A DNA stretch of 64,000 nucleotides from Hahellaceae bacterium (GTDB taxonomy: Bacteria > Pseudomonadota > Gammaproteobacteria > Pseudomonadales > Oleiphilaceae). The notes under the pieces are model-generated. The model saw nothing but the letters and a program-made list of their open reading frames with translations, was not told where the DNA came from and did no database searches. The DNA is taken from NCBI GenBank assembly GCA_016744695.1, contig JADGDV010000016.1, positions 5,202 through 69,201 on the forward strand, in the 5' to 3' direction. Made by a program: the position numbers and the translations under genes. Within the stretch, counting starts at the first letter, position 1. Each line of letters starts with the position of its first letter. Shown here piece by piece: positions 1 to 64,000 of the stretch.

Positions 1-1
1 G

Positions 2-160
2 TGCGGTGAACTCGCGCTAAGCAGACAAACCCTTTACCGAAAGCTAAAAGAAGAAGGCTGTGATTATAAAAGTCTAAGCGATGAATATAAAAAAGCAGAG
101 GCCTTTAAACGATGGTTCGGAATGTCTCCTAAGTCGTATCTGCGTAGCCTTGAATACTAA
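2..160 (+). pseudogene. AraC-type regulator C-terminus with internal deletion (5' end outside window)
   Basis: The open frame running in from the left edge reads LALSRQTLYRKLKEEG, then, after about a dozen residues, AFKRWFGMSPKSYLRSLEY and a TAA. Both halves are typical of an AraC-family DNA-binding domain: the first recognition helix region and the second helix-turn-helix. Family members have roughly 30 more residues between them, including the conserved segment that leads into the second HTH. Here the two parts are joined in frame by a short DEYKKAE-like linker. I infer an in-frame deletion that would leave the regulator unable to form its second HTH properly. The upstream part of the gene is not visible, so the state of the effector domain is unknown. 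Confidence 0.6.
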
Positions 161-184
161 CGCTATTTATAACTCTAGGTACGA

Positions 185-661
185 TTAAAGACCCAGTTCT
201 GAAAGACCTGGGTAGTCAGCAGGACGAGGGCCTTGAGGCCAATGGAATTTCCTATCACTCTCCTCAATCGCTAAATCATTAATGCTTGCATGCCTGAAAG
301 CCATTAACCCTTGCTCATCAAACTGCCAATTTTCATTTCCATAGGAACGATACCACTGGCCGCTCTTATCATGCCACTCATAGGCAAAGCGCACCGCAAC
401 CCGGTTATCACTGTGACACCACACTTCTTTAATTAAGCGGTACTCCAGTTCTCTTACCCATTTGCTTTTCAAAAATTCAACAATTTCGCTTCGCCCTTTT
501 GGAAAACCTGCACGGTTACGCCAAGTAGAATCGACGGTGTAAGCCATGGCAATGGCTTCTGGGTTTTGGTTATTCCAGGCATCTTCTGCTTTACGTGCTT
601 TAGTGATGGCATCATCAAGACTAAAGGGTGGAAATGGTGGTCGCGCTTCTGAACTATTCAT
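185..661 (-). CDS. DUF1348 / NTF2-like (SnoaL-fold) protein
   Basis: 158 residues. The pattern [12 protein letters not shown] near residue 24, [15 protein letters not shown], the central VRFAYEWHD and [14 protein letters not shown], and the terminal [13 protein letters not shown] match the DUF1348 family, small cytosolic alpha+beta barrel proteins of the NTF2/SnoaL fold. Their biochemical role is not established. No signal peptide or membrane segment is seen. It converges with the AraC remnant to its left and has its promoter in the 325-bp gap to its right. The length is normal for the family, so the gene looks intact. Confidence 0.85.
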
Positions 662-942
662 TTATGTATCCCAATAAAAGTAATGGATTGGCTTAATCGT
701 ATTAATAACATCCTAGACTGCATCGCGAATTTGACCGGATATTCATCCAAGCCTTCGCAGGACTAGCTCCTTACCGTCTTTTTACGTTTCATTTTGTAAC
801 CAAAGCAACGTTTACATCATGTATGGCTGAGTTTTTGCTCCAATAGACTAGCTAACGTGAATACCATTTTTACTATCCCATATGCATCTAAATGCACTTG
901 ATTGGGTAAATATGGTTCAACTCGCACCGCTTTAGCGCTTTG

Positions 943-957
943 ACTTATAAGATAAGT
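943..957. promoter_or_regulatory. Inverted repeat upstream of the Amt fusion gene
   Basis: ACTTAT-AAG-ATAAGT is a perfect 6-bp inverted repeat with a 3-bp centre, 29 bp before the ATG at 987. It sits in the 325-bp gap (662-986) between two divergent genes, where I see no other gene or clear structure. It may be an operator; the binding protein is unknown. Confidence 0.35.
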
Positions 958-986
958 TCAATGCAGCGTTTAAGGAACCTTGTCTT

Positions 987-3900
987 ATGAATAACGACAT
1001 TCTCGATCAGTTTTGGATCACGTTCTGTTGTGTATTAGTTTTACTGATGCAAGTCGCGTTCCTATGTTTGGAATCAGGTTCAACCAGATCAAAAAATTCC
1101 ACCAACGTCGCCATGAAAAATGCGGCGGACTTTGTCGTCGCGATTGTATTTTTCTGGCTTATCGGTTTCGGTCTCATGTTCGGGGGTGGCGAGCTTGGGT
1201 TGTTCGGCACCGATCATTTCGCACTAGAGCTCGGACAAGGTCGGGCCTGGGATGCGAGTTTTTTCCTCTTTCAAGCCATGTTCTGCGCCACTGCCGTGAC
1301 GATAGTCTCTGGTGCCGTGGCTGAACGCATGCGTTTCAACGGGTATTTACTCGTTTCGCTCGCGATTGCTGGCTGCATTTACCCTATAGCAGGCCATTGG
1401 AGCTGGGCAGGCATTTACTCGGATAATCCAGGTTGGCTAGAAGCAATGGGGTTCGTGGACTTTGCCGGCTCTACTGTCGTTCACAGTGTGGGTGGTTGGG
1501 GCGCACTGGCTTGTGTACTGCTGATTGGTCCAAGGAAGGGGCGCTTTGTGAATGGCAAAGTGGTGGAAATTAACAGCAGTAACCCTACGCTTGTTTTTTT
1601 GGGCGTCTTGTTTTTTGTTGTCGGTTGGATTGGTTTTAATGGCGGCAGCACCCTCTCTCTGAATGACAGCGTGCCAGGTATCATTACCAATACCATCATC
1701 GCAGCCGTTGCAGGCTCAGCGACAGCCTATATCTTAAATTCGGTGTTTCGCGAACGGTTTGCCATGGACCAGCTATTAGCGCCCTGTAATGGCCTGATCG
1801 CTGGGTTGGTTTCCATTACCGCTGTTTGCCATGCAGTTACAACAAAAGAGGCCTTCTTTATTGGCGCGGTTGGCGCGTTGATCATGCTATTACTAAACAA
1901 CCTGCTTCTGCGTTATAAAATAGACGACGCGGTAAGTGCTATTCCTGTGCATTTGGGCGCAGGCATCTGGGGAACACTCTCTGTGGCCCTATTTGGAGAC
2001 CCAGAAATACTCGCGACGGGTTTGAGCTTTGGAGAGCAATTAGGCGTTCAGTTACTCGGTATTATTGTCACCGGATTATGGTCATTCGGATTAGCCATCA
2101 TACTCATTATGGCAATGAACCGGATTCGCCCATTGCGCGTGTCAGCAGCAGATGAACAAGTCGGATTAAATGCAGCTGAGCATGGTGCCCGAAATAATCT
2201 AACCGACTTACTCGATGCTATGCAGGCACAACAAAACACCATCGATATTTCCAAGCGAATTCATGTTGAACCCTTCACAGAAGCGGGGCAAATAGCTGAG
2301 CGTTACAACCAAGTAATCTCGACACTTGAAAAGGCGGTTAATCAGACACAAGCGATCGTGAGAGATATCCGGGACGCCATCGTGACCTTCGGCGTCGATG
2401 GCATTATCACTAGCTTTAACCCTGGAGCAGAGAAAATTTTCCAGACATCAGCTCAAACAGCAGTGGGTGAAAATATCTCTCACTTATTATACGAAGACAA
2501 GCCGGCGATCTATGGTCATCAATCACCTGAAAAGGTAGTAGACCGATTTGAGCTGAATGAGCGCCATGAAATTCAAGGTAAACGCACCGGAAATGAAGAC
2601 GAACGGTTTCATCTAGAGCTGACCATCACTGAAAGTCTGCATCAAAATGACCGTCAATATACGGCGCTTATACGAGATGTTAATGAGAAAAAGCAAATTG
2701 AGGCTAGGCTCTTTCGCCAACACGAGCGGGCCATGGTAACCCTTGGTTCAATAGCTGATGGTGTCATTACAACCGATGCAGAAGGTCGCGTGCGTTATGT
2801 AAACCAAGCGGCTGAGAACCTCACAGGTTGGACCTCGGAAGCGGCGCGTGGTCAGCTTTTTCATGACATCTATCTTTTATCCGATGAAACGACCGACCAA
2901 AGTCGGTCCTTGGTCGGCAAAGTGTTGCGTGGTCAATCGGCCATTTTCGAGAACCCTACAGGCACACTAAAATCAAAGAATGGCGAAGAGTTTGCAATCA
3001 CTCATACTGCTGCTCCCATCAAAGACAATCAAAATACAATATTTGGTGTCGTCGTGGTCTTCCATGATGTAACCGCCACCCGAGAGATGCAGCGCCAACT
3101 GGTTCATCAAGCAAGCCACGATGCCCTCACAGGTCTACCTAATAGGATCGCTTTCGAACAATATGCCGGTGAGTTGGTTGTCGACGCCATAACTAACCAA
3201 AACGAACACATGTTGGGTTATCTCGATCTGGACCAGTTTAAACTGGTCAATGACACTTGTGGCCATGTGGCCGGTGATGAACTGCTCCGCAGAATTGCTC
3301 AGCTGATTAAATCCCAACTCCGGCAAGACGATATTATTGCAAGACTTGGCGGAGACGAGTTTGGTATTTTGTTGAGCACCTGCTCTACTCAAGATGGCAC
3401 TCGAATCGCCGAAAAAATTCGCCAAAGTATTGCTGATTTCCGTTTCCCCTGGGAAGACAATGTATTTGCCATCGGCGGTAGCATCGGTTTGGTTAATATC
3501 AATGCCATGACAGAAAGCTTACCTCAATTACTCAGTATTGCAGATGCAGCCTGCTACATGGCAAAAGACAGTGGTCGTAACCGCGTCCATCTGTACCAAC
3601 CCGATGACATTGAGCTGGCCCAAAGACGAGGCCAAATGCAATGGGTAACAAAAATAAGAAAGGCACTAGACCAAGACCAGTTTCGACTCTATTACCAAGA
3701 GATTGAAGCACTCAATAAAGACGGCAAGACCGATCAAGCCGCACACTATGAAATATTCATTCGTATGATCGATGAACATCAGGGCATTGTTCCTCCAGGC
3801 GCATTTATTCCAGCAGCGGAAAGATATGACCTTATTCAGGAAATAGACTTATGGGTGGTAAAGAATACATTAGCCTGGCTCGGAGACCACCTGAGAAACA

Positions 3901-4415
3901 ATCCAAATTCAGTAAAGCTTTGTTGTATCAATTTGTCCGGCGCATCCATCGGAGATGAAGTAACCTTGACCAAAATTCTCGCTTACATCGAGCGCTACAA
4001 AGTCAACCCCACGGTACTGTGCTTCGAGATAACTGAAACAGCAGCGGTGGCTAATCTGGAATCGGCTAAACGTTTCATTCAAGCGTTACGAAATATAGGA
4101 TGCAAGTTTGCGCTGGACGATTTTGGTTGCGGACTCTCCTCTTTCGCCTATTTACGAGACTTAACAGTAGACTATCTGAAAATAGATGGCGTCTTTGTTA
4201 AAGACATGGACACACAAGATGTAGATCGCGTGATGGTTGAGTCTATTAACTCAATCGGGCATCAAATGGGCTTGCAAACCATCGCCGAATTCGTCGGTTC
4301 ACAAGCCGTTGTCGATGAACTCGCAAAGATTGGCGTCGACTATGTTCAAGGATACTTCGTAGCAAAACCTAAACCTCTCGAAGATCTAGAAGGCGTAGCT
4401 TTCATGCCACGATAA
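987..4415 (+). CDS. Ammonium transporter (Amt) fused to PAS-PAS-GGDEF-EAL
   Basis: 1142 residues. Residues 1 to about 385 form an Amt/Rh channel with about eleven membrane helices; the conserved Asp (D158) and the twin pore histidines (H166, H322) are present. Two PAS domains follow (about 455-570 and 575-700). Next come a GGDEF domain with an intact GGDEF motif at 788-792 and an EAL domain from about 885. In the latter the EAL triplet reads EIF (922-924), but ITET, DDFG (1044-1047), LKIDG and the late Glu in AEFVG are kept, so phosphodiesterase activity is still possible. The protein probably reads ammonium availability or flux at the inner membrane and sets cyclic-di-GMP output. A Shine-Dalgarno-like AAGGAA precedes the ATG. 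Amt fusions to signalling domains are known; which catalytic domain dominates is not clear from sequence. Confidence 0.93.
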
Positions 4416-4423
4416 AAGAGAGC

Positions 4424-4552
4424 TGCTACCACCGCAAAACCACGGCCACTTTCACCCGCTCTAGCAGCCTCAATGGCTGCATTCAGTGCTAATAAGTTAG
4501 TCTGCTCGGCAATGCTCTGAATCTCTCCCAGCACTCTGTCGATCTTGTCGCT
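4424..4552 (-). pseudogene. Relic of a methyl-accepting chemotaxis protein (signalling hairpin tip)
   Basis: On the minus strand these bases encode about 43 residues ending in [19 protein letters not shown] and GRGFAVVA, the near-invariant tip of the MCP cytoplasmic hairpin that contacts CheA and CheW. Nothing upstream or downstream in this frame looks like the rest of an MCP (sensor, HAMP, methylation helices). The fragment begins only nine bases after the stop of the Amt fusion gene. I read it as a relic of a deleted gene, not a functional 101-residue protein. Confidence 0.75.
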
Positions 4553-4579
4553 ATCGTTGAACAAAGTAACTAGCAATAG

Positions 4580-4768
4580 TTGATTGATGCTGAGGGCGCT
4601 AGCTGGGCTCACCGTGAATATTTTCAGAGTGCGATGAGCCAACCTGACCACATATGTATATCTAAACCCTATATTGCGTTACCGGATGCAGAAAGTACGA
4701 TTACCTTTTCAATTCACACTTATACAGAACAAGGGCATGTTATTTTCTGTGTTGATACCTCACCCTAA
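4580..4768 (+). pseudogene. Relic of a Cache (PDC)-like sensor domain
   Basis: The plus-strand frame starting at a TTG reads [14 protein letters not shown], then [12 protein letters not shown] and a strand ending FCVDTSP before the stop. This is the typical end of a Cache/PDC sensor subdomain ('REYF..A....I..S.PY.......TF.I....G'). It has no ribosome-binding site, no membrane segments and no output domain. It directly abuts the MCP relic on the other strand, so this interval appears to hold debris of at least two sensory genes. The assignment rests on a short motif. Confidence 0.45.
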
Positions 4769-4884
4769 TGGTTTTCCCCGGGTTAAATTCTAACAAGCAT
4801 CAAACTTACTTTGCCTGATTCCAAAACAGGAACAAATAATGCATTACCTAATAATAACTAATACATACTCAAAAGGTTTATAAG

Positions 4885-5784
4885 GTGCCGGCAACTGAAA
4901 AACATCGATTTATCAATCGTCACAGCTTACCTGAAGGTTATTTGCAGCAGGCCTCTGCTTGGTTTGACCCTGTCGTTGAATCTCTTGTAAAGCACCACGA
5001 TGGTGCGAAAAAAACAATAATAGTCGGCGTGAACGGCAGCCAAGGTTCGGGGAAAACCACACTTTCTGATTATTTATCAATTTCATTTAAAGAGCGCGGC
5101 CTAAGAAGCGTAGCTATTTCTATCGATGATTTTTACCTAACTCTCCAGCAACGTCAACACTTGGCAACGAACATTCACCCCCTGTTAATCACTCGAGGGG
5201 TGCCAGGCACACACGATTTTCCATTAGCCTTGGCAACGTTAAATGCGCTAGCGACCAATAAAGGGAAAGTGACTATACCTCGCTTTAGTAAAGCCGATGA
5301 TGACCGTGCGCCCAGAGAGAAATGGTCCAAAATTGAAGCGCCCGTTGACATAATTATTTTAGAGGGCTGGTGTGTCGGAATAGCGCCTCAAGCTAAGCAT
5401 GAATTAGTTCAACCAATCAACCAGTTGGAATCTTTACATGATGCAGATGGAAAATGGCGTGAGTATGTTAATCAGCAGTTAAAATCAAACTACACAGCCT
5501 TGTGGGAGCTAATTGACTGCATGATTATGTTACAGGCCCCTGGCTTTGGTTGTGTATATCAATGGCGACTAGAACAGGAGCAGAAGCTTTCGCAACGTCA
5601 TTCATTATCCGAACAAGCGAACGCCAGTAAAATAATGACACCTGAACAGATTAAATACTTCATTCAACATTATGAGCGTTTAACCCGCCATAGCCTGCTT
5701 CATTTACCCCAATATTGTCAGCATGTATTTGAACTCAGTAGCAAGCGTGAAATTATAAGTCATCACAGCCCTCTCACCTCATAG
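4885..5784 (+). CDS. D-glycerate 3-kinase-like P-loop kinase
   Basis: 299 residues from a GTG start preceded by AAAAGG. A Walker A motif GSQGSGKTT lies near residue 52, followed by SIDDFYLT and RGVPGTHDFPLA, and a Walker B-like IIILEGWCVG; this pattern is shared by the plant-type glycerate kinases and the bacterial YggC-like kinases. The expected reaction is ATP-dependent phosphorylation of D-glycerate to 3-phosphoglycerate in the cytosol. It is the first of four same-strand genes devoted to glucosylglycerate. That fits: the terminal phosphorylase releases glycerate, and 3-phosphoglycerate is the acceptor used by the synthase. The spacing to the next gene is about 45 bp. Kinase specificity is inferred from context. 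Confidence 0.82.
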   Translation: MPATEKHRFINRHSLPEGYLQQASAWFDPVVESLVKHHDGAKKTIIVGVNGSQGSGKTTLSDYLSISFKERGLRSVAISIDDFYLTLQQRQHLATNIHPLLITRGVPGTHDFPLALATLNALATNKGKVTIPRFSKADDDRAPREKWSKIEAPVDIIILEGWCVGIAPQAKHELVQPINQLESLHDADGKWREYVNQQLKSNYTALWELIDCMIMLQAPGFGCVYQWRLEQEQKLSQRHSLSEQANASKIMTPEQIKYFIQHYERLTRHSLLHLPQYCQHVFELSSKREIISHHSPLTS

Positions 5785-5831
5785 GACGACGGTGTATTCA
5801 ATAATAATGAACTAAATGCAGGTGTATCAGC

Positions 5832-6647
5832 ATGAAGAAATGGCTAATTTTTACAGACCTAGATGGTTCGCTGCTCGACCATGACAATTATAGTCATCGA
5901 CCAGCCAATGCATTATTGAAACAACTGAATAAAGACAATATTCCGGTTATTTTTTCTACCAGTAAAACCCGTGCCGAAGTTTTAAATTTACGAAAAGAAC
6001 TCAAGAATCATCATCCATTTATTATTGAAAATGGCGCAGCCGTTTTGATTCCTTTTGGTTATTTTCCTGCTATGCCAGAAGGCTGCACTGAACATGAGGG
6101 TTACTGGGTTTACAGTTTCTCGCAACCTCGCCAACATTGGCTAGACCTATTGAGCCTAGCAAAAACGATATTCACACATCAGTTTAGTCATTTTTCGGCC
6201 ATGAACGAAAAAGCCATAGCAGACGTCACAGGGTTAACCTTGGCTAAAGCAACACTTGCAAATAAGCGTGAATATAGTGAACCCATTCTTTGGTTAGGGG
6301 GCGATTCAAGTAAGAAAGAGTTTGTTTATTGGTTACAACAACAAGGTGGCAACCTATTACAAGGTGGACGTTTTTTACACCTCAGCGATGATTGCAATAA
6401 AGGTAAAGCGCTCAGATGGATGGCGGAACAGTATCATCTCTTCTCAGTACCTTGTGATTTAAACCTACTTGCCATTGGTGACGGTAAGAATGATGTCGCA
6501 ATGTTAGAAGAGGCTGATGTGGCCTATATTATTCGCTCTCCGGCACATCCGCCTCCAGAATTAAAACGTACCACTGGCTGCATGGTTAGCGAACACTATG
6601 GCCCTAAAGGCTGGGCCAATGGTGTTAAAACAATAATTTACGATTAA
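5832..6647 (+). CDS. Glucosyl-/mannosyl-3-phosphoglycerate phosphatase (HAD family)
   Basis: 271 residues. The HAD nucleophile motif FTDLDGSLLD (D9, D11) opens the protein, the STSKTR segment gives motif II, and GDGKNDVAMLEEAD gives motif IV. The overall pattern is that of mannosyl-3-phosphoglycerate phosphatase (MpgP/YedP) of the Cof-type HAD group. It should remove phosphate from glucosyl-3-phosphoglycerate to give glucosylglycerate. It lies between the kinase and the synthase, 20 bp before the latter. The family name comes from the mannosyl substrate; glucosyl use is inferred from the neighbouring GpgS. Confidence 0.85.
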   Translation: MKKWLIFTDLDGSLLDHDNYSHRPANALLKQLNKDNIPVIFSTSKTRAEVLNLRKELKNHHPFIIENGAAVLIPFGYFPAMPEGCTEHEGYWVYSFSQPRQHWLDLLSLAKTIFTHQFSHFSAMNEKAIADVTGLTLAKATLANKREYSEPILWLGGDSSKKEFVYWLQQQGGNLLQGGRFLHLSDDCNKGKALRWMAEQYHLFSVPCDLNLLAIGDGKNDVAMLEEADVAYIIRSPAHPPPELKRTTGCMVSEHYGPKGWANGVKTIIYD

Positions 6648-6667
6648 CGATTAATGAGAGAATAATT

Positions 6668-7894
6668 ATGGCTGATTTTTATCAAAACGGTATTGTAACG
6701 ACCTTGCATAACCTATCTCATCGTCCTCTGGCAGACATAGAAGATGAGTTGAGAGTATTTAGTCAGCGTCGTCCTATGTCGTTGATTCTTCCCTCCTTAT
6801 TTTCTGAACTCGAAGGCGAGGCGCTGCCTAATATTATTCGCCACCTTAAAGGCGCCGATTACCTTTCAGAAATTGTCATTGGTTTGGATCGGGCAAATGA
6901 AGATCAGTATCGTCATGCCCTCCGTTTTTTCGATAGCTTGCCACAACACCACCGCGTACTGTGGAATGAGGGGCCACGCTTACAGGCAATTGATGCTGAG
7001 TTGCAGGCCTTAAATTTGGCGCCCAAAGAGCTCGGAAAAGGACGTAATGTTTGGTATTGCATGGGCTACACTCTGGCATCTAACCGCTCAGAGTCGGTGG
7101 CCTTGCATGATTGCGATATTGTCACATATGACAGGGAACTATTGGCTCGATTAATTTACCCCGTCGCTAACCCCAGATTTAATTATGAGTTTTGTAAGGG
7201 CTTTTATGCGCGTGTAGCTGATGGCAAAATTAATGGTAGGGTAAGCCGTCTACTAATTACTCCCCTACTGCGTGCCCTTAAGAAAGTGTACGGTGAAATG
7301 GAGTACTTGCAGTTTATGGATAGCTTCCGCTACCCATTAGCAGGTGAGTTTTCGTTCCGTAAAGATGTTCTCAACGATATACGCATTCCTAGCGACTGGG
7401 GCCTGGAAATAGGCGTATTGTCTGAGATGCATCGCAACTATGCCAATAACCGTCTGTGTCAGGTTGATATTGCCGATGTCTATGATCATAAGCACCAAGA
7501 TCTGTCACCTGAAAATGATCAGGGGGGCTTATCAAAAATGTCGATTGATATTTCTAAAGCACTCTTTCGTAAACTCGCAACACATGGCAAAACCTTTAAT
7601 ACCGAAACATTTCGTTCAATCAAAGCGACTTATTTTCGCATCGCGCTCGATTTTGTAGAAACCTATCATAACGATGCAATAATGAATGGACTCTCTTTAG
7701 ATATACATCAGGAAGAAAAAGCCGTTGAGCTATTCGCTCATAACATCATGAAAGCCGGCGAGGCTTTTTTAGATCGCCCGATGGAAACACCGTTTATACC
7801 TAGTTGGAATAGAGTTATCAGCGCTAAACCAGACATTCTTGAACGGCTTTATACTGCGGTAGAAGAAGATAACAAGGAGTTTTTCTCACGATGA
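6668..7894 (+). CDS. gpgS: Glucosyl-3-phosphoglycerate synthase (GT81)
   Basis: 408 residues of the GT-A fold. The nucleotide-sugar-binding DXD motif is DCD at 148-150 ([16 protein letters not shown]), preceded by GKGRNVW and followed by the [11 protein letters not shown] segment typical of GpgS/MpgS-type glycosyltransferases. The reaction is transfer of glucose from a nucleotide sugar to 3-phosphoglycerate. The start ATG has AGAGAATAATT upstream. The stop overlaps the next gene by four bases (ATGA), so synthase and phosphorylase are translationally coupled. Glucosylglycerate typically accumulates under salt stress or nitrogen limitation, which is notable next to an ammonium sensor gene. Confidence 0.9.
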
Positions 7895-9702
7895 ATTCAG
7901 TTGATTCGGCGTTGCTACAGCAAACAGTTCACCTTCTGGAAATGATTTATCATGACACAGAATTAAAGTCTAATTTAACAGACATAGCCCTGCAGGCTTT
8001 GATAGAAATGAGACTCGACGAGCAATGTCATACACCCGCCTTGCATAAGAGTTTGTGGGACCAAACCAGCACGATCATGATTACCTATGGAGATAGTCTT
8101 TTAAGTGCGGGTGAGAAGCCTCTAGTCACCTTAAAGCACTTTCTTGATGAGCAATGTGACGGCATCATAAACGCAGTCCATATTTTACCTTTTTTTCCTT
8201 ATAGCTCGGATGATGGCTTTGCCGTGATGGACTTTTCCAGTGTAAATGAAGCACTGGGAGACTGGGATGATATTCAGAATATTGCAAATAATTACCAATT
8301 GATGAGTGACCTTGTAATTAATCATTGTTCTAGCCGAAGTGTTTGGTTCCAAAACTTCATAAAAGCTGAAGGCCCAGGGCATGACTATTTTTATACCGAA
8401 GAGCCTGACGCAGACTTATCTGCTGTTGTACGCCCTAGAACCAGCCCCCTTTTGCGCAAAACCGAAACGCCTTTTGGCACCCAGCATGTCTGGTGTACTT
8501 TCAGTCATGACCAGGTTGATTTCGATTTCAGAAACCCACAGGTGTTACTGCAATTCATTAAAATCGTTCGCCACTACCTTGATATGGGGGTACGAGTATT
8601 TCGTTTAGATGCCATTGCTTTTTTATGGAAAAAATCCGGATCAAGCAGTATTAATCTCGAAGAGACACACAATGTGGTGCGTCTATTTCGATTATTAATT
8701 GAACACGCGCAAGCCGATGCCATTATCATTACCGAAACAAATATTCCTAATCGTGAAAACTTATCTTATTTTGGAAATGCCAACGAAGCGCACTGTGTTT
8801 ATAACTTCGCTTTGCCACCTTTGTTAGTCAATACGCTCATTAGCGGTAACTGCCACCACCTAAAATCTTGGTTAATGAGTATGCCTCAGGCACAACAGGG
8901 CACAACTTACTTTAACTTTATAGCCTCTCACGATGGTATTGGTTTGCGACCGGTAGAAGGTCTCTTAGACGAAGAAGAAATACAAGCGCTCGTAAATACT
9001 ATGCAAAATTTCGGTGGCCGTATTTCATGGCGCGCGCTCGATAAAAAAGCAGACAGCAAGAGTGAGGAGGATGCTCGTAAACCTTATGAAATAAATATTT
9101 CCTTATACGACGCATTACAAGGCACAACAAAGGGAAAAGATGAACTTGGCTTAGCACGTTTTATCTGCGCGCACGCGATCATGTTCGGCTTGGAAGGCAT
9201 TCCCGGCATTTATGTGCATAGTTTGTTAGCGACACAAAACGATTACAATCGCATGGAAAACACAGGGCACAACCGTTCAATTAATCGCCACCAATGGAAT
9301 TATGACACCTTACAGAACCTGTTATCTCAAGAGGACGAGGGTGATGTTTTTAAAGAAAATGCACCGAACAATAGCAGGCACCATAAACAGGTATTTTCTG
9401 AATTAAAACATTTATTGAAAATACGCCAACAACAGCAGGCATTTCATCCCAATGCGGCACAATTCACCTTGCATCTGGGTGATAAACTATTTGGATATTG
9501 GCGTCAGTCCGATGATAAAAAACAAAGTATCTTCTGTATCTCGAACATTAGTCCTGACACTCAATTATTAGCCGCATCAGATATTAACTTAGACACCACT
9601 TATGATTGGTTTGATTTATTGAGCAAAAAAGAAGTGGATCATATTGATGTGCAGATTGGGTTAGCCCCTTATCAAACACTTTGGATTACTAATAAAGTAT
9701 GA
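7891..9702 (+). CDS. GH13_18 phosphorylase, probably glucosylglycerate phosphorylase
   Basis: 603 residues of the sucrose phosphorylase subfamily of GH13. The catalytic nucleophile is D240 in FRLDAIAF and the acid/base is E282 in [22 protein letters not shown] and DLVINHCS match the barrel strands. Subfamily 18 includes sucrose, glucosylglycerol and glucosylglycerate phosphorylases. Next to gpgS and a glycerate kinase the last is most likely: glucosylglycerate plus phosphate gives glucose 1-phosphate and glycerate. That would make the operon a reversible store, with synthesis and breakdown encoded together. The gene is closed by the hairpin at 9790. Confidence 0.85.
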
Positions 9703-9789
9703 GTGATAATAAATGAACTGGCCGTAGCGCTGAGATTGCACGATTAAAATCGGAGCTAAATCAAGTCACAGAGCATCGCATCATTTACT

Positions 9790-9811
9790 AAAGGGGTCCT
9801 ACGACCCCTTT
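9790..9811. terminator. Bidirectional terminator hairpin
   Basis: AAAGGGGTC-CTAC-GACCCCTTT forms a 9-bp stem with a 4-base loop, followed on the plus strand by a T-rich stretch (CTTTTTTTG). It lies between the convergent phosphorylase and acyltransferase genes. Confidence 0.8.
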
Positions 9812-9836
9812 AACTTTACTCCTTTTTTTGCTGTTT

Positions 9837-11246
9837 CTATTTTTTCGCCTTTTTAGATATTAACTGATTCAGTTCCTCTAACGCATCACCAGAATAAACA
9901 GCCAAGTTCTGCATACTAGGCAAGGTATCACGGCAGCCGGTATAACCAAAATTCAACGACCCTGCGTAACTTAAGCACGTTATATTCAACGCACCACCGT
10001 GGGCTATAAGAGAAATCGGATACATTGCTTCCAATTTAGCACCGTTGTAATAGAGGGTTTCTTTAGGCCCCGGCACATTCGAAATGGTCACGTTAAACGC
10101 TGGGCGCATTCGCCCACCTAAACCGGACAACAATTGAAGAATGTAAGGTGACATCATCAACATGGTATATTGGTTTAAGGTATTTCTCGGGAGACTTTGT
10201 AAATGCTCCTTGGCTATGTGAGTGGACTCTTTAATTGTTTCCAATCTCTTTAACGGATCAGCAATATTGGTTGCTAGGCTGGATATCATAAAGCTTATGG
10301 CGGTACCTGTACCTACATCATCGGCAGGTCTAATATTCACGGGTATACCCGCTGTGAGCGCATGCTCTGGTAAACAGTCTCGCTCCATTAAAAATCGTCT
10401 TAATGCACTACCACAGAGATAGAGCACAATATCGTTTAACGATGCATCTGCATCTTTGGCTAGTTTTTTCAGCCTGTTCAATGGGTATTGCTGTGTCGCA
10501 ATTCGACGCTGTGCCTTTACTCGCATATTCAGCACTGACTGTGGCCCAACAAACGGAGCCGCTAGCTCATCACGTCCTTTAACAGCGGATAACACTAGTC
10601 GAGTGAGCGCTGCCGCTAATTGTGGTGTATTAGATGCCTGCTCTTTAACCGCATCAACCGCATGATGCATCACATCTTGTATTGTTGGAACATGGTCAGC
10701 GTCAATTCCTCTGGGCTTCTTTTTAGGGCCAACAGACCACGGAGCCAACATGCCCGTTTCGCTGGGGTCAGATGAGAGTATTCGCTGTAAAAGCCTCACA
10801 CCGCTTACGCCATCAATCAAAGAATGATGCATTTTTGTGTAAATGGCGTAACGATTTTTTTCTAGCCCTTCAATGATGTGGCATTCCCACAATGGTCTTG
10901 TAAAATCAACACGATTGGAATGTAACCGAGACACTAAAATCCCAAGCTCTCGCTCTCCCCCTGGTTTTGGCAGGGCTGAGTGGCGTACATGATAATCAAG
11001 GTCTATCTCTTTATCGATGATCCAAGTAGGGGCAATCAATTTGCCAAGAAAGCTAGGATAAGCCAACTTTTGGTTCCAAGGCTTAACCACATCAGAAGAC
11101 GTTTTTAAACGCTGAACTTCGTCCCGCAAAAAGGTTTTAGATGCATGCGGAGGTAGCGATAATATTTGCAAGTTCCCCACGTGCATGGACGTTTCTTCTG
11201 ACTCTACCGCCAACCATGATGCATCAAGAATATTAATTCTACTCAT
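9837..11246 (-). CDS. Wax ester synthase/diacylglycerol acyltransferase (WS/DGAT)
   Basis: 469 residues. The catalytic HHxxxDG motif is HHSLIDG (H140, H141, D145, G146), and the conserved later block NVTISNVPGP precedes residue 400; a PLWECHIIEGL strand comes before the active site. These bifunctional enzymes join acyl-CoA to fatty alcohols or diacylglycerol and work at the inner face of the membrane, where lipid droplets form. A second paralogue lies at 45162-46628. The pair supports storage of neutral lipids. The gene is preceded by about 210 bp without another gene; its own promoter is likely there. Confidence 0.92.
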   Translation of the reverse strand: MSRINILDASWLAVESEETSMHVGNLQILSLPPHASKTFLRDEVQRLKTSSDVVKPWNQKLAYPSFLGKLIAPTWIIDKEIDLDYHVRHSALPKPGGERELGILVSRLHSNRVDFTRPLWECHIIEGLEKNRYAIYTKMHHSLIDGVSGVRLLQRILSSDPSETGMLAPWSVGPKKKPRGIDADHVPTIQDVMHHAVDAVKEQASNTPQLAAALTRLVLSAVKGRDELAAPFVGPQSVLNMRVKAQRRIATQQYPLNRLKKLAKDADASLNDIVLYLCGSALRRFLMERDCLPEHALTAGIPVNIRPADDVGTGTAISFMISSLATNIADPLKRLETIKESTHIAKEHLQSLPRNTLNQYTMLMMSPYILQLLSGLGGRMRPAFNVTISNVPGPKETLYYNGAKLEAMYPISLIAHGGALNITCLSYAGSLNFGYTGCRDTLPSMQNLAVYSGDALEELNQLISKKAKK

Positions 11247-11457
11247 TTATTACCGCCTCTGATTTGATACATCTAGTCATGTATTTTTTGTTATAATTTG
11301 TCTTGCCCGATTCAATCATGAGCCTGGTACCTTAACGACACAGAGCCTACAACCGTAAGCTTACGTTTGTTTTCTCTATTATTAAAGCATTACAAGTAAA
11401 TCCTTGTCTTAATAGCCCTTTTTAATCAAATAGTTGCGGCTGACAGGCATGTTGCCT

Positions 11458-11817
11458 TTAATGACAAACCGATGTAATTAGATCAATCATAGGGTCTAAT
11501 GAGCCGATATGCGATGCAATTTCAACCTTTTTATCAGGCCACTTATCCATCGCCTTCGCCACTTCAGTGGGCATATCCTTAGCCACATGAGTGCCAGCAG
11601 AAAGGAAATAAGGCAATATTAGCAACTCTGAAGCTCCCTCTTCGTAGCAAGCATCAATGGCCATTTCAATAGACGGAGAGGCTAGCTCTAGAAACGCGGC
11701 CTTAACCCCACTAAAGCCATTTGGTAATTGTTTTTCTACCCTGCCCGCTAGCGTTTGTACTTCTTCATTAGACGCTTGACGACGGCTACCGTGGGCCACT
11801 AGTAATAAATATTTCAT
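11458..11817 (-). CDS. CbiX-type sirohydrochlorin chelatase-like protein
   Basis: 119 residues, the length of the short single-domain CbiX form. LLLVAHGSRRQASNEE at the start carries the active-site His, and LLILPYFLSAGTHVAKDMP the second conserved region with its His. The family inserts Co or Fe into sirohydrochlorin. No cobalamin or siroheme genes sit nearby, so the metal and pathway cannot be decided here. The 281-bp gap to the divergent antiporter gene contains no other gene that I recognise. Confidence 0.85.
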   Translation of the reverse strand: MKYLLLVAHGSRRQASNEEVQTLAGRVEKQLPNGFSGVKAAFLELASPSIEMAIDACYEEGASELLILPYFLSAGTHVAKDMPTEVAKAMDKWPDKKVEIASHIGSLDPMIDLITSVCH

Positions 11818-12098
11818 GTTATGGTCTCAAAATTGAAAGGTCCGCTTTTCATGGTAGCTATAAGTTCGGGTTCATTATGGTCAATAACTATATACTCAGT
11901 CTAGATAAAAACAATGCGCTACCATGTTGCTTGTGCCCCATAAAAATACAACAATAGCGAAAAATCTCATACCGCCAACAAATCAACCACTCATAACCCA
12001 CTGAAAAATAATCAGTTTTTTATTTATCATTTGTGGCGCGCATTATGCTTTTATTCAATTATGAATAGATTAAAAGCACACTAACCTAAAGGCATACA

Positions 12099-13721
12099 AT
12101 GGATTCAATACTCGTTATCCTTGCAATCTCATTAACGCTAGCCAGCGTTTTAAACATCGTACTAACAAAGTTTTCTGTCTCACATATTATTGGTTACATC
12201 ATTACCGGTACCATTATTAGTAATATATTTAGTTTTAATGCCAGTAATACTCAAAACTCGCTAGATCTAATTGGTGAATTTGGCATAGTTTTTCTAATGT
12301 TTACCATTGGTTTGGAAATGTCTTTTTCTAAATTACATAAGATGAAAGATCTCATATTTTTTAATGGTTTTGTGCAGGTATCGGCTTGTACCTTATGTAT
12401 TTTTCTACTTTCCTTTTACGTATTTTCAATACCGGCAACCTCGTCGCTTGTTATCGCACTAGCATTTAGTCTTTCTTCTACAGCCATTGTTTTGCCTTAC
12501 CTTAAAAAATCAAAAGACATTGTCACCCCTTACGGTGAAAAGTCAGTCGCCATTCTAGTTTTTCAAGACCTTGCTGTGATTCCGATTTTATTGTTGATGA
12601 GTTTTCTATCGAATGACACCCTGCCTCTTGGCGAGGTGCTGTTAAAAACAGCATTATACGGAGCCATTATTATTGCCTTCATGTTTACATTGGGTAAAAA
12701 AATTATCGGCTGGTTACTCCATTTTTCGGCTAACGCTAGAATGGAAGAGTTGTTTTTAGGCTCAGTATTTACCATTGTTATTGGTGCGTCTTTAGTTGCT
12801 CATGAGTTAGGTTTCAGCTATTCATTTGGCGCTTTTATTGCCGGTATGATCATCGCTGAAACAAAGTTTCACGTAAAAGTAGAGTCTGATATTTCGTCTT
12901 ACAAAGATTTATTACTCGGCGCTTTTTTCTTCTCAATTGGCACCAAAATAGACGTTAATTATTTCGCTACTCACTTCCATATTATTTTTGGTATTTTACT
13001 CTTGGTGATGCTGATAAAAGCAGTCATTATCTATTTGTTAATCAAACGAAAGTCGAATAGAAGTGATTCAATCAAAACGTCTGTTGCTCTGTGCCAAATA
13101 GGTGAGTTTTCTTTTGCCATTTTTGCTCTGGCAAGCAATCAACAGGTAATACCTCAAGAGCTAGCCAATTTCCTTATATTGATCACCGTTCTGTCTATGA
13201 TAATTACCCCATTCATGGTGAATAATATCTATAAACTAGCCGCCTTATTTGTGGTTGAGTTTTTTGAATCAGACAAAATAACGCCGGTTAAAACCAGTGA
13301 TCATACGGTTGTGTGTGGCTTTGATATTTTAGGCCGTATAGTGGCAAAAGAATTGGCCAACAAAAATGTCGAGTTTTTAATAATTTCAGATAACTTACAG
13401 CACGTATTGCTTGCTAGAGAACGCGGTTACAGTGCTTATTTCGGGCATTTAGATAAACTAGCTGTATTGGAATCATTAAGCGTAGAGCAAGCAAAGTCTA
13501 TTATCATTACCGTCAATACTTTAAAAAATAAGCACATTATTTGTGAATCCATTTTAAACTACCATGCAGATGCCAACCTGATTGTAAAAGTGAATACAGT
13601 TGAAGAAAAAAGAGCGTTAGTAGATTTGCGTATTAATTCATTCGTTCATGCACAACATGAAACCGCAGTACTCTTGGTAAAACAAAGTATGGGACAAGAA
13701 CAAAGCGAGAAAATAAAGTAG
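12099..13721 (+). CDS. Kef-type monovalent cation:proton antiporter (CPA2)
   Basis: 540 residues. The first about 390 form a 12-helix Na/H exchanger domain with SHIIGYIITGTII, FGIVFLMFTIGLEMSF and the FQDLAVIPILLL segment typical of KefB/KefC/YbaL. From about residue 400 a TrkA-N (RCK) domain follows (VVCGFDILGRIVAKEL), which binds a nucleotide and gates transport. The protein exchanges K+ (or Na+) for H+ in the inner membrane. The RCK glycine motif reads GFDILG rather than the usual GxGxxG. It stands alone in its operon. Its osmotic role fits with the glucosylglycerate genes and MscS nearby, but this is only inference. Confidence 0.9.
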   Translation: MDSILVILAISLTLASVLNIVLTKFSVSHIIGYIITGTIISNIFSFNASNTQNSLDLIGEFGIVFLMFTIGLEMSFSKLHKMKDLIFFNGFVQVSACTLCIFLLSFYVFSIPATSSLVIALAFSLSSTAIVLPYLKKSKDIVTPYGEKSVAILVFQDLAVIPILLLMSFLSNDTLPLGEVLLKTALYGAIIIAFMFTLGKKIIGWLLHFSANARMEELFLGSVFTIVIGASLVAHELGFSYSFGAFIAGMIIAETKFHVKVESDISSYKDLLLGAFFFSIGTKIDVNYFATHFHIIFGILLLVMLIKAVIIYLLIKRKSNRSDSIKTSVALCQIGEFSFAIFALASNQQVIPQELANFLILITVLSMIITPFMVNNIYKLAALFVVEFFESDKITPVKTSDHTVVCGFDILGRIVAKELANKNVEFLIISDNLQHVLLARERGYSAYFGHLDKLAVLESLSVEQAKSIIITVNTLKNKHIICESILNYHADANLIVKVNTVEEKRALVDLRINSFVHAQHETAVLLVKQSMGQEQSEKIK

Positions 13722-13824
13722 CACGCTTATGGTATAAATAGTCAGCATTTAAGAGCAAACAATACTAGAATAAACACCACTAAATAAACAATTATCAGAC
13801 CTGGCAAAGGGGATCGCTATAAGC

Positions 13825-15273
13825 ATGTTGAATATCAACGATAAATCAATATCCGATCACGCCGAACAACACCAACGGATGCTACAAATTTTTGATCAAC
13901 AAAAAATTAAATTCCTTAACGCCCCTTACCCTGAAGCCAGTGAACGTATAGAGAAACTATTAAAACTTAAAAAATCGGTACTGGCGCTTCAAGAACCGTT
14001 AATTGCTGCACTTAATGCTGACTTCGGCTGCCGTTCAAGAGATGACTCCTTAATGGGCGATATTATGCCCTCCGTTGCCGCTATTAATTATTCAATGAAG
14101 CGACTTAAAAGATGGATGAGACCACAGCGAAGACATGTAAATATAATGTTTTTGCCTGCCAGTGCTAAAGTTATTTATCAGCCTATGGGGGTTGTGGGTA
14201 TTATAGTGCCTTGGAACTACCCCATATTTCTTGCACTGGGTCCGCTTATTACCGCATTAGCATCAGGTAATAGAGCGATGATTAAAATGTCAGAATTCAC
14301 GCCCAATACAAATAAAGTATTTCGTCAGATTATCACCAACTGCTTTACAGAATCTGAAGTGGCGGTTATTGAAGGTGAAGCAGATGTTGCAGCAAAATTT
14401 TCTGAAATCCCTTTCGATCACATGCTATTTACCGGCTCCACTCAAGTGGGAAGGCACGTTATGCGAGCCGCATCAGAAAACCTGACGCCTGTCACTTTGG
14501 AGTTAGGCGGTAAGTCACCTGCACTTATTGCACCAGACATACAGCCAAAGACAGCTATACAAAGACTCTTGTGGGGAAAAACGCTTAACTCAGGGCAGAC
14601 CTGCGTATCACCTGATTATATTCTTTGCCCAGAAGATAAACTTGAAGAAGTTATAAAAGAAGCGCGCACTCAGTTTCAAGTCATGTACCCATCACCTTCA
14701 ACTAACCCTGATTACACCAGTGTCATTAGTGACAGGCAATATGCTCGTATCAATGGTTTGCTACAGGAAGTTGAAACACAAGGTGCTCGAATAGAAAATC
14801 TCGCTAATGATGATAACGAAGCATTGAAGCGTCAGCGAAAAGTGCCACTCACACTCATTATTAACCCTTCAAATGACAGTTTGGTAATGAAGGAAGAGAT
14901 TTTTGGTCCATTGTTTCCTATCGTCACTTATAAAACAATAGATGAAGCACTTACTTATATTCATCAACGCCCCCGACCTCTTGCGTTGTATTTATTTAGT
15001 TTCGATAAAGAGCTACAAGATAGATGTGCATACTCAACCCATTCAGGTGCATTAACCGTCAATGACGCAGTAATGCATGTCGCTCAAGACGATATTCCTT
15101 TTGGTGGTATAGGGCCGTCCGGCATGGGGCATTACCACGGAAAAGAAGGGTTTTTAACACTGTCAAAAGCGAAACCTATATTTAGTCAGGGACGCTTATT
15201 TTTAGGTGGACTAGTACACCCTCCCTACGGCACGTTCATTCACAAGTTAATATATAAACTCTTTATTCGGTAG
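13825..15273 (+). CDS. Aldehyde dehydrogenase, coniferyl-aldehyde-dehydrogenase type
   Basis: 482 residues. The catalytic Cys is C260 in SGQTCVSPDY and the general base Glu is E226 in LELGGKSPAL; PWNYPIFLALGP gives the NAD-binding region. The N-terminus (MLQIFDQQK) and C-terminal IYKLFIR resemble the CalB/fatty-aldehyde class (class 3-like ALDH), which often has a hydrophobic C-terminal tail. It should oxidise medium- or long-chain or aromatic aldehydes with NAD. In a bacterium with WS/DGAT genes, fatty aldehydes are a plausible substrate, although the sequence does not settle this. It precedes a 2-hydroxyacid dehydrogenase and a TetR regulator on the same strand. Confidence 0.9.
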   Translation: MLNINDKSISDHAEQHQRMLQIFDQQKIKFLNAPYPEASERIEKLLKLKKSVLALQEPLIAALNADFGCRSRDDSLMGDIMPSVAAINYSMKRLKRWMRPQRRHVNIMFLPASAKVIYQPMGVVGIIVPWNYPIFLALGPLITALASGNRAMIKMSEFTPNTNKVFRQIITNCFTESEVAVIEGEADVAAKFSEIPFDHMLFTGSTQVGRHVMRAASENLTPVTLELGGKSPALIAPDIQPKTAIQRLLWGKTLNSGQTCVSPDYILCPEDKLEEVIKEARTQFQVMYPSPSTNPDYTSVISDRQYARINGLLQEVETQGARIENLANDDNEALKRQRKVPLTLIINPSNDSLVMKEEIFGPLFPIVTYKTIDEALTYIHQRPRPLALYLFSFDKELQDRCAYSTHSGALTVNDAVMHVAQDDIPFGGIGPSGMGHYHGKEGFLTLSKAKPIFSQGRLFLGGLVHPPYGTFIHKLIYKLFIR

Positions 15274-15290
15274 CAAGCACAATTGAGCTT

Positions 15291-15320
15291 TGGCCACTGA
15301 GTACTTTGTATCGGTGGCCA
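15291..15320. repeat. Inverted repeat in the gap after the aldehyde dehydrogenase
   Basis: TGGCCAC at 15291-15297 and GTGGCCA at 15314-15320 form a perfect 7-bp stem; TAC/GTA inside can extend it. No T-run follows, so it is a weak terminator candidate or an operator between the two genes. Confidence 0.4.
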
Positions 15321-15363
15321 CAACCGGATAAATAATCATTACAAGCAACCAGGATTTTCTTTC

Positions 15364-16317
15364 GTGGAAAACATTGTCTTTCTAGACCGCGCCACCATCC
15401 CTTCTCACATTACGTTGCCAAAGCTAGACACATCCAATAACTGGCAAGATTACCCTACAACCGAACCTGAGCAAGTCATTGATCGTTTACAAAATGCCAC
15501 GATAGCCATCACTAATAAAGTGGTGTTAAACGCAGCGATACTAAGTCAATTACCACAACTTAAACTAATAGCGGTATCAGCCACAGGCACCAATAATATA
15601 GATACTGATTATTGTCACCAGAATAATATTTCTGTAACCAATATTCGCGGTTACGCAACAAAGTCTGTACCGGAACATGTATTGGCAATGATGTTTGCTC
15701 TAAAAAGAAATCTTGTCGGTTATCATCAGGATATTCAAGCTGGTGTCTGGCAGCAGGAAAAACAATTTTGCTTTTTTACTCATCCTATTAGTGACATTGC
15801 GGGTTCTACGCTGGGGGTGATAGGTAAAGGTGGGCTAGGCAAAGCGGTTGCAATATTGGCTGAGGCCTTAGGAATGGCCGTATTGTTTGCCGAACATAAA
15901 GGGCAAGCTCACTGCAGAAAAGGCTACACGCCCTTTAATAAGGTGATTCAACAATCTGATGTACTCACCTTACACTGCCCTCTTAACCAACAAACCACAA
16001 ACTTTATTAGCACAAATGAATTTAATGAAATGAAAACCAGCAGCATACTTATTAATGCTGGCCGTGGTGGTTTGGTGGATGAAGCGGCTTTAATCACTGC
16101 ACTTAAAACACAACAAATTGCAGGTGCGGGTGTTGATGTTTTTACCCAGGAACCCGCTGACACAAGCAACCCCTTAATTGCCAATGCAGCCATGCCCAAC
16201 CTGATATTAACACCACATGTAGCCTGGGGGTCTGATTCATCTATTCAAACACTGGCAAACCAGTTAATTGAAAACATTGATGCTTACCTGGCGGGTAGAC
16301 CACAGAATCTAGTTTAG
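15364..16317 (+). CDS. D-2-hydroxyacid dehydrogenase (glycerate dehydrogenase/hydroxypyruvate reductase-like)
   Basis: 317 residues from a GTG start. The Rossmann motif GVIGKGGLG lies near residue 150. Catalytic residues are in order: Arg in NAGRGGLVDE, Glu in QEPADT and His in LTPHVAWGS. Length and pattern fit the HprA/glycerate dehydrogenase group, which reduces hydroxypyruvate or related 2-keto acids with NAD(P)H. If it produces glycerate it would connect to the glycerate kinase some 10 kb upstream, but that link is speculative. It is followed after 64 bp by a TetR regulator. Confidence 0.88.
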   Translation: MENIVFLDRATIPSHITLPKLDTSNNWQDYPTTEPEQVIDRLQNATIAITNKVVLNAAILSQLPQLKLIAVSATGTNNIDTDYCHQNNISVTNIRGYATKSVPEHVLAMMFALKRNLVGYHQDIQAGVWQQEKQFCFFTHPISDIAGSTLGVIGKGGLGKAVAILAEALGMAVLFAEHKGQAHCRKGYTPFNKVIQQSDVLTLHCPLNQQTTNFISTNEFNEMKTSSILINAGRGGLVDEAALITALKTQQIAGAGVDVFTQEPADTSNPLIANAAMPNLILTPHVAWGSDSSIQTLANQLIENIDAYLAGRPQNLV

Positions 16318-16381
16318 TCATATAACAGCTAATTTTGGTATACTTTAGGGCTTAAAATTAAACAACGGAAAAGTAGTAGGT

Positions 16382-17068
16382 ATGCCTCAGACTGTAAAAC
16401 CAAAGTCTCAAACCACGATTAAAGAAGCGAATAATCGTTATCATCACGGTGACTTAAAAAGCTCTTTGATTGAAGCCGCTAATATCATTTTAGTACGAGA
16501 CGGTGCCGATGCATTATCACTACGTGCTATTGCCGCTGAGGTGGGTGTTTCCCACATGGCACCTTACTCGCACTTTAAGAATAAAAAAGAACTCATGCAT
16601 GCGGTAGCCACAGCGGGTTTTATGCAGATGTCAGCTGCGATGGAGAAAGTAAAAGCGTCATTTGATAAACCTGAAGATTTAATACTAGAGTACGGTGCGG
16701 CCTGCTTAGAGTTCGCGACTAAAAATGCTCAACTCTATCGTTTAATGCTAGGCCAAGTAGAAACAAGTGGCAGAAAAAATAATCGAGCAAACACTAAAGC
16801 AAATACACCTATCAATGCTACAAGCAAATATCCACTATCAGACCTAGAAAGTTTTTCAAAAACACCCTTTATACTGCTAAGAGAAGCCTTCGCCATGCGT
16901 ACAAGCGATAAAGCCTTAGCACGCGCTCAGGCCATGGGAGCATGGTCTATGGTGCATGGTATGTCTGCGTTGATTATTGAAGGACATATTGAAGTGCCTG
17001 AAGGCGTTAGCTTAAAACAATTTCTAGCAGCTGCGGCATTTCAAACTGAGAAATTAACTCCCCACTAA
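16382..17068 (+). CDS. TetR/AcrR-family regulator with WHG-type C-terminal domain
   Basis: 228 residues. After a short basic tail the HTH starts at YHHGDLKSSLIEAA and includes LSLRAIAAEVGVSHMAPYSHFKNKKEL, the classic TetR recognition region. The C-terminal part (MGAWSMVHGMSALIIEGH) has the WHG motif of the TetR_C_33 class. It lies downstream of the two dehydrogenase genes and may control them, but no operator was identified. A hairpin follows the stop. Confidence 0.88.
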   Translation: MPQTVKPKSQTTIKEANNRYHHGDLKSSLIEAANIILVRDGADALSLRAIAAEVGVSHMAPYSHFKNKKELMHAVATAGFMQMSAAMEKVKASFDKPEDLILEYGAACLEFATKNAQLYRLMLGQVETSGRKNNRANTKANTPINATSKYPLSDLESFSKTPFILLREAFAMRTSDKALARAQAMGAWSMVHGMSALIIEGHIEVPEGVSLKQFLAAAAFQTEKLTPH

Positions 17069-17077
17069 ATACGAAAA

Positions 17078-17109
17078 AAGCATTACGCTCCTAGTGACTC
17101 ATAATGCTT
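17078..17109. terminator. Putative terminator between convergent genes
   Basis: AAGCATTA (17078-17085) pairs with TAATGCTT (17102-17109) across a 16-base loop, just after the TetR stop and before the stop of the convergent ferredoxin gene. The long loop makes it a moderate candidate. Confidence 0.5.
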
Positions 17110-17118
17110 CTTATCTGA

Positions 17119-17469
17119 CTACACCAAAATCTCTATATCTTCAGTAGGGAACGCTACACACGAATGACACCAACCATATTGCGCATCAGTGCCACGTAAG
17201 CGCGCTTCAGATGGATTAAATACGTTTCCTTTCACCACTTTTACTCGACAAAGACTGCACTCACCTGACCTGCACGCATTTTCAGCCGAATACCCATTAC
17301 GCTCCATGCTATTGAGTAAGGGCTCATCAACACGGGCTTTGAAACTGCCTTTCCCTTTTATAGTGACGTTCACTTCTTTAGCAGGCGATATATCCACAGG
17401 CCACCATCGTGTGGCAGGGTGGAGCCATTGACTCCATGTTTTTTTGTGCAACATAATCTCTACCATCAA
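17119..17469 (-). CDS. 2Fe-2S ferredoxin-domain protein, possibly the tail of a larger lost gene
   Basis: 116 residues. The plant-type 2Fe-2S motif is visible as ENACRSGECSLCR (three Cys), with the fourth Cys in GWCHSCVAF. The first about 35 residues (KTWSQWLHPATRWWPVD) are not typical of a free ferredoxin and look like the end of a preceding catalytic domain. The ATG at 17469 lies inside an overlapping frame that begins with a flavoprotein N-terminus (next entry). I suspect the ferredoxin domain was the C-terminal part of a redox protein whose middle was deleted. It may still be expressed by reinitiation. Confidence 0.7.
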   Translation of the reverse strand: MMVEIMLHKKTWSQWLHPATRWWPVDISPAKEVNVTIKGKGSFKARVDEPLLNSMERNGYSAENACRSGECSLCRVKVVKGNVFNPSEARLRGTDAQYGWCHSCVAFPTEDIEILV

Positions 17470-17542
17470 TGATGAAGGTTGATACGGCGGCAGTTAAGCC
17501 CGCGTTCCCCGCACCAATCACTACCACATCAAAATCTGTCAT
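17378..17542 (-). pseudogene. N-terminal remnant of an FAD-dependent oxidoreductase
   Basis: A good ribosome-binding site (AAAAGGAG) precedes an ATG at 17542. The first 20 codons read TDFDVVVIGAGNAGLTAAV, the FAD-binding beta-alpha-beta fold of the fumarate-reductase/3-ketosteroid-dehydrogenase superfamily. After that the frame loses similarity and ends at a TAA at 17378, out of frame with the 2Fe-2S domain it runs into. The initiation region of a flavoprotein gene is therefore preserved but its body is gone. Confidence 0.7.
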
Positions 17543-17721
17543 CGCGATCTCCTTTTATTTATATTCAAAATGAATAAGTTCTTTTAAACTTTACAGTGTA
17601 AAGCTAAAAGGAAGACGACCCCCATGTCAATAAAATAAAGTAATGAATTTATAAGATTAAGTAGACTGATCTATATTAGTAAGTAATATCAACGCTTAAC
17701 TATTACTCGAGAGCTGTACTT

Positions 17722-18549
17722 ATGATCGAACAAGAAATGACTCAGATACTGAAACTATACGATCTACTCGTCGAGTTTTTTGTTAATTATAGCTTTCAGC
17801 TAATTGGTGCTATTGCCGTATTCATTATTGGTTTGTATGCCGCTAAAAAATCGGCACAACTTCTACTTAAGTTCTGCGCTAAACATAATCTCGATATCAC
17901 CTTAGCCAACTTCTTATCTAACATTTTAAAGTTCACCGTTATGATTATGGTGAGTATTATTTGTCTTGGTAAGTTAGGGATTAGCGTTACACCATTTGTG
18001 GCCGCTATTGGCGCGGCATCTTTAGGTGCTGGCTTGGCGTTTCAAGGCTTACTATCAAATTATGGGGCAGGACTCACCATCGTCATTACTCGCCCTTTTG
18101 TCATTGGCAATACGATTACGGTGCAAGGCATTACAGGGGTGGTTAAAGATATTGCGCTAGGGGCGACTTATCTCACCAATGAAGAAGAAGAGATCATTAC
18201 TATTCCTAATAGGTTCATTACGGGGGAGGTTTTGCATAACTCACAAGAAAACAAACTGATTGAAACCGTTATTGGCGTCTCTTACGACACCGATTTAGAC
18301 CATGCTATAGCTCAAATTAACCAGGCCTTATCTGATATATCAGGTTTAGCGGAACGTAAACCACAAATTGGTGTAAGTGAATTTGCTGATAGCTCAATTA
18401 ACATTGGGATTCGTTTCTGGGCACCCACAATACAATATTTTCATATTCGTTATGAAGCCAACCTCGCTATTTATAAAGCGTTAAAACAAGCAAATATTAC
18501 AATTCCGTTCCCACAACGTGAAGTGCGTATGATTAGTAATGAGTCATAA
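17722..18549 (+). CDS. Small-conductance mechanosensitive channel (MscS)
   Basis: 275 residues, the usual length of E. coli-type MscS. Three N-terminal membrane helices lead to the pore-lining helix AAIGAASLGAGLAFQGLLSN, with its alternating Gly/Ala pattern, at about 95-115. The beta domain (NTITVQGITGVVKDI) and the C-terminal alpha/beta domain follow. It opens under hypo-osmotic shock to release solutes. It has its own hairpin terminator. Confidence 0.93.
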   Translation: MIEQEMTQILKLYDLLVEFFVNYSFQLIGAIAVFIIGLYAAKKSAQLLLKFCAKHNLDITLANFLSNILKFTVMIMVSIICLGKLGISVTPFVAAIGAASLGAGLAFQGLLSNYGAGLTIVITRPFVIGNTITVQGITGVVKDIALGATYLTNEEEEIITIPNRFITGEVLHNSQENKLIETVIGVSYDTDLDHAIAQINQALSDISGLAERKPQIGVSEFADSSINIGIRFWAPTIQYFHIRYEANLAIYKALKQANITIPFPQREVRMISNES

Positions 18550-18555
18550 CTGAGA

Positions 18556-18578
18556 GGGGAAAAGCTTAGGCTTTCCCC
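18556..18578. terminator. Terminator hairpin after mscS
   Basis: GGGGAAA and TTTCCCC form a 7-bp stem (extended by GC/GC with a bulged A), followed by TTTAAT. It separates the convergent mscS and hotdog-protein genes. Confidence 0.75.
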
Positions 18579-18588
18579 TTTAATATTC

Positions 18589-19026
18589 TTAGTGCTTAAC
18601 ATTCATCGTTATGTCGGCAGTAAAACACTTAGTGCCTTCATTATCATAAGCCGCCACGGGCACAACAATCTCACCCGGCTGGCTAAAATCGATACCCTCT
18701 CCGTCTGCCACCACTTTTAAGTCAGTTTTTGCTTTAGCCAGATACTTCACGCTCATTGCTTGAGGTATCCATCGAGCGCCTTTGGGTATAGACGCATCCG
18801 TCATGGTCCCGCCAACTAACTCAGCGGCATTACACATAGCTATCGCATGAACAGAGCCAATGTGATTATGAACTTTCTTCTGATTCCTTAGCAGCACTTC
18901 AGCATAGCCTGGACGAAGCTCAACAAACTCCGGGTCAATAGTAGAAAAATAGGGCGCTACCTGAGTAACCAGTTTAGAAAACTGCTCAGCACCGACATTT
19001 TTGTACATCTCTAGAAATTGGCTCAT
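18589..19026 (-). CDS. Hotdog-fold DUF4442 protein (thioesterase-like)
   Basis: 145 residues. HNHIGSVHAIAMCNAAELVGG is the central hotdog helix region with the preceding His/Asn pattern of PaaI-like and DUF4442 proteins; the strands FVELRPGYAEVLL and ECFTADITMNV-type ends complete the fold. It probably binds or hydrolyses an acyl thioester in the cytosol. It lies 25 bp downstream of a MarR regulator on the same strand and is most likely controlled by it. Confidence 0.82.
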   Translation of the reverse strand: MSQFLEMYKNVGAEQFSKLVTQVAPYFSTIDPEFVELRPGYAEVLLRNQKKVHNHIGSVHAIAMCNAAELVGGTMTDASIPKGARWIPQAMSVKYLAKAKTDLKVVADGEGIDFSQPGEIVVPVAAYDNEGTKCFTADITMNVKH

Positions 19027-19051
19027 ATTATATTCCTCGTTAGTTAACGTT

Positions 19052-19465
19052 TTAAAACCGCGTGATTAAATGACTAAGAAAACGCACGACAGTGTCGATC
19101 TCGTCATCACTAAACTCTTCAGTAATGGACTCATTCATTTCTTTCAATAAAGGAAAAGCCACATCGAGTTTTGACTTACCTGTATCAGTCAAAAACACTC
19201 TGGAAGCGCGCCCATCATTCTCACAAGGCTCTTTACGGATCAAACCGTTTTTCTCCATACGGTTAGCCAGCCCCGTAACAGCCGAATTATTTAAACTAAG
19301 TGACTGACTCAGTTCTTTCAGCAAACAACCATCGTTTTTCGCCAGCAAAAACATCGCCGCTACCTGAGTAACAGTGATGCCCAAGTTTGTTTCACAGCGT
19401 TTATCAACATGCTTATACAATTTGTGTTGCGCCATATTCATTAAGAAAAAGAGTCTTTTATCCAC
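19052..19465 (-). CDS. MarR-family regulator
   Basis: 137 residues from a GTG start with GAGGCGG upstream. The winged-helix part reads LKELSQSLSLNNSAVTGLANRMEKNGLIRKEPCENDGR, with the wing DGRASRVFLTDTG. It binds DNA as a dimer, and a perfect palindrome lies directly upstream (19482-19519). It most likely represses its own operon with the DUF4442 gene; the ligand may be an acyl or phenolic compound. This is inference from the family. Confidence 0.9.
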   Translation of the reverse strand: MDKRLFFLMNMAQHKLYKHVDKRCETNLGITVTQVAAMFLLAKNDGCLLKELSQSLSLNNSAVTGLANRMEKNGLIRKEPCENDGRASRVFLTDTGKSKLDVAFPLLKEMNESITEEFSDDEIDTVVRFLSHLITRF

Positions 19466-19481
19466 TATTCCGCCTCAAATT

Positions 19482-19519
19482 ATTACACATGTGAAGTAAA
19501 TATAGTTTATATGTGTAAT
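19482..19519. promoter_or_regulatory. Palindromic operator upstream of the MarR gene
   Basis: ATTACACAT (19482-19490) and ATGTGTAAT (19511-19519) are exact 9-bp inverted arms. The left arm is also half of a local palindrome centred on CACATGTG. The position just before the GTG start suits autoregulation by the MarR protein. Confidence 0.7.
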
Positions 19520-19688
19520 AGTTTCAAGTGTTGTTTATTGTGGAATCTATATAGGGCAAGCAAGAATTTATTAAGCCGGTAAAAATAGCCGACAGCCTTT
19601 ATGAGTCAATTAAGACAATTAAGTCTTTAAATCATGTGTGCTTCAAAATAGAATGCCGCCTATTATTGATGATTAGTCTGAGGCAACG

Positions 19689-20051
19689 ATGGATTACGAA
19701 TTTAGTTATGACTTGCTTGGTCAGCCCATTGCTCGACTCTCTATGGGGCATGAAGCTATAGGTCGTTGGTTTTCTGAAGAGTTAGGCTCTGACCTACAGC
19801 GTATTAACGAGTTGCTAAACATCATCGAAGAAATTGAACTACGTAAAGTCAGTCAGCGTCAGCTTATTGGTGCTGAATTTGAATTACATATCGATATTAA
19901 TGAAGTTGAGATATTCGCTCAGACGCTAGACTTCGATGTAGCTGAAGACCTACCAGAAGATACCAACCTATATGATGAGGAGTCTCGTTCTGGCTGCGGC
20001 TTACCTGATTTCAAACAAGCACTGCTCTCTTGGAAAACGTTCGTTAGTTAA
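19689..20051 (+). CDS. yacL: YacL / UPF0231 family protein
   Basis: 120 residues, the family's normal length. MDYEFSYDLLGQPIARLSMGHEAIGRWFSEELG and the terminal GLPDFKQALLSWKTFV are the hallmarks of the UPF0231 (YacL) family of gammaproteobacteria. It is acidic and cytosolic, and its function is unknown. It supports a gammaproteobacterial origin of the window. Confidence 0.9.
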   Translation: MDYEFSYDLLGQPIARLSMGHEAIGRWFSEELGSDLQRINELLNIIEEIELRKVSQRQLIGAEFELHIDINEVEIFAQTLDFDVAEDLPEDTNLYDEESRSGCGLPDFKQALLSWKTFVS

Positions 20052-20187
20052 ATAACAACTATTAACACCTAAGGTTTACGGCACGACGTTATAAAATCGT
20101 GATATTTGCGGGATAAAATATTGATATGTCCCCGATAGACTGTGTACATACTTTAAATATACACGTCAAAAATCCTTAGGTGACATC

Positions 20188-20649
20188 ATGAAGTCTAAAA
20201 TTTATAACAAAGTAATCACAAATATTTTTCTAGTGATTACACTCTTATTTTCAATGCAAGCACTTGCTAATCCTCCTGTTTACACCTCATTTTTAAGTAA
20301 CCTAGCGGTGTCTGGTTATGACACTGTGGCCTACTTTACCGAAAGCAAAGCGGTAAAAGGGAACGCTCAGTATTCCACAGAATATAACAATGTCGAATGG
20401 CATTTTAGTAATCAGGCTAACCTAGATACGTTTAAGAAAACCCCTGAAAAATATGCCCCTCAATACGGAGGTTACTGCGCATGGGCTGTTGCAAATAACA
20501 AGACAGCTAAGGGAGACCCTCAGCAGTGGACGATTCATAACAACAAACTCTATCTGAACTACAACTCAAATATTCAAAATAAATGGTTAAAAGACAAAGC
20601 CGTATTGATAACAAACGCAAACCAATACTGGCCTTCCCTAGTTAATTAA
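20188..20649 (+). CDS. Exported YHS-domain protein
   Basis: 153 residues. An N-terminal hydrophobic stretch (IFLVITLLFSMQALA) looks like a signal peptide with cleavage after about residue 27. The YHS domain follows: VSGYDTVAYFTESKAVKG, then WHFSNQANLDTFKKTPEKYAPQYGGYCAWAVA. YHS domains often bind metal or occur in metal handling, and periplasmic forms of this type are common and uncharacterised. It ends 20 bp before a group of coupled genes and could be their first member. Confidence 0.85.
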   Translation: MKSKIYNKVITNIFLVITLLFSMQALANPPVYTSFLSNLAVSGYDTVAYFTESKAVKGNAQYSTEYNNVEWHFSNQANLDTFKKTPEKYAPQYGGYCAWAVANNKTAKGDPQQWTIHNNKLYLNYNSNIQNKWLKDKAVLITNANQYWPSLVN

Positions 20650-20669
20650 TTATTGAACTCTCTAAGCAT

Positions 20670-21548
20670 TTGGATGCCTCTACGGTGATGATTAGATTAC
20701 TTTTAATAATGTCTTATATTGTTTCCTGCCTCAGGTTGTGGGTGGCTCCCTGGAAGTATTTCCAGTTAAATTCGCCCTTCTTCAATGAGCAGAGAGATAT
20801 TTTTTCAAAACTGGATATGGATCAGCGCATTCCAGAACAATGGAGGCTGCCTCAGTTCTTGGATATTGGTAACAAAGAGCCCTCCAGTTACCCTGTATTT
20901 GTGAAACCTGAATGGGGGCAAAATTCCAGAGGTATTTCACGGGCAGACGATACCCAAACGCTTCAAAAAATAAGGCTAAACAGGGGAAACACCAAGCTTA
21001 ATTACCTCATTCAAGAAGCTGCACCGGGTAAGAGAGAATTCGAAATTTTTATTATTCCGTCAGCTAACATCAATAACGCGCCAGCCGTTATATCGGTCAC
21101 AGAAACAATTAACCATAGTGATGAAGACTACCCCGTTAACGGAATATACAACCCCTCAACGGGCTATAAAGATATTAGCAATGAGTTAAGTCGAGTGCAG
21201 ATGCTAGCTCTCTGGCATCATTTAAAACCCATTGGATCATTCCGAATATCACGCTTCGGCATTCGAGCCGACTCAATAGAAGCCTTATTCACGGGTGAGT
21301 TTCATATTATTGAAGTTAACTTATTTCTGCCTATGCCTCTTGTTTTACTATGCGAAAATCGATGTTGGAAAACTCAACTCACGTTTTGTATTCACGCTAT
21401 GTGGCATTTGGCAAAAGTAACCAAAAGTATTCCCCCAAGCCAAGTCCATAAATCTGTATTTTTTAAGAAATTGAAGCACGCTAAATCGTTAAAGCTGACA
21501 AGCAATATCAGATCAACCCACATGAGATCAAACAATGAGCACGCTTAA
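20670..21548 (+). CDS. ATP-grasp protein A, membrane-linked N-terminus
   Basis: 292 residues from a TTG; GTG 20685 or ATG 20688 are alternative starts and none has a clear ribosome-binding site. YPVFVKPEWGQNSRGI is an ATP-grasp nucleotide-binding loop, IQEAAPG the hinge, and IIEVNLFLPMP the metal-binding Glu/Asn strand. The first about 30 residues are hydrophobic. ATP-grasp enzymes make amide bonds through acyl phosphates, as in D-Ala-D-Ala ligase. The 3' end overlaps the next gene, a second ATP-grasp protein, by 14 bp. The substrate is unknown. Confidence 0.7.
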   Translation: MDASTVMIRLLLIMSYIVSCLRLWVAPWKYFQLNSPFFNEQRDIFSKLDMDQRIPEQWRLPQFLDIGNKEPSSYPVFVKPEWGQNSRGISRADDTQTLQKIRLNRGNTKLNYLIQEAAPGKREFEIFIIPSANINNAPAVISVTETINHSDEDYPVNGIYNPSTGYKDISNELSRVQMLALWHHLKPIGSFRISRFGIRADSIEALFTGEFHIIEVNLFLPMPLVLLCENRCWKTQLTFCIHAMWHLAKVTKSIPPSQVHKSVFFKKLKHAKSLKLTSNIRSTHMRSNNEHA

Positions 21549-22443
21549 AAAGATAGTTTATCAATGGATCAGCAAACAATTTATGGATGGCTGTAGTGCT
21601 TACAATAGCCTTGAAGTCAGAAAAAGCTGTCGTTCTAAAGAGCAGGCTCGATCAGTATTCGCAGCGGGCCAGGTGCCTCATGCGAAGGGGCTTATCTTTC
21701 TCAATCCGTTTAAGGCTCAACAATTTGCAAAACAACATGGCTTCCCTTTAGTTATTAAGCCCAATGTAAGTGGTTTTTCCCGAGGCAGCCACTTTCCAAT
21801 TACAAGTTATAAAGAACTATGGAAGGCCATTTTTCTTGCCAAACTCTGGTGGCCAACCACCGTCGTGGAGCAGTATCTAGAGGGCAGCAATTATAGAGTC
21901 GTAGTTGCTCAGGGGAAGATCATGTCAGTGCTTCAGCGCTACTCACCCTTTGTTACAGGCAATGGAACAGACAACATTAGTACGTTAATTGATAGAGAGA
22001 ACAGCATTAGGGATGAAATGGGGCTTTACCCTTGCATTCATCCACTGCAAAAGGGGGCTGTCACGCAACAGTTTTTAAAAAAAATAAACTACACCTTAAA
22101 GAGTGTTCCAGCCGATGGTGAAGTCGTTACATTATTCTACCGCATTTCATTAGCACCAGGCGGCGTGGTCAGAACGATTGAAAAGCAAACTATCCCCGAG
22201 GCTAATCAAGCATTATTCAAAGACGTATTAAGTATGTTTGATGCCAATATTCTAGGAATTGATGTGATTTTTGAGAAGGGTATAGAAACTGATTACCGTG
22301 ACCAAAAATGTATTTTCCTAGAGGTTAATTCGCGCCCTTATTTAAAAATGCATGACTTCCCTAGATACGGCAAAAAAGAAGATTTATCAGGCTATTTTGA
22401 TGAACTCAATGCCTTAAACATTAGTCAGGCAGATGTATTCTAA
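21535..22443 (+). CDS. ATP-grasp protein B (cyanophycin-synthetase/glutathione-synthetase-like)
   Basis: 302 residues. GFPLVIKPNVSGFSRG is the ATP-binding loop, VVEQYLEGSNYRVVVAQG the hinge and adenine pocket, and FLEVNSRPYLKMHDFP the metal-binding EVN end. The pattern is closest to the cyanophycin synthetase or GshAB-type ATP-grasp domain, as far as I can tell by eye. It starts within the end of gene A and overlaps the following transporter by one base. Two different ligases in tandem suggest successive couplings in one pathway, for example of a small peptide; the product is unknown. Confidence 0.78.
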   Translation: MSTLKKIVYQWISKQFMDGCSAYNSLEVRKSCRSKEQARSVFAAGQVPHAKGLIFLNPFKAQQFAKQHGFPLVIKPNVSGFSRGSHFPITSYKELWKAIFLAKLWWPTTVVEQYLEGSNYRVVVAQGKIMSVLQRYSPFVTGNGTDNISTLIDRENSIRDEMGLYPCIHPLQKGAVTQQFLKKINYTLKSVPADGEVVTLFYRISLAPGGVVRTIEKQTIPEANQALFKDVLSMFDANILGIDVIFEKGIETDYRDQKCIFLEVNSRPYLKMHDFPRYGKKEDLSGYFDELNALNISQADVF

Positions 22444-23648
22444 TGTTAGCTAAAACAGATATCACACGCAGTTTCTATCATTTTTCGGCGTTTCACTCGC
22501 TACTGATAGGTATTTTACCCTTTTTTATCCCCGTACTACTTTGGGATAAGGGAGCCTCGCTAGCTGATATATCACTTTTTATCGCAGTAACCGGTTTGGG
22601 GTTTATCGCTTCTTTATGGCTTTGGGATCGTGCACGTTGTCAACAACGTTGGAAAACAATTGTTACGCTTTCATTTCTGATAGAGCTACTTCTGGTAGGT
22701 ACTTTGTTTTTCACCTCAATTAATGAAAATAGTACATTATTTCTCATAATATTAGCGCTATTAAATGGTGCCTATAATTGCTTTTACTGGTCTACACAAC
22801 GCGCTTTTTTTAGTCATATTACGACTAATAAAAATACAGGAAAAACCTTTGGCAATTTCCAGATTCTAGTCGTCATTATGCTAAAACTTGGCATTCTAAT
22901 AGGGGGTTATTTATTGCAGACTAATGCCTTATTGACATTATTTTTGGCATCAATTTTAATCACGTTATTTGCATTATGGGGCTTATTACGTCAATCAAAC
23001 ATTACCCTTTCAGAAGACAATAAAGAACGACCATTGCCCCTATCACTCGTGGCCAACTTTAAGGACAACAAGCATTCAAAGCTAACCTTCCTGTTAGATG
23101 GACCCTTTTTATTCTTAGAAAGTTATTTTTGGGTACTTTCCCTATACTTTTTAGCGGGCCAGAGCTTTTTCCAGCTCAGCATTATTGTAGTGGTACTCAC
23201 CCTTTTACTCTCTGTTATTTTTTACATCATTAAGAACAATATAGATAAAGTAAACCAGCAACGTTTGTTTGCTATTGCCACCCTATTTTATGCATTATCC
23301 TGGTTACTTCGGGCTCAATTAAGCGCTGACACCGCCGATTTAATTCTATATCCAAGCATCATAATCATTGGTTTCCTCACTACGTTTTTTCGCCTTTCAT
23401 TTAACAAACGTTTTTTTGATATAGCCAAACAAAGTACAACGTATAGTTATTTGATAAATAAAAGCTACTACTCGCAATTGGGCATTGTTCTATTTTTTAG
23501 CACGCTAGCGATTAACATGAATCATTTTTCTTCTGAGCAGGCGCTCTCGATCATCTATTGGATTGCATGTCCTTTAGCACTCATTTACGGGCTCTATGCT
23601 AAAAGCATTTTTAAAATCAACATGAAACAAACGGTAAATTGCACATGA
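22443..23648 (+). CDS. MFS-like transporter
   Basis: 401 residues with about twelve hydrophobic helices. LLIGILPFFIPVLLWDKGASLADISLFIAVTGLGFIAS resembles the first two MFS helices and LWDRARCQQRWKT the loop 2-3 region. The ATG overlaps the stop of ATP-grasp B (TAATG), and its own stop overlaps the start of the next gene (ATGA). It is therefore coupled to the ligases and may export or import their product or substrate. Confidence 0.75.
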   Translation: MLAKTDITRSFYHFSAFHSLLIGILPFFIPVLLWDKGASLADISLFIAVTGLGFIASLWLWDRARCQQRWKTIVTLSFLIELLLVGTLFFTSINENSTLFLIILALLNGAYNCFYWSTQRAFFSHITTNKNTGKTFGNFQILVVIMLKLGILIGGYLLQTNALLTLFLASILITLFALWGLLRQSNITLSEDNKERPLPLSLVANFKDNKHSKLTFLLDGPFLFLESYFWVLSLYFLAGQSFFQLSIIVVVLTLLLSVIFYIIKNNIDKVNQQRLFAIATLFYALSWLLRAQLSADTADLILYPSIIIIGFLTTFFRLSFNKRFFDIAKQSTTYSYLINKSYYSQLGIVLFFSTLAINMNHFSSEQALSIIYWIACPLALIYGLYAKSIFKINMKQTVNCT

Positions 23649-24166
23649 ACAGAATAGTCACTGGCAACCTTGAATCACTCGATCAAATGATTACATTTAT
23701 TGATAGTTTAAGTGATGCTGAGTATCAATATCTACCAAAGCCTTTATTTGATAGCTCAATAGGCCAGCACCTGCGACATATTGTTGATTTGTTTCTTGCC
23801 TTGGTGAACAGCACTGACGAAGAAATTAATTACGATATAAGGCGTAGAGGTGCTTTGGTTGAAACAGATAAACAACAGGGGCTAAAAGAGCTTAATGACA
23901 TACGTATTTGGGTATCAAGTATATCAGATAAAGACGGTAATAAAGATATATTGATTCATACAGAAACCGCCTTAACTACTCAACAAACAGATAGCTTTAA
24001 ATCATCTTTCGGTCGAGAGTTATGCTTCGCTTCAAGTCACTTGGTTCATCACCTAGCCATTATGGCGGCTATTGCTAAAATGGCAGGTAAAGAGGTTGAT
24101 TCAAAGCTAGGCCTTGCACCGGCTACCGCTACATACGAGCGAGATTTAGAACGTACTCTCAATTAA
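23645..24166 (+). CDS. DinB/YfiT-superfamily protein
   Basis: 173 residues from the ATG that overlaps the transporter's TGA. Four-helix bundle pattern: SIGQHLRHIVDLF carries the first metal-binding His, and ASSHLVHHLAIMAAIAKMAG the last helix with two more. DinB-like proteins bind a divalent metal and include thiol S-transferases. It is the last gene of the cassette. Its final 21 bp overlap the end of the convergent kinase gene. A transferase role toward the ligase product is conjecture. Confidence 0.78.
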   Translation: MNRIVTGNLESLDQMITFIDSLSDAEYQYLPKPLFDSSIGQHLRHIVDLFLALVNSTDEEINYDIRRRGALVETDKQQGLKELNDIRIWVSSISDKDGNKDILIHTETALTTQQTDSFKSSFGRELCFASSHLVHHLAIMAAIAKMAGKEVDSKLGLAPATATYERDLERTLN

Positions 24167-26539
24167 CTTTCTCAAGTCATATAAATACAACGGCTTTTCT
24201 AAGTAGCCACTCATACCTGACGACAATGCCTCTTTCTCTCTATGGTTTTTGTCATGTGCACTAACGGCATAGATTATGGGTAATTTGCGATTAGCAAATG
24301 ATGCATCGGCATAAAGTGTCTTTATTTTACGTGTTGCCTCAAACCCATCCATCTCGGGCATCTCACAATCCATTAAGATAATATCAAAGTCATATTCAGC
24401 CTTCGTTATACAATCAATAGCTTGCTTCCCTCCATCGACGGTATCAGCCTTGATACCCAGTTTTTTGAGTAAACCCGATAGCACCATCTGGTTGATCGGA
24501 TTGTCTTCAACCACTAATACACGCAGGCTAGAGAAATGAGCGAATGCTGTTTCCTCACTATATTGAATAACATTCTCTGTCTGTTCTTCCTTATAAGCTA
24601 CGTCAATTTTCACTGAAAACTGGAAGGTCGTACCCATACCTAACTCACTTTTAAAACTAATTTCTCCACCCATTTTCTCAACCAGTTTTTTACTGATAGC
24701 CAAGCCTAGCCCCGTACCGCCATAGGCTCTGCTCGTCGAAGCGTCTGCTTGAGAGAATGCATCAAAAACTAATTTGCTTTTTCCTTTAGCGATGCCAATT
24801 CCTGTATCAATAACACAGATACACAAATAATGAGAGTCCGTTCGATGCTCCAAAGCGGCCTGTAAGGTTAAGTGACCTGCTTTGGTAAACTTAAGTCCAT
24901 TTCCAATTAGGTTAATCAGTATTTGTTTTATACGAAGAGGATCACCCACAATTAATTCGGGCACTTCAGCATCAATGATAATATTAATAGGTACATTTGA
25001 CTGCTTTGATTGATAGAAAAATAACTCCTGGCACTCAGTTAATAAGCTTCTGATACTAAATGCTGAATAGTGAAGCGTTAATTCACCAGAATCAATTTTT
25101 GAGTAGTCTAATACCCTATCAAGAATTTCAACCAAGGACTTGCCAGACTGGGTAATAATTCGTAAGTATTCCCGCTGTTCAGCATTCAACTCTGTACCTT
25201 GCAAGATATCACTCATACCCACGACACCATTCATCGGCGTACGTATTTCATGACTAACCGTACTTATAAATTCATCTTTAAAGCTATTGCTAAGTTCTAA
25301 TCGCTTATTAACTTTAGCTAATACTTCCATTGACCTTCGCTCAACCTGCGATTTTTCATACTTTAGGCTATTGATTCTGTCAGCCAGTGCCAATGAAAGA
25401 AGTATCACTTCTACGGCTGAACCAACCTGAATCGCATGAGTACTAAACACATTAACAGGGATGTAACCAATGATCATCAATACATAAATAGAGCCTGATA
25501 TTAAATAAGTGGCCCAAGCTATAACAAAATACCGGGCGGCTCTTACTTTCTTCCTAAGACCCACAATGCCTGCAACGAGTACAAGGTTAAAAAATACAAA
25601 ACAAAGAGATATGGTTAATAATATTCCGATCGAGTAAGTCCCAAAAAACATCACAGGGATAATACCTAACGCCGTTATTGATAATACATTCAGACTACGA
25701 TCAAATAATGTCGAGTAACTATTAATCTGTAGAATTGAACGTGCAAACTGAGCGCCAAAGAAAACCATCACTAAAGACAGTACAGCTAAGCTCGTATTTC
25801 CCCATTCAGGGCTATCAGGCCACAAGAATCTAAAGTTATATCCTTGCATACCACTTTGAAGAAAGGTGAAAGAGGCTATATAAAAAATGTAGTAAAGGTA
25901 GGCTTTATCTCTTACCGAGAAATAGATAAAAATATTGTATAAGATCATCGCAAACATTAAGCCAAAGTAAGCCCCACTTAATAAAAAGGACGAGGCAGTG
26001 CTATCTCTTAACGCACTCTCAGTCTTTAACATTAAGGGTACTTGTATGCTGTCTCTGGTTTTTACTCGCATGTAATAAGTTGAGGGATGAATGATACTTA
26101 AATCAAAAATAAAGTGATTACTAACAATACTACGTTGTGAAAATGGGTATAAATCACCCTGCTGAAAGCGCTTAAACCCACCATCTACCTTTGGGACGTA
26201 TAGCTCTACATGATCAAGAAGAGGAAAAGGAATTTCAAGGTACCAATGAGACTGATCTGATACAGGGTCAATAGAAAAACGAAGCCAGTATGCTGACGAA
26301 CTATAACCCGCACTAAAGACCTCATGTTTGCTAGGAAGGAAGCGACGGCCATAAACTGGGGATGCAACATCATTAATTGTTAATGCATCACCTGGATCTT
26401 CAATATAACTAACATAAGCGCCTAACGAATAGCTATTCAAGCTATCATCAAGTACCAACGGTTCTGATGCGTAGCCATTTAACGTTAACAAGAACGTAAA
26501 CGGTAACAATATGGAATAAAGAAACAACCTACTTAACAT
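24146..26539 (-). CDS. Hybrid sensor histidine kinase, 7TMR-DISM type
   Basis: 797 residues. A signal peptide (LLPFTFLLTLNGYASE) is followed by a periplasmic DISM-type beta domain to about 175, then seven membrane helices (about 180-390). Next are HisKA with phospho-acceptor His in STVSHEIRTPMNG, HATPase with the G1/G2 boxes DTGIGIAKGK and GGTGLGLAISKKL, and a C-terminal receiver domain with the acceptor Asp in IILMDCEMPEMDG. It senses an extracellular, perhaps carbohydrate-like, signal. No separate response regulator or HPt gene is next to it. Confidence 0.92.
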   Translation of the reverse strand: MLSRLFLYSILLPFTFLLTLNGYASEPLVLDDSLNSYSLGAYVSYIEDPGDALTINDVASPVYGRRFLPSKHEVFSAGYSSSAYWLRFSIDPVSDQSHWYLEIPFPLLDHVELYVPKVDGGFKRFQQGDLYPFSQRSIVSNHFIFDLSIIHPSTYYMRVKTRDSIQVPLMLKTESALRDSTASSFLLSGAYFGLMFAMILYNIFIYFSVRDKAYLYYIFYIASFTFLQSGMQGYNFRFLWPDSPEWGNTSLAVLSLVMVFFGAQFARSILQINSYSTLFDRSLNVLSITALGIIPVMFFGTYSIGILLTISLCFVFFNLVLVAGIVGLRKKVRAARYFVIAWATYLISGSIYVLMIIGYIPVNVFSTHAIQVGSAVEVILLSLALADRINSLKYEKSQVERRSMEVLAKVNKRLELSNSFKDEFISTVSHEIRTPMNGVVGMSDILQGTELNAEQREYLRIITQSGKSLVEILDRVLDYSKIDSGELTLHYSAFSIRSLLTECQELFFYQSKQSNVPINIIIDAEVPELIVGDPLRIKQILINLIGNGLKFTKAGHLTLQAALEHRTDSHYLCICVIDTGIGIAKGKSKLVFDAFSQADASTSRAYGGTGLGLAISKKLVEKMGGEISFKSELGMGTTFQFSVKIDVAYKEEQTENVIQYSEETAFAHFSSLRVLVVEDNPINQMVLSGLLKKLGIKADTVDGGKQAIDCITKAEYDFDIILMDCEMPEMDGFEATRKIKTLYADASFANRKLPIIYAVSAHDKNHREKEALSSGMSGYLEKPLYLYDLRKLIESTF

Positions 26540-26665
26540 CTTGAGTTACAACCTAATAAGCCCAAAACGTTTACTGATAATCATATGTGTCTCAAGTGTC
26601 CGGGCATGAGAAGGATAAACATCCAACTCATCCCAATCAAGCCTTTATGACACCTATGCCATTAT

Positions 26666-28156
26666 TTAATCTGAACCATCCTTGAACTCTATGGCTATTT
26701 GTTTAAATTCGTCTTCACAATCAAGAAAAGCCTTAAGTACTCGTGGGTCGAAGTGCGAACCCTCACCTTCTAAAATAATCCCCTTGGCTTTGTCGTGTGA
26801 AAAAGCAGGCTTATAAACCCGCTTACTGATTAACGCATCATAAACATCCGCTAAAGCCATCAGTCTTGCAGACAAGGGTATTGCATCGCCTTTCGTCCCA
26901 AGAGGATAACCTGAACCATCCCACTTTTCATGATGAGACGCGGCTATTTCTCTTGCTAAACGTAGAAAGGAATTTGACCCCAGTTGTGATTCAGCGACCA
27001 AAAGTGCATCTGAGCCTAATTGAGCATGCTGCTTCATCACTTCAAATTCTTCATCCGTTAACTTACCCGGTTTAAGAAGTATGTTATCGGGAATCCCCAC
27101 TTTGCCCACATCATGCAGTGGCGCTGATTTGAATAACAAATCAATAAATTCTGAGGTCAACTCACCCCTGAAATCAGGGTGATCTTTTAAGCGAATAGCC
27201 AGAGCCTTAACATAGCGTTGAGTTCGCAGTATGTGAGCCCCCGTCTCGTTATCTCGCGTTTATGCCAATGATGCCAAGGCCAAAATTGATACATCTCGAG
27301 TCTGCTGCAATTCGTCATGGTGATGCTTCAAACTATCTATCATAGCGTTAGTGCCAACCGCCATTTCTCCAAATTCATCCTGGCTCGTTACTGGTACTTT
27401 AATATGAAAGTTACCATGTAGCACTTCACTCAAAACGCCATTCTGATGAGCTAAATACATTTTTAAGTTGGTTACATAAGAATGAATAATACGTATGCAG
27501 TAAGCGAGCAAAACAATCATAACAAAGGCGATTTCAACCATAATGCTATTCCGTGCAAACTCAGGCACAACATTAACACCCTCTTCGAGCAGCCACTCTA
27601 AGTCCTTATTCACGACCAGAAAAAGTACCAGAGAAATGCTGACTACAATCAATGTCGACATAAGCATAAACTTATGAGCAAATGAGGTGAATCGTGCGGA
27701 AAGGTCAAGCTCTCTATTTTGATCAATAAGCTCTAGCGCAAATAAACGCTCACGCGCTAAGGCTAAATCAATCGCTACAAATAAACCTAATATACCCATA
27801 CCTACAAGTACTTTTGCATTACTATGCCAGGGCGCATCAAAGAGCACACAATTAACAAATACCAAACCTAAAGCCGCGCCTAAAAAAAGAAGAAGATCCA
27901 AAATAAACTGATTTTTCACCGGGCTTTCAGAAGGAGTACGCACAACAAAATTCAGCCATAAATAGCGTCCTATCAAAGCGATAAGAATGGGCGAAACCAA
28001 ATGTATTAAGGTGAGTGTTTCCAAAAGAGGACAAACCTGGATGCCATAAATAGCGAACACCACCGCGGCTATCATATAATGAGCAGCGCTTAATCTGAGT
28101 TGAAGTGGGTTTTTATGGTTACTACTGTACATCATATTACTCATATCTAAGTTCAC
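26666..28156 (-). pseudogene. Membrane HAMP-HD-GYP phosphodiesterase gene interrupted by an in-frame TAA
   Basis: The 5' part (28156 to 27263) encodes about 298 residues with seven or so membrane helices, a HAMP-like segment (VPVTSQDEFGEMAVGTNAM) and the HD-GYP lead-in DVSILALASLA. There the frame meets a TAA at 27262-27260 and continues without a shift as TRDNETGAHILRTQRY, then SAPLHDVGKVGIPD, HHEKWDGSGYP and the rest of a cyclic-di-GMP phosphodiesterase domain. The family has Glu at the stop position (ASLAETRDNETG), so GAA to TAA is the simplest explanation. The downstream part has no plausible start. As sequenced, the product lacks the catalytic domain. Confidence 0.85.
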
Positions 28157-28271
28157 AGACAGATGACTATAAGATCAATAATAGACGAAAAAGTTGCAAG
28201 CACACTTTCAAGCGCGTTTTACTGTAAAATGTATAGTATATCTAATGGTTCAAAACATAATGAGGTCATCA

Positions 28272-28793
28272 ATGCGTTTCTTTTTATTGCTCATAAGCAC
28301 TTTAACACTGATGGGGTGCGCGGCTCCGGTTGTATATGACTTTGATTCTTCAGCTAATTTCCATAAAGACCAAACCATCGCATTCCAAGACACCAAAGAA
28401 GACAATATCCAAAGTTTGGACCGTACACGAATACATGAAGCCATTAACCACCAGATAAAAATGAAAGGCTATAAAGTCGTTGATAAAAATATCGCATCAT
28501 TAGTTGTGCGATACCAAATAGAAGAAGAAATACGTATTCAATCTTCTGGCATGAGTTACGGTGTAGGAATGTCTCGAAATCGTATGGGCATGTCGATGCA
28601 AGCCCCCACGAATGCCAAAGAGATTAAAGAGGGTAAGCTGGTCGTTGAAGTTATTGTGCCAGAAGATAATCGTGTTATTTGGCGAGCCGCTTCACAGAAA
28701 AGACTCACTGAACAAATGAAACCAGATAAGCGCTCTGAACTGATCAATGAACTCATCCAAGAAATGTTTGATAATTACCCCCCAAAACAGTAA
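28272..28793 (+). CDS. DUF4136-like lipoprotein
   Basis: 173 residues from the ATG at 28272, chosen because TGAGGT lies just upstream and a lipobox signal follows at once (ISTLTLMGC, Cys at residue 16). PVVYDFDSSANFHKDQTIAFQD and the end LINELIQEMFDNYPPK are typical of DUF4136 outer- or inner-membrane lipoproteins of unknown function. The next gene starts 23 bp later. Confidence 0.85.
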   Translation: MRFFLLLISTLTLMGCAAPVVYDFDSSANFHKDQTIAFQDTKEDNIQSLDRTRIHEAINHQIKMKGYKVVDKNIASLVVRYQIEEEIRIQSSGMSYGVGMSRNRMGMSMQAPTNAKEIKEGKLVVEVIVPEDNRVIWRAASQKRLTEQMKPDKRSELINELIQEMFDNYPPKQ

Positions 28794-28816
28794 TAGACAA
28801 GTAAAATAGGAACAAC

Positions 28817-29455
28817 ATGACCGATAATACAGGCTTCCAGAAATATATAGTAAGTAGACTTTTCCCTCTTGGCGAATATGAATTTGAAGTACTGAGATCA
28901 TTAATTCTTAACTGCTCATATAATGAATATTTTGAAAATGATAAATTTTCTGAAGAAGAATATTCAACCATTTTAATAAGCCTACATAATGCGGTTAATG
29001 AATCAGACCCTGGGAAGTTTCTGGAAGCGGCTAATAAACACGGCTTTGTTTTGAATGCCCCGAGCCCAGACGCAAAGAATATCTGGCCTTTATTTGAGGA
29101 AATGAATGAAGAAAGAGTTGAAGATGGTATGTATCTTTGGTCTGTTCAAGAAGTCTACCGAATGATGAAAGACGAACTTTCTCTATTTGGAGATTTGGAT
29201 GATGGCGCTAAAAAAACAGTATTAGACATCAACAATAATGCTAGCCCACTACCACTATTTCTATCTATTTTGAGAACAGTTAATGAAGAGGATAACGGCA
29301 AGACTCCGTTACCTGAAAATATAAACGAAAAAGATCTTAAAAATATTTTAGGTGTTCAAATGGAAGACTACCTGGGTGTTCAAATGGGCACAATAAAAGG
29401 GACAAAAGCTAAAGAAGTCATACAAAAAACAATCTTCTCGGAATTAGCTCTCTAG
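28817..29455 (+). CDS. Hypothetical acidic cytosolic protein
   Basis: 212 residues, not recognised. It is acidic, with no signal peptide or membrane helix. Near the C-terminus ILGVQMEDYLGVQM holds a short repeated LGVQM. A weak AGGAAC precedes the ATG. It follows the DUF4136 lipoprotein closely and may be co-transcribed. No function is proposed. Confidence 0.6.
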   Translation: MTDNTGFQKYIVSRLFPLGEYEFEVLRSLILNCSYNEYFENDKFSEEEYSTILISLHNAVNESDPGKFLEAANKHGFVLNAPSPDAKNIWPLFEEMNEERVEDGMYLWSVQEVYRMMKDELSLFGDLDDGAKKTVLDINNNASPLPLFLSILRTVNEEDNGKTPLPENINEKDLKNILGVQMEDYLGVQMGTIKGTKAKEVIQKTIFSELAL

Positions 29456-29639
29456 GAATATATTGTTGTTTTAGAAGTAAAAAATTTAGTTCTAATTACA
29501 AAGAAGCACTGTCGAGGTGCTTCACACCTAGCTACAAACACATCTTGTAAATATACTTTTCACGTCTAGACTTACTTCATACCATGTCATACATTTATCG
29601 GGGCTGCCTGGTTAACGTAATAAAATTTTATGTAACTGA

Positions 29640-29738
29640 CATCACAACTCACTTAGCCTCTCTATTGATGAGCTTTCAGATGTGGGTGAACAACTAGCTA
29701 ATATCGCCAACGATTTAAAACAAATAATGATAAAATGA
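29640..29738 (+). pseudogene. Possible C-terminal tail of a lost chemotaxis receptor
   Basis: The frame before the next start reads SIDELSDVGEQLANIANDLKQ and ends at a TGA that overlaps the following ATG. This resembles the last coiled coil of an MCP. No upstream MCP sequence remains in the 279-bp gap (29456-29734), which otherwise shows nothing I recognise. Confidence 0.35.
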
Positions 29739-31924
29739 GTTCAACACTTTTAAACTATGCACTAAGCACATTATTGATATTTATGTCAGGTTGGCAGCCT
29801 GTCGCCTATGCAGAAGGCCATACTCCCAGCGATAAACTATTATTAACTCAAGAAGAACATGACTACTTAGTAACACACCCTACTCTACGCGTTCAGGCTG
29901 AATCAAACTGGCCCCCTTTCAACTTTATGCAATATGGTCAAACTAAAGGTTTTTCAAATGACTATATACGATTACTAGCCGATGTTTCAGGGTTAGAATT
30001 TGAATTTATAAGTGGTTATGAGTGGCGTGAATATATCGAAATGCTTAAACAGCATAAAATTGATTTAATCTCAAATATAACGATAACACCTGAGCGTAAA
30101 TCATTCATTGTTTTCACAGAGCAGAGTACCGTGAGTGTGGCTGATAGCTTACTAAGCTTAGAGTCAACCGATCTCAGTGCAGGGCTAGATAGCGTTAGAG
30201 ACAACAACCTGGTATTAGGTATTGTTAAAGGTTTTTATCAAGAAGAATTATTAAAACGTCACTACCCCGAAATCACCCTCCTATTGGCGAATGATATTCC
30301 TAGTTTAATTAAACTGGTCTCTTCCGGTAAAGCAGATGCCGCATTATCAACTCACGCTGTTATCTCTTTCTATCTTAATAAAGAACCTACTTTAGACACA
30401 AAGACACCGGCACTTAAAAATAACGTAATTCGAGGTCTCTCTTTATTTAACCCATCTCCACAACACATGGGGATAAACATTGATAATAAGCCACTCAAAC
30501 GTATTTTAGATAAAGCAATGAAGATGGTCTCTGAACAACAATTAAATACATTACGCAATCGTTGGTTAGTCTCTTCACAAGCAAGTACGCCAGTAGCCCA
30601 TAACAAGAACAAAATAAATTGGAGTAAAGACGAGCAGAAATATTTTACCGATAAAAAAATTATCACTATGTGTGTTGACCCTGACTGGATGCCATTAGAA
30701 AGCATTGAAAACGGTAGACACGTAGGTATGGCTGCCGACTACATTCAAAAAATTCAAGTTCAACTGGGCTCACCTATTAAGCTTGTGGTCACCCAAAACT
30801 GGTCTGAAAGTCTTGAGTTCGCAAAAAGCAGGCAGTGCGATATTCTATCCATGGCAATGGAAACACCTGAGCGAGCGACTTATTTAAATTTTACTGAACC
30901 CTACCTCACTATCCCCTTAGTATTGGCAACAAAACAAGATGCTCTGTTCATTGCAAACATGTCAAATGCCACTAATAAGCCTTTAGGTATTGTAAAAAAC
31001 TATGCTTATGCTGAATTATTAAAGACCAAGCACCCACAGCTTACTTTTATAGAAGTAGCATCGGTACAAGATGGGCTAGACAAAGTAACTAAAGAAAAAA
31101 TATTTGGGCTAGTGGGCGCATTAAGCATCATTGGTTATGAGCTACAACGTAACTACCCTGAACTGAAGATAGCAGGTAAATTTGATGAAAACTGGCATCT
31201 TGGCATCGGTGTAAGAAATGATAAACCTCAGTTACTGAGCGCTCTAAATAAAGCGATTAAATCTATCCCTAAAAACACCCTTCAGGAAATCACTAATAAA
31301 TGGATTTCAGTAAGGTACGATAAAGCCGCGGATTTTTCTGATTTATGGAAATACTTAGTTTTAGTTTTTATTGGGATCAGCGTTGTGATATACCGACAAT
31401 ATATGCTTAAAAAATATAATGCTACGCTGCAGGATCTCTCGAATACAGACTCATTAACAGGTTGTGCTAACCGACAAAAAATTGATGAGGTTATACTGTA
31501 CCAAATCAACCATTTTAAACGGCACCAGCAACCCTTTTGCATTATTTTATGTGACCTAGACCGGTTTAAAGAAGTTAATGACCAGCATGGTCATTTAGCA
31601 GGCGATACCGTATTAAAAGGCTTTGTTCACTTAATGAACACTCATATAAGAGCAAACGACCTGATTGGCCGCTGGGGAGGCGATGAATTTCTAATTATAT
31701 GTCCAAATACAAACAGTGAGGGGGCAACACAGTTAACCGCTCATTTGAAACACACATTCTCATCTTACCTGTTCTCTGACATAGGATGTGTAACCGCGAG
31801 TTTCGGGGTAGCAGAGTATAACAATAAAGAGATGACTACAGAGGCATTATTAGGCCGTGCTGACATCGCACTTTATGAATCAAAAGAATCAGGGAGAAAC
31901 CAAGTAACTGTATTCAAAACATAG
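29735..31924 (+). CDS. Diguanylate cyclase with two periplasmic substrate-binding domains
   Basis: 729 residues. A signal peptide is followed by two SBP_bac_3 (PBPb) domains (about 45-275 and 300-525; RVQAESNWPPFNFM and MCVDPDWMPLESIENG are the paired starts). One membrane helix lies near 545 (YLVLVFIGISVVIY), and a GGDEF domain has the intact motif RWGGDEF. It should sense an amino-acid-like ligand in the periplasm and make cyclic di-GMP. The ATG overlaps the stop of the receptor relic upstream. Confidence 0.92.
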   Translation: MSSTLLNYALSTLLIFMSGWQPVAYAEGHTPSDKLLLTQEEHDYLVTHPTLRVQAESNWPPFNFMQYGQTKGFSNDYIRLLADVSGLEFEFISGYEWREYIEMLKQHKIDLISNITITPERKSFIVFTEQSTVSVADSLLSLESTDLSAGLDSVRDNNLVLGIVKGFYQEELLKRHYPEITLLLANDIPSLIKLVSSGKADAALSTHAVISFYLNKEPTLDTKTPALKNNVIRGLSLFNPSPQHMGINIDNKPLKRILDKAMKMVSEQQLNTLRNRWLVSSQASTPVAHNKNKINWSKDEQKYFTDKKIITMCVDPDWMPLESIENGRHVGMAADYIQKIQVQLGSPIKLVVTQNWSESLEFAKSRQCDILSMAMETPERATYLNFTEPYLTIPLVLATKQDALFIANMSNATNKPLGIVKNYAYAELLKTKHPQLTFIEVASVQDGLDKVTKEKIFGLVGALSIIGYELQRNYPELKIAGKFDENWHLGIGVRNDKPQLLSALNKAIKSIPKNTLQEITNKWISVRYDKAADFSDLWKYLVLVFIGISVVIYRQYMLKKYNATLQDLSNTDSLTGCANRQKIDEVILYQINHFKRHQQPFCIILCDLDRFKEVNDQHGHLAGDTVLKGFVHLMNTHIRANDLIGRWGGDEFLIICPNTNSEGATQLTAHLKHTFSSYLFSDIGCVTASFGVAEYNNKEMTTEALLGRADIALYESKESGRNQVTVFKT

Positions 31925-31955
31925 CGTCAAAATAAAATCACTCTAATGGCCCTAT

Positions 31956-32321
31956 CTAGCCATCGTACTTATTGTACTTTCGTGAGTCGCCTTTCACTTT
32001 ATCTACAGGATACTTATCATTATTTTTAACTATTTTTGCGAGTAAGGCATCTTCTAAATTAATACCTGTTTTTTCTGAAATTAACAATAAGTAAGCAAAT
32101 ACATCAGCCATTTCATCACTCACCGCTTCACGCGATAATGGAACCTTCAACATTTGGGCAATATCGTCTTCACTTTTCCAAAGAAACTCTTCTTGTAGTT
32201 CACTGGTTTCTATTGCAAGCGCAGCGACTAAGTCTTTATGACTATGAAATTGCTGCCAGTTTCTATCATCCCTAAACTTAATAAGCTTTTGAGTTAATTG
32301 GGTAAGTGTTTCATCGTTCAT
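31956..32321 (-). CDS. MazG-like nucleotide pyrophosphohydrolase
   Basis: 121 residues. Helical motifs ETSELQEEFLW and DEMADVFAYLLLI supply the four acidic metal ligands of the all-alpha NTP pyrophosphatases (dCTPase/RS21-C6-like). It hydrolyses noncanonical or excess (d)NTPs to monophosphates. It stands alone, convergent with the cyclase gene. Confidence 0.88.
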   Translation of the reverse strand: MNDETLTQLTQKLIKFRDDRNWQQFHSHKDLVAALAIETSELQEEFLWKSEDDIAQMLKVPLSREAVSDEMADVFAYLLLISEKTGINLEDALLAKIVKNNDKYPVDKVKGDSRKYNKYDG

Positions 32322-32415
32322 TCTGTAAATTTTACTCGCTAAGATAATTAAGCAATGGATTATAACATGTGTAATTACGAATCTTTACCGAATAAGGTGC
32401 TGAGTCTAAAAATCA

Positions 32416-32435
32416 CTACCTCCCTAAGGAGGTAG
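32416..32435. terminator. Bidirectional terminator hairpin
   Basis: CTACCTCC-CTAA-GGAGGTAG is a perfect 8-bp stem. On the minus strand it is followed by GTGATTTTT, on the plus strand by a later CAGTTTTTT. It ends the large lipoprotein gene (minus). Confidence 0.8.
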
Positions 32436-32450
32436 CTTATTCAGTTTTTT

Positions 32451-35400
32451 CTAATCCGCGGTAACTTGATAGACACTGGTCGTACCGCTCACTTCATTCC
32501 CAACAATAAGCAGTGCTTTGCCTGTTGGACTGTCACTAGCGGAAACAAACTTCATACCTTCAGGGCCTACATCACCCGCTTCTGCACCTTCGGTGTCATC
32601 TGTTGGGTCTTTAGTAAAATCACGATTTACTGTGTACTCCACAAACTGTACGCCGTAGGGTGAACTGATATCATAAAGCATAATGCCCCCCACTCTCTCT
32701 AGGCCGACAAAAGCATAAGTACGGCCATCGACTTCACCCACGGCTAACGCTTCAGGCTCTGGACCTTTGGCTGATGATCGATCATTTTTCTTATGATCTG
32801 CAGCATAGTCATTCGACGCATTAAAGAACTTACCTACACGCCCAGCGGTAATCATTTCCATATCAGAGCCTGAGTCAAATACTCGCTGACCCTCTTCATT
32901 CCAGATAGTGAATGAACGTGCACCATAACTATTAAGTGTTGTAATGGCGTCTGCTGTTGTGTCCAATGTATTAACAATGGATAGTTTTAACCGACCCAAG
33001 GCTTCGTCATTAATGTTACTGGTAATCTCTGCACTGAATTTATCAGCTAATGAAGAAACTTCAATTGGGATTGGCGCAACAAAATCACCATAAGACTCTG
33101 CGGAACTTAAATCCCCGACTCTAAACTCTTCTACATAAGAGAAACACTCTTCATCTTCTTTATTTAAAAACCCCTTGGTCGCGCACATTGTTGGTGTATC
33201 GCCCTCATAGCAGTTGTTTACTGATACATCCCAATTCAAACCTGCGGTATTACAATCAGCCTGATTCCCATAATCTTCGTTGATCTCGCCTGAGATATAT
33301 TCTCTTGCGTCACCTTCATTAGCGGTCACTACATACCGCGTGTTATTCGCGCTATAGCTGGCAATGGTATCAGGTTGATACATACCCACTACGTTATCCC
33401 ATGGGGTGATGTTAATTCTGGCTTTACCATTATTTAACAAGGTACCGGTAACGGACGCATTTTTGTCTTTATCCGCAAGGTCTAATGCATTAGTCGCTTG
33501 GCTGTAGTCTTTTGTGCCTAAATCAATAATGCGGCTAATCGTATTGTTACTCAGGTCTATAACTGCCAGTGCGTTGTTTTCTTGCAGAGAAACAAAAGCG
33601 GTTGATGAGTCTGCAGAAACCGCAATGTATTCAGGCTCAAGGTCTTGGGCTACCGTAGAGGGCGTTCCACCAAAAGCACCACCATAAATGCGCACACTTT
33701 CTGGTAACTCATCATGACGGCTGCCTCCAACATTAAAATCATTGAAACCGAGCGTTGTAGCAGTGTTAGCAGGTTCACCGTTTGTGATAGTTATTACCGC
33801 CATTGAACCTTCTGGGTCATTACTATAATCCGCATTCGGTTCACCTTCGCAGGCCACAAGCACTTTACGGCCATCGGGTGAAAATACCACGTTATCAGGT
33901 AAGGCCCCTACCGCTACATTATGCAGATGAGTTGTGTCACCGGTTACAGCATCAAGGCGGTAAAAAGCAACCACGCCGTTATCCTGTTTATTATTGTGCT
34001 CTACTGCAACGACCAACAAATTTCCGTACACAGCCACACTGTTAATACCGCCCGCATCCGCATAATCTGCTGCTACATCTATTGAAAAAGCTTTGTTCAG
34101 GTTGCTATCTGTTAATGGATTATCAAGCGCAGAGAGGCTACCCAACCCTGAAAGTACATCTACCTTCTTAGACTGTGAATTCACCACATAAATACGACCA
34201 CTGGATTTATGGAAGGCTACAATTTCTGCTGCACTTTCATCAAACTGACCAGACTCATACCGAGCTACCAAATTGAGTGTTGCCTTACGGGACTGCGTAG
34301 CTTCACCTGTAAATCGTTCCGCTATTTTTAAAACAATCGCCGTAGTTTCATCACCTGAAATGCCAAAATCATTATCATTTATGAGCAGTACATGATCATC
34401 ATCCAGCATAGCAATACCCTCTAGTTTTTTGGGGGCGCTCATACCTTCTGGCATATCAGTTAATGTATTAAAAGCGAGTACTTTCGCCACTGGTTTTGCA
34501 TTATGTGATGCCAGATCAAATACTTGCTCTAGCGTTTTAGCGCTTTCATCTTCTTTGTTGTCCACTGCATGGATAGAAATATCTTGATCATTAATATCTT
34601 GCCCAGTGGCTAAGTTAACACGGTAAAACTTGGTAACCTTACTTACTCGCTCCAACACAATAAGGTCATCTTCACCGACAGCCAGCATTTCAGAAATTTT
34701 AACGTCTTTTTGCTTCTTACCTGTATCGCCGTTACCTTCGGCATCAACAAAAGAATCGGCCGTATCTAACCGATAAACATACTCACCCTCAACCGAGCTT
34801 ATATCACCGTCGGTCAATGCCAGTTTAAACAAACGAACATGACGAGATGAAGAGTAGGCATCCTTATCAGGGTTAGCTAATGGGCTTTGCATACTGAAGT
34901 AGAGGTGAGACTCATCTGGAGATATTGCTAAAGACTCAATACCTCTATTGAGCTTACGCATTTTTAAAATATCAGGTAACAAACCCGATACCGGGTAGTC
35001 TGCATTTGCTAGGTCAGCCGCCACCGTTTCTGGCACCACTCGCTTAATAATTTGGCCATCGGCTGCCACATGAATTAATGAAGGCCCGTACTCATCCGTA
35101 AGCCAGTATGAACCATCGTTTAAGCGAACTAAAGCTTCGGTATCAAGCCCTTCATTATCAAAATCAATTTGGTCTCCACTTACACCTACAGATACTTCAG
35201 TATCTGTTGTTTCAAGCCCATTAGTCAGACCGGTAATGTTATTGCCACTGGCATTTTTAAGAGGAATTTCTTCAAGTATTTTATAACCGTATTCACCGCT
35301 AGCATTCTTGGTTAATTGTATTTTGTAAATGGCAGGCGTGAATGTTGGCTGAGGGAATATTTTATCCCCATCACCTGGGCAAAAGTCTTCTATACCAAAT

Positions 35401-35696
35401 ACAGCTTCGCTATCGTCACACTTAATGTTTGGTCCGCGATCTGTAACAGTATAAAAAATATCATTAGCATCACTAGGCCGATGATAGGCACCTGAACCAA
35501 ACCCTACATCAAGTGACAAGGGCTCAGAATTCACACCATTTTTAGTAAATACAACATCACCCAGAGACTGGTTTAGGGTGAATGAACCTTCCGAAAGACT
35601 GAATGCAGGCTCTGTTGGCTCTATAACTGACGTGTCATCACTACAACCAACAACGGCTGCACTCACTAAAGTAGATAATAATAGTTTTTTAAACAT
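32451..35696 (-). CDS. Large lipoprotein: phytase-like esterase domain fused to choice-of-anchor I domain
   Basis: 1081 residues. The lipobox is VSAAVVGC at the start. Residues about 45-460 match the 'esterase-like activity of phytase' beta-propeller (GFGSGAYHRP, TVTDRGPN, ALVRLNDGSYWLTDEYGPSL, RGIESLAISPDESHLYF). From about 480 on a second propeller resembles the choice-of-anchor I/alkaline-phosphatase-like family (VAVGALPDNVVFSPDGRKVLVACEGEPN, YVVTANEGDARE). It likely sits in the outer membrane or periplasm and may release phosphate. The two parts are usually separate proteins. Confidence 0.82.
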   Translation of the reverse strand: MFKKLLLSTLVSAAVVGCSDDTSVIEPTEPAFSLSEGSFTLNQSLGDVVFTKNGVNSEPLSLDVGFGSGAYHRPSDANDIFYTVTDRGPNIKCDDSEAVFGIEDFCPGDGDKIFPQPTFTPAIYKIQLTKNASGEYGYKILEEIPLKNASGNNITGLTNGLETTDTEVSVGVSGDQIDFDNEGLDTEALVRLNDGSYWLTDEYGPSLIHVAADGQIIKRVVPETVAADLANADYPVSGLLPDILKMRKLNRGIESLAISPDESHLYFSMQSPLANPDKDAYSSSRHVRLFKLALTDGDISSVEGEYVYRLDTADSFVDAEGNGDTGKKQKDVKISEMLAVGEDDLIVLERVSKVTKFYRVNLATGQDINDQDISIHAVDNKEDESAKTLEQVFDLASHNAKPVAKVLAFNTLTDMPEGMSAPKKLEGIAMLDDDHVLLINDNDFGISGDETTAIVLKIAERFTGEATQSRKATLNLVARYESGQFDESAAEIVAFHKSSGRIYVVNSQSKKVDVLSGLGSLSALDNPLTDSNLNKAFSIDVAADYADAGGINSVAVYGNLLVVAVEHNNKQDNGVVAFYRLDAVTGDTTHLHNVAVGALPDNVVFSPDGRKVLVACEGEPNADYSNDPEGSMAVITITNGEPANTATTLGFNDFNVGGSRHDELPESVRIYGGAFGGTPSTVAQDLEPEYIAVSADSSTAFVSLQENNALAVIDLSNNTISRIIDLGTKDYSQATNALDLADKDKNASVTGTLLNNGKARINITPWDNVVGMYQPDTIASYSANNTRYVVTANEGDAREYISGEINEDYGNQADCNTAGLNWDVSVNNCYEGDTPTMCATKGFLNKEDEECFSYVEEFRVGDLSSAESYGDFVAPIPIEVSSLADKFSAEITSNINDEALGRLKLSIVNTLDTTADAITTLNSYGARSFTIWNEEGQRVFDSGSDMEMITAGRVGKFFNASNDYAADHKKNDRSSAKGPEPEALAVGEVDGRTYAFVGLERVGGIMLYDISSPYGVQFVEYTVNRDFTKDPTDDTEGAEAGDVGPEGMKFVSASDSPTGKALLIVGNEVSGTTSVYQVTAD

Positions 35697-35981
35697 GTCT
35701 AACGCTCACTCAAAAAAAGATGACGTGATTGTTAAAAACTTTCATTTCATAGAGGTTACTTATTTATGACAATTAGATTACTTACAGCAAGCGGACAAAT
35801 ATATTCATACACCATGTATGACCATATAAATAGGAATAATCATTTACATAGACCTTTCAACAATTAATAATATTAGCCCTTACACTTTTAGCACTTTTTA
35901 ATGAGCCTGCTACACTTTGTACACTCTATTATTATTTTTAATAAAGCCTATTCTTAACTCTTTGATTATCTTCAGGATGAA

Positions 35982-37814
35982 ATGGTGATTTCTTTACGTC
36001 AAAGCCTTCCAAGATTAGCTGAGCGCCGCTATGTAATGATGAAGCTCATATCATTATTATTAAGTTTATTCATTGTGATGCCCAGCCTGGCTGATTCAAT
36101 ACAGCAGCCCCCCGCAAAGCAAGTACTTACAGGAAACTGGCTCTATCACTGGGGTGACCTTCCCAAAGACCCAACAACAGGGCAATGGCTGTTCAAACAG
36201 GGGAAATGGAATGCTATTGATTTCCCTGCTGACATTCCAGGACAAAAAGATGAAAATATTGTTTGGATAAAAATAGATTTACCTTCAGGTAATTGGCGCG
36301 ACCCTTACTTGTTCGCAAGTAGTGTTGACCTCACGATGCAAGTATTCCATAAAAACCAACAAATTTATCATTTTGGTGATATAGACGAACAAGGAAACGG
36401 TCAGTTTGAAGGCTGGCCTTGGCATGTTTTTCAGCTACCCAACGATTACGCCCAACATACACTGTACTTTCGCGTTTTCTCTGATTACCCCTATATAGGT
36501 CTTTCTGGTGAAGTCGCAATAGGGGACCGTTTTAGCTTACTGAACGATGTATATCAACGAGGGTTAGCAGGCCTGTCTTTTATTCTTATTCTGTTATTGG
36601 TGGGGATCATCAGCACAGTAATGGGTACCATTAAAAAAGACCGCGTTGTCGCAATATCCACAGGCTTATTGTCCTTCAATTTAGCCTTAATGATGTTTTC
36701 AGAAAACGAGCTTAGCCAAGTCGTTTTATTCGAACCTTTGCTTTGGCGGTATATCGCAGCATTCTGTTATTTTCTCATACCCGCGTTTTTAGCCATTATT
36801 ACCTTGGCATGGTTAAAAGAAAAACCTCCCCTCGTTGCGTATGTGGTGTTGATAATAACCACATTATTCGTCGCAGGTGTCGCATTATTATCTTCATTCA
36901 CCTCATTTAGCTTCGTCAATGCCTACCCTTATTTTGATGTATTGTTTATCGTCTTGGTACTTGCATTGATCATTGGTTGCTTTAGCCGATTTAATAAATT
37001 GGGTATTACCGGGCGTTTAATGACCTTCGGTATCCTGGCATTATTTATCTCGTCGGTACTGGACATGCTCAGTGCCTCAGGTCTAATTACCTGGTTGGGT
37101 CATGCAGGACAATGGGGGCTTGTACTTTTCACTTTAGCCTCCCTAACAATCTACCTTGTTCAAGACTGGCAACAGCAAATTGCCCTCAATGACCTCACGC
37201 ATCAACTTGAATCTAAAGTGCTAAATCGCACGGCAGAACTTCATGAAAGCAAGAAGCAACTTGAAAAACTATCCCGTGAAGACTTCTTGACAAAACTAAT
37301 CAATCGCAGAGCGTTTTCTGATTTAGCTTTAAACGAAATATCAAATGCTGTTCGCCACAAGCGCCCTGTATCACTGGTGTTATTTGACCTTGACCACTTT
37401 AAAGAAGTAAATGATAAATACGGGCATGCCACCGGAGATTTAGTACTCAAGGCCGTTGCATCAACAACCAAAGACACCTGCCGTGAAGGCGACCTTATTT
37501 GCCGATACGGGGGTGAAGAGTTTGTTATTCTGTTACATGCTACAGAACCCGAATATGCTCAACTGCTTGTTCAAAGGCTCTGTGCTGCAATCAAAGATTT
37601 GGACGTAATAGCGAATAATAAAACCATAAAGATAACGGCGAGTTTTGGGCTAATCTGCTTAAAAGATGTAACCAAGCACTATGAGAATACAGAGCAAGTA
37701 TTAGAACAACTGCTGGCTAAAGCCGATAAAATGATGTACGAAGTTAAAGTAGCAGGCAGGGATGGCGTTAAGGTCAGCGAGTTAAATACAATGGAATCTC
37801 TTACGCCTAAATAG
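35982..37814 (+). CDS. Diguanylate cyclase with 7TMR-DISM receptor
   Basis: 610 residues; the ATG at 35982 is backed by CAGGA. The signal peptide core MMKLISLLLSLFIVMPSLA starts 18 residues in. A galactose-binding-like periplasmic domain to about 190 is followed by seven membrane helices (about 195-395), a coiled coil and a GGDEF domain with the active variant GGEEF in RYGGEEF. It is a receptor cyclase. It overlaps the end of the convergent recQ gene by 8 bp. Confidence 0.92.
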   Translation: MVISLRQSLPRLAERRYVMMKLISLLLSLFIVMPSLADSIQQPPAKQVLTGNWLYHWGDLPKDPTTGQWLFKQGKWNAIDFPADIPGQKDENIVWIKIDLPSGNWRDPYLFASSVDLTMQVFHKNQQIYHFGDIDEQGNGQFEGWPWHVFQLPNDYAQHTLYFRVFSDYPYIGLSGEVAIGDRFSLLNDVYQRGLAGLSFILILLLVGIISTVMGTIKKDRVVAISTGLLSFNLALMMFSENELSQVVLFEPLLWRYIAAFCYFLIPAFLAIITLAWLKEKPPLVAYVVLIITTLFVAGVALLSSFTSFSFVNAYPYFDVLFIVLVLALIIGCFSRFNKLGITGRLMTFGILALFISSVLDMLSASGLITWLGHAGQWGLVLFTLASLTIYLVQDWQQQIALNDLTHQLESKVLNRTAELHESKKQLEKLSREDFLTKLINRRAFSDLALNEISNAVRHKRPVSLVLFDLDHFKEVNDKYGHATGDLVLKAVASTTKDTCREGDLICRYGGEEFVILLHATEPEYAQLLVQRLCAAIKDLDVIANNKTIKITASFGLICLKDVTKHYENTEQVLEQLLAKADKMMYEVKVAGRDGVKVSELNTMESLTPK

Positions 37815-39744
37815 GTATATGGTTCTCTTCTACCCACACTTTTACTTCAGCGAAACGATACTTTTCAAACTGCGAAAATCCCATAAGTGAACGAACTTTT
37901 AATCGGGTAAATATGGGGGTAGTCAAGCCACAGAAAAAACGGCTAATAAGTACAGGGGTTGCTCTATTCCCTAGCTTTTCACAAATACCACGACTCAAAC
38001 GGGCATAATCAAATTGCTGCAAAGGCATTAGATCAGCCATACGAGGAAAACTAGCAACCCGACCTTCACAAACAGAACAGTGACCACAGTCGCCCTGCAG
38101 CTTTGTATCCGCAAAATAGTGAGCTAACTGACGACTTAAACAAGTATCACTAGCAAAAAAGGCCAATAACTGATGAATACGCTTAATTTCGCTCTGCTCT
38201 TTGTCACTAAACCGTTCAAATAGCGAAGCCGTCAATTGCTCAATATCCATACCTGTTTTCAGTATTTGATATACCTGAGTCATTTGTTTGGTTTGCAGCT
38301 CAATCATGCCTTGTTGATCAAGATAATCTAGCGCGGTAATAACCCTGCTCCGTTCACTAGGGTAAAATCGATCAAGCGCTTCAAAATTAACCGTCGCCCA
38401 TGTCTTTGCCATATCAGATGAGTTCAAAATGGCATTTACAAAGTGCTGGCGTTCATCCTTAAAACGAGCCACAAGTTCATTTTGCGGCAGCAGAAACTTA
38501 TATTTATATTCAGCAAAATAGCTGTACACCGGTTTAATTACCTCAAATAATTCAAGGTAAACCAGTAGTGTCTTCAAACTTAATAAACGTATATTAGATT
38601 GACTTGATAAGCTGTTCAGTACGATGTCCCACTGTACTTGCCCTTGTTCACCTGCTGAGCATTGTGATATTTCATTCAGTACATAGGCAATAGCTTGAGG
38701 TTCTGGCGTATCTCCGTAAACAAAATTTTCTAATACATTGAGATTGTCATTATTAGCCAGCACTAAGCAATCAGCACTTAAACCATCGCGCCCTGCTCGA
38801 CCAATTTCCTGAGCATAGTTCTCAATAGATTTTGGAAGATCATAATGAACCACAAACCGTATATCACTTTTATCTATTCCCATACCAAAAGCAATCGTGG
38901 CAACGATGACCCCTTGCTTACTCGTCATAAACTGCTGTTGAATCTCTTGCCTGCGTTCGCTTTTCATGCCTGCATGATACGCTTGAGCAGGAATGTTACG
39001 CTGCCTCATCTGCTGCGCCACATCCTCAGCGGTTTGCTGTAAGGTGACATAAACAATGCCTGATTGATGCTCTCTACCCTCAAGCCAGTTGCTTAGCGAG
39101 TCAAGTTTCTCTTCACTAGAAACACCCAGAACATTAAGGTTGAGATTAGGCCGATAGAAGCCCGTTAGCGTAATATCACTTTTCGCTATACCAAACTTTT
39201 GCCCCATATCTTCTATAACCTTAGGGGTTGCAGTAGCAGTTAAAAGTAACGTTTGTTTTATATTAAATTCACGTCGGTACTGAGGTAGTTTTAGATAATC
39301 GGGCCTAAAGTTGTGCCCCCATTCTGAGATACAGTGAGCCTCATCAACCACTAAAAGAGAAACAGGAATCTGGCTGAGAAAATGGCGGAATCGCTCATTG
39401 TTAAGACGCTCTACTGAGATCATTAAAATTTTAATGCGCCCCTCACGCACGCCATCCATTACGGCATTTGATTCTTCTCTTGTCTGCGTTGAGTCTATAC
39501 TAGCCGCTTGAATGCCTTTTTTAGCTAGAAATTCTAGCTGATCTTGCATGAGAGCCAAAAGGGGAGATACCAATAAAGTGAGATGAGGTAAATGTAAGGC
39601 GGGTAATTGATAACACAGCGATTTACCAGAGCCTGTTGGAAAAATAGCCGCCGCACTTTTACCATGTATAATCGCATCAATTACTTCAGCCTGGCCGGGG
39701 CGAAAAGAGGAGAAGCCAAAATGGGTTTGTAATAGTTGCTGCAT
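37807..39744 (-). CDS. recQ: RecQ-family ATP-dependent DNA helicase
   Basis: 645 residues from the ATG at 39744; an upstream in-frame start would lie inside the DUF2956 gene and lacks similarity. Walker A FPTGSGKS, VVDEAHCISEWGHNFRPDY, TATATPKV and the arginine-finger motif QEIGRAGRDG are all present. The RecQ zinc site ends with CGHCSVC. It unwinds 3'-5' in recombination and repair. No clear HRDC domain is seen, so it is a shorter type. It lies 11 bp downstream of the DUF2956 gene. Confidence 0.92.
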   Translation of the reverse strand: MQQLLQTHFGFSSFRPGQAEVIDAIIHGKSAAAIFPTGSGKSLCYQLPALHLPHLTLLVSPLLALMQDQLEFLAKKGIQAASIDSTQTREESNAVMDGVREGRIKILMISVERLNNERFRHFLSQIPVSLLVVDEAHCISEWGHNFRPDYLKLPQYRREFNIKQTLLLTATATPKVIEDMGQKFGIAKSDITLTGFYRPNLNLNVLGVSSEEKLDSLSNWLEGREHQSGIVYVTLQQTAEDVAQQMRQRNIPAQAYHAGMKSERRQEIQQQFMTSKQGVIVATIAFGMGIDKSDIRFVVHYDLPKSIENYAQEIGRAGRDGLSADCLVLANNDNLNVLENFVYGDTPEPQAIAYVLNEISQCSAGEQGQVQWDIVLNSLSSQSNIRLLSLKTLLVYLELFEVIKPVYSYFAEYKYKFLLPQNELVARFKDERQHFVNAILNSSDMAKTWATVNFEALDRFYPSERSRVITALDYLDQQGMIELQTKQMTQVYQILKTGMDIEQLTASLFERFSDKEQSEIKRIHQLLAFFASDTCLSRQLAHYFADTKLQGDCGHCSVCEGRVASFPRMADLMPLQQFDYARLSRGICEKLGNRATPVLISRFFCGLTTPIFTRLKVRSLMGFSQFEKYRFAEVKVWVEENHIPI

Positions 39745-39755
39745 GGAAGTATTTC

Positions 39756-40085
39756 TCAATAAAGTGCCATAACAATAAACCCGCACCAGGAAACTACCAA
39801 TAACGCCCAAGGCAGCCAATGTTGCTTAACGTTCACGACTTCCCTAACATCCACTTCTGGCTCAGAATTTTTTGAACGCGCCGTTTTCTTCAATTGTTTA
39901 TCTAACTCACGTGCCTTGGCATTCTGTTGTTTTTTATATTGCTCAATACCCTTTTTAATACCTTGAGAAATCAACTTTGTCTGCTCTTTGGTCTGCCCCG
40001 GTTTTTGGGTAGCCTTCGCAATTTTCATTGCCTCTTCCTGAGTTTTATCAGATACTTCATTATGTCGTTTTGAATAGTTGGCCAT
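39756..40085 (-). CDS. DUF2956 family protein
   Basis: 109 residues. EEAMKIAKATQKPGQTKEQ and the following IKKGIEQYKKQQ are signatures of DUF2956. It has a basic coiled N-terminal part and one C-terminal membrane helix (WLPWALLVVSWCGFIVMAL). The function is unknown. It lies directly upstream of recQ. Confidence 0.87.
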   Translation of the reverse strand: MANYSKRHNEVSDKTQEEAMKIAKATQKPGQTKEQTKLISQGIKKGIEQYKKQQNAKARELDKQLKKTARSKNSEPEVDVREVVNVKQHWLPWALLVVSWCGFIVMALY

Positions 40086-40146
40086 AAAGCAGGTAAATTC
40101 CGTCGATTAAAAACTGATGTATTCTAAGGTAACGTAAGGTTTGAAA

Positions 40147-40782
40147 CTAAGAAGATTTCCAGCGTCGAGCACCCAGCCAAATTAATCGAAGCTTGCGCAC
40201 CATGTTCTCCGTTAATTCTTGCTGAATAGCCGGGTTCACCTTACCCTGATCAAGTATATCAATAGTGATTTCAGACATCGTTGCCACGATCAATTGGGAG
40301 ATCATTTCTACGTCTTGGCTATCAACTTCAGGCAACATAGACACATTTCGAATATCTAGCACTAACTCATTGGCAAAGTACTTTAACTCATTGCGCAAGG
40401 CCGTTCGCAATGCAGGAGTGCCTCCTGTTCGACACTGACACATAAAATAAAAATGGTTTCGATGGGCACAAACAAAATCGACATAAACCTCAACAGAACC
40501 GCGAATAAACCCCTCCGCTGGTCCGCCATTTTTCACAACGTCATGTTGACGAGTCGCTCTCATTACTCTTCGAAGTATTAGGCCTAAATCATCTAGTAAA
40601 TTGAGTCCTAATTCTTCCATGTCCGAAAAGTGTCTGTAAAATGAAGTAGGTACCACCCCTGCATTCTTTGCGACCTCTCTCAGACTAATACTAGAAAAAT
40701 TATTACCCTTACCCACTAGCATTAATGCGGCATCCATCAGAGACGTTCTAGTCTGACGCTTTTTTTCTTCTCTACTCGCCAT
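40147..40782 (-). CDS. TetR regulator of the FabR type
   Basis: 211 residues. ISLREVAKNAGVVPTSFYRHF and the following DMEELGLNLLDDLG closely follow E. coli FabR, the repressor that balances unsaturated fatty acid synthesis in response to acyl chains. The C-terminal ligand domain aligns in length. Targets are not visible in this window; it is divergent from the unknown gene pair at 41028. A lipid-responsive role suits the WS/DGAT background. Confidence 0.82.
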   Translation of the reverse strand: MASREEKKRQTRTSLMDAALMLVGKGNNFSSISLREVAKNAGVVPTSFYRHFSDMEELGLNLLDDLGLILRRVMRATRQHDVVKNGGPAEGFIRGSVEVYVDFVCAHRNHFYFMCQCRTGGTPALRTALRNELKYFANELVLDIRNVSMLPEVDSQDVEMISQLIVATMSEITIDILDQGKVNPAIQQELTENMVRKLRLIWLGARRWKSS

Positions 40783-41027
40783 TCAAATAATTTCCGGAGC
40801 TACGTGCTTTAAAAAATAAGTATCTACATTTACACTTTATTACTAACTAATATTCGACACATTGTATCTATTTACTGAACATGCGTCACATAAACATAAC
40901 AGCGAGCTAATAGGTCGCAACCCAATCACATTCCAGAGCACAGGTATTGACTGCTTTAATTCATCAGATTATATTGAAGCACAACTGTACGCTCAACTGC
41001 ACACTAAAAAGTTTTGAGAGGTTTTTC

Positions 41028-41354
41028 ATGGCTAATTTACTACAAAAACTAGAAATCGCAAAAGATTTTGCACAAACGGCGGTTGACACCACGGTTTCAG
41101 CAGTTCAAAACGTACACTCAGTTATTGCAGATACGAGTTACAATGTACTCAATAACGGTGGTATTGATGAAGATCGTCTTAAAACGTTAAAAGAAAAGCA
41201 TGATGCCACCACAGGCCAAGTTTATAATGCAATAAGGGGTGTAAATCAGAACTTAGGGCAACTTGCATCAGATTATTTCGAGTCATTGGAAGACAGTGCG
41301 CATTCAGCAGATGTCATGAGTAAAAATAACAAATCAGACAATAAAACATCTTAA
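41028..41354 (+). CDS. Small helical hypothetical protein (phasin-like in composition)
   Basis: 108 residues from the ATG at 41028, chosen for its GAGAGG site. An amphipathic, Ala/Thr-rich helical N-terminus (KLEIAKDFAQTAVDTTVSAVQNVHSVI) resembles phasins in style, not in a clear family match. It is probably cytosolic and may coat a surface. It lies 15 bp before the next unknown gene and is divergent from the FabR-like gene. Confidence 0.6.
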   Translation: MANLLQKLEIAKDFAQTAVDTTVSAVQNVHSVIADTSYNVLNNGGIDEDRLKTLKEKHDATTGQVYNAIRGVNQNLGQLASDYFESLEDSAHSADVMSKNNKSDNKTS

Positions 41355-41369
41355 AACTGGAAATAATTT

Positions 41370-42413
41370 ATGGCGAATACCACGCACTCAGCAGAAGACA
41401 TAGCAAATAAACTTCTGGAACTTCATGTAAAGCACGAAATGGCTTCTTTCGACGAAGCAACCTTTATGACATGGGTTCGAGAAGAGTCTGAAACGTTATT
41501 AAGCTGGGTAAGAACCATTAATATCAGCCAACTTGTTTCTGCTCAAAAAATAAAAGACGTTATAAAATCAAATGTTGTAGAGCGAGAGATTCCTGGTGCC
41601 ATCGCCGAAATAGCTGGCGAAGCGGCCACTCACCTTTTTACCTCAGAGCAGCACCTGAACACTCACTTAAGCGAAATTATCAGTAATACTCAGTATGAAG
41701 AATTTGTCGACAAACTGCTTGAGCTTCATGAACAACGAAAAGAAGGTTTAAACAGAGTTATTGATCTTCCGATTTATAAAGACCTTATTTCAGGGGTGTT
41801 GTATCAAGCGATTACTCGGTACATTTATGAATCTAATATCATCACCAAGAAAGTTCCTGGTGTTTCATCTATGCTGAAAATGGGTTCAAAAATGGTGAAT
41901 AAAGCGGCGCCTAAGTTAGGCGGGGCCGTTGAAGATAATGTTAAAAGCTATATTTCAACTAATCTCTCTTTTATACTTAAAGAAAGTAAATCATTCCTTG
42001 AGAATAACCTTAGCGATGAAGAGTTAAAAGTCTCGGCAATGGACTTTTTAGATATGCTTGAAGATAGAACATTAGGGGAGTTTCAAGAGGGCATGAACAG
42101 CGTAGACCTCACAGAATTCGTTGCGCTGGGCTATGAATTTTGGCTTCGCTTTCGTACCACAGAATACTTTAAAAACTCCTATGAACTCATGGTGGATTAT
42201 TTCTTCGATAAATACAGCGAAGGTGATTTAGGCGTGCTACTTGACGATCTTGCGATTACCGAAGATGAAATAGTTAATGAAGCAGAACGATTTGCACCAC
42301 AGGTGGTTAAGACCTTTAAAGAAAGCGGTCAATTAGAAGGCCTAATTAAAAGACGACTAGAACGTTTTTATTCCTCTGACGCAGCACTATCCTGCTTAGG
42401 AAATATGGCATAA
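41370..42413 (+). CDS. Hypothetical helical protein, partner of the preceding gene
   Basis: 347 residues, not recognised. It is almost wholly alpha-helical and acidic, with no strong signal peptide. A weakly amphipathic block lies in the middle (VPGVSSMLKMGSKMVNKAAPKLGGAVED), and VDKLLELHEQRKEG echoes the N-terminal ANKLLELHVKHE, so the protein may contain a duplicated helical unit. It is co-transcribed with the small helical protein. Confidence 0.65.
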   Translation: MANTTHSAEDIANKLLELHVKHEMASFDEATFMTWVREESETLLSWVRTINISQLVSAQKIKDVIKSNVVEREIPGAIAEIAGEAATHLFTSEQHLNTHLSEIISNTQYEEFVDKLLELHEQRKEGLNRVIDLPIYKDLISGVLYQAITRYIYESNIITKKVPGVSSMLKMGSKMVNKAAPKLGGAVEDNVKSYISTNLSFILKESKSFLENNLSDEELKVSAMDFLDMLEDRTLGEFQEGMNSVDLTEFVALGYEFWLRFRTTEYFKNSYELMVDYFFDKYSEGDLGVLLDDLAITEDEIVNEAERFAPQVVKTFKESGQLEGLIKRRLERFYSSDAALSCLGNMA

Positions 42414-42427
42414 CTTAAAGACTAATT

Positions 42428-42452
42428 TAGCAGGCAATCCCAATGCCTGCTA
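42428..42452. terminator. Terminator hairpin between convergent genes
   Basis: TAGCAGGCA (42428-42436) and TGCCTGCTA (42444-42452) make a 9-bp stem with a 7-base loop, followed by a pyrimidine-rich stretch. Confidence 0.7.
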
Positions 42453-42485
42453 CCCTCCTCTCTTTCACAAGCAAGACTCACAGTC

Positions 42486-42869
42486 CTAATTTTCAGCAGT
42501 ATAAGATTTTAAAAATGTTGTTGTAGTCTCTGTTGGCGTTTTAAAAAACAGATTATTGTTGTAACCCTTACTCGTCAAAGCAGTACCCTTCACGACGCCA
42601 ATTGCTTGTAGAAGTAGTTTCTTATTATGATGAAATGCATCGATCTCAACAAAAACAAGATCACCCATTTTCAGGCCTAAATTTAGTGTAACTAATGCGC
42701 CGTTGGGAGATACATTTTCAGTTTGACCCGTTAATACTTTCTTATCTGTAGTCCTAATGGTTACTCGCCAAGCGACCTTCTTACGAAGGCTTCTACGCTT
42801 TTCTTTAGTCGACGCCTTACCAATATCTATTCTTACAAATGATTTTGGAGGTGACATAATAGATTCCAC
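42486..42869 (-). CDS. PilZ-domain protein
   Basis: 127 residues. RRSLRKKVAW supplies the RxxxR arm, and NVSPNGALV the (D/N)xSxxG motif with Asn in first place, so cyclic-di-GMP binding is likely. It is a single-domain cytosolic receptor. With four GGDEF/EAL/HD-GYP genes nearby it may read their signal, but PilZ proteins act on many targets. Confidence 0.82.
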   Translation of the reverse strand: MESIMSPPKSFVRIDIGKASTKEKRRSLRKKVAWRVTIRTTDKKVLTGQTENVSPNGALVTLNLGLKMGDLVFVEIDAFHHNKKLLLQAIGVVKGTALTSKGYNNNLFFKTPTETTTTFLKSYTAEN

Positions 42870-43022
42870 AAATAAGAGTTCACTTATTACCTTAGTACAA
42901 ATATAGCGGTTTCATAATAAACCCATTAGGCCATTTTAATTTTCTGGCAACTGAACAGCACCGCTTTACATAATTTTAAATACTTAACAGTTGAAATATA
43001 CATACCATCAGGCTAGTATTCA

Positions 43023-43038
43023 CTGATCATTTATACAG
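43023..43038 (+). promoter_or_regulatory. LexA (SOS) box
   Basis: CTG-ATCATTTATA-CAG matches the gammaproteobacterial CTG-N10-CAG LexA box with an AT-rich centre and flanking A/TA. It lies 14 bp before the yebG start. Confidence 0.85.
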
Positions 43039-43052
43039 TACCGGAGTAAACA

Positions 43053-43349
43053 ATGGCGGTAACCACCTTATATATGTCTGACAGAGATCTCGAAAAACGT
43101 ACATTCACCGATAAAAAAGAAGCTGATGCACTAGATAAGAAACTAGAGCTTGCTGAAAACCTACGTTTATTTCTTGAAGCTAAAATTGAAGGCATGAGTG
43201 AAGAAATGGCTGAAGAAATTGGCCTGCTCATCGCTGACAACAAAGACCAGATGCTTATTGCTCTCAAGGGAAAACCTGAAGTATTGATGGAAACAAACCA
43301 AGATAAAGGAAATATTGAATCAATAGATTCACAAAAGAAAGCGGGTTAG
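43053..43349 (+). CDS. yebG: YebG-family SOS-induced protein
   Basis: 98 residues. The N-terminal MAVTTLYMSDRDLEKRTFTDKKEADALDK pattern fits YebG (E. coli: a strand, then TSKKEADAYDK), and the middle helices fit too. YebG is a small DNA-damage-inducible protein of unclear function, controlled by LexA. The LexA box directly upstream supports the call. Shine-Dalgarno CCGGAG. Confidence 0.88.
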   Translation: MAVTTLYMSDRDLEKRTFTDKKEADALDKKLELAENLRLFLEAKIEGMSEEMAEEIGLLIADNKDQMLIALKGKPEVLMETNQDKGNIESIDSQKKAG

Positions 43350-43358
43350 CCGACTATA

Positions 43359-43399
43359 GAAAAGCAGCAGATTAACACTCTATTCATATAGCTGCTTTT
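43359..43399. terminator. Terminator candidate after yebG
   Basis: GAAAAGCAGC (43359-43368) pairs with GCTGCTTTT (43391-43399) over a 22-base loop, followed by TC. Its right arm lies within the end of the convergent gene. Confidence 0.6.
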
Positions 43400-44225
43400 T
43401 CTTGTCATCATTAGCGTCATACAAGGAGTCCCATCCTTTCTCCTCTTGCTCATCAGTAGACAACCCAGCAGCAACATCAGAACCTATTGCTTCTTGCTGT
43501 ACCAACAGTTCTCTATTTTGCTCTATCATTTTCTGGCATTCCAGCACCCCCTGCTCAGCTAAATCAAATTCCAAATACTTATTAAATTCATTAATTGCAT
43601 TGGCATAATGATGAACCGCTAGGCGGTATTCTTTTTTAACGGAGGCCAGCCCACCTTGGTCTCGATGAAAATCAGTCATACATTTAACAGACAGCCACTT
43701 TAGTTGCGGTGTTACTTCATCAACTACATTCTGACTAATGGCCAGTGACCGTGCTTGAATTTCAATAAAACGGCTTAAGTCAGTTAAGTTAACCTGTACC
43801 TCTCGTGCTTCTAATGCTGTTTTAATCGTTACTGGAGGGGGTGTTACAAAATTAGCTTGTAACTCATCTAACATTGCTTGATTACGAAATATTTTTGGTG
43901 GGAGCAATTGGTTCTCTGGTGTCTCTTGCTTTAACTTTGCCAAGAACGCGATGGATCGCTCTAAAAGCAATAATCGGCACTCTCTAGTTAGGTATTGAGG
44001 CGATATTCTATGTAAAAAACGTTGAGTCAGCCGATAAGCATGTGTCAACTGTGCAACTCTGCGAATTTTTTCCAGTTGCGCAGCCTGGTAACGCTGGTAA
44101 AAATGCAGTGCCACAGGGGCCGCGAAGCAGATAAACAGTGTTATAGCACCAAAAATAAGTGTAGCCATAGCGTAACAGTAATCATTCAGATTAAAGTGAT
44201 AGTGTAACGATATCCACACGATCAT
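43380..44225 (-). CDS. Hypothetical protein with one N-terminal membrane helix
   Basis: 281 residues; an alternative start is ATG 44168 (MATLIFG). One membrane helix (TLIFGAITLFICFAAPVALHF) is followed by a long helical cytosolic part with two Arg-rich segments and a very acidic end (DEQEEKGWDSLYDANDD). No family is recognised. It lies alone between yebG and a binding-protein gene. Confidence 0.65.
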   Translation of the reverse strand: MIVWISLHYHFNLNDYCYAMATLIFGAITLFICFAAPVALHFYQRYQAAQLEKIRRVAQLTHAYRLTQRFLHRISPQYLTRECRLLLLERSIAFLAKLKQETPENQLLPPKIFRNQAMLDELQANFVTPPPVTIKTALEAREVQVNLTDLSRFIEIQARSLAISQNVVDEVTPQLKWLSVKCMTDFHRDQGGLASVKKEYRLAVHHYANAINEFNKYLEFDLAEQGVLECQKMIEQNRELLVQQEAIGSDVAAGLSTDEQEEKGWDSLYDANDDKKKQLYE

Positions 44226-44307
44226 CTGTCAGAAAATGGCTATATTTTGTCACTATTTGTTACTAAGCACGCCCCGAGCAATTAATGAGAGCGTGCTGTG
44301 TTCTCAA

Positions 44308-45099
44308 TTATTCGTAGTGCTTTTTATGAGAAGCAATAATAGTGTCAATCACCCCTTCCGCCTTCATTTTACTTACTTCCCTGTTAAATACCTCAAGAAT
44401 ACCTGCGCCTTTTTTGTTATATAAGCTCATCGCAATACGCAGCCCTTTCTCTGATAGTGGTTTTTGAATAACGTCTATCTCCTTAAGTCTGCTCGGCATA
44501 TAGTTTTTCAATTCATGGCGCATAACCCATGCATCACCCAAAGCCAAGTCTGCTCGCTTGTCTACCAGGTTCATCAAAGACTGAACCACATGGTTACTTT
44601 TAACCTGATATATTCCAGGGTAGGAGTCAAACTCTTCTCCGTAGGCATATTCATTGACTGTTGCAACCATAAGCCCTTCTAAGTCAGACAGCGTATTAAA
44701 TGAAATACCGCTTCCCTTACGCTTGATAAAGCTTAATTTATTCATCATAAAGGGCTCACTAAACTGATGAAAACGTGCCCGTTCATCAGAATACCAAGTA
44801 CCTAAAATAACATCATAGACCCCCACTTCCATGCCTTCTCTTACTTCCTTCCAAGATGGAATCATGACCACTTCAATTTCTATATTAGCTCTATTAAAAA
44901 CTTCAGTGACAATTTCAACCGCAATACCCTGATTAGGTAAATCTCGTCCGATATATGGAGGCCAGCTTGAGGTGGCTAATTTAAGAGGTTCAGATGGTTT
45001 AAGCGTGTCAGAAAACGACACTCCACCCCAAAATAGCGTACACAGCAGCAAGCACCACTGACCCAGTCGTGGGATTCTATTTGTTTGTTTCACTCGCAT
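44308..45099 (-). CDS. Periplasmic solute-binding protein, SBP_bac_3 family
   Basis: 263 residues. The signal peptide ends near residue 30 (LLLCTLFWGGVSFSD). LKLATSSWPPYIGRDLPNQGIAVEIVTEVF is the characteristic PBPb start, and VILGTWYSDERA the inter-lobe hinge. Such orphan proteins without ABC permease genes often act as sensors or scavengers of amino acids. No permease is adjacent. Confidence 0.88.
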   Translation of the reverse strand: MRVKQTNRIPRLGQWCLLLCTLFWGGVSFSDTLKPSEPLKLATSSWPPYIGRDLPNQGIAVEIVTEVFNRANIEIEVVMIPSWKEVREGMEVGVYDVILGTWYSDERARFHQFSEPFMMNKLSFIKRKGSGISFNTLSDLEGLMVATVNEYAYGEEFDSYPGIYQVKSNHVVQSLMNLVDKRADLALGDAWVMRHELKNYMPSRLKEIDVIQKPLSEKGLRIAMSLYNKKGAGILEVFNREVSKMKAEGVIDTIIASHKKHYE

Positions 45100-45161
45100 T
45101 CAACCTTTTATTATTTAATATTTTCCGCTCTTATGGCGAATAAATTTTGATTATAAACTCA

Positions 45162-46628
45162 TCATACAACCTTATGATACTTGAGTTTTTTGTTTTTAGC
45201 TGCATGACTAAAACGATGACGATCAATCTGCTTAACACACTGACTAACAACCTCACCTGCATCAGGGAATAATTTTTCATCACCAATTAATCCAAACTGA
45301 ATGTGCCCTGCATAGCTCATAACACTAAGCCCTAGACCTACGCCGCCCGTTTGTGGAACCCAAAATATTTGTTCTCTTATTTGAGCGCCACCAAAATACC
45401 TAAAAGTCTTTGAACCAGGTACATTAGAAATCACGGCACTGGTTTTTTTAGAAAAAACATCCAACAATGGTTTTTGGACTGTTTTCGGCAGTAAGCCAGC
45501 GGCGAATAGCAAGCCAAATGACACGCCAGGCTGCAGAGATGCTTTAAGCTCAATCATGTCATGTTTAAGCTTATAAACGCGCTCGATAGGATTTGAAATC
45601 CCTATAGGCAAAGGAACAAAGACAGTACCAAACTGATTACCTAATTGCTTCGATTGATCAAACTCTTCTCGCCCACCTTCTGTAGGTCGAATATTGACGG
45701 GTACCGTGACATGAATAACCTGATCATCAACTTCATCTCCAGATGCCAGCATTTTTTCCCTTAAAGCACCCGCCACACATGAAAGCAACAGATCATTAAT
45801 TTTACAGCCCAACTCTTTAGATAAACTCTTAACTTGTTCTAATGGTACGGGGTCAGACCAAGCACAAGTCTTTCTTACCCCTAGGCGACGCTTAAGTGAT
45901 GAAGGTGAGTCTGAAGGAATCAACGCTAATTTGGCGACCTCTGAAACAATCTTTAAGCCATCATTTGCATACATTTTAATGAGGTCATGATCACGAATTA
46001 AGTGCACACTTTCTTCTGAAGCCTTAACCCCTATCCGAGTATACTTATCAACAGTATTCACAGCCTTATCAATCCACTTTTGATACCTAGGCCATGGATA
46101 AAAGTCTTCTAAAGGCTTGTGCTCTTGCTTGGTGACCGCTTCTAGGTTGATAAACGGCTTAACATTAGAATCACCGTCTGTAATAGAGTGAAATACCGAC
46201 ACAAGAGCAGCGCCATCAGCATAACAATGATGAATGCGCAAAATAGCGACCACACCATCCATATAGTTTTCAATAAAATGAATCTGCCAAAGGGGTCTCG
46301 CGGGGTCAAGCCTCACGCTTAGCTGGTCTGCAAGATATTCTTGTAATATTGCTTTGTCAGCCGGCTCGGGCAAGGCGACCCTGTGAACGTGATTACTTAG
46401 ATCAAAATAGGGATCAAGCTCCCAAAAGTATTGCCCTGAATGTTCAACAGGGCTCTTTTTAAATCGATCATAGCTTAAGAACCTATGTTTAATAGTGGCT
46501 TTGAAACTTTCAAAATCCATTTGATCAATAACCAGCATGGCATTAATGATCATCAAATTAGTTGGGCTATCCATTCTCAGCCAAGCGGTATCCACTCCAC
46601 TCATAGGCTCATGCGCGTCATTGCTCAT
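45162..46628 (-). CDS. Second wax ester synthase/DGAT
   Basis: 488 residues from the ATG at 46628, preceded by GAGGAGAG; a start six codons earlier would just translate the ribosome-binding site. HHCYADG is the HHxxxDG catalytic motif and SAVISNVPGS the later conserved block. It is a paralogue of the gene at 9837, only moderately similar by eye. It makes wax esters or triacylglycerol. Its upstream region contains two palindromes. Confidence 0.92.
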   Translation of the reverse strand: MSNDAHEPMSGVDTAWLRMDSPTNLMIINAMLVIDQMDFESFKATIKHRFLSYDRFKKSPVEHSGQYFWELDPYFDLSNHVHRVALPEPADKAILQEYLADQLSVRLDPARPLWQIHFIENYMDGVVAILRIHHCYADGAALVSVFHSITDGDSNVKPFINLEAVTKQEHKPLEDFYPWPRYQKWIDKAVNTVDKYTRIGVKASEESVHLIRDHDLIKMYANDGLKIVSEVAKLALIPSDSPSSLKRRLGVRKTCAWSDPVPLEQVKSLSKELGCKINDLLLSCVAGALREKMLASGDEVDDQVIHVTVPVNIRPTEGGREEFDQSKQLGNQFGTVFVPLPIGISNPIERVYKLKHDMIELKASLQPGVSFGLLFAAGLLPKTVQKPLLDVFSKKTSAVISNVPGSKTFRYFGGAQIREQIFWVPQTGGVGLGLSVMSYAGHIQFGLIGDEKLFPDAGEVVSQCVKQIDRHRFSHAAKNKKLKYHKVV

Positions 46629-46862
46629 GCTGCTCTCCTCTTCCATAACACCGCAATATTAACCTATGGCGACAACAGTTCAAGTGTATCTAAATACATA
46701 CATAAGGTATTTAGATGTGAGTAATATCCCTACCCTATACCTTGTAACAAAAAATAACACTTTTGTGCATATTCATGTCCTATAATAAATTCAGAAGCTT
46801 AGCCTTTATTTTGAAACATAAATATCAATAAGCAGTTAATTTTTAGCATCACTAATTATTCG

Positions 46863-46878
46863 CATTATCACGATAATG
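46863..46878. promoter_or_regulatory. Palindrome in the 453-bp gap before the alpha/beta hydrolase gene
   Basis: CATTATC-AC-GATAATG is a perfect 7-bp inverted repeat. It lies 19 bp before another palindrome in the gap between the divergent WS/DGAT and hydrolase genes. Confidence 0.45.
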
Positions 46879-46896
46879 AGCTAAAAACCACCTGTT

Positions 46897-46913
46897 TATA
46901 CTAAAGTAGTATA
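46897..46913. promoter_or_regulatory. Second palindrome in the same gap
   Basis: TATACTA-AAG-TAGTATA is a perfect 7-bp inverted repeat. The rest of the gap (46629-47081) shows no gene or clear structure. Confidence 0.45.
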
Positions 46914-47081
46914 GCTTTAAGCATATAGATTTTGGCAAGCTTAGTTAAATTTTAGTAAGATTGTTGGTATAAGGAAAACAATAAAGATGTAACGGATTCG
47001 TCAAAGGTTCAGAGACAAGTATGCACCCCAATATAAAATGGTTGTGCGAAGTCTGTTACCCACATTGGGAGAGAACGCTTA

Positions 47082-48014
47082 ATGAAGGCAATACACGCCA
47101 GAAAGCTAATAAAATCCATAGATAAAACTTACACAGAAATGTTTTCAGGTAAAATCTTTACCGTAGGCAAAGGCGCTGTTGCAGTAAGAAGCCACAGCGG
47201 AAAAGCCTCACACACGGTTATTGGTGTACATGGGTTTCTTGAAAACCACTGCTACTTCACCCAATCTTATCAAGATGCCACCACAGAATTAATACTACTT
47301 ACCTGTAGCAACTATCACGTGCCAGTTAATGGACTTTCACCAGAACCCGCTCCGTGGGAAATACCTATAAAGGCACTTGAAGGCACCATTGAATATGATG
47401 CCAGCATATTAAACCAGGCAATGGAAAACCTGCCTACCACTGAGAATATACGAGTCCATGGGCACTCTCGCGGTGGGGCAGTTGTATTGGAAGCCATCAT
47501 TCAGCGTCCTGACTTATATAAAAATGCAGACGTTGTACTAGAAGCCCCTGTTCTGCCACAAGGTCAACTTCACCCTTTAGTTATGGCACTATTAGAGCCT
47601 GTTAGCCACGGCATGTGGCCATGGGTTATTCGTTTTATTAATAGCACACCCACTACATCTTACGGTAATGGTTTCTTTGGTAAAATGAACACTCGAAAGA
47701 AACAACTTCTCGGTAAGATTTTTACTGCGACAAAAGATCATCTTACGATTGTAAGAAATATCGAAAACATTATGGAATGGATGGAAAGAACGCCCTTTGA
47801 TGTTTATAACGATATAAAACATGGCACTTTTTTAATTGCGAAAGTAGATAGAATCTTAGATAGAGGCTTAATGCTAACCAGCGCCGAGAATAGTCCAAAC
47901 TCAATGAGAATCATTGAAACTGAGGCACCCAGTCACTTCGTAACGCTTGATAGCCAAGAATGGATTCCTTCCCTTGATTTCTTTCAAGAAACTAATTTAC
48001 AGACTGCTCAATAG
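47082..48014 (+). CDS. Alpha/beta hydrolase
   Basis: 310 residues. The oxyanion strand reads VIGVHGFLENHCYF, the nucleophile elbow HGHSRGGAVV, and a late His lies in PSHFVTL. This places it in the alpha/beta hydrolase superfamily, but no subfamily is evident. No signal peptide. Lipid ester hydrolysis is possible, given a WS/DGAT gene next door. A hairpin overlaps its stop codon. Confidence 0.82.
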   Translation: MKAIHARKLIKSIDKTYTEMFSGKIFTVGKGAVAVRSHSGKASHTVIGVHGFLENHCYFTQSYQDATTELILLTCSNYHVPVNGLSPEPAPWEIPIKALEGTIEYDASILNQAMENLPTTENIRVHGHSRGGAVVLEAIIQRPDLYKNADVVLEAPVLPQGQLHPLVMALLEPVSHGMWPWVIRFINSTPTTSYGNGFFGKMNTRKKQLLGKIFTATKDHLTIVRNIENIMEWMERTPFDVYNDIKHGTFLIAKVDRILDRGLMLTSAENSPNSMRIIETEAPSHFVTLDSQEWIPSLDFFQETNLQTAQ

Positions 48015-48022
48015 CAGTCTGT
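47999..48022. terminator. Strong hairpin over the stop codon of the hydrolase gene
   Basis: ACAGACTGCT-CAAT-AGCAGTCTGT is a perfect 10-bp stem with a 4-base loop that includes the TAG stop. There is no T-run, so termination may be weak or the hairpin may have another role. Confidence 0.6.
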
Positions 48023-48121
48023 ACCGCTTAGCTCCACAAAAGAACATCCTTATTTTCTCTTCAAAATAAACAAATAGTGTAGAATACCCCCCTCGAACAC
48101 TTTTTTACTTAAGAGAGCTAC

Positions 48122-48865
48122 ATGTACAGGGATAAGTTAATTAACACCAAAGTAAAAAGCGATAACTCAGAACGACTTCAACAACTTCTACTCGACTACC
48201 ACAACTTCAGGTATCGCTCAGACAAGTCACTTGAATCACCAATAGCAAAGCTCAGCGACTGGCAGGCTGCTCGCCTGAAAAAGACACACCATGACCTATA
48301 TACCACACCACGATACCATCAAGGCTTAGAGTTTCTACTTAAAGACCTTTATGCACCTAAAGAATTTACCCATAGAGATGATGATCTTGAGCGGGTTTTC
48401 CCAACCATGGTGAAGCTGCTACCAGACAACCTACTCTATACCATTGGCTTATTGGTGGAGCTAAACCTGCTCACCCAGCAATTAGATGAACAACTGGCTC
48501 ATACGCTGTTCAATGAACTTAACATTGATGAAATCACAGAAGAGAGCTACTGCGAAGCCTACCGCCTATGCGATAACAAAACCCAGCGTGCGCACCAAAC
48601 ACAGCTCATTGCTAATATAGGTAACGATCTTGATGTTTATGTGCGAAGCCGTTTAGTTCGTTTTACCCTAAAAATGACACGTTCACCGGCAGAAATGGCA
48701 AAACTGGGTAATTTACATAGTTTTTTACGGCGCGGCTTTGAAGCCTTTCATGAGATGAAAGGGGTAGACGAATTACTCGAAATCATTGTCGACAGAGAAA
48801 CTAATATTCTTAATGCTATTTTCAACAACAACGCATCACCTTTACTTCTACAGGATAAGTCATGA
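48122..48865 (+). CDS. FFLEELY-motif protein
   Basis: 247 residues. QGLEFLLKDLYAPKEFTHRDDDLERVFP is a variant of the FFLEELY signature (FLKDLY) that names this uncharacterised gammaproteobacterial family. It is helical and cytosolic. Its stop overlaps the next gene's ATG (ATGA), coupling it to a crotonase; the pair may be linked to fatty acid metabolism. Confidence 0.85.
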   Translation: MYRDKLINTKVKSDNSERLQQLLLDYHNFRYRSDKSLESPIAKLSDWQAARLKKTHHDLYTTPRYHQGLEFLLKDLYAPKEFTHRDDDLERVFPTMVKLLPDNLLYTIGLLVELNLLTQQLDEQLAHTLFNELNIDEITEESYCEAYRLCDNKTQRAHQTQLIANIGNDLDVYVRSRLVRFTLKMTRSPAEMAKLGNLHSFLRRGFEAFHEMKGVDELLEIIVDRETNILNAIFNNNASPLLLQDKS

Positions 48866-49665
48866 GCCAACGCGTCACGCTAGAAATTATTGATAATATT
48901 GCCGTCGTCACTCTAAACCGACCGGATAAACTCAACGCATTAGATATGGCTATGTTTGAAGGGCTTGCTAAAACAGCTAAAAAACTGGCTAAAAACCGTG
49001 AAATAAGAGCCGTTATTTTACGGGGTGAAGGCAAGGCTTTTTGCTCAGGTTTAGATGTAAAAAGCATTATGTCTAACCCGCTTTCAGCCATAAAGCTTTT
49101 AATAAAACCTGGCCGTAAAATATCTAACCTTGCTCAAGATGCGGGTTATCTATGGCGTCAGCTTCCCGTACCGGTTATTGCCGTCACTCAAGGCAAATGT
49201 TGGGGTGGTGGGTTTCAAATAGCACTGGGCGCTGACTTTCGTTACACCACCCCTGACTGTGAGTTCTCCATCATGGAAATGAAATGGGGTTTAATACCTG
49301 ATATGAGCGGAAGCATTACCTTACGCGAATTAATTCCTATTGATCTTGCCAAAGAACTCACCATGACCGCACGCGTCTTTAATGGGCAGGAAGCTAAAGA
49401 CATGGGTTTAGTAACAAAGGTGACTGAAACCCCGTTTGATGAAGCCATTGCATTTGCAAAAGAGATTTCAACGCGCTCCCCTGACGCCATAGCCAACGCG
49501 AAGAAATTATTTAATGAGACCTGGACCTGCGATGAAAAAATAGCACTCAAGTGGGAAACAAAACTACAAAAGCAGATAATTGGCCGCTGGAATCAACGAG
49601 CCGCTATAAGCCAGAATAACCCTAAAGAGAAAAGCCCAATGGCGTTTAAGCTACGGGCTAAGTAA
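48862..49665 (+). CDS. Enoyl-CoA hydratase/isomerase (crotonase) family
   Basis: 267 residues. VVTLNRPDKLNALD and GEGKAFCSGLDVKS are the CoA-binding and first oxyanion regions; GKCWGGGFQIALGADF the second. The usual catalytic Glu region reads FSIMEMKWGLIPDM. It is likely involved in fatty acid breakdown. It is coupled to the FFLEELY gene. Confidence 0.88.
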   Translation: MSQRVTLEIIDNIAVVTLNRPDKLNALDMAMFEGLAKTAKKLAKNREIRAVILRGEGKAFCSGLDVKSIMSNPLSAIKLLIKPGRKISNLAQDAGYLWRQLPVPVIAVTQGKCWGGGFQIALGADFRYTTPDCEFSIMEMKWGLIPDMSGSITLRELIPIDLAKELTMTARVFNGQEAKDMGLVTKVTETPFDEAIAFAKEISTRSPDAIANAKKLFNETWTCDEKIALKWETKLQKQIIGRWNQRAAISQNNPKEKSPMAFKLRAK

Positions 49666-49675
49666 TTTTTCTTAA

Positions 49676-49708
49676 CCCTCGTTCCCATGCTCCTGCGTGG
49701 GAATGCAG
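49676..49708. repeat. REP-like hairpin element between convergent genes
   Basis: CCCTCGTTCCCATGC-TCCT-GCGTGGGAATGC contains TTCCCATGC pairing with GCGTGGGAA (one G-T pair). This sequence type ('CTCGTTCCCACGCTCC...GCGTGGGAATGC') recurs in many gammaproteobacterial genomes. Only one copy is seen in this window. Confidence 0.65.
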
Positions 49709-49711
49709 AAT

Positions 49712-50440
49712 TTACCCAATCCCCGCTCCATTAAACTTCAACCAAGACTTATGTATTTCATAATCTGGCATCACTTTTTCAACATGTCGCCAGAAAGCCG
49801 GTGAATGGCTAAGCTCTTTAATGTGCGCAAGCTCATGTACGACAACATAATCTAAAACACTTAAGGGCAGCATGGCACACTTCCAGTGAAAATTAAGCGT
49901 CTTTTTCGCGGTACAAGAGCCCCAACGATGTTGAAGTTCCATGACTTTTACATCAGCAGGCTCAGTGCCCATTTTAGGCTGGTACAAATGAACGCGTTCT
50001 TTTAGTCTTTTTTGAAGCTTTACTTTATAAAATTGCTTGAAGTGCTCTGGGGCGTTTTGAATCGCATCTTTGCGTAAGCAGAATTGACCGTTTGAAAATT
50101 TAAGCGGTTCAGACTGGCGTATTCCATGCTCATGCTTTACATCAATTAATTGCAAACGATAACGCCGTCCAAAATAAAGAAAGCTTTCACCATTTACATA
50201 TTCACGATGAACCCGTGTACGGTTAAGATCTTCCCATTCGGCTAAATTACGGTAAATCCAACGACGTTTTTTCTCTATAATCTGTTCGATTTTATCGTGT
50301 TCAAACGGTGCAGGAGCCAAAACCGATACACTACCATCACGCTCAATATAAATACTGGTGGTTTTTCGTTCGCTCTTTTTTAAGCGATACGCTATGTCTT
50401 TGTACTTATGCTGGTGTTGATGCTGATGCTGATGCATCAT
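49712..50440 (-). CDS. M48/DUF45 (YgjP-like) metallopeptidase of the RM locus
   Basis: 242 residues. HELAHIKELSH carries the HExxH zinc motif near the C-terminus, in the arrangement of SprT/YgjP-like peptidases. Such genes commonly follow hsdR in type I RM loci. The ATG overlaps the hsdR stop. The N-terminus is MMHQHQHQHQHK, encoded by a hexamer repeat. Confidence 0.87.
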   Translation of the reverse strand: MMHQHQHQHQHKYKDIAYRLKKSERKTTSIYIERDGSVSVLAPAPFEHDKIEQIIEKKRRWIYRNLAEWEDLNRTRVHREYVNGESFLYFGRRYRLQLIDVKHEHGIRQSEPLKFSNGQFCLRKDAIQNAPEHFKQFYKVKLQKRLKERVHLYQPKMGTEPADVKVMELQHRWGSCTAKKTLNFHWKCAMLPLSVLDYVVVHELAHIKELSHSPAFWRHVEKVMPDYEIHKSWLKFNGAGIG

Positions 50441-53400
50441 AAGGCCGCTTCACGGCGCTTGGCTAAATCCATCACTTCTGTAGTGAGCAGCGCTTTATGG
50501 GTGATAAGGGCTTTGACCTTACTTAGAATAAATATTTTATTGAGTTTACCTTCCAAGGTTGTTACCTGAGCGGGTCTATCCCAAAAATTTAAGGTATCAA
50601 TAGTATCAGCCAGCGTATCCATAATCTCATCTACTACGGAGGCTATGGCCGTCTGATCAAGTGTGGAACACTCACTATAACACCCAGCCTCACCCTCAAA
50701 TGCAATTGAGATAATCAAATCGGCAAACGGGTCGCCACTACTCGCATCATCACCACGGCCCTCATCAATTTCGTCACGCAAACCTTCGAGTTCGAGCAGC
50801 ATTTGATCCCAGTTTTCATTGTACTTTTTAAGCACCTCTTCCAGCTTGTCGCTAAAGCGCTTGTACATTATAGGATCATCGCCTTCGTTTATTTTGCAGT
50901 GCTTACGAATGGCGTGTTCCATTTCACTGGCAGCAGCCCGTGAGTCTTTTTGTTTATCTAGCTCAATAATGAATTTATCACTAAACAATTCAACAGGGGG
51001 TACTTTAGGGTCAATACCTAAACTAATGAGGTGTTCGTTCACCAGTTTACGCACCTTCTCACCTGCGCCCCCCATATTGATCGAGTCATCCTTGTAACGT
51101 TCTTTGGCTTTGGCCTGAATATGAGTGAACTGATACATCGGAATTTTAAACGGCTCAGCCAGCTTATTGGGCAAGATAATATCCATGCTTTGCATAAACT
51201 TCTTTAGATACACGTTAAAACTATCGCGGGTTTTAATGTCTTCTAATACCTGAATAGCCGCTTCAGTGACTTCATAACGCTGAGCGTCGGTTTTCAGTGT
51301 TTGCTTAACTAGTTTTTCTATCTGCCTCACGCCAGGCTGTTTAGCTGAGAGGCTGGTAAACAATTGAACCAGTTGGTTATAACGGCTTTCTAATACCGGC
51401 ATTTCAGATTCAACCGATTTAAATGTCTCTAAAATATCTTGCTGATCTTTACCCGAATACAACGACAAGGCTTCTTTCAGATTTTCGGTCAGGCCAATGT
51501 AATCGACTACATAACCCACGGTTTTACCGTCATACGTTCGGTTAACACGGGCAATGGTTTGCAGTAGGTTATGCTCTTTTAGTTTTTTATCAATGTACAT
51601 TACCTGCTCAATAGGTGCATCAAAACCCGTTAGCAGCATGTCACACACAATTAAAAAGGCGATACCCGTTTCGGGTCTATCTGTATCAAATTCTTTCTTA
51701 AAATTGTCTACGGCCTCTTTTTCACGGCTTTCATTACGCGCCGCTACAAACGCGGCTTTTTCATTAGTGCCATCCGATGAAATTATCACCATGGCATCAA
51801 TAAACTCAACTTGCTTTATCAGCTCATGGTCTTGCTGTGCGCTTGGTTTCGCTAACTCATCTTTCACCCACTGCTTAAGGGCTTTACGAATATAGGTTTG
51901 ATAATGCAAGGCCGCCTGTTTAGACGAACACACCACTTGCGCCTTATAGCCACTAGGCAACACTTTTTGCACATAATGCTTAACGAGATCATTGGCGATT
52001 TCTTCAATGCGGTCTTCGGCCTCTAAAATATCACCGGTTGCACCATAGCGTTGACGAATAGCAGCGATCTCTTCATCAGTGCGATCTTTAAACAGGTTTT
52101 CAAACTTAGTATCAAAACCGTGTTTATCATAAATGGCCGTTTCAGCGGTTTTACCTTCATACAAAATTTGCAGGGTTGCGCCGTCGTCTACAGCATCTTG
52201 CAACTTGTATTCGTCAATATACGGCTCATCGGGGTTGTTACCAAATCGTTTCCAGGTTGGGTCGTCGTGATGGTCTGCAATTAAGGGCGTACCAGTAAAG
52301 GCTAAACGGGTGGCATTAGGAAAGGCATCAAACAGGTTGTCTGACAAACTCGCTTTATCTTGACCTGTACGCTGGGTACGGTGCGCCTCATCAATCATGA
52401 TGAGTACTTTTTGCGAATTATTCACCACGCCAAAGCTTTCAAATAAGGCCACTACCTTGTCATTAATTCTATCTACAGTGCCATCATTACCATAAGAGAT
52501 TGGCACTTCAGCGACCTTGCGGTATTGACCCGGTTCTAATGCATTGTGGATGTAGCTCGGGGTATTGCTATCGTCTGCTTCACGGAACTTATGGATCATC
52601 ACCATATTTAAGGTAGAAGAATCATCTTTAAGTTTGTCTTTTACTTGGTCACTGCTGGTAATGCGATAAACCTTCTCGCCCGTTAATGCCGCCGTTTCAC
52701 CTAATTGTTTATCGAGGTCTTTACGGTCATTCACCATTAAGATTTTATAATCTTTTAAATCGTCTTGGCTGCGCATTTTTCTCACCAAAAATACCATGGT
52801 GAGTGACTTACCACTACCTTGGGTGTGCCACACCACACCGGAGCGTTCCATACTGGTATTGCCTCTGCGAATACGGCGGATGATTTTATTGACGGCGCGG
52901 TATTGTTGATAACGGGCAACAATTTTAATCCGCTGCTTGCCTGCATCCATAAACAAAGAAAAGTTCTGGGTGATGTCTAACAGCTTACGAGGGTGCAACA
53001 TGCCTTGCACGAGGGTTTCTTGTGCTCGGTGCTTGCCCGTTGTTGGGTCAAGGTATTCAGTAGCGTCTGGATAGATGGTTTTCCAGTTAAAATAATATTC
53101 TTCGCTAGAGGTAATAGTGCCAAATTTGGCATCATCCCCATAGGTGGCCACCATTAACTGGTTGGTATAAAACAGTTTTGGTTCGCCTTCTTTTAACTGC
53201 GAGCCTTCTGGCTCCCGTAAATCGGCATAACGACGTAACTGCTCAACCGCTTGGTGCAGTGGGTCTGATGTAAAGCTGTTCACATCTTTGCATTCAATCA
53301 CCACCAAAGGCAGACCATTTACCAGTAATACAATGTCGGGAATAATGCATTCTTTAACCCCACCCGGTGTATCAAGGCGGTATTGGTTAATGGCGACAAA

Positions 53401-53781
53401 GCTATTGGCTTGCCAGTGATCAAAGTCGATGATTTTCACTACCGGGTTTTGCTCACCTGTTACGGTATTTTCATCCACCTGCCATTTATTTAAACGCTCA
53501 ATAAACTGCTGGTTACTTTCTAATAAACTGCGCACACCAAAGTTAGTGAAGTCTTCGTATAAACCTTCGAGCTGTTCAGGGCTTAGCCATGGCTTACCTT
53601 CATACACGTTAATGGCATTAACTGACTTAATGAATTCGCTTTTAATCACTACTTCGCGGAAATTTTCACGCAGGCTTTTAGTGGGGTCAGTGGGAATGCC
53701 AAAAGGTTGCTCGATAACCGTCCAGTCCATACTGGCCAGTTGATTGAGCAGCGGCTTTTCTACAAATTGGTATTCAGACAT
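50437..53781 (-). CDS. hsdR: Type I restriction enzyme, R (motor/nuclease) subunit
   Basis: 1114 residues. An N-terminal nuclease domain has IPDIVLLVNGLPLVVIECKD (PD-ExK). Two RecA-like motor lobes follow with Walker A TQGSGKS and DEAH in LIMIDEAHRTQ, then DMLLTGFDAP and the ARVNRTYDGK motif. The C-terminal part is helical. With HsdM and HsdS it translocates and cleaves unmethylated DNA. It is separated from hsdS by about 6.5 kb of other genes. Confidence 0.95.
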   Translation of the reverse strand: MSEYQFVEKPLLNQLASMDWTVIEQPFGIPTDPTKSLRENFREVVIKSEFIKSVNAINVYEGKPWLSPEQLEGLYEDFTNFGVRSLLESNQQFIERLNKWQVDENTVTGEQNPVVKIIDFDHWQANSFVAINQYRLDTPGGVKECIIPDIVLLVNGLPLVVIECKDVNSFTSDPLHQAVEQLRRYADLREPEGSQLKEGEPKLFYTNQLMVATYGDDAKFGTITSSEEYYFNWKTIYPDATEYLDPTTGKHRAQETLVQGMLHPRKLLDITQNFSLFMDAGKQRIKIVARYQQYRAVNKIIRRIRRGNTSMERSGVVWHTQGSGKSLTMVFLVRKMRSQDDLKDYKILMVNDRKDLDKQLGETAALTGEKVYRITSSDQVKDKLKDDSSTLNMVMIHKFREADDSNTPSYIHNALEPGQYRKVAEVPISYGNDGTVDRINDKVVALFESFGVVNNSQKVLIMIDEAHRTQRTGQDKASLSDNLFDAFPNATRLAFTGTPLIADHHDDPTWKRFGNNPDEPYIDEYKLQDAVDDGATLQILYEGKTAETAIYDKHGFDTKFENLFKDRTDEEIAAIRQRYGATGDILEAEDRIEEIANDLVKHYVQKVLPSGYKAQVVCSSKQAALHYQTYIRKALKQWVKDELAKPSAQQDHELIKQVEFIDAMVIISSDGTNEKAAFVAARNESREKEAVDNFKKEFDTDRPETGIAFLIVCDMLLTGFDAPIEQVMYIDKKLKEHNLLQTIARVNRTYDGKTVGYVVDYIGLTENLKEALSLYSGKDQQDILETFKSVESEMPVLESRYNQLVQLFTSLSAKQPGVRQIEKLVKQTLKTDAQRYEVTEAAIQVLEDIKTRDSFNVYLKKFMQSMDIILPNKLAEPFKIPMYQFTHIQAKAKERYKDDSINMGGAGEKVRKLVNEHLISLGIDPKVPPVELFSDKFIIELDKQKDSRAAASEMEHAIRKHCKINEGDDPIMYKRFSDKLEEVLKKYNENWDQMLLELEGLRDEIDEGRGDDASSGDPFADLIISIAFEGEAGCYSECSTLDQTAIASVVDEIMDTLADTIDTLNFWDRPAQVTTLEGKLNKIFILSKVKALITHKALLTTEVMDLAKRREAAL

Positions 53782-53839
53782 GGTTACAGCCCATTGTGCT
53801 CGTCCATTAAAACGTACATTTATATATCCTTTGTGCTAT

Positions 53840-54970
53840 CTACTTTGCGGCTTTCAGCAAGGAGTAAAAGGGCAGGTTAATGTAGTAATTAGTGCGCCCG
53901 ACCTTCTCTTTCTGTAAAAAGCCTTTATCGACTAATTGCTCCAAATATTTTGTAGCCGTAATTCGGCTCACATCCAGGTCGCTCATAACAAAATCAATTT
54001 TGGTGTAAGGGTGACTGAATAAATTATTCAATAACTCCTGACGGTAAATTTTTGGGAGCTGCTCGCGTATTTGATGTTTATATTGTTGCATCAATATCTT
54101 GATTTTCTGAATCAAAGCAATTGTCATTTGAGATGTTTGAATAATGCCTTCCAGCATATATAACAGCCATGGCTCCCATTCACCGCTATCTCTTACCTGC
54201 TGTAAATGCGTGTAATAGTCTGATTTGTTAGAGATGATAAATCGACTTAAATAAAGTACCGGCAAATCAAGCAAGCCTTTCGCAACAAGATACAAAATAT
54301 TCAAGATGCGACCAGTACGCCCATTACCATCATAAAAGGGGTGAATACTTTCGAACTGATGATGGATGATCGCCATTTTTACCAAAGGGTCAGCATCACA
54401 CAGCTCATCATTATTAATGTAATCAACTAGGTTGGCCATCAAACGCTCAATGTCTGCTGCATTTTGAGGTGGCGTATAAACGACCTCCCCTGTTCGAGCA
54501 TTTTTTAGATCAGTACCTGGTAGCTTACGCAATCCGGCATTATTATTTTCAAGGTACTGCTGTATGGTAATAATGTCATGCAAACGAATTACCGTTTGCT
54601 GCCTTACTGTTTGAAAGCCTTGCCTTAGTGCAAATGAATAATTTTGTACTTCTTTAGTAGCAGGGTTCGTTAGCGCCTCGGCAAATATGCTAGCTTTGTA
54701 GATTTCATCATGAGTGGTCACGATGTTTTCGATTTCTGAACTATCCTTTGCTTCTTGAAGGGTCAGTGTATTGATCAGAACAGCCTCATTGGGTATCGTC
54801 GCTGCGACCCCCTTAAGCTCTGCAAAGTAACGGTGTGCTTCTGCTGTCTTTTTAAGCACAGCGCGGGTTTCAAACGTCTCAATATTACTTAATGGTAGTG
54901 GAGCAAGTTCAGTCATCGAAATAGACATCCAGTTTGAATTGTTTCTATAGGCTTTACACACATCACGCAT
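53840..54970 (-). CDS. Fic-domain protein (AMPylator-like) with inhibitory helix
   Basis: 376 residues; starts at 54928 or 54916 are also possible. The Fic motif is HPFYDGNGRTGR (210-221). An N-terminal (S/T)xxxE(G/N) inhibitory motif, SSEIEN (77-82), marks a self-inhibited class II Fic protein. A winged-helix segment at the C-terminus may bind DNA. It may modify a target by AMP transfer. It lies in the defence island upstream of hsdR. Confidence 0.88.
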   Translation of the reverse strand: MRDVCKAYRNNSNWMSISMTELAPLPLSNIETFETRAVLKKTAEAHRYFAELKGVAATIPNEAVLINTLTLQEAKDSSEIENIVTTHDEIYKASIFAEALTNPATKEVQNYSFALRQGFQTVRQQTVIRLHDIITIQQYLENNNAGLRKLPGTDLKNARTGEVVYTPPQNAADIERLMANLVDYINNDELCDADPLVKMAIIHHQFESIHPFYDGNGRTGRILNILYLVAKGLLDLPVLYLSRFIISNKSDYYTHLQQVRDSGEWEPWLLYMLEGIIQTSQMTIALIQKIKILMQQYKHQIREQLPKIYRQELLNNLFSHPYTKIDFVMSDLDVSRITATKYLEQLVDKGFLQKEKVGRTNYYINLPFYSLLKAAK

Positions 54971-55106
54971 AAATAATTAGATTTTCTATACATATTACAC
55001 AGCTTATATATAGTAATCTCTGAAATCTATACATATCTTTCTTCATGCGTATGCCATCGATATCTTTTGTAGAACTAATATCACCTTAATACATAAATAT
55101 TCATTA

Positions 55107-55131
55107 CCCAGCCAAATGAACGTATTAGAAA
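55107..55131. repeat. Direct repeat copy 1
   Basis: CAGCCAAATGAACGTATTAG and flanking bases match two further copies at 55776 and 55858. This copy lies just past the toxin gene. Confidence 0.7.
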
Positions 55132-55142
55132 TTGAGTGGTAA

Positions 55143-55160
55143 CCAAGTAACATGACTTGG
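55143..55160. terminator. Hairpin downstream of the toxin remnant
   Basis: CCAAGT-AACATG-ACTTGG is a perfect 6-bp stem just past the end of the toxin frame. It has no T-run, so its strength as a terminator is uncertain. Confidence 0.4.
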
Positions 55161-55167
55161 CTATCAT

Positions 55168-55389
55168 TCATATATCATCGAAACTTAATAGCTGACGACA
55201 ATTTCTAACCGTTAGAATATTGACCTCTGATAACACGCTATAAATAATGCAGTAGTTACCGAAAATATTTTCAGCTTTATCAAAAATATCGTTAACCCAC
55301 TTTGTGGCGGCAATATCATTATCAAGAGCTATATACTCAGCAATGTCTCTAACTTTTTCTAATGCTAGAGGTGACCAAATAACGTCCAC
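55168..55389 (-). pseudogene. ParE/RelE-family toxin with internal deletion
   Basis: 73 residues against about 95 in the family. The N-terminal helices are normal (IWSPLALEKVRDIAEYIA), and the C-terminal strands are recognisable (YCIIYSVLSEVNILTVRNCRQLL). The middle, which usually holds the 'FP..GR.vpE....iRE' segment, is missing: ENIF runs straight into GNY. The GTG start overlaps the antitoxin TAG by one base. The toxin is probably inactive or weakened. Confidence 0.75.
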
Positions 55390-55667
55390 TAGCTTAACCG
55401 CTTGAGTATTTGAGTGCGTGCATCTTCATTTGAAACACCTAAACCAGACGCAAACTCTGACTCTGCTTTCTGGATTTCTTCCAGAATTTCTATTTTTTCT
55501 TGCATTGCTTCATATTCAGAAACATCAAGAACAACCGCGACACCTTTACCCCTTTGGGTAATCACTAGTGGTCGGTGTGTTTCATTAATTTGACGAATAA
55601 AAGAAGTAACGCCAGCTCTAAATTCAGAGAGTGGCTGAATATCTTGATCTAATCTAATACGGCTCAT
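55389..55667 (-). CDS. Phd/YefM-family antitoxin
   Basis: 92 residues from the ATG at 55667 (another ATG lies two codons earlier). IQPLSEFRAGVTSFIRQINETHRPLVITQRGKGVAVVLDVSEYE is the classic Phd/YefM DNA-binding domain, followed by a helical toxin-binding tail. An 18-bp palindrome lies upstream. The antitoxin is intact although its toxin is deleted. Confidence 0.9.
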   Translation of the reverse strand: MSRIRLDQDIQPLSEFRAGVTSFIRQINETHRPLVITQRGKGVAVVLDVSEYEAMQEKIEILEEIQKAESEFASGLGVSNEDARTQILKRLS

Positions 55668-55692
55668 AACCACACCTTTATGTACGTTATTT

Positions 55693-55710
55693 TGTACTAA
55701 TTATAGTACA
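55693..55710. promoter_or_regulatory. Antitoxin operator palindrome
   Basis: TGTACTA-ATTA-TAGTACA has perfect 7-bp arms, 26 bp before the antitoxin start. Phd/YefM proteins bind such palindromes to repress their operon. Confidence 0.75.
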
Positions 55711-55775
55711 GAACAACGCAACCAACAACGCTGGAAAATTATAACAAGTCAGAGGCTTTCTTTAACGACGGAATA

Positions 55776-55802
55776 TACCCCAGTCAAATGAGCGTATTAG
55801 AG
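55776..55802. repeat. Direct repeat copy 2
   Basis: CCCAGTCAAATGAGCGTATT and following AGAGG resemble copies 1 and 3. It lies upstream of the antitoxin, so copies 1 and 2 bracket the toxin-antitoxin pair. Confidence 0.7.
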
Positions 55803-55857
55803 GAAACCCCCATAAACACTGGGTTGTTGTATTTTTTTGCCTGTTTTACTACTGCTT

Positions 55858-55880
55858 AGTCAAATGAACGCATTAGAGAA
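55858..55880. repeat. Direct repeat copy 3
   Basis: AGTCAAATGAACGCATTAGA lies two bases past the stop of the decayed AlbA_2 gene. Bases between copies 2 and 3 show no gene. Confidence 0.7.
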
Positions 55881-55881
55881 A

Positions 55882-57015
55882 TCAGGCCCAAAAAGGAACA
55901 TAACGCCAATGTTTTCTATTGGCTTTAGTGTCATAAATACGAATCAAACCTGCATCTGTTGATTGCTTTATTACCCTGCTGGCCATTGCACTACTGCTGC
56001 TATCCATATCAAACCGCTCTCTTCACATACATTAATGCGGCGCATAAAAGATGCCAGCGCTTCATTGCGACTTTGCGGCGGTGAATCTAAAAAACGCTGT
56101 GTATCAACCAGTGGGGTACCTGGGTTAGTTATTTCCATACGCGTAGCCAGCTCAGGATACATAGGCACTTCTTTACGAAAAGCCTTTCCTATCTCTTCAT
56201 TTGACGGAAGCAGCGTAGTAATTTGTTCGATTAGACCATTAAAAGGCGACCGCATAGCCTCTGCTATCTTCTAGCTCGCGTATAGCTTCTACACGGCTAT
56301 TATTCTTATATAAGATGGTACGCACGGCTTTACGCGTTAAGTGGCGAAAGTCTTGTAACTTTTTAGCAAATAAAATCGCCCCTAAATTGGCAATACTCCA
56401 TAAGCCATTGTCATGCTTAGTAATAAACCGTTCAGCTTCGAGCGCAGCTAAAATACCATCACGGCCTTCTGGCAATGCTTGATCGGTTAAATCAAAATAA
56501 GCAGGGTAGTCTAATAATTTTAGTACTTTTTCAACACTTAAATTTTCGGCTGCGGCCTGAAACTCAAACGGTGTTTTATCAAATATACGCCACAAAGCGC
56601 GTTCTTTTTCTTTAAACTCTCCATCAAATTGCACTGGGGTATGCGTCGCTGCTTGAATTTCAAGAATTACCACAGAGTGCTTATCGGCCACTATAAATTC
56701 ATAAAAGCGAAAATCAATTTTAGGGGCCATTTTTTGGAGCAACCAGCTCTCTAATTCTTGCTGCTTGTGCCTAGCGCTAGCCGGTTTAAATGTTGTACCA
56801 ATAACCTTGTGATCTTCATCTTCTACGCCCCAAACCATATAAGCAGATTGCTTACCGACTAACGCAGCAGAATTGGAAAGTGCTGAAATATACTCGCCCA
56901 TCATTTATGGGGTGGCATTGTTATGCTTAAACTCTACCCATTCGGTTTCGTGTGGTAGACGGCATAGTTCGCGTAATAGTGAGAGTAGTTGCTCTAGGGT
57001 TTGGTCAATGGGCAC
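55882..57015 (-). pseudogene. Decayed AlbA_2/Schlafen-type ATP-binding regulator gene
   Basis: Four lesions can be read. The gene begins at GTG 57015 behind GAGGTG and encodes ETEWVEFKHNNATP, then meets an in-frame TAA (next codons MMGEYISALSNSAAL) where the family has Glu. Near 56241 one extra base in a TTTT run (minus strand) shifts the frame between RGYAVAF and NGLIEQI. Around YPELA-TRMEITNPG about 30 family residues are missing. After RRINVCEE about 100 residues are lost and the end continues in another frame, MASRVIKQSTDAGL ... YVPFWA, to TGA at 55882. Intact members have about 480 residues and occur in defence islands. Confidence 0.85.
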
Positions 57016-57040
57016 GATGCACCTCAGCTTTTCTTTTCAT

Positions 57041-57463
57041 TTATTTCTTCTCCTTGCTCATATAGCTACTCCATTCTGAGTTTTCCTTTGAAATAATGGA
57101 TTCGATATCATGAACAAACCTATCAAATTTATTTTCATCCTGATATGGAGTAGAGGATGTTAAAAATAAATGTTTAAGATGTAAAAGTGATTCACAAGTC
57201 GTTCTAAAATTAAGCCACCTTTCTTGATATTTATTAAGCGCTAAAAAAGCCGTTGCACACGTCACCATTAACCCCAGTATCGCTGTAATCCATTCAGAAA
57301 AACAAATTTCACTAGAGAATCCCGCAATAATTGGAATTAATGCACCTGATATTATTTGTAGTCCCGTCAATCGCTTAAATATACTCTGACTTTTTCCTGA
57401 CTGCGTATCATAGTAAGATATCTGATCATCTACCCGTGATTTAATATACTCATCTTCATTCAT
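57041..57463 (-). CDS. DUF4231 (SLATT-like) two-TM membrane protein
   Basis: 140 residues. An N-terminal RVDDQISYYDTQSGKSQ segment is typical of DUF4231. Two membrane helices follow (LQIISGALIPIIAGF and WITAILGLMVTCATAFLAL), then a cytosolic helical tail (YQERWLNFRTTCESL). SLATT/DUF4231 proteins are thought to be pore-forming or membrane-sensing effectors that go with nucleotide-signal defence systems. It starts one base after the stop of the TIR gene and ends the operon. I infer a role as effector or partner of the TIR protein. Confidence 0.8.
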   Translation of the reverse strand: MNEDEYIKSRVDDQISYYDTQSGKSQSIFKRLTGLQIISGALIPIIAGFSSEICFSEWITAILGLMVTCATAFLALNKYQERWLNFRTTCESLLHLKHLFLTSSTPYQDENKFDRFVHDIESIISKENSEWSSYMSKEKK

Positions 57464-57964
57464 TTATCTCTCCTTGGCAGCATTATCGACGGCAGTCATA
57501 ATGGCATCATGCTTCCAAGATACGATTGAGCTAGTATTGCTTGTTATGTGCCTGGGTATATTTGATGGTGGAGTATCACCTTTGTGTACAGCAATAACCC
57601 CTTTCCCCATTTTTATGCTTTGCTCTACTTCCCACTTAACCCAGTCACTTTTCATACTTTTTTCAGAAAGGTAGATTATGGTTACTGATGTGTTTTCAAT
57701 TTTCTCTCTTATTTGCCTCTTTATGTATTCGGCATTTTCACTATTAAAAGCTTCCTTAACTGAGTGATCAGAGAATTCTAGGTCTGAACTGTCATTTTTA
57801 GACTGCCCTCTTAGTAAATTTACTTCGTTCATATCTTCATGTGAAAAACTGATGAAAACATTTCGTTTAATTGTTTCACCCGCCTCTTTTAACCTTTCTT
57901 TTGCTTTTTGCTCTAAGGTTTTTTTATCTGAAGGTGAAAAACCGTATCCGCCACCACCACCCAT
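57464..57964 (-). CDS. TIR-domain protein with poly-glycine N-terminus
   Basis: 166 residues from the ATG at 57964, chosen for its AAGGAG site. The protein begins MGGGGGYGFSPSDKK, and a helical lead-in follows to residue 32. The TIR-like domain (ThsB/DUF1863 style) runs from RNVFISFSHED (35-45) to IVSWKHDAIM; VTIIYLSEKSMKSDWVKWE carries the likely NADase Glu (E112). TIR domains in phage defence cleave NAD+ or make cyclic ADP-ribose signals. It begins 10 bp after the QueC-like gene and immediately precedes the DUF4231 gene. The bare glycine run, exposed after Met removal, is unusual and may be a modification site for the QueC-like enzyme (inference). Confidence 0.85.
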   Translation of the reverse strand: MGGGGGYGFSPSDKKTLEQKAKERLKEAGETIKRNVFISFSHEDMNEVNLLRGQSKNDSSDLEFSDHSVKEAFNSENAEYIKRQIREKIENTSVTIIYLSEKSMKSDWVKWEVEQSIKMGKGVIAVHKGDTPPSNIPRHITSNTSSIVSWKHDAIMTAVDNAAKER

Positions 57965-57974
57965 AACATGCTCC

Positions 57975-58556
57975 TTAAAATTGAAATTCTTTACAAGAAA
58001 TACAGTGACCACAAGGTGCCTCTCCACCAGCATGACATGAATAAGTACCCTCAATACCTCGGGACTTTGCCATTTCTACAACATCATTTTTACTAAAACC
58101 TCGTAAAGGTGCGACAATCTCGATTTTACGCCCCAATGCTTTAGATATCGTATATTCCGCTGATATTAAAAAATCATCTGTTTGATCAGGAAAAAGAGCT
58201 GTGCTTTCATCCAATAGGCCAAGTGATACAGCAGTGCAACTATTTTGAAAGGCAAATGCTGAGGCTGTTAATAACAGCAGCATGTTACGACCCGGTAGAA
58301 ATGCATCATCGACAATGTGTTTTCGTGAATCTGTAATACCAGAGGTAATAGTTTGGCCATAATTTGGTATATCTATCCTTACAGGAGAGGACAAACCAAA
58401 CCTATCACAATGCTGCCTAGCACCATTAAACTCTTTTTCAACATTGAGTTGACCGTAATTAACAAAAAGTGGTATTTGATTTCTTCCGATTTCTTTGGCT
58501 AAAACAGACATTAAGCTTGAATCAAGTCCGCCAGATAACAGCGTAACAATGCTCAT
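57975..58556 (-). CDS. QueC-like enzyme (Cap9-type) of a defence operon
   Basis: 193 residues. SGGLDSS (8-14) is the PP-loop ATP-binding motif, and PGRNMLLLLTASAFA the QueC signature. Zinc ligands are C174, C182, C185 and C188. True QueC makes 7-cyano-7-deazaguanine and is about 230 residues long; this one stops four residues after the last Cys-Lys turn. There are no queD, queE or queF genes nearby, and it lies between OGG-like and TIR genes with a 4-bp overlap. QueC paralogues in type IV CBASS (Cap9) are reported, as I recall, to attach a 7-deazaguanine to a protein N-terminal Gly. A similar role is likely here. Confidence 0.85.
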   Translation of the reverse strand: MSIVTLLSGGLDSSLMSVLAKEIGRNQIPLFVNYGQLNVEKEFNGARQHCDRFGLSSPVRIDIPNYGQTITSGITDSRKHIVDDAFLPGRNMLLLLTASAFAFQNSCTAVSLGLLDESTALFPDQTDDFLISAEYTISKALGRKIEIVAPLRGFSKNDVVEMAKSRGIEGTYSCHAGGEAPCGHCISCKEFQF

Positions 58557-59257
58557 ACTGCCACCTTATAGTTTAAATTTCTCATAATGAACCACATGGC
58601 TTGATCGACAACAGATACAGAGTGCTCAAAAATTTTTATTATATTAATGAAAGCATCTTCAATATCTTCATACTTATCAATTTTACCAAGCTGGTATGTA
58701 GTGATATTTTGTTTATTTGAAAGTTTAATGTAATGTACAATATGCCTATCCAAAATAGCCAAGCTATCTGTATAGCCAACATTCTTTAAAAAATGGCTGG
58801 CTTGTTTTGGGCCAATTCCTGGGCAAGCCGCGACAATCTCTCTGCGTAATTCTCTAGCGGTTAAGCCATTTTCAAATAACTTTTTAAATGAACCATAACA
58901 ATTAATCACATTAGAGTAAGCTTCAGCAATAAACTTAGCCTTAGCATTTGGATAACGATAAGATTTATAACTTTTTTCCTCAAACCGATCACTAACAGCA
59001 CCGCTTAATAAAACAGCCAATTCATTTACCAACTCAATTTGCGTTACCGCTCTTCTTTTATTTAAAATTTTATTGGAAGTAATTAAATCAGAATATGCCA
59101 CAGCAATCTCATACCTAACACCACTACCCAAAATGCAAATAAGCATTTCATTTAAAATTTCTTCTTCGCTCATGTCAAACCAATTAATGGGTTTAACGAT
59201 ATCTTCAACATCCAAACAAAGACCTGCTATAGCACGATTAATTTGCTGTAACTGCAT
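58553..59257 (-). CDS. OGG-like HhH-GPD DNA glycosylase family protein
   Basis: 234 residues. The helix-hairpin-helix and GPD elements read CPGIGPKQASHFLKNVGY and AILDRHIVHYI. The catalytic Lys (K151) and Asp (D170) of OGG-type glycosylases are kept. The pattern is closest to the OGG2/AGOG group. OGG-like proteins are ancillary in type IV CBASS. The stop overlaps the QueC-like start by 4 bp, and its start lies 20 bp inside the TGT-like gene. Here it may act on deazaguanine-containing bases or nucleosides rather than in DNA repair. Confidence 0.82.
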   Translation of the reverse strand: MQLQQINRAIAGLCLDVEDIVKPINWFDMSEEEILNEMLICILGSGVRYEIAVAYSDLITSNKILNKRRAVTQIELVNELAVLLSGAVSDRFEEKSYKSYRYPNAKAKFIAEAYSNVINCYGSFKKLFENGLTARELRREIVAACPGIGPKQASHFLKNVGYTDSLAILDRHIVHYIKLSNKQNITTYQLGKIDKYEDIEDAFINIIKIFEHSVSVVDQAMWFIMRNLNYKVAV

Positions 59258-60239
59258 AACTATCTCCTTGACTTGCCATTGATTTAATTAAGTTGTTAAT
59301 AATATCTCTTTGCGGGCCTTTGATGTATTTAGAAATCATTGATTCTTTTTGGCCCGTAGCTATTGACACTCTAAGTTGCTCCATCCACTTATCATAAAAA
59401 TCTAGGTTGTGCAGGTAGCACTTTGTAAGTAAGCCCATATCCTTTTCATTTCCCCATCGACCTTGATGCGCGTATAGATCAAAATGTAAAGTGTGATGCA
59501 ATGTAGCCGTTTCGTAATCAACAACTGTCTGACACCAGTCTAGACCATCAAAAGAATCAGCCCCCACAAATGAATAAACCATCATAGATAATGGATTACC
59601 TGTTCCTAAAATATGCAAATTTTGATAAGTCTCAAGTTTGTTTAAAGCATCCCTTATTCGAGATATATTAATAGCCACCTCGATCATACCTGACCCTAGC
59701 TCTCGCTCTGGAATTGCTAGTAATTTCGGTCTACTATTTTTACTTATATCAACACAATAACGAATATAATCCTCTATCGATTTACAATGTATTATTGGCG
59801 ATATAATGGGTTTATTAATTTGTTTAACTATTTTACTTATATCACCAGAAATATGACTTGGCTGTACTGTTTTATTTTTAAAAGTAACATATTCATCAAA
59901 ACAAAATGCATGAGAGACCCTGTTATCAGCCAATGTCTTTAAATATTTTCTCCTGTTCCATCTTTTTGATTTTGACCAAACCACTTCGTAAATACCAGAA
60001 TCAAATAAAAGTATTTGATTCTGGTCGCAAGCAGTCATTAGTGCCTTTTTTAGATCACTATTATTTTTATTCTTATGAATATCAAAGCAAGACACCAAAA
60101 ATTGAGGAAAATTAAAGGATACTAACAGTTCAATATGATCAATTACTCCCCATGTATTTTTTGCCACTGATGAAACTGATGGATAGAAAACGGGTGTTGG
60201 CAAACCGCCTATCGTTTTATTCATTACTTTATTTTCCAT
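59238..60239 (-). CDS. TGT-like protein (Cap10/DpdA-related)
   Basis: 333 residues; ATG 60224 is an alternative start. LLFDSGIYEVVW and LHILGTGNPLSMMVYSFVGADSFDGLDW are the TIM-barrel strands of the tRNA-guanine transglycosylase superfamily, the latter with the GADSFD nucleophile region (D228, D231). The CxCxxC zinc motif of true TGTs is missing. It begins directly after the hsdS stop (TAAATG), so the new operon is read through from the RM genes. It likely handles a 7-deazaguanine base. Confidence 0.8.
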   Translation of the reverse strand: MENKVMNKTIGGLPTPVFYPSVSSVAKNTWGVIDHIELLVSFNFPQFLVSCFDIHKNKNNSDLKKALMTACDQNQILLFDSGIYEVVWSKSKRWNRRKYLKTLADNRVSHAFCFDEYVTFKNKTVQPSHISGDISKIVKQINKPIISPIIHCKSIEDYIRYCVDISKNSRPKLLAIPERELGSGMIEVAINISRIRDALNKLETYQNLHILGTGNPLSMMVYSFVGADSFDGLDWCQTVVDYETATLHHTLHFDLYAHQGRWGNEKDMGLLTKCYLHNLDFYDKWMEQLRVSIATGQKESMISKYIKGPQRDIINNLIKSMASQGDSYAVTAN

Positions 60240-61535
60240 TTAGTTAACCTTTACCTTCCCTGTTAAAAGGTCTTGCATAAGACCTTTTTTAATTCCCCTA
60301 TACTCTTTAACTTCATACTGAAATAGCTTTAGTTTTTTATCTATCAATTCGACTCCTTCATAGATAAATTCTTGCTCTTTCACCGGTGGAAATGCAACTA
60401 AGAGCTTACCTAATATATTAGAATTAAGATTTGCCATTGTCGTACCTACAGCCAGGCCATCGACTTGTGACTGTATAAACCTTGTCCCGTATAACGTAGA
60501 AAACCATCCTCCATGTATTATTAACGAGCTAACTCTAAGTAGTAAACACCCAGTACCGCATATAAATCCGATATTATTTAACTCTTTAGCAATATATGTG
60601 GATCGGGTGAGGTCACCTCGCCTTGAAAAAACAACATCATTAGCTTTCACTTTATGCCTAGATAGTGAATTAGCTTTACCCTCTGTAATTTGAGCTATTT
60701 TCTCAAAAGATATTACTCCTTCAATAATATCTTGGGGCATAATGACAGGTACGCCTGTCTCTACATATTCATACGAATGTAGCTGGCTACCAAATGGTCC
60801 TGTTTGCACAAAGCCATCACCCTCTATTTTTTCTTTAAGCGAGCAAACCTCCCACTCCTTCGGCACCCAGCCCAACTCGGTTTGTTTGTAGAGTTCGGGA
60901 GCATCTTCAACACTGGGGCGGAGTTTTCCGCCTTTTGAGTTTGGTGTATCACCCGTGGTCATATCAATGCCACGGGTGAATAGGTCGGCCATCATGCCTT
61001 GTTTGATGGCAGTGTATTTATCGATGAGGGTTTGTGTTTTTTCGATTAGCTTATCGACGGTGCTTAGGATTTTGGCGATTTTTTGTTGTTGCGACAGGCT
61101 AGGTATAAATACAATTTCATTCTCAACAATTGTAGTATTTAGGTTTACTTGTGTTCCTGGCTGGCCACGCTTTTCAAAATCTTTTTCATGAAACTGCAAA
61201 AGATAATAAAGGTATTCGGTGTTAGCATTCTGAATATCATAAATTTGTACAAATCCATCGTGTATGCAAGCAGGCATATCTACGATCATTGGCTTACCAA
61301 CAGTCGCACATATTGACATAATCAAATCACCAGCATCAACTCTCAATGATCGTAATTGACCAAGAGGCGATAAATATTGCTGAGTCTGCCTTAAGTATTT
61401 TTTATTTCTTTGTGTTACGTCTGAGATTCTTACCCAGCCAACGTCCCCACCAAAGAAGTCAGGATTGTTAATAGGTCGTGGTGATGCTCCTCTTCTGACT
61501 TTCGAAAAGGAGCCAATAGACTGAAACTCACTCAT
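60240..61535 (-). CDS. hsdS: Type I restriction enzyme, S (specificity) subunit
   Basis: 431 residues from the ATG at 61535, behind AGGAG; it overlaps the hsdM stop. Two target-recognition domains (about 1-150 and 215-390) are separated by the conserved helices KIAKILSTVDKLIEKTQ, and the C-terminal helix ends GIKKGLMQDLLTGKVKV. The second TRD is AT-rich like the genes behind it. It sets the DNA sequence recognised. Confidence 0.93.
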   Translation of the reverse strand: MSEFQSIGSFSKVRRGASPRPINNPDFFGGDVGWVRISDVTQRNKKYLRQTQQYLSPLGQLRSLRVDAGDLIMSICATVGKPMIVDMPACIHDGFVQIYDIQNANTEYLYYLLQFHEKDFEKRGQPGTQVNLNTTIVENEIVFIPSLSQQQKIAKILSTVDKLIEKTQTLIDKYTAIKQGMMADLFTRGIDMTTGDTPNSKGGKLRPSVEDAPELYKQTELGWVPKEWEVCSLKEKIEGDGFVQTGPFGSQLHSYEYVETGVPVIMPQDIIEGVISFEKIAQITEGKANSLSRHKVKANDVVFSRRGDLTRSTYIAKELNNIGFICGTGCLLLRVSSLIIHGGWFSTLYGTRFIQSQVDGLAVGTTMANLNSNILGKLLVAFPPVKEQEFIYEGVELIDKKLKLFQYEVKEYRGIKKGLMQDLLTGKVKVN

Positions 61536-64000
61536 AACCCAACTCCTGCAAGAACCCATCTAGCAATACAGCCTGCTGATCTCGCTCGGCCAGAATATCC
61601 TTCACCGTTACCGCGTATTTACCATGTAGATTTTCCACAGCTTTCACTAAATGCGTAACAAGCTGACGAAGATATTGATCAAAACTATCTTGCATTAATC
61701 GCTTAAAGCGCTTCTCAATAAGCTCACGTGCTTCTTCTGGTGTAATCTTCTCACGGGCTTTTTGAACCAAATCATCCTTTTTCTTTTCTGCTTCTTTAAT
61801 GCCTGCTTTTAGGTCTTTAAGTTCTTTTTCTAGGGCGATGTGCTGGGCCAGTTTTTGAACGATGGTGTTATTGGCTTTATTCAGTGCTTCGATTTGTGCT
61901 TCTAATTCTTTTGCTCTGGCTTCGTCTTCTTTTTTAGCGAACTTCATCTCTTTCTTAAGATCACGCAGTTGGCCGTTATTTTCTTTTTGTGCGGCTTTAA
62001 AACCTTTCACTTGTGCCTTGGGCAGCACGCCGTTTTCATTGGTCGCTCCCGACATCCTGTCTCCCGCGACACTAGAACATCCCTGTTCGTCGTCTTCGTC
62101 GCTATCGCTGTCTTCATCTTCTTCTGATACTTCATTAGCCGCTGCAAAAAGTGCTTCTAATTCATTAATACGTGCTTGATCTTTTTTCAACTCCGCCAGC
62201 ACTTCTGGAAACTGTGATTGTAAAATTTCTTCATCAGGTATCAGCTCTGCATTCCAGCCTGAATTCGCGATGGATTTTAGTTCGGCTTCTGAGTTTTTAA
62301 AGTTGTTAGCCATCGCCCCACGGATTTGATAAAGGCTTAACAAGTTTTGTGGTAACAGGGCTTTTACAATGCTGTTTAATGATTCGCGGCGTAAGGCGAA
62401 TACCCCTTTAGAGCCTGTTAGATCATCCCCTAGCTTATGAAATGCTGGGGCGAAGGTTTGCTCCCACCAATTGTCTAGCTGGTCGCTTAGGGCTTGGTGT
62501 TTTTCGATTACTGATGGATACGTTTCTAAGGTGGTTTTAATAGCCGCTTTATCGCTGATGATTTCATTAAACGACTGATAACCTGCCTTGCTGGTATGAT
62601 CTACTGTTTCTTTTGTATTAAAGAGAGCATTCTGCAAGCCTGTGTAGTTATCCCAATAGCTTTGCAGTGCGTTTACTTCTGCCGTGGGTATGCCTCCGTT
62701 TAGGTGGGCTTTTACGTCATGGGGTTCTGGTGCGGGGCTGTTGTCTACATAGCGGCGTATGTTTAGGTTATAGCCTTCGGCTGCTAGTTCGCTAATGGGT
62801 ACGGCGCGGGCGTATTTTTCTAGGTGTTTTGATTTTGAAGGTGCTTCGACTTCGCTCAGCATGACTGTGTGGTTTAGGGACTGATACACATGGCTGATTT
62901 TTTCAATGTCTTCTGGGCGTAGTTGGTTTTGGTTTTTGCCTTCTTTGTATTCACGGTCGGCATTGATGAAGACGACGTGTTGTCGTTGTGCGGCATTGGC
63001 TTTGTTGATGACCAATACACAGGCCGGTATGCCGGTGCCGTAGAACAGGCCTTGGGGTAAACCGATCACCGCTTCTAATATGCCTTGCTCGATGAGTTTT
63101 TGGCGGCATTGCTTTTCTTCACCACCACGGAATAACACACCGTGAGGCATAACCACGGCCATTTTGCCGTTTTGTTTCAGTGACGCGACCATGTGTTGCA
63201 CAAACATAAAGTCGGCTTTTTTGCCGCCTTCGGGTAGCCAGGTATGAAAGCGCCCTGTGTGTTCCATACCCAGTTTTTGATAGTTTTGAGAAAAGGGAGG
63301 GTTAGCGATTACGCGGTCGAAGCTGCGAATTTCACCATTGGCGGTTACATGCTGCGGCTTGGCTAAGGTGTCTTCATTTTGAATATTGGCCCCACCTGCG
63401 CCGTGCAAAATCATGTTCATTTTACAGATAGACCATGTAGTACCGCTGTCTTCTTGGCCGAACAGGTCTATTTTGCTGACATCACCGCCCGTTTCTTCTA
63501 CATAATTTTTACTTTGAATAAGCATACCGCCTGAACCACAGGTAGGATCATAAATTTCCATACCTTCATTCGGTTGCAGTAACTCCACTAATAATCGCAC
63601 CACTTCACTTGGTGTGTAGAATTCACCGCCTTTTTTACCCGCGCTGTCGGCAAAGAATTTGATAAGGTATTCGTAGGCGGCTCCGAGCAGGTCAGGGAAT
63701 TCAAAATCGTCATTGGTGAGGGGGATGCTATTAAAGTGTTGTATGAACTGTACTAGCACATTGTCTTCCATGGGCTTTTTGCCCACTTTTTTATTGAAGT
63801 TAATGTGCTTGAGTACGTCTTCTAGACCTTTGGTGGTATTGGCGTCTTCTAATGCGGCGAGGGCTTTGTTTAGTTCGGTGCCTACATTGCTTTTGATGTG
63901 TTTAATGGTATGCCATGCAGCGGCATCGGGTACGAAGTAAGCATATTGGCTTGGGTCATCCAGTAGCATTTGGATGGTGTCGTCGTCATGGCCTTCGTTT
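61528..64000 (-). CDS. hsdM: Type I restriction enzyme, M (methylase) subunit (5' end outside window)
   Basis: More than 813 residues visible. The SAM motif DPTCGSGGML and catalytic NPPF in VIANPPFSQ mark an N6-adenine methylase. FGEFYTPSEVVRLL-like GGEFYTPSEVV precedes them. The C-terminal third is a long coiled coil (KKEMKFAKKEDEARAKELEAQ). In front of it is a highly acidic run (SEEDEDSDSDEDDEQ) and a short insert encoded by a palindromic element. The frame continues past the right edge. Confidence 0.94.
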   Translation of the reverse strand, partial: NEGHDDDTIQMLLDDPSQYAYFVPDAAAWHTIKHIKSNVGTELNKALAALEDANTTKGLEDVLKHINFNKKVGKKPMEDNVLVQFIQHFNSIPLTNDDFEFPDLLGAAYEYLIKFFADSAGKKGGEFYTPSEVVRLLVELLQPNEGMEIYDPTCGSGGMLIQSKNYVEETGGDVSKIDLFGQEDSGTTWSICKMNMILHGAGGANIQNEDTLAKPQHVTANGEIRSFDRVIANPPFSQNYQKLGMEHTGRFHTWLPEGGKKADFMFVQHMVASLKQNGKMAVVMPHGVLFRGGEEKQCRQKLIEQGILEAVIGLPQGLFYGTGIPACVLVINKANAAQRQHVVFINADREYKEGKNQNQLRPEDIEKISHVYQSLNHTVMLSEVEAPSKSKHLEKYARAVPISELAAEGYNLNIRRYVDNSPAPEPHDVKAHLNGGIPTAEVNALQSYWDNYTGLQNALFNTKETVDHTSKAGYQSFNEIISDKAAIKTTLETYPSVIEKHQALSDQLDNWWEQTFAPAFHKLGDDLTGSKGVFALRRESLNSIVKALLPQNLLSLYQIRGAMANNFKNSEAELKSIANSGWNAELIPDEEILQSQFPEVLAELKKDQARINELEALFAAANEVSEEDEDSDSDEDDEQGCSSVAGDRMSGATNENGVLPKAQVKGFKAAQKENNGQLRDLKKEMKFAKKEDEARAKELEAQIEALNKANNTIVQKLAQHIALEKELKDLKAGIKEAEKKKDDLVQKAREKITPEEARELIEKRFKRLMQDSFDQYLRQLVTHLVKAVENLHGKYAVTVKDILAERDQQAVLLDGFLQELGYE
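62042..62088. repeat. Palindromic element inside hsdM
   Basis: GTCGC (62042-62046) pairs with GCGAC (62066-62070) around the hairpin GACATCCTGTC (62051-62061); a second hairpin GAACATCCCTGTTC lies at 62075-62088. The element is in frame and encodes GCSSVAGDRMSGAT in HsdM. It resembles dispersed palindromic elements rather than protein-coding sequence. Confidence 0.6.

Follow-up and report, generated by a model that had tools for sequence, protein, structure and literature searches.

A conserved TGT-OGG-QueC-TIR operon likely places a TIR enzyme under the control of a base tag

Results

The operon and its setting

The genome of a Hahellaceae bacterium carries an operon in which relatives of the enzymes of protein deazaguanylation lie beside a TIR protein with a glycine-led N-terminus. 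The gene set is conserved, and the company of a glycine-led TIR protein and these enzymes therefore makes the operon a likely undescribed anti-phage system in which a base tag would control the TIR enzyme. In its specific form, as an anti-phage deazaguanylation system that uses the TIR protein as substrate in place of a CD-NTase, we consider this reading probable. We infer the role in phage defence from homology and from the setting, which comprises type I restriction genes and a Schlafen pseudogene.

The DNA analyzed (hereafter the window) is a stretch of 64,000 nt from assembly GCA_016744695.1, contig JADGDV010000016.1, positions 5,202-69,201. Five minus-strand genes at 57041-60239 encode TGT-, OGG- and QueC-family proteins, a ThsB-like TIR protein and a SLATT/DUF4231 protein:

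60240..61559, minus strand: hsdS, type I restriction specificity, adjoining the operon upstream (Methylase_S, E 7e-27)
59238..60239, minus strand: TGT-family protein, 333 aa, Cap10-like (PADLOC TGT model, E 2.4e-24)
58553..59257, minus strand: OGG-family HhH-GPD protein, 234 aa (Pfam Ogg-HhH, E 3e-24)
57975..58556, minus strand: QueC-family ATP-dependent enzyme, 193 aa (PF06508, E 7e-33)
57971..57976, minus strand: AAGGAG, which shares bases with the QueC stop and likely serves the TIR gene as ribosome-binding site (sequence)
57464..57964, minus strand: TIR protein, 166 aa, ThsB_TIR family, start MGGGGGYGFS (ThsB_TIR, E 3e-23)
57881..57964, minus strand: codons of the 28-residue glycine-led N-terminal tail of the TIR protein, predicted tag acceptor (likeness to type IV CBASS CD-NTase tails)
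57041..57463, minus strand: SLATT/DUF4231 two-TM protein, 140 aa, predicted membrane effector (NCBIfam SLATT_1, E 2e-35; Pfam DUF4231, E 4e-22)

The genes are tightly packed: TGT and OGG overlap by 20 bp and OGG and QueC by 4 bp, a gap of 10 bp separates QueC from TIR, and the TIR and SLATT genes abut, as do the hsdS stop and the TGT start. A broken Schlafen/AlbA_2 gene follows downstream. The original prediction of a compact operon, with gaps of at most 10 bp or overlaps, thus stands in coordinates and families, and Pfam matches bear out the hsdS gene and the AlbA_2 pseudogene that it placed on either side. The longest TIR reading frame opens at a TTG within QueC; the start is likely the ATG at 57964, which is preceded by AAGGAG and yields MGGGGGYGFS.

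Gene order is conserved and a CD-NTase is absent

The order TGT-OGG-QueC-TIR was found in 17/17 loci, the window among them, in which all four genes are visible; in these the distance between the QueC stop and the TIR start ranges from -11 to +21 bp. The hosts span several phyla and comprise Gammaproteobacteria, Campylobacterota, Pelotomaculum, an Acidobacteriota bin and, with the operon on plasmids, Rhizobiaceae. Our full set holds 18 loci, of which 16 are the window or were retrieved through TGT and two (L060 and L091) through TIR. Outside this count stand a short TGT match that lacks the operon (G438, L025), a locus with its QueC frame cut short (L106), L103, which is the same contig as L060, nine of 13 plasmid records, and a viral contig (L059) that begins at its MGG TIR gene, so that the neighbours are not visible. 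A class-wide census of TGT matched two of 369 genomes, namely that of the window and one with a partial match (G100, L014; E 0.001, two internal stops), likewise left out of the count. Viral contigs scanned with TGT, type IV CD-NTase and Cap10 gave no confirmed relative.

Such constancy answers the concern that the order might not be kept in other genomes. It had been proposed for five genes, with DUF4231 as the last; the first four hold throughout, but DUF4231 is no fixed member. SLATT genes occur in 12 of the 18 loci, directly after TIR in nine and elsewhere in the locus in three, and by profile count none was found in the other six. SLATT is frequent, not core. The protein of the window has no evident ligand-binding domain, and scores 88-92 bits against the SLATT proteins of four SLATT-TIR pairs (L063-L066) and 17-33 bits against the tandem SLATTs of sister operons, where found by single-sequence search.

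The absence of a CD-NTase was also confirmed. A search of the whole genome for SMODS (PF18144) returned zero matches, and a type IV CD-NTase profile, which detected L067, the positive control, at E 6e-158, found no such gene in the window or in the 17 sister loci (best E 0.94). Hence, we reject the loss in a single genome of a CD-NTase that the operon normally carries.

It might be argued that a remnant of type IV CBASS has by chance come to lie beside an unrelated TIR-SLATT pair in a defence island. The flanking type I restriction genes and broken Schlafen gene fit this proposal, as does the existence of TIR-SLATT pairs without QueC (L063-L066, and L027 on a Natronomonas plasmid). However, the kept order and the narrow spacing of QueC and TIR contradict it, no locus has a type-IV-like CD-NTase, and we reject it as having next to no chance of being right.

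TGT and OGG proteins

TGT, QueC and OGG are families whose usual targets are nucleic acids or free bases. This is one ground for an alternative in which the three proteins put 7-deazaguanine on DNA or tRNA, in the manner of established 7-deazaguanine DNA modification, and the TIR protein acts upon loss of, or damage to, this mark; its MGG tail would then serve only for binding. In keeping with such a role, the G-P-K-Q and D-x-H motifs of the OGG protein are invariant in 9/9 aligned operon copies. Likewise, at the DSG and F-D positions TGT agrees with its canonical counterpart. The OGG protein has an N-glycosylase/DNA lyase (3fhg, E 5e-13) as its PDB match, and PADLOC offers no match for it at E 0.1. 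Against the alternative, alignment with the genome's own canonical TGT, in which the L023 row is trimmed at the wrong motif, reveals that the operon protein lacks the C-x-C-x2-C stretch. In a search of 177635 PDB sequences, moreover, its profile had Cap10 (9ntn, E 8e-11) as the sole match at E 0.01. TGT falls below the Pfam cut-off for PF01702 (E 3e-4), and has E-x-E-L/V-G and F-D-G-L-x-W in common with Cap10. The PADLOC TGT match and this single PDB match identify the Cap10 TGT-like component of type IV CBASS in the operon. We regard nucleic acid modification as quite improbable, and TGT is instead predicted to be the reader of a deazaguanine-tagged N-terminus.

QueC is related to Cap9 but appears distinct from it

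In type IV CBASS, Cap9 conjugates deazaguanine to the N-terminus of the CD-NTase, where Gly2 receives it, and Cap10 binds the product, as the cited sections of two papers describe (PMC11996544, PMC13279940). The QueC of the window has Cap9 as its closest PDB match (9nto, E 6e-11), canonical QueC scoring 5e-10, and the PADLOC QueC model matches it at E 4e-24. Its ATP loop and RN motif are intact, as are four Cys and, where the base is recognized, an aromatic-x-Asp; among operon QueCs, YGQ, RN, F-x-D-Q and the four Cys are conserved in 13/13, and all possess SGG-x-DS. Orthology with Cap9 is not supported. An unrooted QueC tree with six canonical rows sets the operon QueCs outside Cap9 (support 98/97), and the PADLOC QueC model gives operon copies 81-86 bits, about what it gives QueC genes from eight further genomes (76-82 bits). 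Judged by sequence, QueC appears to be a lineage of its own rather than Cap9 proper.

At the base-recognition site the operon enzymes carry F-x-D-Q (13/13), in place of the Y-x-D-C that Cap9 and canonical QueC share (8/8 others). Because of this exchange, QueC might tag the TIR tail with another group, as suggested for QatC, in which Thr replaces both Tyr and Asp and whose product is given as unidentified in the section cited (PMC13279940). Nonetheless, both base-reading elements, the aromatic ring and the Asp, are retained, and QueE, the gene for making 7-carboxy-7-deazaguanine, is present in the host genome. We deem a different group unlikely, if worth bearing in mind, and predict that QueC attaches 7-deazaguanine to the TIR protein.

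TIR proteins that follow QueC carry a CD-NTase-like tail

An N-terminal glycine acceptor tail is a trait of type IV CBASS, and is here found on a TIR protein: MGG opens the TIR protein directly after QueC in 18/18 loci, and lies at or just after the annotated start in 120/120 TIR homologues among the matches listed. The tail goes with QueC. In a control of 30 ThsB_TIR loci, returned from 398 genomes of which 80 had a match, MGG was present in 5/5 TIRs adjoining QueC and 0/25 others; 24 of these 25 are clean, L051 being a broken TIR frame for which the neighbouring ORF was scored, and the control loci L048 and L049 look identical. Similarly, among 13 matches in 297 Rhizobiaceae genomes (one genome, G428, being common to both surveys), MGG is present in both TIRs directly after QueC and absent from the other 11, which include a second TIR (L102) in the neighbourhood of an operon. 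Nucleic acid modification leaves unexplained why this CD-NTase-like tail occurs on TIRs that follow QueC and not on control TIRs.

The resemblance to the CD-NTase tail extends beyond the glycines. By hhalign, TIR and CD-NTase tails align over 28 columns with a probability of 97%, and even without the Gly head the match surpassed all 40 shuffles in both directions, although these margins are not probabilities because the tail sequences are mutually related. When 71 distinct MGG starts from 724 kb of sequence were ranked with a TIR-tail profile, 19 TIRs came first, followed by the type IV CD-NTase at 18.3 bits, with the rest at 6.6 bits or less; in the reverse test 4/19 TIRs landed among unrelated starts. 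Type IV CD-NTase homologues start with MGS, MAG or MSG in 12/120 cases, so that even in this family the MGG head is not a strict feature.

From the conserved MGG tail it follows that the TIR protein is a likely substrate of deazaguanylation. It also carries W-V-x-W-E with an invariant Glu, and is predicted to be a signal-making enzyme as well as the substrate. In a tree of TIR domains (14 operon rows and 15 tailless, with the near copies L005, L028, L012 and L091 dropped) the tailed TIRs form one group in 47% of bootstrap trees, which leaves their single origin unsettled.

Discussion

Taken together, these findings invite a model of tagging and release. Met1 of the TIR protein would be removed, QueC would join 7-carboxy-7-deazaguanine to Gly2, and TGT would bind the deazaguanine tag on the TIR protein. 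Upon phage infection, the TIR protein would then likely be set free to produce a putative NAD-derived signal that may open the SLATT membrane protein. The earlier proposal of a new defence type in which deazaguanine chemistry serves a TIR effector is supported, with the anti-phage role presumed, but the TIR protein is likely the substrate of that chemistry rather than merely served by it.

The closest parallel is type IV CBASS. A true example (L067) follows the same logic, with QueC, TGT, an MGG CD-NTase and a two-TM, SLATT-like protein in succession; in both systems QueC and a Cap10-like TGT accompany a signal-making enzyme with MGG and a similar tail of about 28 residues. The tailed enzyme, however, is here a TIR protein, whose fold is unrelated to that of the CD-NTase, the gene order differs, and the operon QueC appears to belong to a separate lineage with F-x-D-Q. 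A relative of OGG was not found in L067, the only type IV locus compared.

With Thoeris the operon shares a TIR protein of the ThsB_TIR family, with a match that passes the Pfam cut-off (E 3e-23) and with the Glu of W-V-x-x-E. It differs in that QueC, TGT and OGG accompany this MGG-tailed TIR, and the downstream gene is SLATT; no PADLOC model for ThsA matches any of the five proteins at E 0.1. The SLATT-TIR pairs (L063-L066, L027) have related TIRs, but these lack the MGG tail, and no QueC, TGT or OGG was matched within the sequence examined. In qatABCD, a QueC-family enzyme again lies beside a protein with an N-terminal Gly motif, the essential MGTS of QatB, and long extensions as well as Thr/Thr at the base site mark QatC, according to the section cited (PMC13279940). 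The partner of QueC here is a TIR protein, the window QueC has no NCBIfam QatC match at 1e-3, and the set of QatC, the ATPase QatA, QatB and the TatD nuclease QatD is not present, the five operon proteins being of other Pfam families.

In the cited sections of the literature, the CD-NTase of type IV CBASS is the one substrate with demonstrated protein deazaguanylation, and QatB is a proposed further one. A TIR substrate, if true, would unite tagging of the CBASS type with signalling of the Thoeris type, and would mean that proteins of unrelated fold can bear a working acceptor tail. It would also supply a sequence rule for finding further substrates, namely a QueC gene followed directly by an MGG-tailed gene, and would make the function of the tag testable through a TIR readout (loss of NAD, or a cyclic ADP-ribose product) separate from oligonucleotide signalling. 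We lean, with less assurance than for the anti-phage reading above, towards a new immune class that is neither CBASS nor Thoeris, in which QueC writes a nucleobase on Gly2 of the TIR protein and a Cap10-like TGT reads it. Here the tail of about 28 residues would be portable across CD-NTases and TIRs, and 7-deazaguanine tagging may be a general switch of bacterial immunity.

A five-gene operon with a glycine-led TIR protein

The five minus-strand genes of the original prediction, encoding TGT, OGG, QueC, TIR and two-TM DUF4231 proteins, are all present at 57041-60239, with a gap of 0 behind hsdS.

Genes of the operon in translation order, each assigned by family match
First, minus strand: TGT-family protein, 333 aa
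Second, minus strand: OGG-family protein, 234 aa
Third, minus strand: QueC-family protein, 193 aa
Fourth, minus strand: TIR protein, 166 aa, ATG at 57964 behind AAGGAG
Fifth, minus strand: SLATT/DUF4231 two-TM protein, 140 aa

The N-terminus of the TIR protein is MGGGGGYGFSPSDKK, a glycine-led start absent from the original prediction. Among the TIR homologues listed (best 120 of 973), MGG is present in 120/120: in 116 it is the annotated start itself, and in the other four it comes a little further on, behind a longer annotated start. We asked whether MGG is common to ThsB-type TIRs in general. In 30 PF08937 loci (one per genome, from 80 matching genomes of 398 searched), with neighbours judged within about 1.4 kb, MGG occurred in 5/5 TIRs beside QueC and in 0/25 others, one of which (L051) is a broken frame. 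Within 297 Rhizobiaceae genomes, 13 TIR matches were read; the two that follow QueC both carry MGG, and 11 are without it. One of these 11 is an additional TIR close to the operon in G428, which also figures in the PF08937 control.

Across 50437-63969, hsdR (assigned by eye) is split from hsdMS, and between them lie the operon, a Schlafen pseudogene, a Phd-type antitoxin gene and a Fic gene. The Schlafen/AlbA_2 gene (55971-56904) is broken into two overlapping frames, an AlbA_2 piece and a RecG-like C-terminal piece. Type I restriction genes also adjoin the operon, by eye, in two loci from elsewhere (L005, L008).

Conservation and partners of the operon

A search of genome contigs for TGT homologues gave 20 stretches fitting a pattern and seven confirmed loci, all seven with TGT-OGG-QueC-TIR, in three gammaproteobacterial bins, Sulfurovum, Sulfurimonas, Pelotomaculum and an Acidobacteriota bin. 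Among plasmids, TGT matched 13 records (ten of them Rhizobium with nearly the same match; four of the 13 were read), and TIR matched 14 (E 1e-15), including all 13; the fourteenth, from Natronomonas, has a tailless TIR adjoining DUF4231. The PADLOC TGT model matched six of 398 genomes of the phylum, of which five, the window's included, hold the operon and the sixth (G438) gives a short match without it. The TIR search added an IMG/VR contig (L060) and a genome locus whose TGT lies outside the stretch (L091), for a total of 18 loci including the window.

The predicted order TGT-OGG-QueC-TIR-DUF4231 holds for its first four genes, which follow one another identically in 17/17 loci showing all four; in 18/18 the distance from QueC stop to TIR start falls between -11 and +21 bp. 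The fifth position is not general: SLATT/DUF4231 directly follows TIR in only 9/18 loci (window, L003, L004, L005, L009, L011, L012, L024, L091), lies elsewhere in three (L010, L028, L060) and was not found with two SLATT profiles in six (L006, L007, L008, L021, L022, L023), some of whose contigs are short.

Other neighbours include further TIRs and, in distant bacteria, MAP3K_TRAF_bd/TPR-S proteins (L006 3332-4639; L021 452-1828; L008 6542-7873; L024 10057-11358), which may take the place of SLATT as a partner. The window's SLATT is closer to those of stand-alone SLATT-TIR pairs (L063-L066, 88-92 bits) than to the tandem SLATTs of sister operons, which scored 17-33 bits where a match was obtained. 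Such two-gene pairs, seen on viral contigs (L063 5579-6408, L064, L065, L066) and a haloarchaeal plasmid (L027 5510-6462), have no MGG tail on their TIRs and no QueC match nearby within the stretch read, and are possibly a small defence pair of their own.

In 9/17 loci TGT is longer, with a frame of 460-487 aa. The added N-terminal portion is a TIR domain in L010, the locus scanned, and likewise in many relatives from databases. TGT and OGG also occur naturally as one fused protein of 557 aa (database relative P0045), which suggests that the two proteins act together. A PfkB-family kinase gene directly precedes the long TGT gene in all four Rhizobiaceae plasmids read (L010 4315-5448; L011 4333-5484; L012 4339-5487; L028 4267-5448). 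On a viral contig (L106 603-926), an operon-type QueC frame ends early and looks as if entered by a mobile element; the next genes are phage-like by eye.

A similar tail on the different fold of type IV CBASS CD-NTases

A Pseudanabaena plasmid (L067) carries a true type IV CBASS. It consists of a QueC-like protein, a TGT-like protein with a PADLOC E of 6e-110, a CD-NTase that exceeds the cut-off of NCBIfam CBASS_cyclase_b, and a 2TM effector. The CD-NTase begins MGGSGGGFFSNSDITKELREAE, and among its homologues listed (best 120 of 2294) MGG lies near the start in 106, directly in 101; of the remaining 14, 12 start MGS, MAG or MSG and two are fragments.

Non-redundant tails (<70% identity; 23 of 120 for TIR, 61 of 106 for CD-NTase) aligned over 28 columns with an hhalign probability of 97%. 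With the glycine head removed, CD-NTase tails averaged 1.62 bits on the TIR model, against -2.36 (sd 0.47) over 40 shuffles; TIR tails on the CD-NTase model averaged 3.49 bits, against -0.27 (sd 0.48). Because tails within each family are related, these differences should not be read as probabilities. We also ranked 71 distinct open MGG starts in the 724 kb of sequence examined. The TIR-tail model was trained on the 42 of 120 tails that share <60% identity with that of the window, a set that includes near copies of operon TIRs under test. It put 19/19 TIRs at the top (22.7-56.0 bits); the CD-NTase came next (18.3), and everything else scored 6.6 or less. The CD-NTase model placed its own family first and TIRs at places 2-16, with the other four TIRs lower, among unrelated starts.

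Enzymes and base supply

The window QueC matches Cap9 best in the PDB (E 6e-11), closely followed by canonical QueC (5e-10). Its 111 bits do not reach the 150-bit NCBIfam threshold for canonical QueC, and the Cap9 of L067 likewise stays below that threshold. In an unrooted tree of 21 QueCs, the 13 operon copies cluster together (98/97), separately from the two Cap9 and six canonical proteins included. All 13 retain the ATP loop, the YGQ and RN motifs and four Cys. Their base-recognition site reads F-x-D-Q in place of the Y-x-D-C of the eight others, and thus retains ring and Asp, unlike QatC, in which Thr occupies both positions (PMC13279940).

The TGT family profile found one match among 177635 PDB sequences at E 0.01, Cap10. 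Compared with the genome's canonical TGT, the operon protein keeps DSG and F-D and lacks the C-x-C-x2-C stretch. The OGG copies all share G-P-K-Q and D-x-H (9/9), whose Lys and Asp form the catalytic pair of Ogg enzymes; TIR keeps W-V-x-W-E, with an invariant Glu, the catalytic residue of TIR domains. The genome encodes QueE (7-carboxy-7-deazaguanine synthase, NCBIfam over cut-off) adjoining canonical QueC, and a PTPS-family (QueD-like) gene.

Relation to known systems and a proposed mechanism

As predicted, the CD-NTase that defines CBASS is absent, so the operon falls outside type IV CBASS; nor, without ThsA, does it belong to Thoeris. Among the papers searched, none joined Cap9, Cap10, TIR and CBASS, or QueC, tRNA-ribosyltransferase, TIR domain and defense, although an earlier mention is possible. 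In the main text of a 2026 survey of QueC families (PMC13329287), 'TIR', 'TGT', 'SLATT' and 'OGG' are absent, and its Cluster 4, with PfkB neighbours, differs in Cys pattern.

In type IV CBASS, Cap9 joins 7-deazaguanine to the CD-NTase N-terminus and Cap10 binds the modified end, both being needed for defence (PMC11996544). Loss of Met exposes Gly2, which serves as acceptor, and G2D blocks modification (PMC13279940). Because the tail is shared with the CD-NTase and a Cap10-like reader is present, we infer by analogy that the TIR would receive the same deazaguanine conjugation. The upstream logic of the operon likely resembles type IV CBASS and, more tentatively, its downstream logic resembles Thoeris. 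The tag would likely serve to control the TIR, which would be tagged and then held by TGT; infection would then free it to produce a signal derived from NAD, and SLATT, where present, would act as a putative pore.
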